Part shown: positions 1 through 30,088 of the stretch, one piece after another | Layout of the letters: the number at the start of each line of letters is the position of its first letter | Position numbering within the stretch: position 1 is the first letter of the stretch | Notes under the pieces: generated by a model | The model's input: only the letters and a program-made list of their open reading frames with translations | Told to the model about the DNA's origin: nothing | Databases searched by the model: none | DNA from: a virus | Reading direction: 5' to 3' (one strand) | Virus record (IMG/VR): IMGVR_UViG_3300047550_004126 | Coordinates: 1-30,088 of that record | DNA length: 30,088 bases | Made by a program: the position numbers and the translations under genes

Positions 1-632
1 GAATCTACTGGTTCTAACAACAAAAATCTTTCCATCTTATCGTTGAGTGCGAAATCAATTTCTTCAACAAATGTTTTTGGAATACTATAATTTGAATTAA
101 ATACTGACATATATATACAGTTTGTTTTTTGCATAGCGATATTTATAGAAACATCACCAACATATTCATCGTCCAAAATGTGTCTAATAGACCATTTGAA
201 TTTTACTTTTTTATCATTTAAAATCTTCATTATTCTAGAAGGTTGAACTTCTGGATTCGCACAGAATATAACTTCGCTAAATTGTTTTGTCTGATTACAT
301 ATGCTATCGATTGTTTTTACAATATCGTTATCATTTAGCCAGTTGTTTTCTTTAATTAAAATAAGACAACCAACACGAACAGAAGATCTTTCTCTTGCTT
401 CCACTTTTGCTTCTTCTAATGTTCTATCTTTTAAAAAAGACTTCTCTCTATATGTCATGCAAGCATGATTGTTTATAACAAAAAATTCTTTATCATCATC
501 ATAAGAATCTACTATGTCTAACCCATTCTTTTTTAATTTTTCTATTTTATCGAATTGACAACTAACTTGAGTTTTATCGTCATAAATTGCAAATATACAA
601 TCCTTACAAGATGTGTGTACACTTCCTAGCAT
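1..632 (-). CDS. Partial protein: four-Cys N-terminal module plus GT2-like domain
   Basis: This gene starts inside the window and runs off the left edge; about 210 residues are visible. Its ATG at 632-630 shares one base with the TAA of the upstream gene (TAATG), and an AGGAG ribosome binding site lies 6 nt before it. The N-terminus carries C9, C12, C25 and C58, a spacing that suggests a metal site (zinc or iron-sulfur). From about residue 86 the sequence resembles the start of a family 2 glycosyltransferase: a hydrophobic strand (VGCLILIKENNW), a helix with TIDSICNQT, and then the strand EVIFCANPE. The catalytic acidic motif would lie further on and is not visible. Other glycosyltransferases follow upstream, so a sugar-transfer role is plausible. 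The link between the Cys module and the GT fold is my inference. Confidence 0.7.
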   Translation of the reverse strand, partial: MLGSVHTSCKDCIFAIYDDKTQVSCQFDKIEKLKKNGLDIVDSYDDDKEFFVINNHACMTYREKSFLKDRTLEEAKVEARERSSVRVGCLILIKENNWLNDNDIVKTIDSICNQTKQFSEVIFCANPEVQPSRIMKILNDKKVKFKWSIRHILDDEYVGDVSINIAMQKTNCIYMSVFNSNYSIPKTFVEEIDFALNDKMERFLLLEPVD

Positions 633-1117
633 TATTTTCTCCTAGCTTCAATGTAACAAAAAAAAGAATCGAGTTTAATATCTTCTATTATCATGTCATT
701 TTTAACAAGTATATTTTTTATTAAAGGAACTGTAATTCCAGATTTTTTAAAGTTCCAACCATCATTTTGTTCTCCATATAAAATTTTAACCCCATTTTCT
801 TCTGATAAAGAACCTATAGATATAAGTCTGCATATTTCGTTTATGTCTTCAAAATGTAAAGTTATTCTGCCTTGATGTTTTAATTTTTTGCACCAATGAG
901 AAAGTGTTGGTTCTAAATCTACATGAGGTATAAAGTTTAAAACATTTTTACAAAAAATATGTTCTGCTTCACCATAATCAACAATCTCATCTAAATTTTG
1001 ATAGTTACAATATGATGTATTTTTAAAATCTCCAGCTATTGGAAACGGAACAATATTAACATATTCGTTTTCTTCAATATCTTGTTTAAATAATGGAATA
1101 TTAATATTTATTTTCAT
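632..1117 (-). CDS. Methyltransferase-like protein lacking the SAM-binding loop
   Basis: The protein has 161 residues and overlaps the upstream glycosyltransferase gene by 17 nt; a GGTGGG sequence precedes the ATG. The central part (roughly residues 25-100) resembles the second half of a small class I methyltransferase: an acidic strand (NLDEIVDYGEAEHIF), a region around HVDLEPTLSHWCKKLKHQG, and then a strand RITLHFEDI. This pattern is common in methyltransferases beside glycan genes. The usual glycine-rich SAM-binding motif I near the N-terminus is absent, and the protein is shorter than typical enzymes of this fold. It could be a degenerate enzyme, a non-catalytic partner or a member of another family. 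I am confident that it is a gene but not of its function. Confidence 0.6.
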   Translation of the reverse strand: MKININIPLFKQDIEENEYVNIVPFPIAGDFKNTSYCNYQNLDEIVDYGEAEHIFCKNVLNFIPHVDLEPTLSHWCKKLKHQGRITLHFEDINEICRLISIGSLSEENGVKILYGEQNDGWNFKKSGITVPLIKNILVKNDMIIEDIKLDSFFCYIEARRK

Positions 1118-2108
1118 TTTCCCACCAGTTTTTGTTTATAGCTTTTTGCAATACTTCATTCCATCTATTAGTAAATTTATCTAAAGAAAAATTTTTGACA
1201 ATAGTTTCTCTTGCGTTATTTCCAATCTTTTTACATAAAGATTCATCGTTTAAACATTTGTTTAAAAACAACTTAAGTTCATCAATATCATTTGAAATAA
1301 ATCCATTTACTTCATTGATTATAATTTCTGGAATCATACCATTTGCTGTGCTTATAACGCAACAGCCACAGGCCATAGCTTCTATTAATGTCGTTGGTAA
1401 TGGGCTATAAATAGATGTATTTAAAAATATATTTGACCTGTTGTATTTTGAAACTAAATCATCTAAATCTTTAGCAGCAACTGACAGGGTAGGTGTGTCG
1501 CCAACAACTACTGTTGGCATACCATCTGTTATTTCTTGCCACAAACTAAATCCACATTCATAATCTCTATTTATCCAATCATTTACAACACTAAGTATAT
1601 TGTTTTCTCTTTTGATGTTTTTATCATGAAATACTTTGGTATTCACTCCATGATGTATAACTTCATATTCGTTTTTGAACTCCCAAGATTTAACAGAATA
1701 TTCAGAAATAAAAATATTCGTATTTGCTATTTTTTCTCTTAAGTTCCTTCTTTGTTCAGTCATACAAACATGTTCTAGCGAAGCAAATGGTATATGTAAA
1801 TGTTTAGATATTGATTCTGCTATATCAAACTGCTTAAATCTTTCGTGGCTTAAAACTAAATCAAAATCTAAATAGTTTGGTAAATCACTTATTTTATTTA
1901 TATTATTTAAAATTTTATGATTGTTTGGTATTTCTGCATATTTAGTATTCCATTTTTTTACTTTTTCATTATTTATGACATAAAAATCAGCATTTATATC
2001 ACACATGTTCGATTGATATCTTTCATGTGTGGAAAATGTTAAAATTTTAAGTCTATCATTTGGATTTCTAGTTGATGCTCTAATTAAATTATTTACTGCT
2101 GGATGCAT
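1101..2108 (-). CDS. Glycosyltransferase, GT4-like (GT-B fold)
   Basis: The protein has 335 residues. Its ATG directly follows the TAA of phoH, with GGGAG 6 nt upstream. The C-terminal half has the retaining GT-B signature: SPLPTTLIEAMACGCCVIST, with the Glu of IEAMACG in the position of the second Glu of the EX7E motif, followed by GMIPEIIINEVNGF. The N-terminal domain is shortened but contains the expected linker region (IHHGVNTKVFHD). Such enzymes move a sugar from a nucleotide-sugar donor to an acceptor in the cytoplasm. The acceptor cannot be read from sequence; phage DNA bases, virion proteins or host surface glycans are all possible. Two more GT4 genes lie just upstream, interrupted by phoH, which suggests one modification pathway. 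Confidence 0.82.
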   Translation of the reverse strand: MHPAVNNLIRASTRNPNDRLKILTFSTHERYQSNMCDINADFYVINNEKVKKWNTKYAEIPNNHKILNNINKISDLPNYLDFDLVLSHERFKQFDIAESISKHLHIPFASLEHVCMTEQRRNLREKIANTNIFISEYSVKSWEFKNEYEVIHHGVNTKVFHDKNIKRENNILSVVNDWINRDYECGFSLWQEITDGMPTVVVGDTPTLSVAAKDLDDLVSKYNRSNIFLNTSIYSPLPTTLIEAMACGCCVISTANGMIPEIIINEVNGFISNDIDELKLFLNKCLNDESLCKKIGNNARETIVKNFSLDKFTNRWNEVLQKAINKNWWENENKY

Positions 2109-2843
2109 TTAGTCTCCCAACTGTTCTATTATATATTTAATTAATCCATGTCTTTGTATATCATCCCCAGTAAGAAATACTTTAGCAATATCTTTGTGGT
2201 TAAGTTTAGATAAAATCCACTCCATAGTATTTCCTTCATAGTGTGGCAAATCTGTTTGTGTATGATCCCCACAAACTACAACTTTAGAATTTTGTCCAAA
2301 CCTAGTCAAAAACATTTTCAATTGTCTTCGTGTTGCATTTTGAGCTTCGTCCAGAATAATCATTGAATCATGAAATGTTCTTCCACGCATTAATTCTAAT
2401 GGACATATTTCTAATACTTGATCATTTCTTATTGTTTTCATTTTTGTTTTTGTAACAAAATTTCCAATTGCCTCAAGCATAGCAACCATAAATGGCTCTG
2501 TTTTTTCCTTAAGGTCGCCAGGAAAAGCACCTATTTTTTGTCCACATTCGATTAATGGTCTGGCGATAATTATTTTTTCTATTTTCTTTTGAACTAAAAG
2601 TCCAGCAGCAACCCCACAAGCAATAAATGTTTTTCCAGCACCAGCAGGACCAGAACAAATTGTTAATGTGTGTTTTTCAATAGAATCAATATATATTTCT
2701 TGATTTTTTGTTTTTCCTTTTATTTGATTTGTTTTTTCTTCTTCTACTGACTTATCTCTTTCTTCTTTCCAAGAAATCTCCTGCGGTTCTTCTTTATAGT
2801 TAGCTATATCGACCCATGTCTGCTTTTTCTTTTTGGGAGGCAT
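2109..2843 (-). CDS. phoH: PhoH-like P-loop ATPase
   Basis: The protein has 244 residues. The PhoH ATPase domain begins near residue 45, with Walker A GPAGAGKT at about residues 65-72 and a Walker B strand reading MIILDEAQNA in the middle. These are followed by the family's typical QLKMFLTRFG and VVCGDHTQTDLP segments, the latter resembling the helicase superfamily motif III region. The N-terminal 45 residues are highly charged (PPKKKKQ, EERDKSVEEEK) and probably disordered. PhoH is very common in large phages of aquatic bacteria; its biochemical role is unsettled, with RNA-related ATPase or helicase activity proposed. The gene overlaps the 3' end of the upstream glycosyltransferase by 44 nt, an unusually long overlap here. 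An AAGG sequence about 9 nt before the ATG supports this start. Confidence 0.93.
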   Translation of the reverse strand: MPPKKKKQTWVDIANYKEEPQEISWKEERDKSVEEEKTNQIKGKTKNQEIYIDSIEKHTLTICSGPAGAGKTFIACGVAAGLLVQKKIEKIIIARPLIECGQKIGAFPGDLKEKTEPFMVAMLEAIGNFVTKTKMKTIRNDQVLEICPLELMRGRTFHDSMIILDEAQNATRRQLKMFLTRFGQNSKVVVCGDHTQTDLPHYEGNTMEWILSKLNHKDIAKVFLTGDDIQRHGLIKYIIEQLGD

Positions 2844-3933
2844 GTTTAATAACCTTTAAAAAAGTTGACCCCACTTTTTCGTGGGAAAATTCATAGGCAC
2901 GATCTAAAGCAACGGTAGCTTTAGACTTTCTAACATCCTCCATCTCATAACATTCCCTCATTTTTCTTCTTAAATCTTCAATATCTATCGACCACCAATA
3001 TTCAGAACCATGATAAATACCATTTGCTATTCTTTCCTGCCCAAATACTGGCTCTTTCTTGCAATCAACCAACCAACCAACTTTGTCATTTAAATAGTCT
3101 TTATAGCCAGAACAATTCGTGACAATAGGAGTTTTCCCAAAACCCATTGCATCAAATGCTGGTATGCTCCAAGCTTCGCCATAAGAAGCTTGAACAAAAG
3201 CATCACATGAATTATGTAATTGATATATTGCTTTATTAGTTAATCTTTCTTTTATACAAAAAACTCTTGGTATTTTTTTAATAGATAAACCAGATGATAT
3301 AGAGTTGCAATACTTTGAAAAGTCGCTTTCTTCGTCATGATCTGTTTTTACAACTAAACAAACATTCTCATCGGAAGAAAATTCCAAAAAGTATGCTTTT
3401 AAAAGTGCCGTTAAGTTTTTTCTTCTTTTTTGTTCGCCTATAGTATAAAAAATAAAATCACTTGGAGATGTGCTTTGTTTTATTTGATTTAACTTTTCGT
3501 AATTTTCAGTATATATAGAAAAATCTCTAGCGTGAGGAACAACATATGTTGGAACATTAACACCACTTTCTTTACACGATTCAAGCATTTGATTGTTTAT
3601 AACAATACAGCAATCCATATTGTTTAAATGATTTTGCCAACCAGACATTCTAAATGATGTAGTTTCATACGCAAATAATCCGATATTCAATTTAAATTTA
3701 GAATTATATTGCATGTGAACAGGTAGAGTATGTTGTATTACAATATCACAATTGCTAGTTGATTTTTTTTCTAGTTCAAGTATTCTTTTGCTTGGCTTAT
3801 GATCTACTTTATTAAATTTTAATGCTCTGCATACAACATTAACACCAATTGAATCTAAAGATAGTATGTAATCTTCAGCAGCTTGTCCATATCCAGTACC
3901 ATCTCTATAATTACCAATGTAAAGAACTTTCAT
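2800..3933 (-). CDS. Glycosyltransferase, GT4-like
   Basis: The protein has 377 residues and starts at an ATG preceded by AAGGA. It reads as a complete GT-B enzyme: an N-terminal Rossmann start with a glycine-rich loop (MKVLYIGNYRDGTGYGQ), a mid-domain strand (DFIFYTIGEQKRRKN) typical of the GT4 linker region, and a C-terminal donor-binding segment (QASYGEAWSIPAFDAMGFG followed by TPIVTNCSGYKDYL). In the EX7E motif the second acidic residue is Asp, not Glu. It lies between a longer zinc-ribbon-containing GT and phoH, and probably acts with the neighbouring GTs on one glycan. The acceptor is unknown. The C-terminal 44 nt overlap the start of phoH. Confidence 0.85.
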   Translation of the reverse strand: MKVLYIGNYRDGTGYGQAAEDYILSLDSIGVNVVCRALKFNKVDHKPSKRILELEKKSTSNCDIVIQHTLPVHMQYNSKFKLNIGLFAYETTSFRMSGWQNHLNNMDCCIVINNQMLESCKESGVNVPTYVVPHARDFSIYTENYEKLNQIKQSTSPSDFIFYTIGEQKRRKNLTALLKAYFLEFSSDENVCLVVKTDHDEESDFSKYCNSISSGLSIKKIPRVFCIKERLTNKAIYQLHNSCDAFVQASYGEAWSIPAFDAMGFGKTPIVTNCSGYKDYLNDKVGWLVDCKKEPVFGQERIANGIYHGSEYWWSIDIEDLRRKMRECYEMEDVRKSKATVALDRAYEFSHEKVGSTFLKVIKHASQKEKADMGRYS

Positions 3934-3934
3934 G

Positions 3935-5434
3935 CTAATTCCTTATTGATTCATAATAATTATAATTGTTGACAATTTTTTCTACTTCTTTGTATACATC
4001 TTCTTTAGAAGACATATTGTAATTAATTTTTTTTAAAAATCTTGAAAATAAAAGTGAAAAATCATCTTTAAAACAAGAAAGAAGTTTTTTCAAAAAGTCA
4101 ACATTAGAATCATATGAAATATCATTAGATATATGCATGTATTCTTTTGGGGAATTCCAAGTTTTTGAACTTGGAACTGATTGGAAAAGTTTCGCTAATT
4201 TATTTGCAACATTGTCATAATTATATATTTTTTTTGCTAGATCAAGAGTTTTAGTTGCTTTAAATTTTCTTACAGAATCTGGTTGTCTAAAATACTTTAA
4301 GCAAATATTAACAAAATCTTGATTGTCTGGAAGTGCAAACTTTCTGTGCGTGTCTACTTCGTAATACATTCTTTGTACTTTAATTGGAAAACCATCTAAT
4401 TTTCTAACAATATCGCACATTGCACTATAATCTGTGGCACAGACAGGAACGCCACAAGATGCTGCTTCAACTAATGGCATACCAAATCCTTCTGCACACG
4501 CATATTGAACATATATGTCCATTAAATTATACACCATAGACATAGACTCTCTTTTAGCCCCACTACTAGTATTCGGGAATAAAGATGAAGTCTTATTGCA
4601 ATAGTTGCACTTTACAAGTGCCCCATTAAAATTTGAAACAGATACATTAAAACATTCTCTACAACTATATGAAAAATATAGTTTGTTTGATATTTTTGGT
4701 CTTTCGGCTATTAGCTTTGGAATATCCCAACCAACATCTGGATAAGTTGTATGCAGATATAATATTAGTCTAGAAGATAGTTCTGGGGGTGCTTGTTCTA
4801 ATAACATCGAAAAAGCATCAAACAAATCTGGTATGAGCTTTCTTTTTTGATTTCTCATAACAGATCCTATTATTAAAGAATTAGGATCTATACCATTTTT
4901 TTCTTTGAATAATTTTTTATCTTTTGTCATTTTAAATATTTCATCTGCTGCTGGAGAAGCAGAAAATAAAACATTTAATTGGGGATAATTTTGTTTTAAT
5001 ATATCTAATGCCCAATCTGAATATGTAAGTACAGAATCTGACTTTGTTAGTGTATATATCCATTCTGGGTCTAGTGGAATAGCATCAATTGTTGGCATAT
5101 AGACCCAATGGAAATGTTTTTTATACGGAGAATCCCCTATAAAATGATCTACCCAAGGATCTCTAAATGACCAAACTATATCTGGTTTAAAATCCAACAA
5201 TACTTTTTCAAATATTTCATTTCCAAATCTTCCTGTTTTATCATTTTCTTCAGTAAAATAAACACCCCAAGGTATTTTTGAAAGAAGAGCATTTTTTCTT
5301 CCAAAACATGCTATTTCAGCTAACTCGAAATCTCCTTTATCATAAAGTCTACTCATAATCTGATATCCATAATTGGCATATCCAGAATTAATAAATGTAG
5401 CTTCACCACAAAGGAGAATTCGTTTTTTTTGCAT
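3935..5434 (-). CDS. GT4-like glycosyltransferase with inserted zinc ribbon
   Basis: The protein has 499 residues. An N-terminal GT-B domain (GEATFINSGYANYGYQ) is followed by SVMRNQKRKLIPDL, a typical GT4 inter-domain segment near residues 191-204. The donor-site motif EGFGMPLVEAASCG (E315 and E323, a canonical EX7E pair) is intact, so the enzyme is probably active. Between these two parts, at C258/C261 and C276/C279, sits a CxxC...CxxC module that looks like a small zinc ribbon. It may replace a surface loop of the C-terminal domain and is unusual for GT4 enzymes. The last 70 residues are Lys- and Asn-rich and unassigned. The ATG follows an AAGG that overlaps the SSB stop region. The acceptor is unknown. 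Confidence 0.85.
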   Translation of the reverse strand: MQKKRILLCGEATFINSGYANYGYQIMSRLYDKGDFELAEIACFGRKNALLSKIPWGVYFTEENDKTGRFGNEIFEKVLLDFKPDIVWSFRDPWVDHFIGDSPYKKHFHWVYMPTIDAIPLDPEWIYTLTKSDSVLTYSDWALDILKQNYPQLNVLFSASPAADEIFKMTKDKKLFKEKNGIDPNSLIIGSVMRNQKRKLIPDLFDAFSMLLEQAPPELSSRLILYLHTTYPDVGWDIPKLIAERPKISNKLYFSYSCRECFNVSVSNFNGALVKCNYCNKTSSLFPNTSSGAKRESMSMVYNLMDIYVQYACAEGFGMPLVEAASCGVPVCATDYSAMCDIVRKLDGFPIKVQRMYYEVDTHRKFALPDNQDFVNICLKYFRQPDSVRKFKATKTLDLAKKIYNYDNVANKLAKLFQSVPSSKTWNSPKEYMHISNDISYDSNVDFLKKLLSCFKDDFSLLFSRFLKKINYNMSSKEDVYKEVEKIVNNYNYYESIRN

Positions 5435-5444
5435 TATTTATACC

Positions 5445-5825
5445 TTAAAGTATTTCTTCTTCAGATTCATCTTCTGCAAAAGAAGCATATTGTTCTTCTT
5501 GGCTATTTGATTTTTGATCTACATACCAAAATTTTTGAACAATAAATTTAATCTTATGTCTATTTTTGCCAGTCTCTTTATCTGTCCAACTTTCTGTTTT
5601 TGCAGAAGTGTGAACTAATATCCTAGATCCTTTTTTAAAATACTTATAAATAAGGTCTGCTGTTTTCTCCCAAGCTACACAGTCAATAAATGTTACTTCT
5701 GGTTTTTCTTGATTTTTTGATGGATTTCTTACCGAAATACAAAAGTTAACAACAGATTTACCATTGTTTAGCTTAACAATTTCTGGTTCTCTAGTAAGCT
5801 TTCCGAGAAAAGAACAAATATTCAT
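5445..5825 (-). CDS. ssb: Single-stranded DNA-binding protein
   Basis: The protein has 126 residues with a bacterial-type SSB OB-fold: MNICSFLGKLTREPEIVKLN, then SVVNFCISVRNP, then TFIDCVAWEKTADLIYKYFKKG, in the usual order. The C-terminal tail is acidic (EDESEEEIL) but does not end in the DDxPF-type tip used by bacterial SSBs to bind partners, so partner binding may be phage-specific. The gene comes just after the C-terminal half of the DNA polymerase. The AGGAG ribosome binding site overlaps the polymerase TAG stop. It probably coats ssDNA at the phage replication fork alongside the helicase, primase and RecA-like protein encoded upstream in the same operon. Confidence 0.94.
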   Translation of the reverse strand: MNICSFLGKLTREPEIVKLNNGKSVVNFCISVRNPSKNQEKPEVTFIDCVAWEKTADLIYKYFKKGSRILVHTSAKTESWTDKETGKNRHKIKFIVQKFWYVDQKSNSQEEQYASFAEDESEEEIL

Positions 5826-5834
5826 TACATGCTC

Positions 5835-7460
5835 CTAAATTTGAACAACTTTTTTAACTAAAAGAGAATCACTTTTCTTGTCTCGTTCTCCTTGAATCAA
5901 GACAGTATTGCTCTCTTTTAACAAAGAATGAAAATCCTTGTACACATTAGGAAAACAGATAACATCATCTATTTTTCCTGTTGAATCAGATATTGATAAA
6001 AAACACATTCTTGAACCCGGTGTTTTTCCAGCTTTAGTAACTACCTCTTTACATCTTCTTACTTCGACACCAAATACCATATAACCATTTTTCCCATCTA
6101 AATATTCTTTGCATGTAGTATTTGATTCACTTGTATCACAAGAATCAGTTGGATTGTATGTCAAAGAAACACCAAGCAAATCTTTTTCTACCCAAGAAAT
6201 CCAACTTGGTATATCTACTAATGGAGATGGTGGATTTTTAATAACTGAAGCAATGCTTTTTAAAACATCTACTCTTTTGGAAGAAGAACAGCAACCGCCT
6301 TCTTTTTTAATTTTTGCAGAATTTAAAATCATATCGGGAATATTTGTTATTTGAACATTTTCTTTAATCCAAGCTTTTTCTTTTTCTGTTAATTCATTCC
6401 AAGCATTAAATTCAGCAAGGAATAATTTTCTATTTGAACCAAATTTTCTTAGTGCGTTTACAGAAATTAGTTTTTCAATACTTGACTTAGGCATCAAATC
6501 AGAAATCTTAACCACAAATTCTTCCCAAGTTTTTATTTCTTTTCCATAAGTTTGCATACAAGATTTTATTTTTTCAAATTGGGAATGTCCAATTCCTTTC
6601 ACATCGGTTATGCCAAACCATATTGATATTCCATCAGTATAAAAATTACTGTTTAAAACCATTAAGTCTGGAGATTGTACTGATATGTTAAATTTTTTTG
6701 CATCTTCAATAAGATCAGATATTTCAAGCTGACTATCTGCTTTGTCTTTGGCATAAAAAAGCCAGCTAGTAAAAAACTGTACTGGGAAATGACTTTTTAA
6801 ATAAGCAGTATCATATCCAGTTAGACCATAACAACAACTGTGACTGCGGTTGAACGAATATTTTTGACTTTGTTCAATCCAACCGAATATTTCTTCTGCT
6901 TGATCATCACTAACAACTTTTGTTTTTTTAGCACCATCAATAAACATTTTTTTACATTTTGCCATTTCGCTGGAAGACTTTTTTCCCATTGCCTTACGAA
7001 GCATATCTGCTTCTTGAAGAGTAAAACCAGCAATTACTCTAGATAACTCCATCGACTGTTCTTGGAATACTAAAGATCCATATGTTGATTTCAAAACTTC
7101 GTCTACTGCTGGATGATAAGACTCTACAGATTCTTCAAAGTTAGCTCTTCTGCAATAATGTGCAGTCATACTTACACCTTTGTCATCAACTCCTTTTAAT
7201 GCACCGGGTCGTATTAAAGCACCCAAAGCAGTTAAATGTTCTACACTTTTAGGTTTTAATTTTTTTGCCCATTGTTTCCCAAGATCTGATTCTAATTGAA
7301 AAACACCCTTAGTATCACCTCTTGCAAAAATATTCCAAGCATTTTCGCAAGAAGGTAGATTATTAGCATCAACATCTAGTAGAGGCAAAGCACCTTTTGT
7401 CAATGGTTCGCCTATGATTGGAAAACTACAACCGCAAGAAAATTGATATTTTTTTGTCAT
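5835..7460 (-). CDS. dnaE: DNA polymerase III alpha, C-terminal part (fingers to OB domain)
   Basis: The protein has 541 residues. From about residue 38 it aligns with the part of bacterial DnaE that follows the palm: GDTKGVFQLESD, an RPGALKG segment, YGSLVFQEQSMELSRVIAGF, ADMLRKAMGKK, and KYSFNRSHSCCYGLTGYDTA, all landmarks of the fingers region. A helix-hairpin-helix-type region follows, and the last 85 residues form an OB fold (MVFGVEVRRCKEV to VLIQGERD). None of the three catalytic aspartates is here; all lie in the N-terminal half encoded at 8373-10289, so the two proteins must assemble. The first ~30 residues contain C9-x-C11 and do not match canonical DnaE. The stop is TAG, and the SSB ATG lies in the same frame three codons later. 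Confidence 0.92.
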   Translation of the reverse strand: MTKKYQFSCGCSFPIIGEPLTKGALPLLDVDANNLPSCENAWNIFARGDTKGVFQLESDLGKQWAKKLKPKSVEHLTALGALIRPGALKGVDDKGVSMTAHYCRRANFEESVESYHPAVDEVLKSTYGSLVFQEQSMELSRVIAGFTLQEADMLRKAMGKKSSSEMAKCKKMFIDGAKKTKVVSDDQAEEIFGWIEQSQKYSFNRSHSCCYGLTGYDTAYLKSHFPVQFFTSWLFYAKDKADSQLEISDLIEDAKKFNISVQSPDLMVLNSNFYTDGISIWFGITDVKGIGHSQFEKIKSCMQTYGKEIKTWEEFVVKISDLMPKSSIEKLISVNALRKFGSNRKLFLAEFNAWNELTEKEKAWIKENVQITNIPDMILNSAKIKKEGGCCSSSKRVDVLKSIASVIKNPPSPLVDIPSWISWVEKDLLGVSLTYNPTDSCDTSESNTTCKEYLDGKNGYMVFGVEVRRCKEVVTKAGKTPGSRMCFLSISDSTGKIDDVICFPNVYKDFHSLLKESNTVLIQGERDKKSDSLLVKKVVQI

Positions 7461-7464
7461 ATTA

Positions 7465-8103
7465 TTATTTCTTAAATGAGTCTTTAAATTTAACTTTCGG
7501 GTAAATAGATCTGTGTAATTTTAAAAAGTAAGTTATTAAATCTGCTGTTTGCTCTACATCTACTAGTGCATCATGTGCATTAGCTTTAGACATACCAAAA
7601 TGATCTCTGATTGTATCCATTTTCATATTTGGCATATCATCAGAATTTTCAAACCAAAGCAACATTATTTCATCTAAATCAAACATATTTCTTCTGTTGA
7701 AATATGGCTGAACAGAATCTTTTTCAATATAGCCCAATTGACAACATATTCTTTGAAAAATTGGCATATCAAAAAATCTGATATTTTTTCCTGCTGGAAT
7801 AGGAGCCATTATATTGCTTTTACCAGAAGAAAATGTAGATATAAAATCAATAAATTTTCCCCACACTACATCTAGAGTTGGGGCTAAAGATAATTCTTCT
7901 TTTGTTTTTTTGTTAACGGCAAGTGCTGCTTCTTGAAGATTGTTAAAATCTAATGGTTTTACCAAACTGCTAAATACAGCATTGTTTATTGGTTGTAAAG
8001 TTTTTCTATTTATTGCTTTTGCAGCTATTTGTATAACTTCACATTTTTCTATATCTAAAGATCCTGTTTCAAAATCAAATACTATAATTGTATTACTCTT
8101 CAC
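7465..8103 (-). CDS. dnaQ: DnaQ-like 3'-5' exonuclease (DEDDh)
   Basis: The protein has 212 residues. Motif Exo I is VFDFETGSLD (D and E of the DxE pair); Exo II includes GKNIRFFDMPIF; Exo III is NAHDALVDVEQT, with the His and Asp spaced as in the DEDDh group. This is the epsilon/RNase T-type fold that removes mismatched 3' ends. The gene lies between the two halves of the polymerase gene, so it is probably the proofreading subunit. The start is GTG at 8103-8101, with GGAAG 8 nt upstream inside the preceding gene, which it overlaps by 11 nt; no ATG is near. The C-terminal residues after Exo III are Lys-rich (YPKVKFKDSFKK). Confidence 0.9.
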   Translation of the reverse strand: MKSNTIIVFDFETGSLDIEKCEVIQIAAKAINRKTLQPINNAVFSSLVKPLDFNNLQEAALAVNKKTKEELSLAPTLDVVWGKFIDFISTFSSGKSNIMAPIPAGKNIRFFDMPIFQRICCQLGYIEKDSVQPYFNRRNMFDLDEIMLLWFENSDDMPNMKMDTIRDHFGMSKANAHDALVDVEQTADLITYFLKLHRSIYPKVKFKDSFKK

Positions 8104-8380
8104 TATTTTCTTCCTTTATTTTAAGTTCAATTGATCCGTCTATTTTTTGTTCAATTTTTAACTCTAAATCCTCATCTTCTGCTGAATCTAAAATATCTTT
8201 TTCTAAAATTATTTCACCTCCATTTTGTATTGCTATAGCCTTTAATAGTTTATTAGCCTGTTTTGTCAAGTCTTTTTTTAAAGATGCACAATCTGAAAGA
8301 GCATCAAGAAGTCCAGACTGTTGAACGATTAATTTGCTTATTATTGATATTTCAAGAGCATTGTCGTTTATTTCACTCAT
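8093..8380 (-). CDS. Small acidic protein between polymerase halves, unknown
   Basis: The protein has 95 residues and is rich in Glu, Asp, Lys and Ile. The N-terminal 55 residues look helical with leucine-type spacing (ISIISKLIVQQSGLLDALSD, then SLKKDLTKQANKLLKAIA), suggesting a coiled coil or helical bundle. The C-terminal part alternates acidic and hydrophobic residues (LELKIEQKIDG). I recognise no family. It overlaps the 3' end of the polymerase N-half by 8 nt and the exonuclease start by 11 nt, and an AAAGG site precedes the ATG, so it is translated as part of the polymerase set. A role in holding the split polymerase or exonuclease together is possible but is inference only. Confidence 0.7.
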   Translation of the reverse strand: MSEINDNALEISIISKLIVQQSGLLDALSDCASLKKDLTKQANKLLKAIAIQNGGEIILEKDILDSAEDEDLELKIEQKIDGSIELKIKEENSEE

Positions 8381-10289
8381 TTGAATTGCCTTTCAAAAGA
8401 TTTATACAACCCATTATTTTGTCTAAAACAGCAACTCCTAATATATCAAATTTTACCATACCAATTGATTCTAAATCCGACATTTCTAAACCAGCAATCA
8501 TTTGTTTTGTTTTTTTATCAAATGTCATAGGACAAACTTCTGGCAAAGGAAGGTTACTTATAACTATTCCTGCTGCGTGTTTACCTTGACTTCTTTTTGT
8601 TCCTTCTAATCGTATAGCCTGAGAAAACTCTTTAGCCAATTTTCCAGATAAACTTCCGTCTGGTTCTATCTTACAATATTCAGACAGCTTGTCAGGTATA
8701 TTTTCTAGTGCCCATTTTATTATAGATGAATCACCATCTTCATCTTTCATTTCTTGTAACTGTTCAGAAATCTCAGATTCGTCCGGTATATGTTTTGTTA
8801 TATTATTACTTTCGTCAAATGAAAAACCATGCACTCTCAGAACATCTTTCAATGAGCCTCTACCCTGCATTCTACTAAAAGTAATCATTTGACAAACATT
8901 ATTAGTTCCATATTTTGACTTAATATAATCTATCACCTTGTCTCGTTTGGCAATAGGAAAGTCACAATCAATGTCAGGAAGACTAATCCTATTAGGTGCA
9001 TTCCTACCAGCATTGTAGAACCTCTCAAAAACTAAGCCATGTTTAATTGGATCAACTTCAGTTATTCCTAATAGATAAGATATCATGCATCCAGCACCAG
9101 AACCTCTGCCTCTACCTATAATCCAACCTTGTTTTTTTGCCCAGTTACAATAGTCTTGAACAATTAAAAAATATCCAGCCAAACCAGAGTTATCGATAAC
9201 TTCTAGTTCATGCTTAACTCTTTCCGAATATTTTGTATATTCTTCTGTTTTTGGTTTTATGTGACTAAAACGCTTGTGCCAACCTTCTCTGCATAACTGT
9301 CTTAAATAATCAATTTGAGAAAGAGAATTGGGGCAATTAAAGTTTGGTATTGATGGTTGTTTTATGACAGAATAGCTTTCACACATATTGTCAATAAGAG
9401 AGCAATTTTCAATTTCGTCTTTTTCATGAAATTTAGATATTTCTTCTATTCTTGGAAGATAATATTTATTAGATTTAAAAAAAACAGACAGTCCAAAATC
9501 TTCGTTTTTTTCTAACTTTGAATTTACATTCTTTAAAGTTGTTTCCATTGAAGAACATAATAATACTCTTTGATCTGGAGCATCTTCGACATTAACATAA
9601 TGAACATCTGGAGTTGCTATTTTTTTAAATTTAAACTTATTGCAAAGTTCTCTTAGACATTCTGCAATCACTTGTGAGGCAACTAAATTTTCTCTATCAA
9701 ACAATTGTATTTCAACAAAAAAATTATTTTCTCCAAATATGTCTATATATTCTAAACATATTGTTTTAGCTATATTTAACCAGTCTGGATTAAGCATTTC
9801 TTTGATTTCATCATAATCTGTTCTTGAATATGCTTCTTTATGATCATAAAACAAGCTGTTTGCTAAATGTGTTCCTGGATGACCAGAAAATGCTATAAGA
9901 TCAGAACAATTGCCCTTAAAATCAACAATGTTTAGTCTTGGTTTGTAATAAAAATTTTCTAATGAACTAGCCATAGATGACAAATTAATTAAATTTTTCC
10001 ATCCATTTATATTTTTGGCAAGAACACACAGATGAGTTAGTGCTGAATTTTCTTTACTTTGATCACTTGCTGGCTTGCTACATATATAAAACTCACAACC
10101 TATGATTGGTTTTATTCCATTTGAAATACATGCTTTTGAAAAAGCAATTGCACCAGATATTGTTCCATGATCAGTAATAGCACAAGAATTATATCCAAGC
10201 TCTTTGCATTTTTTTGCCAGATGTTCTGGCTTACTAAGTCCATCTAATAAACTATAATGAGTATGACAATGCAATGGTATCCAATTCAT
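8373..10289 (-). CDS. dnaE: DNA polymerase III alpha, N-terminal part (PHP and palm)
   Basis: The protein has 638 residues from the ATG at 10289; a TTG two codons earlier is unlikely because AAGGA sits 8 nt before this ATG. The PHP domain has intact metal ligands: H7-x-H9, ITDHG near 40, E66 in GCEFY, H137 in FSGH, and D228-x-H230 (TPDVHYVN). The palm has GRGRGSGAGCMISYLLGIT and then the catalytic pair in LPDIDCDF (D439, D441), with the third Asp in VKFDILG (D615). The protein ends about 20 residues later, exactly where canonical DnaE would continue into the fingers, which are encoded separately at 5835-7460. The intact PHP site suggests it may retain its own exonuclease activity in addition to the DnaQ-like protein. 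Confidence 0.94.
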   Translation of the reverse strand: MNWIPLHCHTHYSLLDGLSKPEHLAKKCKELGYNSCAITDHGTISGAIAFSKACISNGIKPIIGCEFYICSKPASDQSKENSALTHLCVLAKNINGWKNLINLSSMASSLENFYYKPRLNIVDFKGNCSDLIAFSGHPGTHLANSLFYDHKEAYSRTDYDEIKEMLNPDWLNIAKTICLEYIDIFGENNFFVEIQLFDRENLVASQVIAECLRELCNKFKFKKIATPDVHYVNVEDAPDQRVLLCSSMETTLKNVNSKLEKNEDFGLSVFFKSNKYYLPRIEEISKFHEKDEIENCSLIDNMCESYSVIKQPSIPNFNCPNSLSQIDYLRQLCREGWHKRFSHIKPKTEEYTKYSERVKHELEVIDNSGLAGYFLIVQDYCNWAKKQGWIIGRGRGSGAGCMISYLLGITEVDPIKHGLVFERFYNAGRNAPNRISLPDIDCDFPIAKRDKVIDYIKSKYGTNNVCQMITFSRMQGRGSLKDVLRVHGFSFDESNNITKHIPDESEISEQLQEMKDEDGDSSIIKWALENIPDKLSEYCKIEPDGSLSGKLAKEFSQAIRLEGTKRSQGKHAAGIVISNLPLPEVCPMTFDKKTKQMIAGLEMSDLESIGMVKFDILGVAVLDKIMGCINLLKGNSNE

Positions 10290-10298
10290 ATACAATCC

Positions 10299-11054
10299 TT
10301 AAAAAATATTTCGTAAATAGTTCCTCATAACATATACTGACCAATCTTCTAAATTTATATCGCTAACTACAGTAGTAGCAGCATTTCTAAATTCACCATT
10401 AGACAATGATTTATCTACTGGATTAAAGTTTGATACATCATTTAAAATAACATGAAAAACAACGCCAAAATGAACTGAATTAACTGGAGTTGTATCATCA
10501 TTTATTAGTCCAATAAATCTAATGTTTTTAGGATTTGTAAAACTAACTTCTTCCTCAATTTCTCTTTTGCAAGCATTTGATATTGTTTCGCTATTTAGCC
10601 CATCGCATGGATTTATATGGCCACCAACACCTACTGACCACAAATCGTGTAATCTATTTTCAGATGCTTTTTTGGATCTTTGATATATAAACAAATCACT
10701 ATTTTTAGTAAAAACACAATAAGGTATAACTTGTTTGTACGAAGGATCATTTTCTGCAATATCTCTATCTATATAAAAAAGATTGTCGATTGTTAATACA
10801 GAAGATCTTATTTTACCAGCAGATTCTCCTGTGATCATGCCTTGAAAATATCCTTGGTTTTTCAATATCTCTGATTTAAAAACAAGAACCTTTTCACCAT
10901 TATATTTCGGTATATATTGATTTTTATTTTGTTCTTGTGTGTAATTTGGATAGTCTTGGTCAGTAGGAGACTCTTCTGGACTAAATGTTGTAGAAGTTGT
11001 TGTTTCTTTTGATTTTTTAAAAAGATCATTAATCCACTTTTTACTTTTTGACAT
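10299..11054 (-). CDS. Nudix hydrolase-like protein
   Basis: I choose the ATG at 11054 (251 residues): GGGAG lies 8 nt upstream, and the longer frame to 11093 would run far into the previous gene. Residues 1-50 are polar and probably disordered (KETTTSTTFSPEESPT). A Nudix core follows from about residue 108: PYCVFTKNSDLFIYQRSKK, then VGVGGHINPCDGLNSETIS and REIEEEVSF. The Nudix box glutamates (REIEEE, 164-169) are present, but the loop after GGHINP is a few residues longer than in the classic box. Such enzymes hydrolyse nucleoside diphosphates linked to another group. The same arrangement, an N-terminal extension plus a divergent box, occurs in phage proteins annotated as phosphoesterases. 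The substrate is unknown; its place in the replication operon suits nucleotide housekeeping. Confidence 0.75.
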   Translation of the reverse strand: MSKSKKWINDLFKKSKETTTSTTFSPEESPTDQDYPNYTQEQNKNQYIPKYNGEKVLVFKSEILKNQGYFQGMITGESAGKIRSSVLTIDNLFYIDRDIAENDPSYKQVIPYCVFTKNSDLFIYQRSKKASENRLHDLWSVGVGGHINPCDGLNSETISNACKREIEEEVSFTNPKNIRFIGLINDDTTPVNSVHFGVVFHVILNDVSNFNPVDKSLSNGEFRNAATTVVSDINLEDWSVYVMRNYLRNIF

Positions 11055-12072
11055 CGTTTGACTCCCTATTAGATTGACCACCACCATCACCATATGAACT
11101 TATTGTGTTTTTATTTGCGTGTTTCAAATAAGCACGATTCATGCCAAGTTGAATAACTTCTTTATTCATAAAGTCACATATAGACATATCAGAATCTTGA
11201 TATTTTTCCTTGTAAAATTTACATAGCCTTTCACATTTCCATCTATCTTTTCCATAATCTATGATTCTAGTTGGAAAATGACAAGCTTTAATTTTTTCAA
11301 ATTCATGCCTAATCATTTCTACGGTAGTATTAATATCATCTTTATGAAAGCAAAGACTAAAAGGTCCACCAGATTTATTAAAATAAATTGTAACTATTAT
11401 ATTTTCTTCTTCTGGATATAATTGATACAAAGCATAATGATAAAGTCTAAGCTGGAAGTCCTTGTAAAAATCATCATAATTTTTTTCTTTGCCAGTTGCC
11501 CAATTTTTTCTTTCTCCAGTCTTCCAATCTATGTATTCTATTGTTTTTTTATCTACTCTAGTTATTAAGTCCATAGTTCCTTTAATTCTTAAATTTCCAG
11601 AAAGAACAGTTCCATCCTCAATATAATATTCGTATTTGGCCCAAGGATATTTAATCTCTATGTCAAAATATTGTTCTGGCATAACAATATTTCTTGTAAG
11701 AGGTGAAAACATGCCATTATTAAATAATAATGTATCCCATGTCCATTTTTCACAGTCCTTGAAGTCTTTGCTATCCCATTGATGAATGCTTTTGTTTTTA
11801 TAATGATTAAAAGCATCAAGAATAACACTCTCTGGAGATGTTTCTATAGTTGAAAATTCTTTTTTTAGTTCATTATCTACAAAACTAGATGTTCCATTTT
11901 GAAGACAAAGTTTTTTGTTGGCCAATAATTCTAATGACTTATGTACAACATTACCCTTTTCTGCCTTTTTATTGGAATCATCTTGCATACCTAGATTGTA
12001 AGTTAACCAGTATTTATGCTGACACCATGCGTAAGAGCTTACAGAACTAGACCTTAGATAAGTTATAATCAT
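11041..12072 (-). CDS. RecB/Cas4-like PD-(D/E)xK nuclease with probable Fe-S cluster
   Basis: The protein has 343 residues. It shows the RecB-family nuclease layout: an N-terminal SSVSSYAWCQHKYWL, GNVVHKSLE with H44, then IKGTMDLIT (D168) and EYIDWKTGE (D182 and K184), and QLRLYHYAL (the Q-x3-Y motif). One Cys near the N-terminus (C17) and three near the C-terminus (C280, C284, C299) are placed as in the 4Fe-4S nucleases Cas4 and AddB, so an Fe-S cluster is likely. No helicase domain and no cas genes are nearby. It probably resects or processes DNA ends in phage recombination with the RecA-like protein. It overlaps the upstream kinase gene by 26 nt; the last 20 residues are a Gly/Asn/Ser-rich tail. 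Confidence 0.85.
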   Translation of the reverse strand: MIITYLRSSSVSSYAWCQHKYWLTYNLGMQDDSNKKAEKGNVVHKSLELLANKKLCLQNGTSSFVDNELKKEFSTIETSPESVILDAFNHYKNKSIHQWDSKDFKDCEKWTWDTLLFNNGMFSPLTRNIVMPEQYFDIEIKYPWAKYEYYIEDGTVLSGNLRIKGTMDLITRVDKKTIEYIDWKTGERKNWATGKEKNYDDFYKDFQLRLYHYALYQLYPEEENIIVTIYFNKSGGPFSLCFHKDDINTTVEMIRHEFEKIKACHFPTRIIDYGKDRWKCERLCKFYKEKYQDSDMSICDFMNKEVIQLGMNRAYLKHANKNTISSYGDGGGQSNRESNDVKK

Positions 12073-12700
12073 TTTTTATCCAATTTATTTGTTTTAATTT
12101 ATTTAAAAGTTCAATTTTTTGTTCTTCTTTCGACATTTTTTCATTATTTAAAATTACATCAAACTTATCTGTGCATTTATCTAATTCTATTTCGCTTATA
12201 TGACTATCATTGTCTGTTGATCTATTTAATTTAATTATAATTCCACCAGCATCTTTTATGCTATTTATTTCATTTTCAAATCTGACATCAGTAATAAAAT
12301 TTAGTGGATAATTTTGTTTACTTATCATATTAAAACAAGCATTAATATGAATAAATTTGTTCATTTTTCTGGCAATGCCTGTTCCAAACTCTTGAAGAAA
12401 TTCTCTAGCTGTCATCTTTCCACTTGGAATAATCTTATAAGTAGATTTTATTTCGTTATAATGAGGAAGATCTTCCCAAGTATATTCAGTTAAAGAATTT
12501 TTATCGTCAAGAGAACCAAAAACTTGTTTGTGTCTTAATCCAAAAAAATTAATTGCAATTAATTTCATGGGTTCAGCGAATGAAAATATTGATGATCTGC
12601 ATCCAAAAAATTCAAGTGAATTAAAAGAAAGAAATCCAGCCAAAGTATCTTTGCCAGAACCTTTTTTACCGCAAAAACCTATAATTTTTTGGAATGACAT
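12047..12700 (-). CDS. Deoxynucleoside monophosphate kinase
   Basis: The protein has 217 residues. The P-loop is GFCGKKGSGKDTL (residues 8-20). The segment EFGTGIARKMNKFIHINA and the later ITDVRFENEINSIKDAGG match the phage dNMP kinase family (T4 gp1-like), in which the DVRFxNE region contacts the substrate. The enzyme phosphorylates dNMPs to dNDPs for DNA synthesis and complements the class II ribonucleotide reductase encoded upstream. The ATG has AAGGA about 10 nt upstream, overlapping the stop region of the primase gene. The C-terminal 30 residues are Lys- and Asn-rich and overlap the nuclease start. Confidence 0.87.
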   Translation of the reverse strand: MSFQKIIGFCGKKGSGKDTLAGFLSFNSLEFFGCRSSIFSFAEPMKLIAINFFGLRHKQVFGSLDDKNSLTEYTWEDLPHYNEIKSTYKIIPSGKMTAREFLQEFGTGIARKMNKFIHINACFNMISKQNYPLNFITDVRFENEINSIKDAGGIIIKLNRSTDNDSHISEIELDKCTDKFDVILNNEKMSKEEQKIELLNKLKQINWIKNDYNLSKV

Positions 12701-12705
12701 CTAAA

Positions 12706-13827
12706 TTAATTTCCTTGAACTAATGGCTTAATAATACAATTTATTTGTTCTATGTTAAGATCGCCTGGATCTTTTATTCCTTCTGGCAAACTTGGAGATA
12801 TAATTTTAAACATTCTGGAAAGAGATGAGTTTACATTATTAGAAGCTTTATTTCCAGCTTCATCTGAATCAAAAAGTAAAATCAATGTAGTAGCACCAGA
12901 AGATTCTAGTAATATTTGTTGCGAATCAGTAAGAGATGACCCAAATACAGCAACAACATTTTCTATTCCGTTTTCCACAAATTTCCAAACATCTGCTGGT
13001 CCTTCAACTAATATAACAACTCCAGTTTTTTGAATCATTTCTTTTGCATTGCCATAATTATACAAATAGTTCTTTTTTGAAAAACCTTTATTGTGAATCC
13101 ATTTGCTTATATTTTTTTGAGGATCGCACTCAGAAGATTCATGAAATTGATTACATTTGTTACATTTTTCTATAATGGTTCTGCCAGTAAAACCAACAAT
13201 TGTTTTATTGTCTGAGTCATAGACAGGAACTACCGCTCGATTTCTAAAAAATTTATTTTGTGATTTTGAATCACCTATATCATATTTGTCAAGTATAGAC
13301 GCTGAATAACCTCTAGATAAAAAATATTTAGATGGTATATCTAACTTTTCTCTAACAACTTTTCTTGTATATTGGAACTTTGATTTATTTTTTTCTTTGG
13401 AAAACAAGTGAGAATACTTTTGAAAAGTCTCTGTTTTAGTATCTTCTTTAATTGATGATAAATCTAACTTCAAAAGATTGCATAATATGGCTATTGTATC
13501 AGAAAAACTTACGCACTTATCGCCTTGCTTAGACCATCCATATTTTTTATTGCTAATAACACCACGGAAAAAACCTATAGAAGTATTAATAAAACTTTTT
13601 TCGCAATGATGTGTATAACATACCCAATTACCAACTCTAGTGTGTCCAGACATAAATATATTTAAAGCTGTTCTATTATCTCCACCGTGTACTGGACATG
13701 AAGATATTATTGATTCTGAAACAATTTTATATTTTATTCCAAAATAATCTAAAAGAAATTCTATGTTTTCACAGATAGCATTATTTAAATATTCGTTTTT
13801 AGTTATTTCAATTGATTTCGATTTCAT
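12706..13827 (-). CDS. dnaG: DNA primase with CHC2 zinc finger and TOPRIM domain
   Basis: The protein has 373 residues. The N-terminal zinc-binding domain shows C44-x2-H47 (SCPVHGG) and, about 22 residues later, C70 with H73/H74 and C75 (VCYTHHC), a CHC2-type finger. The basic RNA polymerase region contains RNRAVVPVYDSDNKTIVGFTGR. The TOPRIM domain has E275 in VILVEGPADVWKF and the D320-x-D322 pair in LLFDSDEAG. The protein is shorter than bacterial DnaG and has no obvious C-terminal helicase-binding domain. An extra cluster, C222-x2-C225-x3-H229-x4-C234, lies between the two domains and may be a second zinc site. It overlaps the helicase gene by 20 nt, and AAGGA precedes the ATG. Primer synthesis for lagging strands is the expected role. 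Confidence 0.92.
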   Translation of the reverse strand: MKSKSIEITKNEYLNNAICENIEFLLDYFGIKYKIVSESIISSCPVHGGDNRTALNIFMSGHTRVGNWVCYTHHCEKSFINTSIGFFRGVISNKKYGWSKQGDKCVSFSDTIAILCNLLKLDLSSIKEDTKTETFQKYSHLFSKEKNKSKFQYTRKVVREKLDIPSKYFLSRGYSASILDKYDIGDSKSQNKFFRNRAVVPVYDSDNKTIVGFTGRTIIEKCNKCNQFHESSECDPQKNISKWIHNKGFSKKNYLYNYGNAKEMIQKTGVVILVEGPADVWKFVENGIENVVAVFGSSLTDSQQILLESSGATTLILLFDSDEAGNKASNNVNSSLSRMFKIISPSLPEGIKDPGDLNIEQINCIIKPLVQGN

Positions 13828-15271
13828 CTGGTAATCCTTCTATTACAAAACCATTATTTTGTCTTGACGACTGAGATTTAAAAAATTGACTTCTAGTTGG
13901 TCCTTCAGATATTTTACCAAACTCATAATTTGCATGTATATTTATATAGTCTCCTTGATCTATGCCTTTCCCATGTCTTGAGACAATAGGTATTAACTTT
14001 AGGTTATATCTAACGCTATTTTCTTGAGAAACACCTTCGTCTGCCATTTCTTCTTCGCTTTTTCTTTTGTAGATAGAAAAATTTGAACATAACCAAAGTA
14101 TTCTGTCTGAACCACTAGCTACATCTGTATCTTCTCTATTTATTCCATCTCTATTTAGTTGAGTAAATGCTAAACATGCTGCATTATACTGAACCATAAA
14201 ATTGTGAAGGTTTGTCATTAAAAAGCCAAGAGCTTGATATTCTGCTAAATTTTTACTAATACCAGAATCATCCATTAGTTTTATATAATCATATATTATT
14301 AAGCAAGGATTGGCTTTACCAGAGTCATCAAGTCCTACATCTTTTATAATCCATCTTCTTGCCATACTAATCACTTCGTCAAAACTTTTTCCTGCAATAG
14401 ACTTATATTGGAATGGCATTTCTTTAATTTTTTCGATAGCTGCTTTTATCTTATTTTTTTTAGATGAATCTTTTGAGAATGCACCACTTTCTATTTCATC
14501 AATTTTAACTCCAGATAAACATGCAAGAACCCTATGCCAATGATCTTTTTCTGTCATTTCTGTATCTAACATCAAAACTGGTATATTATTGGAAGATACA
14601 TTTACAGCAACATTATCTGCAAAAAAGCTTTTTCCAGTCTTCATTCTTGCACCGATAAGATTTACTGTACCTGGCCTAAAGCCACCACCTATTGCCATGT
14701 CATATATTTTAAATCCAGAAGGTATACCAAGTTGAGATATTGGATTGCTTTCTAAGTACTCTACATAGTCTTCTATGCCTTCACTCATCAGCTTTGGGTT
14801 TGGATCTTCTGCATTAGATATTTTAAAAGTGGCATCCAGCACACATGACTCTGCAATAGATATGATTTGAGTGATTGGTTCATCACCAGTTATATCTTTA
14901 AGAGTATTTGCACCATTTAATAAACTATAAGATAAATTTTTAGCAATATTTATTTTTTTTAACTTAGCTGCACTTTTTCTTGCATTTACAAGTTCTACTG
15001 GAAAAGTCGTAAGTGACCTTAAGTATTTCGCCTGTTCAGCAGTACTAAAAAATTTTGATAAGTTCAAAGACTCTGCTGTTGCAATAACAGTTGGAATATC
15101 AACCTTTGAGCTTTTATCAGTTATGATTTTAGTAAAGCATTTAAATATAGCTGCATTTTCATTATTTGAAAAACATGATTCATCAATAATGTCTGATATT
15201 TCAATAAAGCAATCGTAGCCCTTTTGAAATAATCCAGCTAATATAATTCTTTCTGCTCCAACATCTGTCAT
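13808..15271 (-). CDS. dnaB: Replicative DNA helicase, DnaB-type
   Basis: The start is the ATG at 15271, whose ATGA overlaps the TGA of the upstream gene, giving 487 residues; an in-frame start 33 nt earlier is less likely. The N-terminal domain matches DnaB (GAERIILAGLFQKGY, SNNENAAIFKCF). The RecA-type motor has Walker A GARMKTGKS near 207-215, the DTEM strand near 238, and Walker B LIIYDYIKLMDD near 330. FTQLNRDG and GSDRILW follow, with the sensor Gln and Arg. It is the ring helicase of the replication fork, encoded immediately before the primase, with which it would act. The size is near that of bacterial DnaB. No intein interrupts it, although DnaB P-loops are frequent intein sites. Confidence 0.93.
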   Translation of the reverse strand: MTDVGAERIILAGLFQKGYDCFIEISDIIDESCFSNNENAAIFKCFTKIITDKSSKVDIPTVIATAESLNLSKFFSTAEQAKYLRSLTTFPVELVNARKSAAKLKKINIAKNLSYSLLNGANTLKDITGDEPITQIISIAESCVLDATFKISNAEDPNPKLMSEGIEDYVEYLESNPISQLGIPSGFKIYDMAIGGGFRPGTVNLIGARMKTGKSFFADNVAVNVSSNNIPVLMLDTEMTEKDHWHRVLACLSGVKIDEIESGAFSKDSSKKNKIKAAIEKIKEMPFQYKSIAGKSFDEVISMARRWIIKDVGLDDSGKANPCLIIYDYIKLMDDSGISKNLAEYQALGFLMTNLHNFMVQYNAACLAFTQLNRDGINREDTDVASGSDRILWLCSNFSIYKRKSEEEMADEGVSQENSVRYNLKLIPIVSRHGKGIDQGDYINIHANYEFGKISEGPTRSQFFKSQSSRQNNGFVIEGLPDEIEIN

Positions 15272-15747
15272 CTTCTTACCGATCTCTTCATACATGAAGC
15301 ACAAATGAATCCAGAAGACTCTGAATCTCTACTTTTAAAATTAAATTCTTCAGTAGTTATTTCTAAAGAAGAAGAACATTTTGAACATTTTACTAATTTA
15401 AATCCATAAGAATCATCAACTTCTGACCTATACTTTTTAGGTGAGTAGTTTTTTGGTGTTTCTTCAATAAACTCAGAATCAAGTGTTTTATCATCTTGAA
15501 ACTTATTTTCAAATGGAATTTTAGAAACCTGTTCTTTTTTATTAGCTAATGTATTATTCGTGCTCATAGCAAATTTATTTAGGTTCTCATCAGCATTTTT
15601 TAAAACAACAGATTCTTTTTGAACCACTTGCTGAACTGTAGATGGCTCATTTTTTATTTTTTCTCCAGATATATCTTCTAAAACATCAATAATTAATGAC
15701 CAATCTTTTTTTAAAATTGCGTCTTTAATTTTAGAAATTACGCTCAT
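15268..15747 (-). CDS. Unknown protein with C-terminal zinc ribbon
   Basis: The protein has 159 residues in three parts: a short helical N-terminus (MSVISKIKDAILKKDWSLII), a long polar linker rich in Lys, Glu, Ser and Asn (residues 30-112), and a C-terminal C121-x2-C124...C149-x2-C152 zinc ribbon (VKCSKCSSS, FICASCMKRS). I recognise no family. It sits directly upstream of the helicase gene and shares an ATGA junction with it, with an AAAGGA ribosome binding site before its own ATG. The position suggests a helicase-associated or loader-like role, but nothing in the sequence proves this. Confidence 0.7.
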   Translation of the reverse strand: MSVISKIKDAILKKDWSLIIDVLEDISGEKIKNEPSTVQQVVQKESVVLKNADENLNKFAMSTNNTLANKKEQVSKIPFENKFQDDKTLDSEFIEETPKNYSPKKYRSEVDDSYGFKLVKCSKCSSSLEITTEEFNFKSRDSESSGFICASCMKRSVRR

Positions 15748-16243
15748 TATTTTTCCTTTTGCTATAAGCTAAATTTGAAAACATATCAGAAACTTTTTCG
15801 ATCCTAATCGGTAAATACTCTATTCTATCAATTCTTGCTTGTATCTTAACAGATAAAGATTTTATTTTTTGTGCATAGTCATCATCTTTGACTGCTAATG
15901 CCATTCGTTCTTCTGGAGAAAAATATCTGTACTCAGTAAGTCTTTCTGATACTGTTTTAAATATTTTTTCATTGCACCATCTAAGTTTTGATTTCTCTCT
16001 GTTTATTGTTCGTGATAAATGAAATGAAAAATTATTTAATAAAACACATGCTTCAGAACAATCTTCTGCTGTCATTTTTCTTATTTCTTCTTGAGACAAG
16101 TATAAAAATTTCATGCATGGGAATTCAATATTGTTTGGGATAGATGACAACCCAATAGATTTTTCGTAATTATCTAGTAAAGAATCGAATCTTTCTTCCT
16201 CGCTAATTTTCGATTCTTTTTCTCCATTGTTGTTCTGATTCAT
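15731..16243 (-). CDS. Unknown helical protein
   Basis: The protein has 170 residues and is strongly charged and predicted mostly helical. The middle has RKMTAEDCSEACVLLNNFSF and then a basic stretch (NREKSKLRWCNEKIF); the C-terminal 40 residues (IKSLSVKIQARIDRIEYLPI) suggest a coiled coil. It is of the kind encoded near DNA-metabolism genes in large phages, but I cannot name a family. No clear Shine-Dalgarno precedes its ATG, and it begins 41 nt inside the upstream nuclease-like gene, so its translation may depend on coupling. Its 3' end overlaps the next gene by 17 nt. Confidence 0.6.
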   Translation of the reverse strand: MNQNNNGEKESKISEEERFDSLLDNYEKSIGLSSIPNNIEFPCMKFLYLSQEEIRKMTAEDCSEACVLLNNFSFHLSRTINREKSKLRWCNEKIFKTVSERLTEYRYFSPEERMALAVKDDDYAQKIKSLSVKIQARIDRIEYLPIRIEKVSDMFSNLAYSKRKNNERNF

Positions 16244-16604
16244 TGAATGGTAACTCTATTAAAAAAATATTGTTTATTGAACACCACTCTGCTTTATTTT
16301 TATCATTTCTTTTTGAGTGATAAAAATTTAATACTGTATTGTGAAAAAACGGTATGTATTTATAATGTTGCTCCCCATGAACTTCAATTATTGTTTTTCG
16401 TAATGGCAACCAAAAATCAGCAGTCAATCCATTAGATCCAGGCAAACTTACTTCTTCCAATATTCTGTCCATCGGATAAATAGACTTTAGAATATTTCTA
16501 GCGAGTAAATGCAAAGAAGACCTATTTTTTTCATCGTCATAATCTGGCATATTACCAGAAAATGTCCAAGAGTAAGTCTTTCCATCAAGACCCATTACTT
16601 TCAC
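16203..16604 (-). CDS. Small PD-(D/E)xK nuclease-like protein
   Basis: The protein has 133 residues. The start is GTG at 16604, forming a GTGA overlap with the RecA-like gene's TGA, with AAGG about 10 nt upstream; the ATG three codons later lacks spacing support. The core LTADFWLPLRKTIIEVHGEQ (D63, E74, H76) followed by H80 resembles the DF...IEVxGxxH signature of the Vsr/DUF559-type restriction endonuclease fold. A late strand NNIFLIELPFNESE, with KNKAEW before it, fits the same fold. The N-terminal 40 residues are unassigned. It probably cuts DNA, perhaps as a recombination or mismatch nuclease given its RecA neighbour; the substrate is unknown. Family-level confidence is moderate. Confidence 0.7.
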   Translation of the reverse strand: MKVMGLDGKTYSWTFSGNMPDYDDEKNRSSLHLLARNILKSIYPMDRILEEVSLPGSNGLTADFWLPLRKTIIEVHGEQHYKYIPFFHNTVLNFYHSKRNDKNKAEWCSINNIFLIELPFNESEQQWRKRIEN

Positions 16605-18625
16605 GATATAATTGCCTTAATTTCTTTTTCTAGTGCAGATATCCACTTTGGATTATCAGACAATAACTTATACATTTTTTCTGCACCTTGAGTCTTAACC
16701 AACTTTATTGTTGCTTCATCCCAAACTTCAGACTTTAACAATTTTAAATGTCTTTCCATATAGTCTAAAGTCATCCAAGCACCAGCTTTACTAATTAATC
16801 CTAGCTGACAACCAAGATTTATAGCTTCGTAAATATTGTCTATTCCTATACCATATCGTATATAACTATCAACTTCCATTCCTGGAGAACCTAAAGCACA
16901 TGATTCTATCAACCAATGTACTTGTTGCCCAATTTGTTTGTCTTTACCTTCACCACCAACATTCCATGCTTTATCAAATTTAACTCTCATTTGAATATCT
17001 GCTTGGTATTGTAATGTTCTAGAACCTTTTTCTGTGTATCCACCAAACATGCCCTGAGACTGTGTTAAGTGCATAATTGCCCAAACCATACAGTTTTGAA
17101 CCGGAACTATATTAGCTGCTTGCCTACAAAAACCAGCGAATAATTTGTTTCCAGCACCTCTATTTTCATAACCAATTCCTTCATCCATTTCTTTTTCGTC
17201 ACACAATGCGGAAACACTATCTATAATGATTAAACTTCCTGGATGCGTATTGATTGCTTTAAATGCTAAATTAAGATAATCTTTTGCTGTAAGTATTTTT
17301 TCCTGCGTAGATCTATAAATTGTCATTTTATCTAAATTAAGGCCAGCTATGCCCTTTAAATTCATGGGCTTTAGTCTTCCTTCAATATTTAAATAATATA
17401 CATGCCTACCACCATTCTCTTCTTTTTGACATTGAGCAGCAAAAGATAATGCTGTAAGTGTATTGTGAGTGACAATAAAGTTATCAGTAAGATATAAACC
17501 ATGACTTGCTTGTATTGATATACAAACACATTTTTCTTTTCTTGTTTTAACTATTGAAACAATTTTTCTTGATAAATTATTTTTTACATCTTTTTTATTA
17601 AATTTTTCTTTTCTAAAAAGAAATAAATCTTTTTTGTTCTTTATTATAACTGAACAATAGTAAATAAAATTATTTTCATTGTTCTTATGTCTTGAAACCA
17701 AACATATACCACCAAGAGATTGAACCAATGATTTAAAGTCTTCAGCAAATTGCTTTGATGATACCGTAACTATTGGAGTTTCTTTCTTTGTTATATGTGC
17801 AAAGCTCAATATTGCTGTTAGTAATGCATATCTTTGGTCAATAGAATTATATAAATAGTTTGAAGGTATAAATTTGTCTTTTGTTTTTTTGCCATAAAGA
17901 CCTAATTCTTTTAGTTCTTTAGTTAAATTGAAGTTTATTTGATTGTCTTTTAAAGAATAAGATATGTTATTGTCTTTCATTAATTGACATACATAATTTA
18001 AAACATTTTGATTTTCTATAGTAGCAATAATTTTTTTATTAAAGAATCCTATAGTTAATAAAACCCCAAAAACAAAAGGGTCGATTGGAACTTTAACTTC
18101 ATCAAAATCTACTGGTTTAGTTATTGGAATAGAGTATTTTGCTTTAGAACTGCTACCTATAAATATTTTATCTTTAAAATTTTTAAGCATTACTGTTTTA
18201 TAAGTTTTTTGTTCTCTTGTTTTGATATTCCATAAATGTTCTTCTCCACATTCTGCTGTAGAACCATCAGAAAATGTTATTGTATAAACATCTTTTATGC
18301 CTTGTGGATATATACCAGTAACTAAAGACTTTTTGCCGTTTGGACAACAAACGGTGTCGCCTATTCTAATATCACCTATTCTTTTTGGGCCTTTACTTGT
18401 ATATACAATTGCGGATATTGGCTGTTCTTTTCCGCTTTTTGGATGCCCAGAACAAGTAATCCAAGAACCTTCTGGTATTCCACCATGAAGACCAAGATTT
18501 AATGCAGGAGAGAGTGGTATAACTTTCTTTTCTTCTTCCATTAATTCATTGGCATTGATTGCTATTCCTTTGCCATATTGCTTGTCTACCTCTTTTAAGA
18601 TTTTTTCTAAATGATCATTGCTCAT
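16601..18625 (-). CDS. recA: RecA-like recombinase precursor with intein in the P-loop
   Basis: I choose the ATG at 18625 (AAGGA 8 nt upstream), not the TTG two codons earlier. The 674-residue precursor would splice to about 352 residues, close to normal RecA length. The N-extein gives LNLGLHGGIPEGSW and GHPKSGK; the C-extein begins TLTALSF, so splicing rebuilds a Walker A box (GHPKSGKT). Walker B is SLIIIDSVSALCDEKE. The L1/L2 region (ESMF-like) reads AIMHLTQSQGMFGGYTEKGS and is shared with RecA/UvsX families. Strand exchange and recombination-dependent replication are the expected roles. Until the intein leaves, the ATP site is broken, so the precursor should be inactive. The gene starts 11 nt inside the upstream unknown gene. 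Confidence 0.9.
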   Translation of the reverse strand: MSNDHLEKILKEVDKQYGKGIAINANELMEEEKKVIPLSPALNLGLHGGIPEGSWITCSGHPKSGKEQPISAIVYTSKGPKRIGDIRIGDTVCCPNGKKSLVTGIYPQGIKDVYTITFSDGSTAECGEEHLWNIKTREQKTYKTVMLKNFKDKIFIGSSSKAKYSIPITKPVDFDEVKVPIDPFVFGVLLTIGFFNKKIIATIENQNVLNYVCQLMKDNNISYSLKDNQINFNLTKELKELGLYGKKTKDKFIPSNYLYNSIDQRYALLTAILSFAHITKKETPIVTVSSKQFAEDFKSLVQSLGGICLVSRHKNNENNFIYYCSVIIKNKKDLFLFRKEKFNKKDVKNNLSRKIVSIVKTRKEKCVCISIQASHGLYLTDNFIVTHNTLTALSFAAQCQKEENGGRHVYYLNIEGRLKPMNLKGIAGLNLDKMTIYRSTQEKILTAKDYLNLAFKAINTHPGSLIIIDSVSALCDEKEMDEGIGYENRGAGNKLFAGFCRQAANIVPVQNCMVWAIMHLTQSQGMFGGYTEKGSRTLQYQADIQMRVKFDKAWNVGGEGKDKQIGQQVHWLIESCALGSPGMEVDSYIRYGIGIDNIYEAINLGCQLGLISKAGAWMTLDYMERHLKLLKSEVWDEATIKLVKTQGAEKMYKLLSDNPKWISALEKEIKAIIS
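17462..18427 (-). mobile_element. Class 3-like intein in RecA, degenerate LAGLIDADG domain
   Basis: This is a 322-residue insertion from Glu (codon 18427-18425) to Asn (17464-17462), between Lys and Thr of the Walker A box. It starts EQPISAIVYTSKGPKRIGDI and not with Cys, Ser or Ala. Motif B has the pattern H-L-W (EEHLWNIKTR, W66). Motif F has Cys before Ile (VCISIQ, C302). The end is IVTHN, with Thr at position 320. W, C and T in these blocks form the WCT triad that defines class 3 inteins, which use the block-F Cys as the first nucleophile, so the missing N-terminal nucleophile is expected. The middle is LAGLIDADG-like, but both catalytic acids are lost (LLTIGFF and AILSFAH), so homing is probably dead. 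Confidence 0.88.
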
Positions 18626-19049
18626 TATCAAGTTCCTTTATTTTTTTAACCAATGATTTTGAATTTTGAAATGTTTTCCTTATAGGTAGTTCTACCGAGC
18701 TTTTTGCCTCAGTCAAGTCAGAAATTTGTTTAAAGTTTTTTTGTTCTATTTCAATCAACTTTTTAAGCCAAGGAGCACCCAAAGAAAATATTTTTTTACC
18801 TTCTTTAGATCTTAAGGCTTTAGATACAATTGCAGAATCATATTGTTTTAAAAGGTTGTTTGCTAAATTTAATTGCTTGAAAAACTCTTTCTTCCATCTT
18901 GGTTTATTCCAAAATTTAGAAGCTAATTCTTCATTGTTTTGTTTAGCTGTTCTTTCACACATGACTTCGGCAAGAAATTGTGCTGGAGTTATCCATCCAC
19001 CACCATGCCTAGATTCATACCTACTGTCATCAGTTCTTTTTTTTGCCAT
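18615..19049 (-). CDS. Unknown protein upstream of the RecA-like gene
   Basis: The protein has 144 residues, Lys-rich and mostly helical. It has a Gly/His/Trp patch near the start (RHGGGWITPAQFLAEVMCER) and a central basic region (NKPRWKKEFFKQLNLANNLL). No catalytic motif is visible. The ATG follows the TAA of the upstream gene by one base (TAATATG), and no strong Shine-Dalgarno is present, so translation is probably coupled. The 3' end overlaps the RecA-like gene by 11 nt. A recombination or repair accessory role would fit its position, but the sequence alone does not show this. Confidence 0.65.
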   Translation of the reverse strand: MAKKRTDDSRYESRHGGGWITPAQFLAEVMCERTAKQNNEELASKFWNKPRWKKEFFKQLNLANNLLKQYDSAIVSKALRSKEGKKIFSLGAPWLKKLIEIEQKNFKQISDLTEAKSSVELPIRKTFQNSKSLVKKIKELDNEQ

Positions 19050-19050
19050 A

Positions 19051-19467
19051 TTAAATATTCATTATTACTGGATCTATATCAAGATTTTTTAGTTGTCTAT
19101 TTTCTTCATTTATTACTATTAACTCAGGAACCTTTATACTCTTTATTCGTGCGATGTCACCAATTATTTCGCCAAAAATAAAAAGATTTATAGAATAGTC
19201 AGATGAAAGCTGACCAATAACACCATTTGAAAAGTAATAACCTTCTGCATTTTCTGGAAATACATCAAAAATATTTGACCTAAATTGAAAGTATACTTTT
19301 TTTATTTTCAGTTTGTTTTCTTTGACATATTTCTTAAGTCTTATCCAAGCAGATTTTATCTCTAGATTTGGTCTATCATCATCTTGATAAACTTTTGTTT
19401 CATCAGACAATATAGCAACCCATCTAGGTCTTTCAAAAATAAAATTATCTTCTTTAGTGCATATCAT
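19051..19467 (-). CDS. Unknown protein
   Basis: The protein has 138 residues, with beta-rich segments (RPRWVAILSDETKVYQDD, KIKKVYFQFRSNIFDVFP, INLFIFGEIIGDIARIKSI). It has a high aromatic content and no Cys pairs or P-loop. I recognise no family. The start overlaps the stop of the upstream gene as ATGA; only a weak AAGA-type ribosome binding site is present. It belongs to the run of small genes between the reductase and RecA-like regions. Confidence 0.6.
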   Translation of the reverse strand: MICTKEDNFIFERPRWVAILSDETKVYQDDDRPNLEIKSAWIRLKKYVKENKLKIKKVYFQFRSNIFDVFPENAEGYYFSNGVIGQLSSDYSINLFIFGEIIGDIARIKSIKVPELIVINEENRQLKNLDIDPVIMNI

Positions 19468-19757
19468 AATTGATGTCTTGAGTTTTTATATTTTTCTAAA
19501 TATTCGTGATTTACATTATCTTTTCTAGTAGATTCATCATCAGAAACACCCTGTGCTTCTGTCATAGATACTGTTCCATTATAACTTTGGAAAAAGTTTT
19601 TCTTTTTATCTTTAGAAGAATTATATATTTCAATAATGTCAGAAATATCACAACCTACTTTTTCTGCAATATATTCAACAGTTTGTGAATTTGCATTATT
19701 TTTCACATAAAACTCTTGCACTTCATTTAACTTAAATGGTTTCTTATTCTTGCTCAT
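19464..19757 (-). CDS. Small protein with helix-turn-helix-like segment
   Basis: The protein has 97 residues. Residues 6-45 (NEVQEFYVKNNANSQTVEYI, then AEKVGCDISDIIEIYNSSKD) read as helices with the spacing of a helix-turn-helix, similar to the start of several phage proteins that scan DNA or gate transcription. The C-terminal half is polar and probably disordered. GGAG lies 9 nt before the ATG, and the start overlaps the upstream stop as ATGA. It might be a DNA-binding regulator, but the HTH call rests on pattern alone. Confidence 0.55.
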   Translation of the reverse strand: MSKNKKPFKLNEVQEFYVKNNANSQTVEYIAEKVGCDISDIIEIYNSSKDKKKNFFQSYNGTVSMTEAQGVSDDESTRKDNVNHEYLEKYKNSRHQL

Positions 19758-20098
19758 GCTATAGCACTCCGATCTGCATTTCTTAGGAAAGATGTTTTTT
19801 TAGTAGTCAAGTAAGATATATAATGATTAAAACATTCTTCGCTTACTCTTCTGTAATGATATTTACTTCTTCCAGTATAGTTATCAAATCTTTTTAGCTC
19901 TTCAGTTAAATCAATTGCTGGATCAAATAACTTGCTTGGACTGAAAGATGCCATACACATTTTAACCCAATATGAATATGTATTATTGCTTATATCATAT
20001 GTTTTTTTGGCAAGAGCCATGTTGTCATTTGGATCTATGTCATTTGCATCTTTATCATAGCCATATGACTTTACTTCTGGATCATCATATATTTCCAT
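19754..20098 (-). CDS. Unknown protein
   Basis: The protein has 114 residues with an acidic N-terminus (EIYDDPEVKSYGYDKDANDI) followed by a helical and aromatic region (NNTYSYWVKMCMASFSPSKL). No known motif is visible. A strong AGGAG ribosome binding site precedes the ATG; the same AGGAGAAAATAATG junction occurs before the gene that starts at 632. Start and stop both overlap their neighbours (TAATG and ATGA). It is conserved in structure with the neighbouring small genes but cannot be assigned. Confidence 0.6.
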   Translation of the reverse strand: MEIYDDPEVKSYGYDKDANDIDPNDNMALAKKTYDISNNTYSYWVKMCMASFSPSKLFDPAIDLTEELKRFDNYTGRSKYHYRRVSEECFNHYISYLTTKKTSFLRNADRSAIA

Positions 20099-20448
20099 TA
20101 TTTTCTCCTAGATGTTTTAAATAAAATATTGTTTTCATCTATCACTATATCATCAACATTTGTGATTTCATGATAATGATCTTTATCTTCTTTGTCTTCA
20201 AGTATAAAACCAGAAGCTCTAAATATACCTTTTACTTCTGTTACAAAACTTTTGTCGTTACAATAACAACATTGTGCAACGCAATTCCACAAAAACGGAC
20301 TTCCATCTGGTCTTTTTTCATTTGGCTTTACAATTAAAATGTCAACAAGTGGTTTGTTACAATTGCTGCAACTTAAAATAACATGACCACCATCAACTAG
20401 ACCTTCTTTTTTATTTTCAATACTGTCTTCTTTTTTTAGTCTGCTCAT
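20098..20448 (-). CDS. Small zinc-binding CxxC protein, unknown
   Basis: The protein has 116 residues. A zinc ribbon is suggested by C27-x2-C30 (SCSNCNKPL) and a second cluster C56, C60, C61, C63 (CVAQCCYC) about 30 residues later. The rest alternates strands and acidic turns (VKGIFRASGFILEDKEDKDH). I recognise no family, although zinc ribbons of this size are frequent in phage regulators. AAAGGAG precedes the ATG. Its start overlaps the upstream FmdB-like gene, and it is the first of two zinc-ribbon genes in this run. Confidence 0.6.
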   Translation of the reverse strand: MSRLKKEDSIENKKEGLVDGGHVILSCSNCNKPLVDILIVKPNEKRPDGSPFLWNCVAQCCYCNDKSFVTEVKGIFRASGFILEDKEDKDHYHEITNVDDIVIDENNILFKTSRRK

Positions 20449-20810
20449 GTTTTATCTCCTTTTTCTATGTACTTCTTAACACTTTTGATTTTATCTAGCT
20501 TTATTATCTTTTCTTGTTTCTCAAGACCTTTAACTTTTCCAGATCTCCACCAAGGCAACTTGCTATCTGCTTCTTCTTTTTCTTTTGCTATTTTTTCTTT
20601 TATTTTTCCACCCTCTCTTTTAAAGTTCTCATCACTTATATGACCTATTGTATTTCCACCTTTTACATAATTTATAACTCCACCAGAATAAATTTGATTT
20701 ACTTCATTCTTTTTACATATTGGACATTTTTTGACAAGTGTTTCAGAAAACGACTGTTCTTTTTCAAAACAATGATTACAAGCAGCACAATTATATTGAT
20801 AGGTTGGCAT
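20445..20810 (-). CDS. FmdB-family zinc ribbon protein
   Basis: The start is the ATG at 20810, one base after the TAA of the upstream gene; the longer frame from 20837 begins inside that gene. The 121-residue product begins MPTYQYNCAACNHCFEKEQS, with C8, C11 and C14, and a second pair C29-x2-C32 (KKCPICKKN). This is the FmdB/CxxC_CxxC_SSSS domain, whose usual ending SGGVI follows. The remaining 70 residues are basic and helical (KEKIAKEKEEADSKLPWWRS), a tail common in the phage members. FmdB domains are proposed regulatory or nucleic-acid binding modules without proven activity. It follows directly after a YodC/DUF2158 gene. Confidence 0.85.
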   Translation of the reverse strand: MPTYQYNCAACNHCFEKEQSFSETLVKKCPICKKNEVNQIYSGGVINYVKGGNTIGHISDENFKREGGKIKEKIAKEKEEADSKLPWWRSGKVKGLEKQEKIIKLDKIKSVKKYIEKGDKT

Positions 20811-20811
20811 A

Positions 20812-21045
20812 TTAATAATCATCCTCATCTTCTTCATCTTCTATATCAACACAATATTTCATTTTCCAAGAATCATGCGTAAATTCTAAAGCTTCTGGAG
20901 GAAAACCATCACGCATAACATTTGCATCTAAATCAAAATATGCTACTAAAATTTCACCTGTTTCTTTATTAGTATTTACAACTGTCATTGGCATACTACC
21001 AGATTTTAAACAAACAACATCACCATTTTGAAATTGCTCATTCAT
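20812..21045 (-). CDS. YodC/DUF2158-like protein
   Basis: The start is the ATG at 21045, preceded by a perfect GAGG site, and not the longer frame beginning at 21090 within the previous gene. The 77-residue product reads FQNGDVVCLKSGSMPMTVVN and continues with a beta-barrel-like core (GEILVAYFDLD), then a Pro/Glu segment and an acidic tail (DIEDEEDEDDY). GDVVxLKSG...MTV is the signature of the DUF2158/YodC family of small OB-like proteins of unknown function. It overlaps the stop of the GT10-like gene by 8 nt. Confidence 0.8.
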   Translation of the reverse strand: MNEQFQNGDVVCLKSGSMPMTVVNTNKETGEILVAYFDLDANVMRDGFPPEALEFTHDSWKMKYCVDIEDEEDEDDY

Positions 21046-21907
21046 ATTCACCTCTATATATTTTAAGGCATTGATTATATAAATAATCATCTGACATTGG
21101 CATTGATTTTATTTTTTCAAGATTGTTCTTAATGGCTTGCATTTTACTATTATACAAATCTTCATTCAAAGTAGTTATATCAAAACCACCTTTATATTGT
21201 ATTATTCCTTCTGCATCAAAAAATTTATTTATTTCTGGATTGCCTAAATATATTGGAACTGTTCCATAAGCAAAACAGTCTGTCAAAAGTTCAGCAAAAA
21301 AATATGCGTCAAAATTATTTTGTATAACTATTGAAAACATATAGCTTTTTAAAGAATTTTCTTTTTTATAAAATCCAGAATATTTTGTTCCAGTATAAGG
21401 AGAATCAAAAGCACCACCATAAATATCAATTTTATCTTTGTAAAGTTGAGCAACAGCATGTCTATATAAATGTTCTTTGCACATTTTCTTGTTTGAACAG
21501 ATCATCGAACATATTTTTGTTTTTTTATAAATATCCCATTCCGGTTTTGGAGTCCAAGGAACATTTGAGCAAGAATACGCAAACAAAAATCTTGGATCTA
21601 ATGAAAGAAGATATTTGTCTGATGTAAATATAAAATCGACAGATGTAAATACATACTTGTAATTGTTTTTTATGTATTCATATAGATTTCTGAATATGCT
21701 TACAGACTCACATAGCCAACCAACTCTTAAAACAGACGGTTTTTTAGGTACAGAAAAAGATTTTTGTATTATAGAGTAATCAATATATACTTCTATATCT
21801 GAATCTTCATCTGTCCAATCAAACAATGTTGGTTTTAAATTAGAACAACTAGAGTAATTAGTGTCAAATGGAGCACCAAAAGATTTAAGTTTTCCTCTTG
21901 CCTCCAT
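21038..21907 (-). CDS. GT10-like (fucosyltransferase-type) glycosyltransferase
   Basis: The protein has 289 residues. The C-terminal half shows the GT10 layout: KTKICSMICSNKK, a basic helix, DIYGGAFDSPYTGTKY, and then SYMFSIVIQNNFDAYFFAEL followed by LLTDCFAYGTVPIYLGNPEI, which matches the conserved (E)N...Y.TEKL...GTVPIyxG core of alpha-1,3-fucosyltransferases. The usual Glu and Lys of TEKL are replaced (FFAELLTD), so donor specificity may differ. The N-terminal half is a GT-B-like acceptor domain (SVLRVGWLCESVSIFR). It probably adds a deoxysugar to a phage or host glycan. AAAGGA lies upstream of the ATG. A short candidate ORF overlaps its start. Confidence 0.75.
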   Translation of the reverse strand: MEARGKLKSFGAPFDTNYSSCSNLKPTLFDWTDEDSDIEVYIDYSIIQKSFSVPKKPSVLRVGWLCESVSIFRNLYEYIKNNYKYVFTSVDFIFTSDKYLLSLDPRFLFAYSCSNVPWTPKPEWDIYKKTKICSMICSNKKMCKEHLYRHAVAQLYKDKIDIYGGAFDSPYTGTKYSGFYKKENSLKSYMFSIVIQNNFDAYFFAELLTDCFAYGTVPIYLGNPEINKFFDAEGIIQYKGGFDITTLNEDLYNSKMQAIKNNLEKIKSMPMSDDYLYNQCLKIYRGEYE

Positions 21908-21975
21908 TTTTTCTTTCCTTTTTTAATTTCCTCAACCTACAAGAAGGTCTTTTTTTTCTTTTTAATCTAAGTCTA
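21880..21975 (-). CDS. Candidate very basic 31-residue peptide
   Basis: This ORF begins at an ATG one base after the reductase stop codon (TAATATG), the same junction used before the genes starting at 19049, 20810 and 26730. It encodes 31 residues starting MIRLRLKRKKRPS, about half of them Lys or Arg, and ends 28 nt inside the GT10-like gene. The composition could come merely from the A-rich strand, so the evidence is only the junction and an uninterrupted frame. If made, it would bind nucleic acid or acidic surfaces. It occupies the 69-nt gap at 21908-21976, in which I see nothing else apart from the ribosome binding site of the following gene. Confidence 0.3.
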
Positions 21976-21976
21976 A

Positions 21977-24900
21977 TCATATTAAACATGCCCCGCCAGC
22001 ACAAGCAAGTTCTCCTTGAATATTTATGCTGGATTTTTCTTCTAATACATTTAGATAGTTAACATCAGAATAACTATCTACTAATTTATTCCACAAATCT
22101 AAATTGTATGCGTCTTTAAGTGCATATGTAGCATATTTAATATTAGAGGAAAAGAAATCAGAAGAATATTTTTCAATTATTTTTTTCCACTCTTTTTGTT
22201 TATCGTCTTTTGGTTCAAAATAACCTAAAGAGCATGAACATGCATCCCACAAAGATTCAAAATTATACTCAGAAAATTTTGGATATATTTCATAAGCCTT
22301 TGATGTGGCTTCAAAACCCCAATTAGTAATTTGTTCTTCTATTGAATATACTGCTGTAAATGGTGCTTGATTATAGTCCTTATCTCCTGTGGCAGCAATC
22401 AAAGATATTCCAGCTAAGTCAGAACGGTTTTTATAAATATACTCTTTAACCTCATCCCATTCATGATCTTGTACATGTATTGTATTAGATACATTATGAT
22501 TGAGTTCTTTTCTAACACACAACTCTTCATTTTTTCCAGAAACAACCCAATTATTGTAAGTAGATACTACATTGTCCAGCATGTTAATAGCAGTTAAATT
22601 TTCCTTAAGTATTGTTCCTTCTTGACTTTGCACACAAAACCTTATGCAATCGTCAGTTTTATTAGATGACCAAACAGATGCCTCACATGCCTGTGGATTT
22701 ATGCTCTTAAAATATTGATATGGAGATTCAAGCTTATTAGCTTGGACAATACGGAAATATCTCTTTGAATGATCTGGATGAATACCAGAAGCAGATCCAA
22801 GAAGAGCAGCAGAATTGCCTTCTGGTTTTACGCAAGTTGTTCTGGCAGCAGGATTTATGTTTAATAGTCTTGCATATTTTTTATTTGTTTCTTTTACTAT
22901 TTCAGCACCTTTTTTCTGAATTTCTGGATTTAAAAGTATTTTTGGGTGGTGCTGCATACCATTTATAGAAACCCCCAATAATGCCTCTTTTTTTGCGATA
23001 AGTTCCGTTATTTGACCCAAGTATGGAAAATTGGTAAAAGATGCTTGTAATGTGCCAATAAACGCAGCAGCAGCACATCTTTCGTAAAAGTCTTCTTCTG
23101 AAGTTATGGTTTTACCATTAATAGTAGATAAATTACAAAAACCCCATCCAGAAAGACCAACCTCATCTTCTGCCATATCGTCTTTACATGTTTCTTTTGT
23201 TGTGATTGGCCCTTCATAGTTTAACAATGCTTGCTCTAATTCTTGAGAATTCTTTTTGTAAAAATGTTTTGTTATCCACGATATTTCGCAGCAGTTATGA
23301 ACATATATACCGTTTGCATCAAAAGCATTAACTTCGGGGATTGTGCAATCAAAAACATCTTGTTTTCCAAAATCACATTTATTTATAATCGTATCTAAAA
23401 AAACAGATCTGTTTGGCATTCTTTTTCTAGAATCAATTATTTCATTTATTTTTGATATTTTATCATTATTTCTAATTTTTATGTTTTTGTTGAATAATTC
23501 TATTGCTTGTCCACTAATATGTAATTCATGTATTGTTTGAGTATAATATTCTTTTGTTGATCCATTGCCATCGGGCATTTTTTTCCAACCTTCTGGAATT
23601 CTATTTTTATAAATTTTACTTAAAATACCAAAAGAGTTTAATATAATTTGCAAATTAACCAAATTGTTATATTGATTAGAAGAAATTCTTAATGAGTTGC
23701 CTTTTTCTGAATTAACAGCAACAGTTCCATCAGCATCAAAATAACCAGCAACTAATCCAGACAAGTATGACCAAGATCCAGTTGTTGCTTTTTTAGACAA
23801 ATGTTTAAATTCATCTTTTTCAATATCAAAACAATCTTTTTCTTGAGCAAAATCATAAAGCTTTTTACTTTGAACAGTAGTATAACTATTTACAAGATCT
23901 GTTTTTTCAGAACAATGAGATCCTTCTATTTTAAATCCAGCCTGATCTATTAAATTATAGCCATCTTTTCTATATTCATATTTATTATCTCCCCACCATT
24001 TAATTTGAGCAGACTGATGGGCAATATTTCCATCCCCTAAAAAAGAACCTAAAAGATATCCTTTTGCATAATCTGAAGAATTTACATCAATATTTCTTTG
24101 TTTAAATTCAGAATGATTATTAATGATTATTTCATCTTCAAAAGTAATATCTTTAGCTTCTTTCCATCCATCAGTTGTTAATATTTGATGGTTTGGAGTA
24201 ACAATTAATTCACGACCAGACGAAAAAGAAAGCTTTATAGTTTCTTTATTTCCAGTTTTCCAGAAACCATTATTCGTAGATTCATATATTGCACCATCAA
24301 CCAATGCGTTGAACTTAGTACCCAATAAGTCTGTAGCAAAAGAACACCCATCTTTAGTTGTGACAATTGTATCTCCAACAACACAGGGATTGCATAATGC
24401 ATCATAATAATCGGCAAAGAAAAATCCTGGCTCGCCAAATTCTTTTGTTGCCTTAAATAAATTTTCAAATACTTCTTTGGGAGTATCTTTTCTGTGCAAC
24501 AACGCAGATATATTTGCTCTAGCTCTTTGAGGATTAGTAAAATACCAATCTCCAGTTTTTGCGTTAATCATCAATTCATCGTCAGCAGAAAACAAAGCTA
24601 TAGTTGCAGATCTACGAACACCACCACTAATTACCGCATCGGCTGAATGCATAACAATATCAAATGCATCAATAGTCCTTAATTGTGTTTGTCCATTTGC
24701 AATACATCTATCAAGTAATTCCCTAATTTTTTCTAAAGCTTTTTCTAATGGCTCATAACCTGGAGCATTACCAATACCGCAACCTAAAGGTGAACCCTTC
24801 TCTCTTATGTCTACATAACTAAAACCAACATCAATATCTTTATATTTTTCAAAACCCTTTATTGGAGTTTCAAAATACGAAGAAAGAAGAACTCCAAGAG

Positions 24901-25360
24901 CATCTGCCCAACCTTCGATTGAATCTTCAACTCTATGAATAAGATGTTGGTAACAACATGTTTCTGGATTTAGTCTAGTGGATGAAAACTTTGGTAATAA
25001 TTCTACATGATGTTTTTGAACACTAAAACCAGTACCAGAACCACAAAGTAATAAATAAAAACATTCTTGAAAAAATCTTAATCTGTCACAATAACTAGCA
25101 GAACAATTAAATATTCTTGCGTTATGTTTTAAAATCGGCTTACCACCAAACTGTAATGCTCTTTGAGAACCAAGTATTTTTTGTTCTTTAATCATACCGT
25201 AATATTTTTCAATATCATTATGCAATGATGGATTAACTTCTACCATCATGTTTTTTATTCTTTCTACGCTTTCTTCCCAAGTTTCTCTTCTTTTTTCTTC
25301 CTCTAACCATCGAGCATATTTTGAAACAGCAGTATATTTTTGCAACTCTTTAATAGACAT
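21977..25360 (-). CDS. nrdJ: Class II (B12-dependent) ribonucleotide reductase precursor with intein
   Basis: The precursor has 1127 residues and would splice to about 763, the size of monomeric adenosylcobalamin-dependent ribonucleoside-triphosphate reductases. Landmarks: FNCSASY (first active-site Cys, C86), CGSGTGFSVQ, SGGVRRSATIALFS, NPC/CEI with the thiyl-radical Cys, FCNLSTING with the second redox Cys (C742 of the precursor), TCVKPEGNSAALLGS, and a C-terminal CAGGAC pair (C1120 and C1125) that would relay electrons. It supplies dNTPs without oxygen dependence if the host provides cobalamin. The ATG has GGAG 7 nt upstream and follows the largest intergenic gap in the window, so it may begin its own transcript. 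No metal-radical subunit (NrdB) is present, as expected for class II. Confidence 0.94.
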   Translation of the reverse strand: MSIKELQKYTAVSKYARWLEEEKRRETWEESVERIKNMMVEVNPSLHNDIEKYYGMIKEQKILGSQRALQFGGKPILKHNARIFNCSASYCDRLRFFQECFYLLLCGSGTGFSVQKHHVELLPKFSSTRLNPETCCYQHLIHRVEDSIEGWADALGVLLSSYFETPIKGFEKYKDIDVGFSYVDIREKGSPLGCGIGNAPGYEPLEKALEKIRELLDRCIANGQTQLRTIDAFDIVMHSADAVISGGVRRSATIALFSADDELMINAKTGDWYFTNPQRARANISALLHRKDTPKEVFENLFKATKEFGEPGFFFADYYDALCNPCVVGDTIVTTKDGCSFATDLLGTKFNALVDGAIYESTNNGFWKTGNKETIKLSFSSGRELIVTPNHQILTTDGWKEAKDITFEDEIIINNHSEFKQRNIDVNSSDYAKGYLLGSFLGDGNIAHQSAQIKWWGDNKYEYRKDGYNLIDQAGFKIEGSHCSEKTDLVNSYTTVQSKKLYDFAQEKDCFDIEKDEFKHLSKKATTGSWSYLSGLVAGYFDADGTVAVNSEKGNSLRISSNQYNNLVNLQIILNSFGILSKIYKNRIPEGWKKMPDGNGSTKEYYTQTIHELHISGQAIELFNKNIKIRNNDKISKINEIIDSRKRMPNRSVFLDTIINKCDFGKQDVFDCTIPEVNAFDANGIYVHNCCEISWITKHFYKKNSQELEQALLNYEGPITTKETCKDDMAEDEVGLSGWGFCNLSTINGKTITSEEDFYERCAAAAFIGTLQASFTNFPYLGQITELIAKKEALLGVSINGMQHHPKILLNPEIQKKGAEIVKETNKKYARLLNINPAARTTCVKPEGNSAALLGSASGIHPDHSKRYFRIVQANKLESPYQYFKSINPQACEASVWSSNKTDDCIRFCVQSQEGTILKENLTAINMLDNVVSTYNNWVVSGKNEELCVRKELNHNVSNTIHVQDHEWDEVKEYIYKNRSDLAGISLIAATGDKDYNQAPFTAVYSIEEQITNWGFEATSKAYEIYPKFSEYNFESLWDACSCSLGYFEPKDDKQKEWKKIIEKYSSDFFSSNIKYATYALKDAYNLDLWNKLVDSYSDVNYLNVLEEKSSINIQGELACAGGACLI
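23294..24385 (-). mobile_element. Intein in NrdJ with intact LAGLIDADG endonuclease
   Basis: This 364-residue insertion runs from Cys (precursor residue 326, codon 24385-24383) to Asn (689, codon 23296-23294). It begins CVVGDTIVTTKDG, has a block-B TPNH motif, and ends ANGIYVHN followed by Cys, so all class 1 splicing residues are present. Two intact dodecapeptides, YLLGSFLGDG and LVAGYFDADG, indicate an active LAGLIDADG homing endonuclease. The insertion lies immediately before the radical-carrying Cys of the NPCxEI loop, so the +1 nucleophile for splicing is also the enzyme's catalytic Cys. RNR genes are a common intein target in phages and bacteria. Confidence 0.93.
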
Positions 25361-25506
25361 AAAAAAACTCCATCTACCCTATTATTTTTTTAATAAGGAA
25401 AAAGATTAAAGGTATGATTCTGGCGATTACCAGCGGATATAAATACACCCACGATAACGATAAGACAGATGAGATTTTTACTTATTTTTTTCAATATGGC
25501 AATAGT
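25361..25506 (-). other. Longest intergenic gap; in-frame hydrophobic tail after GT2 stop
   Basis: This 146-nt gap separates the GT2 gene from nrdJ. It contains the GGAG ribosome binding site of nrdJ and a short inverted repeat (CTGG, six bases, CCAG at about 25420-25433). No convincing sigma-70 promoter or cobalamin riboswitch is visible, though a promoter for nrdJ is plausible here. In the frame of the GT2 gene, reading past its TAG, 38 sense codons follow to a TAA at 25392-25390. They encode a Lys-rich start (LKKISKN) and a hydrophobic span (LICLIVIVGVFISAG), which looks like a membrane segment. It could be a separate peptide from a TTG at 25494, a readthrough product, or a decayed C-terminus. 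Confidence 0.4.
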
Positions 25507-26238
25507 CTATTTTTGATTTTGTAAACAATTTTTTCTGGCTTGCGAATAATCACTTTTCCATTGTGGATTAAGAACAATATTACCAATAGGTTCTGTTTTA
25601 TTTAAAATTTTTTGATCAACATATTTAGCAACATTTAAACTAACATTTTCTTTAAAAAATGAACCATGATAATTACTTGTAGATGCCCATCTGTATATAT
25701 AAAAAATATCTTCATCTGAAATTATTTTACTTATATTTTTATATAAATAATTTATTTTGTTAAAAAGAAAAACATCTAATGCTATTACATCAGATTCAAT
25801 ATAGTTATTCTTTTCCCAAATGTTTTTATGCATACATAAGTTTGAATGGAAAAGATTTTTAGAAATTGATAAAGTTTTATTTATTTCTTCAAAGAAAGCT
25901 TGGTTTGTATGAAAAATTCCATCTTTACTTATATTGTTAATTGAAAAAGATATCTTCCAAGGAAAATATATGTCATCATCATCCCATACAAATATATATT
26001 CTCCAGAACAATATGATAAACACTCATTTAATTTTTTGCCTAAAGGATAAATTCTTTGTTTTGAGTTTATTATTTTTACTTGTGGATGATCAAAAATAAG
26101 AGTTTGGTCTACAAGATCATTTAATATAACTAATTCTTTTTCGCCATCGTAGTCTTGATTTAAAAAACTATATATAGCTTCTTCTAATAATTTGCTTTTG
26201 CCATATGTTGGGCAGTAACAACTAACTTTTGGTTTCAT
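25507..26238 (-). CDS. Family 2 glycosyltransferase
   Basis: The protein has 243 residues. It starts with the GT2 nucleotide-binding strand (VSCYCPTYGKSKLLEEAIYS, followed by FLNQDY), has the ELVILND strand, and then LGKKLNECLSYCSGEYIFVW ending in the DDDD cluster that supplies the metal-binding DxD motif. A base-like region near HTNQAFFEE follows, with a Lys/Asn-rich C-terminus (SDYSQARKNCLQNQK). It probably transfers a sugar from a UDP- or GDP-sugar to a glycan. Its start overlaps the upstream membrane-protein gene by 17 nt and has no clear Shine-Dalgarno. Its TAG stop is followed in frame by a hydrophobic extension described at 25361-25506. Confidence 0.87.
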   Translation of the reverse strand: MKPKVSCYCPTYGKSKLLEEAIYSFLNQDYDGEKELVILNDLVDQTLIFDHPQVKIINSKQRIYPLGKKLNECLSYCSGEYIFVWDDDDIYFPWKISFSINNISKDGIFHTNQAFFEEINKTLSISKNLFHSNLCMHKNIWEKNNYIESDVIALDVFLFNKINYLYKNISKIISDEDIFYIYRWASTSNYHGSFFKENVSLNVAKYVDQKILNKTEPIGNIVLNPQWKSDYSQARKNCLQNQK

Positions 26239-26572
26239 TATAAACTAATTCTAATAAAGAAGTTATTTCTTCAATTGAAAGTGATTGCACAAGTTCAACA
26301 ACTGTATTTGATATAATTTTTGCGTCTTCTTTAGGAACATTTAATTTTATTATTTTATTATATAAATTTCTTCTTGCAAACATTCTCACAAGTGGACCGC
26401 CATTTTTAATTATTAATGCTGTTCCTTTTGATGAAGTGCAAAATTTAAGTATTGTTATTCCATCTACTATTAGTCCAATTAGCATAACTATAGTTATAAT
26501 ACCAATAGCATCATAACTTTTTATTTTTTCTGACTTTTCAAGTATTGATCTTATTTTTTCATGTGACCACAT
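26222..26572 (-). CDS. Small single-span membrane protein, unknown
   Basis: I choose the ATG at 26572 (GGAG 9 nt upstream), not the in-frame TTG at 26590; this gives 116 residues. One hydrophobic stretch near residues 21-42 (AIGIITIVMLIGLIVDGITI) is a probable transmembrane segment. A basic cytoplasmic-like region (RMFARRNLYNKIIKLNVPKE) and a helical C-terminus (VELVQSLSIEEITSLLELVY) follow. I recognise no family. It could be a membrane anchor or a structural or lysis-related protein, but it lacks the features of a holin with several spans. Its neighbours are a candidate 47-residue ORF and the GT2 gene. Confidence 0.6.
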   Translation of the reverse strand: MWSHEKIRSILEKSEKIKSYDAIGIITIVMLIGLIVDGITILKFCTSSKGTALIIKNGGPLVRMFARRNLYNKIIKLNVPKEDAKIISNTVVELVQSLSIEEITSLLELVYNETKS

Positions 26573-26586
26573 GATTATCTTCTCCG

Positions 26587-26730
26587 TCAAGGAAAACAGT
26601 CTTGTTTAACAGATTGTTTTTTGACTTCGTTTATTATTTTTAAAAATGAAATAGAATCTTTTTCAATAAGTAAAAACTTTTCTTTTTCTATTGTTTGATT
26701 AAATAATAAAAAAAGAATTAGATTGTACAT
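26587..26730 (-). CDS. Candidate 47-residue protein
   Basis: This short ORF fills the otherwise empty 26591-26731 interval. Its ATG lies one base after the TAA of the preceding gene (TAATATG), and its stop lies 14 nt before the next start, so it fits the packing of the operon exactly. The product begins MYNLILFLLFNQTIEKEKFL, a short hydrophobic start, then a charged helix, ending KQDCFP. The Shine-Dalgarno is weak (AAGAAA). No family is recognised. The fit is good but the length makes chance possible. Confidence 0.5.
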   Translation of the reverse strand: MYNLILFLLFNQTIEKEKFLLIEKDSISFLKIINEVKKQSVKQDCFP

Positions 26731-26731
26731 A

Positions 26732-27637
26732 TTATTTCTTTTTGTTTTGAATAGATTGACTTACTCTTATAGCCCAGTCAACACCAGTATTACCACCCCA
26801 ACCCAACCAAGCAACAACTGCTGGTATAGTCCATGGCTTAGTTTTATATTCTGGCTTAGACTGTGCTTTTTCGTAATTTCCTCTATGTCTGTTAAACTGA
26901 GCCATACGCTTTACAGTATCGGCAGAAAGTTTAGCACCTCTTGCCAAATCTCTTGCTCTAGCCCATCCAACAGGAGTCATTCCTTTACACTCTTTTCCAT
27001 ATTTATCTTTCCATTCTAATACTTTTTTAGCGTTATTTCTTGCAGATGCTGGTGCATCATAGCTTTCTGCTGATTGTGCAAAATACTCTTGAATATCAAA
27101 AAATGTTTTTTTGTTTTCTATTTTTTCTTTTTGTTTAGACATATCTGAATACCCTTTGATTGATTTTAAAACATCGTCAAGATTCAATAGTTCGTATAAA
27201 TAACTGGATTTTGACTTATTGGATTTTCTTGGATGTCCATCTGGCAATAAATCATTGTCTTGTTTGTATCTTGGATTAGAAGGTCTTCCGTTTCTTAATA
27301 AATACAAAAAGGCTTTAATTCTATTTAATCCCCATCTAGTCCTATCCATTCCTGGTGCATGACTAGAGGAAAATGCTCCAGCACCTCGTCTAAAAACTGC
27401 TTTTAGTTGTGCCATATTAGCTTTAAATTTTGGATTTTTAGAATTGTGTTCCTGCATTAAAGATCTAATTTTATCTTCTGTTTCTTTTGAGAATTCTATA
27501 TTTTTATTAGGCTTACTAGCAGAATCTTTTGGATTTTTTTTTGATCCTCGTTTTCTCTCGTCAGGTTTAGCTGGAGTTTTTCTTGGATCATCTTTGTCTG
27601 GTTTTCCGTATTGCAAACCTTCTGTTTTATCAGACAT
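26732..27637 (-). CDS. Basic phage protein with DUF5824-like regions
   Basis: The protein has 301 residues and is very basic, with a Lys/Pro/Ser-rich N-terminus of about 50 residues. The middle contains LKAVFRRGAGAFSSSHAPGM and RWGLNRIKAFLYLLRNGRP with DNDLLPDGHPR, resembling the DUF5824-type domain seen in phage and giant-virus proteins. The C-terminal part has GMTPVGWARARDLARGAKLS and AVVAWLGWGGNTGVDWA, a pattern I know from the ends of phage head-maturation or minor virion proteins. It may therefore be a virion or head-assembly protein. AAGGA precedes the ATG and overlaps the protease stop region. The structural role is inferred from resemblance, not proven. Confidence 0.7.
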   Translation of the reverse strand: MSDKTEGLQYGKPDKDDPRKTPAKPDERKRGSKKNPKDSASKPNKNIEFSKETEDKIRSLMQEHNSKNPKFKANMAQLKAVFRRGAGAFSSSHAPGMDRTRWGLNRIKAFLYLLRNGRPSNPRYKQDNDLLPDGHPRKSNKSKSSYLYELLNLDDVLKSIKGYSDMSKQKEKIENKKTFFDIQEYFAQSAESYDAPASARNNAKKVLEWKDKYGKECKGMTPVGWARARDLARGAKLSADTVKRMAQFNRHRGNYEKAQSKPEYKTKPWTIPAVVAWLGWGGNTGVDWAIRVSQSIQNKKK

Positions 27638-27646
27638 ATTAATTCC

Positions 27647-29647
27647 TTAAATAAGCATAAATAATTTTTTATCAATCAACTGTTCTGGGAAACCATCAAA
27701 ATTACTGTAAGCAAATGTTTCTTTAGCTCTAAGATGTTTTTCAGCATCTTTCTTCCTAACTCTTAGTACCCCAATCGGAAGATTTGATCCATCATCAAAG
27801 TCTTTTAAGTGTCCATGTGCGTCACCCCAACTATTAAGTATGATTGCATATGGATCTGTTGGTCTGTCATCAACACCTATGAAACACATTTGGTGACCCC
27901 AGTTATCTGTTTGGCGATGAAATCCATCAGAAGAAGGTTGCATATCATAACCAATATCACTAGCAGTAGTGCATGGATAACCATTTACAATTGCTTCTAC
28001 AAGTTGATCCCAAGTTTTAATTTGGGCAGCAGACTTGACTGGATGTTTAGTGCCTTCATCTATAAATTTTCTATCTGGTCCTGGTGTATCCCCCCATTTT
28101 TTGGCTATGCTTCCAGAATACTTAGGAACACCATCAAAATTACTACGCAAAACCCCATATTTAATAACAGCATCTGCCATCCAACTCCCAAGAGATCCGT
28201 CTTGACCATTAAGTTGACCACGACCAATTAAAACTCTTCCTGTACCATAAAGATAAGGTGCAAAAACAGGTTCAAATTTTTCATGATCTCCTTTCATTAA
28301 TTTTTCAGTAGCCATAAGATATTCAACTGCGTTCCTAGCACCCCAAGAAACACAATTATATTGAGCAATACCATTAGCTATTAATGTATGTTCTCCTTCA
28401 ACGGTTATACAGAAAACTGGGAAATTTGTAACATGTTCTTTATTTATGTCGATTATTTTTCTAGCAAAACCAAATGGTGTTTTATGGATTTTTAATGTTT
28501 TAGGTTTACTAATTTCATTAGCACCCAAAGACAGAGCATCAAAACCATATAAATCCATTTGACCAGCAGCAACAGTTTGATGTGGGGATTTTTTTCTTTT
28601 TAATGTCATAGGATTAAGATTGCAAGAAAGACATAATCTTGATAAATCATTTAGCAAAGAATCAGAAGATGTTACTCCTATAATCCTTGTTGCTTTTTTA
28701 CTAAAGTGACCATCTCCATCAATCCATCCTCTAATACAAGCCATTTTTACAGTTAAAGGGCTATTGAATATAAAGTAAGGAATTGCTTTATAATAAGTGT
28801 TTCCAGAAATTAATTTCTTAACAAAAGTAGCTAGCTCTGTATTATGTATTTCTACTAATAAAACATTTTGTTTTTTCTTGTGATAATATTTTTTAGCTTC
28901 TAATCCAAATATATTTTTAGTTATAGCTATAATTTCTTCTGCAAAAAGTTCTTCATTAATATTAAAATTAAATGTTATTTTGTTATATTTTCCATTAATA
29001 GCTGTTTTAGTTTTAGAACAACCACCTTCTGCTAAATATAAACCTATAAACCTTGCAAAGTTTTCATCTACTTTTATAGATTTTTCGTTAAAATTTATAT
29101 ATTGATATTCAAAAGATTGAATACCAAAAGGCAAAAGAAGATAATCGCCTTTAGAATAATCTTTAACTTTCTTTTTTCCAAAACCATTAAATTTAAATCT
29201 ATATCCAGAATACGGCATAAATAAAGCATCATGTGTTTCTGTTGCCGTTATAGTTCTATTCCAACCCTTGAGTTTAAAAGTTACTAAATTTCCAGTAAAA
29301 TTTTTGCGAACCAATCCAATAACTTTTCTTGGTTGATTCATATGATTTAATACATACTCACCTTCAGAAATATCTTCAATATTTTTTTCTGTTCCATCTG
29401 CCATAGATATTTTTGTTTGAGCAACAAAGCAATCTCCTATAGCCTGTGGAATATTTTCTGTATCTTTTCCAATTACTTTGCGAACAACCTCATATAGCAT
29501 GACCTTTTTACCTTTACTATCTTGGCTTTTACCATAGATACTAAAGTTTTTAAATGATCCGCTATCTTTAATTAAGTTAAATTCGCTTTCGACAAGTTCT
29601 GGATTATCTTTTCCTGCCCAACCATTTATCTTTGATAGTTCAGACAT
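27647..29647 (-). CDS. Papain-like (C1) cysteine protease precursor with intein
   Basis: The precursor has 666 residues and would splice to about 307. The exteins give IPQAIGD joined to CVSWGARNAVEYL (oxyanion Gln and catalytic Cys), NWGHQMCFIGVDD with the catalytic His (H585), and AIILNSWGDAHG with the catalytic Asn (N605), the papain-family triad in order. There is no signal peptide; the first 65 residues may be a short propeptide-like region. The sequence EPVFAPYLYGTGR to GSLGSWMADAVIKYGVL is typical of C1A-like bacterial and phage peptidases. Given the adjacent DUF5824-like protein, a virion-associated or head-maturation protease is plausible; lysis of peptidoglycan peptides is an alternative. 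AGGTGA, overlapping the previous gene's TAG, precedes the ATG. Confidence 0.85.
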   Translation of the reverse strand: MSELSKINGWAGKDNPELVESEFNLIKDSGSFKNFSIYGKSQDSKGKKVMLYEVVRKVIGKDTENIPQAIGDCFVAQTKISMADGTEKNIEDISEGEYVLNHMNQPRKVIGLVRKNFTGNLVTFKLKGWNRTITATETHDALFMPYSGYRFKFNGFGKKKVKDYSKGDYLLLPFGIQSFEYQYINFNEKSIKVDENFARFIGLYLAEGGCSKTKTAINGKYNKITFNFNINEELFAEEIIAITKNIFGLEAKKYYHKKKQNVLLVEIHNTELATFVKKLISGNTYYKAIPYFIFNSPLTVKMACIRGWIDGDGHFSKKATRIIGVTSSDSLLNDLSRLCLSCNLNPMTLKRKKSPHQTVAAGQMDLYGFDALSLGANEISKPKTLKIHKTPFGFARKIIDINKEHVTNFPVFCITVEGEHTLIANGIAQYNCVSWGARNAVEYLMATEKLMKGDHEKFEPVFAPYLYGTGRVLIGRGQLNGQDGSLGSWMADAVIKYGVLRSNFDGVPKYSGSIAKKWGDTPGPDRKFIDEGTKHPVKSAAQIKTWDQLVEAIVNGYPCTTASDIGYDMQPSSDGFHRQTDNWGHQMCFIGVDDRPTDPYAIILNSWGDAHGHLKDFDDGSNLPIGVLRVRKKDAEKHLRAKETFAYSNFDGFPEQLIDKKLFMLI
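28355..29431 (-). mobile_element. Intein in the cysteine protease with LAGLIDADG endonuclease
   Basis: This 359-residue insertion runs from Cys (residue 73, codon 29431-29429) to Asn (431, codon 28357-28355), immediately before the protease's catalytic Cys. It begins CFVAQTKISMADGTEKNIED, has a block-B TATETH motif, and ends HTLIANGIAQYN followed by Cys. The penultimate residue is Tyr, not the usual His, which may slow or alter the last cleavage step. Two LAGLIDADG motifs are intact (FIGLYLAEGG and IRGWIDGDGHF), so the homing endonuclease may be active. The splicing boundaries are clear because the extein reads as a normal C1 active site once joined. Confidence 0.92.
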
Positions 29648-29654
29648 ATTTCAC

Positions 29655-30088
29655 CTATTTAACTAGTTTTAAGCCAGAAGATATTTCTCTCCAAGCAATT
29701 GCAAAATCTTCTTTGGTTTGCATCTTGCTTGTCTTATACAAGTCAAAAAGTTTTTCTTGTATATCTGTAAAAAGTGGTTCCCACTTTGTTCTATCACCAC
29801 CAGACTTTGTTAGTGCATTCTTATTTGATTCTGCCGTTTTTTTCAGTATGTCTTCTAAAGAACCTATTGTTCCAGCAGCAACCGCAGCAGCAATACCATC
29901 AAAAGATGATGCAATAGCAGCACATTGCTTTGCTTTATCTGCCTTTGAAATTTTAATTAATTTTGCACCATCATAAACAAACTTTGAAAGTTGATATTTT
30001 GACTCCCCAAAATCTGGCTCAACTTCTGGATTTGGTTCTGGTGGAGTATCTGGTTCTTGTTCACCTATAAAAACATCGGCAGAAATAA
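29655..30088 (-). CDS. Partial unknown protein (C-terminal part)
   Basis: The reading frame enters from the right edge and ends at TAG (29657-29655); about 143 residues are visible. The left part of the frame has a Pro/Glu-rich linker (EQEPDTPPEPNPEVEPDFGE). A helical domain follows, with Ala-rich segments (CAAIASSFDGIAAAVAAGTI) and a Lys-rich end. No family is recognised. It lies directly upstream of the protease, with the protease ribosome binding site overlapping its stop. It may be a structural or neck-type protein, but the visible part shows no diagnostic motif. Confidence 0.55.
   Translation of the reverse strand, partial: ISADVFIGEQEPDTPPEPNPEVEPDFGESKYQLSKFVYDGAKLIKISKADKAKQCAAIASSFDGIAAAVAAGTIGSLEDILKKTAESNKNALTKSGGDRTKWEPLFTDIQEKLFDLYKTSKMQTKEDFAIAWREISSGLKLVK

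What the first reader, a model, noticed from the sequence alone, without database searches (positions are those of the whole stretch)
5835..10289. DnaE-type polymerase naturally split after the palm, with two genes between the halves
The N-half (PHP, palm, all three catalytic Asp) ends about 20 residues after the last Asp; the C-half resumes just before VFQLES. An acidic 95-residue ORF and a DnaQ-like exonuclease lie between them. The break differs from the cyanobacterial split-intein site, which lies in the YGFNKSHS region (here SFNRSHS, intact in the C-half). The halves must therefore assemble without trans-splicing.
Basis: partly seen in the sequence, partly recalled or inferred. Interest (0 to 1): 0.66.

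Follow-up and report, generated by a model that had tools for sequence, protein, structure and literature searches.

The report
Phage DNA polymerase in two proteins
This uncultured phage, like at least 200 relatives in environmental sequence collections, makes its bacterial-type replicative DNA polymerase as two separate proteins cut between the palm and fingers domains, with a nuclease gene always lying between them, so the polymerase must work as a multi-protein assembly rather than a single chain.

Summary
A complete C-family (DnaE-type) polymerase is encoded as an N-half (PHP, palm, thumb, all three catalytic Asp; 638 aa) and a C-half (fingers, HhH, OB; 541 aa), with a 95-aa ORF and a DEDDh exonuclease between them. 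Together the halves cover E. coli alpha 4-1073 without a gap. It is not an artefact: about 214 other contigs that carry both halves are all split at the same place, none fused, and the exonuclease lies between the halves in 213 of 213 loci tested. The split loci form one clade (100% SH-aLRT). Trans-splicing at this break is unlikely: no intein fragment, no conserved C-terminal Asn, while a real split intein is readily seen elsewhere in the N-half of some relatives. The 95-aa protein is not general; other lineages replace or lack it. Most members of the window's side carry a conserved CGC...C hairpin on the C-half; a large subclade lacks it. Homing endonucleases sit at this break in two deep lineages and cut the N-half elsewhere in others, so endonuclease-driven fission is the likeliest origin. 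Kind: gene-in-pieces replicative polymerase with a new, old and widespread break site.

The parts
8373..10289 (-). Polymerase N-half: PHP, palm, thumb; 638 aa
   Evidence: Pfam PHP and DNA_pol3_alpha; model pLDDT 90.9 aligned to E. coli alpha 4-577; A2 invariant residues
8967..8975 (-). Catalytic D439 and D441 (PDIDCDF)
   Evidence: invariant in 29 N-halves
8445..8447 (-). Third catalytic Asp, D615 (VKFDILG), 23 residues before the N-half end
   Evidence: invariant in 29 N-halves
8093..8380 (-). 95-aa acidic ORF, overlapping the N-half stop by 8 nt; lineage-specific
   Evidence: purifying selection; replaced or absent in other lineages; distant match in L015
7465..8103 (-). DnaQ-like DEDDh exonuclease, GTG start, overlaps the 95-aa ORF by 11 nt
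   Evidence: PF00929 E=2e-14, phrog_192 DNA polymerase exonuclease subunit; between the halves in 213 of 213 loci
5835..7460 (-). Polymerase C-half: fingers, HhH, OB; 541 aa
   Evidence: PF17657, PF14579; model pLDDT 89.0 aligned to E. coli alpha 572-1073
7347..7460 (-). C-half N-terminal extension with C9-G-C11 and C38
   Evidence: CGC in 126 of 133 loci, C38 in all CGC bearers; absent from most of another subclade; predicted hairpin, pLDDT about 90
6837..6857 (-). SFNRSHS, the region of the cyanobacterial split-intein site, uninterrupted here
   Evidence: alignment A1
5445..5825 (-). SSB gene directly after the C-half (context)
   Evidence: PF00436 E=5e-22

Best explanation
The window encodes an obligately multi-subunit C-family replicative polymerase. 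The PHP/palm/thumb protein and the fingers/HhH/OB protein associate non-covalently across the palm-finger junction, the catalytic Asp coming from one chain and the fingers residues from the other. They are made from one operon-like run of overlapping or abutting cistrons with a DnaQ-like exonuclease encoded between them, giving a polymerase plus exonuclease complex (the association itself is inferred). The split arose most simply once, deep in a large clade of uncultured phages, most likely when a homing endonuclease gene invaded dnaE. The endonuclease was later lost or replaced, and the exonuclease gene and varying passengers now occupy the gap. A CGC...C hairpin at the new N terminus of the C-half, present in many but not all lineages, probably stabilises that terminus (inferred).
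For: Complementary, gap-free coverage of E. coli alpha by two confident models. Catalytic residues of both halves conserved; dN/dS about 0.1 for both. Same split in all of about 214 relatives, none fused; split loci on one side of a branch, SH-aLRT 100. N-half and C-half distances correlate r=0.86. No intein or intron, with a positive control for intein detection in the same gene. HNH endonucleases at this break in L099 and L103 and a LAGLIDADG one breaking the N-half in L071. Experimental precedent: split gp43 co-purifies and is active, split NrdA is active (PMC2988022).
Against: The host DnaE could in principle do the replication. Endonucleases may have entered an existing gap rather than created it. 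Single origin rests on a quick tree and on sampling biased towards the query. The correlation of distances shows co-inheritance only.
Confidence: 0.8

Rival explanations
1. The halves are joined after synthesis by protein trans-splicing through a cryptic split intein, or at RNA level through a split intron.
For: Split inteins do occur in this very gene in relatives, at another site (GPGRG|C...HN|SAAG), and cyanobacterial DnaE is the classic case. The C-half extension plus C38 is roughly the size of a C-intein plus +1 Cys.
Against: No Hint/intein match in the window ORFs; 16-40 residues after the last motif leave no room for an N-intein; the residue before C38 is D, E, S or Y in most and Asn in only 7 of 129; C38 is lost in several relatives and a whole subclade lacks the extension; no Rfam intron.
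Confidence: 0.03
2. The split was created by insertion or rearrangement of the exonuclease gene itself into dnaE, not by a homing endonuclease; the endonucleases seen at the break in a few lineages came later.
For: The exonuclease is the only gene always present in the gap (213 of 213), in some loci alone there (L216, L228).
Against: Endonucleases occupy the same gap in two deep lineages and repeatedly fracture this gene; L268 keeps its fracture with only a remnant of the endonuclease ORF. This concerns origin only, not how the enzyme works.
Confidence: 0.35
3. The two proteins are no longer a polymerase: one or both halves have taken separate roles (for example a PHP nuclease and a DNA-binding protein) and the host enzyme replicates the phage.
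For: No activity is shown; no beta clamp gene in this 30-kb fragment; the C-terminal domain after the OB fold is missing.
Against: All three catalytic Asp and the fingers motifs of both halves are conserved together across the clade at 40-86% identity, with dN/dS about 0.1, and both genes stay next to each other with SSB, exonuclease, primase and helicase. The fragment cannot show absence of a clamp.
Confidence: 0.07
4. Sequencing, assembly or clone artefact.
For: None.
Against: Same arrangement in about 214 independent contigs.
Confidence: 0.005

Closest known systems
gp43A/gp43B of Aeromonas phages 25 and 44RR, and split NrdA of phage Aeh1 (PMC2988022)
   Same: Phage replication enzyme encoded in two pieces that assemble without splicing; endonuclease or untranslated insert at the break; split gp43 halves co-purify and polymerise
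   Different: gp43 is a B-family polymerase, in a few phages; here C-family, other break site, fixed in a large clade, and normal genes rather than an endonuclease in the gap
Two-ORF DnaE of Cellulophaga phages phiST and phi13:1, Rhodococcus phage Peregrin, Microbacterium phage Neptune
   Same: C-family phage polymerase in two consecutive ORFs
   Different: Breaks lie at the PDIDxD motif (Cellulophaga) or between PHP and palm (the others), the ORFs are adjacent or overlapping, and identity to the window is under 33%
Cyanobacterial split DnaE with trans-splicing intein (my own knowledge)
   Same: DnaE encoded in two genes
   Different: Break at the YGFNKSHS region, halves ligated by a split intein; here no intein and that region is intact
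Fractured genes with split inteins and a free-standing endonuclease between the parts (my own knowledge; the original paper is not held)
   Same: A second gene between two polymerase pieces; relatives L102, L113, L130, L267 and L268 show the true form at another site of the same gene
   Different: No intein at the palm-finger break
Single-chain phage and bacterial DnaE (phrog_405; E. coli and Taq Pol III alpha)
   Same: Homologous polymerase, same domains and order
   Different: One chain; about 25-33% identity; no CGC extension in the fused phage examples examined (L135, L136)

Membership tests
C-family DnaE-type polymerase | PHP plus palm with three catalytic Asp | tested here: met
   Pfam; D439, D441, D615 invariant; fold Z 34-42 against solved DnaE chains
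C-family DnaE-type polymerase | Active PHP motif HHDHEH[C/H]DH as defined in PMC12926913 | tested here: met
   H7 H9 D16 H41 E66 H86 H137 D228 H230 present in the window and at 90% or more in the alignment
C-family DnaE-type polymerase | Fingers, HhH and OB domains | tested here: met
C-family DnaE-type polymerase | C-terminal domain after the OB fold (tau binding in E. coli) | tested here: not met
   C-half ends at the position of E. coli alpha 1073 of 1160; this domain is not needed for family membership
C-family DnaE-type polymerase | DNA synthesis activity | not testable with these tools
   needs purified proteins
Split-intein DnaE | N-intein at the end of the N-half and C-intein at the start of the C-half | tested here: not met
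   control positive in L102
Split-intein DnaE | Break at the YGFNKSHS region | tested here: not met
   SFNRSHS intact within the C-half
Homing-endonuclease-fractured gene (genes-in-pieces) | Coding region split into separate ORFs relative to related fused genes | tested here: met
   fused outgroups L135, L136, L150-L205 against the split clade
Homing-endonuclease-fractured gene (genes-in-pieces) | Endonuclease gene at the break | tested here: not met
   none in the window gap; HNH endonucleases at the same break in relatives L099 and L103
Homing-endonuclease-fractured gene (genes-in-pieces) | Pieces assemble into an active enzyme | not testable with these tools
   complex prediction and biochemistry not available
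DnaQ-like exonuclease | DEDDh active site | tested here: met
   FDFET, FFDMP and AHDALVD in the window; catalytic His in all of the aligned set; motif patterns in 128 and 130 of 135 exonucleases

The most novel reading that the evidence does not exclude
A major clade of environmental phages replicates with an obligate heterotrimeric C-family polymerase (palm subunit, fingers subunit and a bridging exonuclease subunit), fixed after an ancient gene fission, with a metal-binding hairpin at the new terminus that secures the palm-finger joint in many lineages.
Probability: 0.2. Interest if true: 0.75.

Novelty: new variant of a known kind. Interest (0 to 1): 0.6.

Why it matters
Replicative polymerases are usually single-chain catalytic cores. 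Here the two sides of the C-family active site are separate gene products in every member found of a broad phage clade, so the fission was tolerated and then kept. This makes it testable whether a fingers subunit can be exchanged or regulated independently of the palm, and how a gene fission becomes fixed. Relatives show apparent stages: endonuclease present at a break, endonuclease reduced to a remnant, and a second or third break in the same gene. It also matters for annotation: searches for full-length DnaE would call these phages fragmentary.

Tried and rejected
(1) Assembly or clone artefact: rejected, same arrangement in about 214 contigs. (2) Intein or intron at this break: rejected. 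(3) The 95-aa ORF as a general assembly factor: weakened; other lineages have a ~60-aa 'SCC' ORF, a ~72-aa ORF, uracil-DNA glycosylase, an RCC1-like 820-aa protein, several kb of metabolic genes, or nothing. (4) A metal site shared between the C-half CGC...C and exonuclease Cys21/His197: looked correlated, but CGC-bearing close relatives also lack Cys21, so it is phylogenetic. (5) A fourth ligand for C9/C11/C38: no Cys or His in either half is lost together with CGC. (6) Homology of the extension to known domains: no meaningful Pfam or PHROG match and no such motif in other genes of the fetched loci. (7) A fused member of the clade: none in three viral scans and one genome scan. (9) Literature on this split: none found in the held library; the fractured-genes paper is not held. 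(10) No PHROG family matched by the halves ends at the palm-finger junction; those reaching it span it. (11) Unrelated folds in the pdb_via lists (SSB, amidohydrolases) are single-domain matches to the OB fold and PHP domain. (12) One Foldseek job for the N-half was not collected because the VIA result sufficed. (13) A first regular expression for the CGC motif was wrong and was redone.

Full report
What is there. On the minus strand of the window an operon-like run of genes encodes the polymerase N-half (8373-10289), a 95-aa ORF (8093-8380), a DnaQ-like exonuclease (7465-8103), the polymerase C-half (5835-7460) and SSB (5445-5825). The first two junctions overlap by 8 and 11 nt and the third is a 4-nt gap. 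Upstream lie NUDIX, PD-(D/E)XK, dNMP kinase, primase and DnaB-like helicase genes. The record is a 30-kb linear virus contig.

The halves are complementary. The N-half contains PHP and the palm/thumb region, all nine PHP metal-site residues and the three catalytic Asp. The C-half contains fingers, HhH and OB. AlphaFold2 models of each half alone are confident (pLDDT 90.9 and 89.0). The N-half aligns to E. coli alpha 4-577 (Z 34-42 against solved DnaE chains) and the C-half to 572-1073 (Z 21.3), so nothing is missing except the domain after the OB fold. By my knowledge of the E. coli structure the break is at the palm-finger boundary.

The split is uniform and deep. The first two viral scans gave 133 loci with both halves (window included): 133 split, 0 fused. 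A third scan seeded with divergent members gave 80 loci, all split; five are re-fetches of earlier contigs. Seven contigs binned in bacterial or archaeal MAGs are also split. The exonuclease gene lies between the halves in 133/133 and 80/80 loci, and within 150 nt of the C-half in 129 of 133. In a tree of 35 split and 16 fused polymerases the split ones are one side of a branch with 100% SH-aLRT (quick method, no bootstrap, and sampling by similarity to split queries). N-half and C-half distances correlate at r=0.86 against a permutation maximum of 0.32, which shows co-inheritance, not contact.

What varies. The ORF between N-half and exonuclease differs by lineage: the 95-aa protein in the window's subclade, with a distant match in L015; a ~60-aa protein with an SCC motif; a ~72-aa protein; or larger inserts up to more than 6 kb. 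Some loci have only the exonuclease (L216, L228). Hence the 95-aa protein cannot be a general assembly factor. The C-half N terminus carries YxFxCGCxF...C in 126 of the 133; nearly all loci of the third scan lack it and start close to the native linker. The extension is modelled as a confident hairpin. A metal role is inferred; no fourth ligand was found.

No splicing at this break. The N-half ends 16-40 residues after the KFDILG motif, too short for an N-intein, and the residue before C38 is only rarely Asn. No Hint domain and no Rfam intron were found. As a positive control, L102, L113, L130, L267 and L268 do carry a split intein in the N-half at GPGRG|C...HN|SAAG. In L102 the N-part matches PF14890 at 2e-9, with a 264-aa endonuclease-like ORF between the parts; L268 has only a remnant of that ORF.

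Likely origin. In L099 and L103, on opposite sides of the split tree, an HNH homing endonuclease begins at the N-half stop. In L047 and L071-L078 the N-half is broken again at PDIDCDF without an intein, and the insert sequenced through in L071 is a free-standing LAGLIDADG endonuclease, giving a three-piece polymerase. Cellulophaga phages phiST and phi13:1 are broken at about the same place. Endonuclease-driven fission followed by endonuclease loss is therefore the likeliest origin, but endonucleases may also have entered an existing gap, as PMC2988022 warns for gp43. Insertion of the exonuclease gene itself remains a serious alternative.

Precedent and novelty. Split gp43 (B family) co-purifies and polymerises, and split NrdA is active (PMC2988022). 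Two-ORF DnaE is annotated in a few isolates, but with other break sites. I found no report of a palm-finger split DnaE in the held library, which lacks most subscription papers. I call it a new variant of a known kind: a gene-in-pieces phage replication enzyme.

Shown versus inferred. Shown: gene structure, complementarity, conservation, one clade in this sample, constant position of the exonuclease, absence of recognisable splicing elements. Inferred: physical association, polymerase activity, the exonuclease as a bound proofreader, metal binding, endonuclease origin.

Noticed in passing
L102 5130-6490; same in L113, L130 and L267, L268: Relatives carry a true split intein in the polymerase N-half at GPGRG|C...HN|SAAG, with an endonuclease-like ORF between the two intein parts; in L268 only a remnant of that ORF is left, yet the gene stays split.
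   Followed up: partly
L071 5421-6500; same break in L047, L072-L078, L143: The N-half is broken a second time at the catalytic PDIDCDF motif; in L071 and L047 the insert is a free-standing LAGLIDADG endonuclease and there is no intein, so the polymerase appears to be in three pieces. Cellulophaga phages phiST and phi13:1 are broken at about the same place.
   Followed up: partly
L099 6268-7332; L103 5977-6948: HNH homing endonuclease genes begin at the N-half stop, exactly in the palm-finger gap, in two deep lineages.
   Followed up: partly
L074 4847 (820 aa), L079 4814 (834 aa); L020 and L022 about 1.2-7.3 kb: Large unrelated genes occupy the gap between the polymerase halves: a regulator-of-chromosome-condensation-like repeat protein in L074 and L079, and several metabolic-looking genes in L020 and L022.
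   Followed up: no
L142-L149 (genome contigs): Contigs with this viral split polymerase are binned in MAGs of unrelated phyla (Lokiarchaeota, SAR202, Verrucomicrobiales, Flavobacteriales), probably viral contamination of the bins; the C-half of L147 (SAR202) is 100% identical to that of viral contig L207.
   Followed up: no
window 2800-5434: Two ORFs on the same strand next to the replication genes look like glycosyltransferases by sequence (not run through the family libraries).
   Followed up: no
L163 4347-6578: A contig binned as Phycisphaerales encodes a C-half with a CKC variant of the hairpin and a match about 700 bases longer than expected, suggesting another insertion inside the C-half.
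   Followed up: no

Follow-up and report, generated by a model that had tools for sequence, protein, structure and literature searches.

A class 3 intein very probably interrupts the Walker A motif of a phage RecA-like recombinase encoded in the window (the whole stretch analysed, 30,088 nucleotides). Its LAGLIDADG domain has lost the catalytic acids, so that the intein would no longer home by its own nuclease and would be inherited mainly with its phage lineage, the dead domain being kept for structure or for another role.

The gene is a single uninterrupted frame of 676 codons, and its recombinase identity is carried by the outer parts, which match Pfam RecA (9.4e-13), TIGR02012 (6.8e-20, under that model's curated cut-off) and a UvsX-like recombinase PHROG (2.1e-25). 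Translation probably starts at the ATG at 18625 rather than at the TTG at 18631, because an AAGGA box lies just upstream of the former and close relatives can begin only there. The insert splits Walker A in frame between Lys and Thr (GHPKSGK^T), with an N-side flank ending in SGHPKSGK and a C side beginning TLTALSF. As the earlier note had proposed, joining the two flanks would rebuild GHPKSGKT, and with the Walker B motif LIIIDSVSAL the predicted mature protein has both RecA core motifs intact. Intein-free orthologues (L093-L096, L104, L105 and L215-L231) read GK-T unbroken at this point, which fixes the junctions by comparison as well as by motif, and the limits first given for the intein proved exact. 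Since the arrangement recurs in 36 distinct viral-contig sequences while orthologues without the insert read through, it is not a chance feature.

Table 1. Features of the intein-containing recA gene and its downstream neighbour.
Feature	Position	Strand	Evidence or comment
RecA-like recombinase precursor gene, intein-interrupted	16601-18631	-	Pfam, NCBIfam and PHROG matches; continuous open frame
Walker A N-extein half, GHPKSGK	18428-18448	-	Sequence
Putative class 3 intein, 322 aa, E1 to N322	17462-18427	-	Intein-free orthologues; invariant ends in 36 relatives
Glu1, non-nucleophilic first residue	18425-18427	-	E in 35/36 relatives, A in 1/36
Block B H64-L65-W66 (B:12 Trp of WCT)	18230-18238	-	H64 and W66 in 36/36; W66 aligns with MsmDnaB1 W67
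His64	18236-18238	-	
Trp66	18230-18232	-	
Degenerate LAGLIDADG domain, block C GVLLTIGF, block E TAILSFA	17639-18088 (approximate limits)	-	Catalytic Asp absent in both; model has LAGLIDADG fold
Block F Cys302 (F:4 Cys of WCT), predicted initiating nucleophile	17522-17524	-	36/36; aligns with MsmDnaB1 C118
Block G T320-H321-N322 (G:5 Thr of WCT, penultimate His, cyclising Asn)	17462-17470	-	36/36; aligns with MsmDnaB1 T137-H138-N139
Thr320	17468-17470	-	
His321/Asn322	17462-17467	-	
Thr+1, C-extein nucleophile and Walker A Thr of mature RecA	17459-17461	-	Invariant THN/T junction in family alignment
Small gene, PHROG homing/HNH endonuclease families	16203-16604	-	PHROG 9084, 1.3e-15; outside the intein system

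Class 3 inteins are defined by Trp at B:12, Cys at F:4 and Thr at G:5, together with the lack of the class 1 N-terminal nucleophile (PMC3196547, PMC5050341). The three residues picked out in the earlier note as this triad (W66, C302 and T320) are unchanged in every one of the 36 distinct inteins of the family, as are H64, H321 and N322, and the first residue is Glu in all but one, L107, which has Ala. The intein ends in V-T320-H321-N322, and the +1 residue after it carries a hydroxyl (Thr). No Cys or Ser stands at the N-terminal splice site, and the Trp and Cys lie inside blocks B and F, so the original class assignment held. Three positions before the block B His, the intein has Gly61 instead of Thr or Asp (MsmDnaB1 has DxxH), a position at which class 3 inteins vary (our alignment; PMC6195587). 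In a joint viral intein alignment, the W/C/T triplet was present in 27 of 27 further class 3-type rows (11 of them from the RecA family) and in none of six class 1 rows.

Structural comparisons point the same way. A splicing-domain query made from the N part of relative L015 and the C part of the window intein had gp41-1 with grafted WCT as its top PDB match, with class 3 DnaB inteins also among the best, and its W/C/T residues aligned with W67, C118 and T137 in the crystal structure of M. smegmatis DnaB1. AlphaFold2 modelled the intein with a mean pLDDT of 82.7 and a pTM of 0.85, although pLDDT fell below 50 at the C-terminal junction. In Foldseek the model matched full-length LAGLIDADG inteins, and its splicing domain matched class 3 DnaB1, the inteins matched including 6riz, 6riy and 6bs8; the predicted structure is that of the Hedgehog/intein splicing fold. 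From the fold and from sequence similarity to class 3 crystal structures, we infer that W66, C302 and T320 cluster at the active site.

The intein is probably splicing-competent, and its predicted chemistry is ordinary for class 3. The unspliced precursor could have no ATP-binding P-loop. After folding, Cys302 would attack the Lys-Glu1 peptide bond and hold the N-extein as a branched thioester at block F, from which Thr+1 would then take it. Cyclisation of Asn322 would release the intein, and an O-N acyl shift would restore GHPKSGKT and yield an active recombinase.

In active LAGLIDADG homing endonucleases, each of the LAGLIDADG motifs carries one catalytic acid. In the window intein both are missing, with Ile at the block C position and a gap or Ala at that of block E. 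The block C acid is missing from all 36 relatives, which have Asn, Val, Ala, Ile or Cys instead, and the block E acid from 21 of the 36, the window included. The other class 3 inteins that we examined keep both acids, except L177 (Asn in block C) and L170, a helicase intein of 268 aa (L170:3365-6400) whose LAGLIDADG motifs are unrecognisable and whose endonuclease region appears to have been shrunken or replaced. By the known enzyme mechanism, the window copy should not cut DNA, and because the domain lacks its catalytic acids, homing by the intein's own nuclease would have ended, leaving transmission mainly with the phage lineage.

The least expected observation is that this acid-less domain is under strong purifying selection. 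In ten non-overlapping close pairs (dS 0.16-0.58), dN/dS in the endonuclease region was 0.01-0.18 (each p < 1e-7), and low values were also found in pairs without either acid. Constraint on the exteins was tighter (0.01-0.05), and dN/dS in the splicing domain was well under 1. A structural need in folding or splicing is the simplest account of why the domain would be retained; it is possible that it has acquired a regulatory or DNA-binding role. Loss of the acids together with conservation of the domain suggests an element that is fixed and not spreading.

A reading compatible with class 3 membership, though an unlikely one, treats the intein as a domesticated switch: it would delay RecA activity during infection or make it conditional, and the dead endonuclease would act as sensor or hinge. 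Purifying selection on a catalytically dead domain across 36 relatives would fit it, and there are precedents: in the RadA P-loop inteins of P. horikoshii and T. sibericus a remnant of the endonuclease makes splicing depend on temperature (PMC5790916), and MsmDnaB1, itself of class 3, serves as an oxidative sensor (PMC6195587). However, structural need alone predicts equal conservation, and the L215-L231 orthologues are intein-free. We rejected a redox trap of the MsmDnaB1 C48-C118 type, since the partner Cys48 aligns with Val47 in the RecA intein.

The degenerate endonuclease might instead point to an intein that has decayed as a whole. Decayed class 3 inteins are known (PMC3196547), and a non-splicing pseudogene like Arth_1007 would leave RecA inactive. 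We consider this very improbable here because the catalytic splicing residues are invariant, and the low extein and splicing-domain dN/dS points to continued maintenance of the mature RecA as well as of the splicing domain. Arth_1007, unlike the RecA intein, has vestigial exteins and no Cys F:4 (PMC3196547).

There is also little to recommend mobilisation in trans (collaborative homing) by the small gene directly downstream of recA. Its product does match PHROG homing endonuclease and HNH families, but a counterpart occupies the same place beside the intein-free recA genes of L093-L096, L104 and L105. Because intein-free relatives retain that gene, it is most unlikely to be the intein's mobility partner, and we rejected this explanation. 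Since the gene adjoins recA with or without the intein, its product may be a genuine nuclease of phage recombination.

Inheritance of the intein largely with its phage lineage remains the best reading. Two related groups of viral contigs carry the intein throughout, A (the window, L002, L003, L013 and L107-L123) and B (e.g., L015-L026, L028-L031 and L146). Distances between inteins correlate strongly with those between exteins (Mantel r 0.84, p 0.0001), as mainly vertical inheritance would predict. Intein-free RecA orthologues are 59-70% identical, the nearer ones 68-70%. In the RecA tree, built without L104 and L105 because a tree including them had very long branches, the intein-free L215-L231 join group A, the window's clade (96/100), which implies either loss of the intein there or two gains. 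A single intein-bearing clade was not rejected (AU 0.215), so both histories, one gain with loss in the L215-L231 group or two gains, remain. One 221-kb contig, IMGVR_UViG_3300024509_000007, holds two different intein-free RecA copies (L216 and L226), which are either paralogues or the product of a chimeric assembly.

The intein-bearing family is a group of uncultured phages. The 30,088-base window had no DNA-level match among named phages, and the precursor had no match covering 80% of it among 50,697 phage records. Identity of the mature RecA to that of known phages is about 26-28%, and bacterial chromosomes gave only weak and partial matches.

Phylogeny supported the class 3 assignment. In the intein tree 28 class 3 rows grouped together (97/92) with five class 1 rows outside, and the RecA intein family formed a single clade within that group (97/93), sister to the intein in the terminase of Methanosarcina virus MetMV (L180; 99/99). 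Deep branches in the class 3 part were poorly supported, and the class 1 outgroup branches were long. A pattern search for intein ends joined to canonical RecA turned up three more class 3 inteins at the RecA GK^T site, in other viral RecA proteins (L173, L175 and L177), which fall outside the window's family in the tree, and three class 1 inteins at the same site in other viral RecA proteins (L172, L174 and L176). The RecA P-loop is thus a repeated target of both classes. A class 3 intein in a RecA P-loop, which the earlier note took to be possibly new, is no singleton: there are dozens in the window's lineage and separate ones in three unrelated RecA proteins (L173, L175 and L177). The literature searched contained no published class 3 RecA intein. 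Nor is class 3 the rarest class, as had been assumed, since class 2 had been seen only in KlbA genes (PMC3196547).

It is scarcely credible that the RecA intein is of class 1 (residue-1 nucleophile) or class 2 (attack by the +1 residue on the N-terminal junction) and only resembles class 3: Cys or Ser is missing at position 1, as in class 2, and the L155 intein shows that signatures can mix, but residue 1 is Glu or Ala in this family, the W/C/T residues invariant in it are missing from the class 1 P-loop inteins L172, L174 and L176, the tree places it with class 3, and the host is RecA and C302 invariant, where class 2 has a KlbA host and no block F Cys route. L155 itself, a helicase intein with full WCT and Cys at position 1 (CNPID...), may be intermediate between classes 1 and 3 or a hybrid of the two.

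Several further inteins were recorded. Class 3 inteins with intact endonuclease motifs split the GDGT nucleotide-binding motif of phage GroEL (L161:3725-6361 and L162:3725-6361, with Pro as first residue) and interrupt a PhoH-like protein at GTGK/T (L163:3188-5878). On the minus strand of the window, a ribonucleotide reductase gene (21977-25360) has a class 1 intein (NP/CVVGDT ... YVHN/C) in which both LAGLIDADG acids are present, and a papain-like cysteine peptidase gene (27647-29647) has a class 1-type intein before the likely catalytic Cys, ending in QYN/C without the usual penultimate His. With the ribonucleotide reductase intein added to the others, the window has at least three. DNA polymerase III alpha (5835-10295, minus strand) is encoded by two ORFs, 8373-10295 and 5835-7460, separated by a small gene and an exonuclease-like one; no split-intein motifs were seen at the ends of the two ORFs.

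Among the closest known counterparts, the DnaB1 inteins of M. smegmatis (6bs8) and M. chimaera (6rix/6riy) are likewise of class 3, with WCT and no N-terminal nucleophile; MsmDnaB1 also shares the P-loop insertion, and its residues align one by one (PMC6195587, PMC7664689). These are endonuclease-free mini-inteins in DnaB, with Ala1, Ser+1, DxxH in block B and the redox Cys48, whereas the RecA intein has a RecA host, Glu1, Thr+1 and a retained dead endonuclease. Outside the family, the MetMV terminase class 3 intein is nearest (32.5% identity, similar GK^T site), but its host is a terminase, it starts with Ala, and both of its LAGLIDADG catalytic Asp are intact. L173, L175 and L177 share the RecA host, P-loop GK^T site and WCT; the endonuclease motifs are intact in L173 and L175, Asn stands in block C of L177, and none of the three groups with the window's family. 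The P. horikoshii and T. sibericus RadA inteins are alike in having a RecA-family host, a P-loop position and no active homing endonuclease (PMC5790916), but they are class 1 mini-inteins with a Cys nucleophile in archaeal chromosomes. The viral class 1 inteins L172, L174 and L176 agree in host and site and differ in having Cys1, no WCT, a larger size and a place in another clade.

Judged by its sequence, then, the RecA intein is an addition to class 3 that is unusual in its host protein, starts with an acidic residue and retains a dead but conserved endonuclease. It could tentatively be seen as a permanent, vertically inherited part of the recombinase, with the non-catalytic endonuclease kept as a regulatory or structural module and splicing timing phage RecA activity, though we regard this as doubtful. 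The uncommon class 3 inteins gain a recombinase among their hosts and a family amenable to experiment, for which intein-free orthologues are ready controls. The dead, conserved endonuclease makes it testable why inteins outlast homing and whether they are kept as switches.
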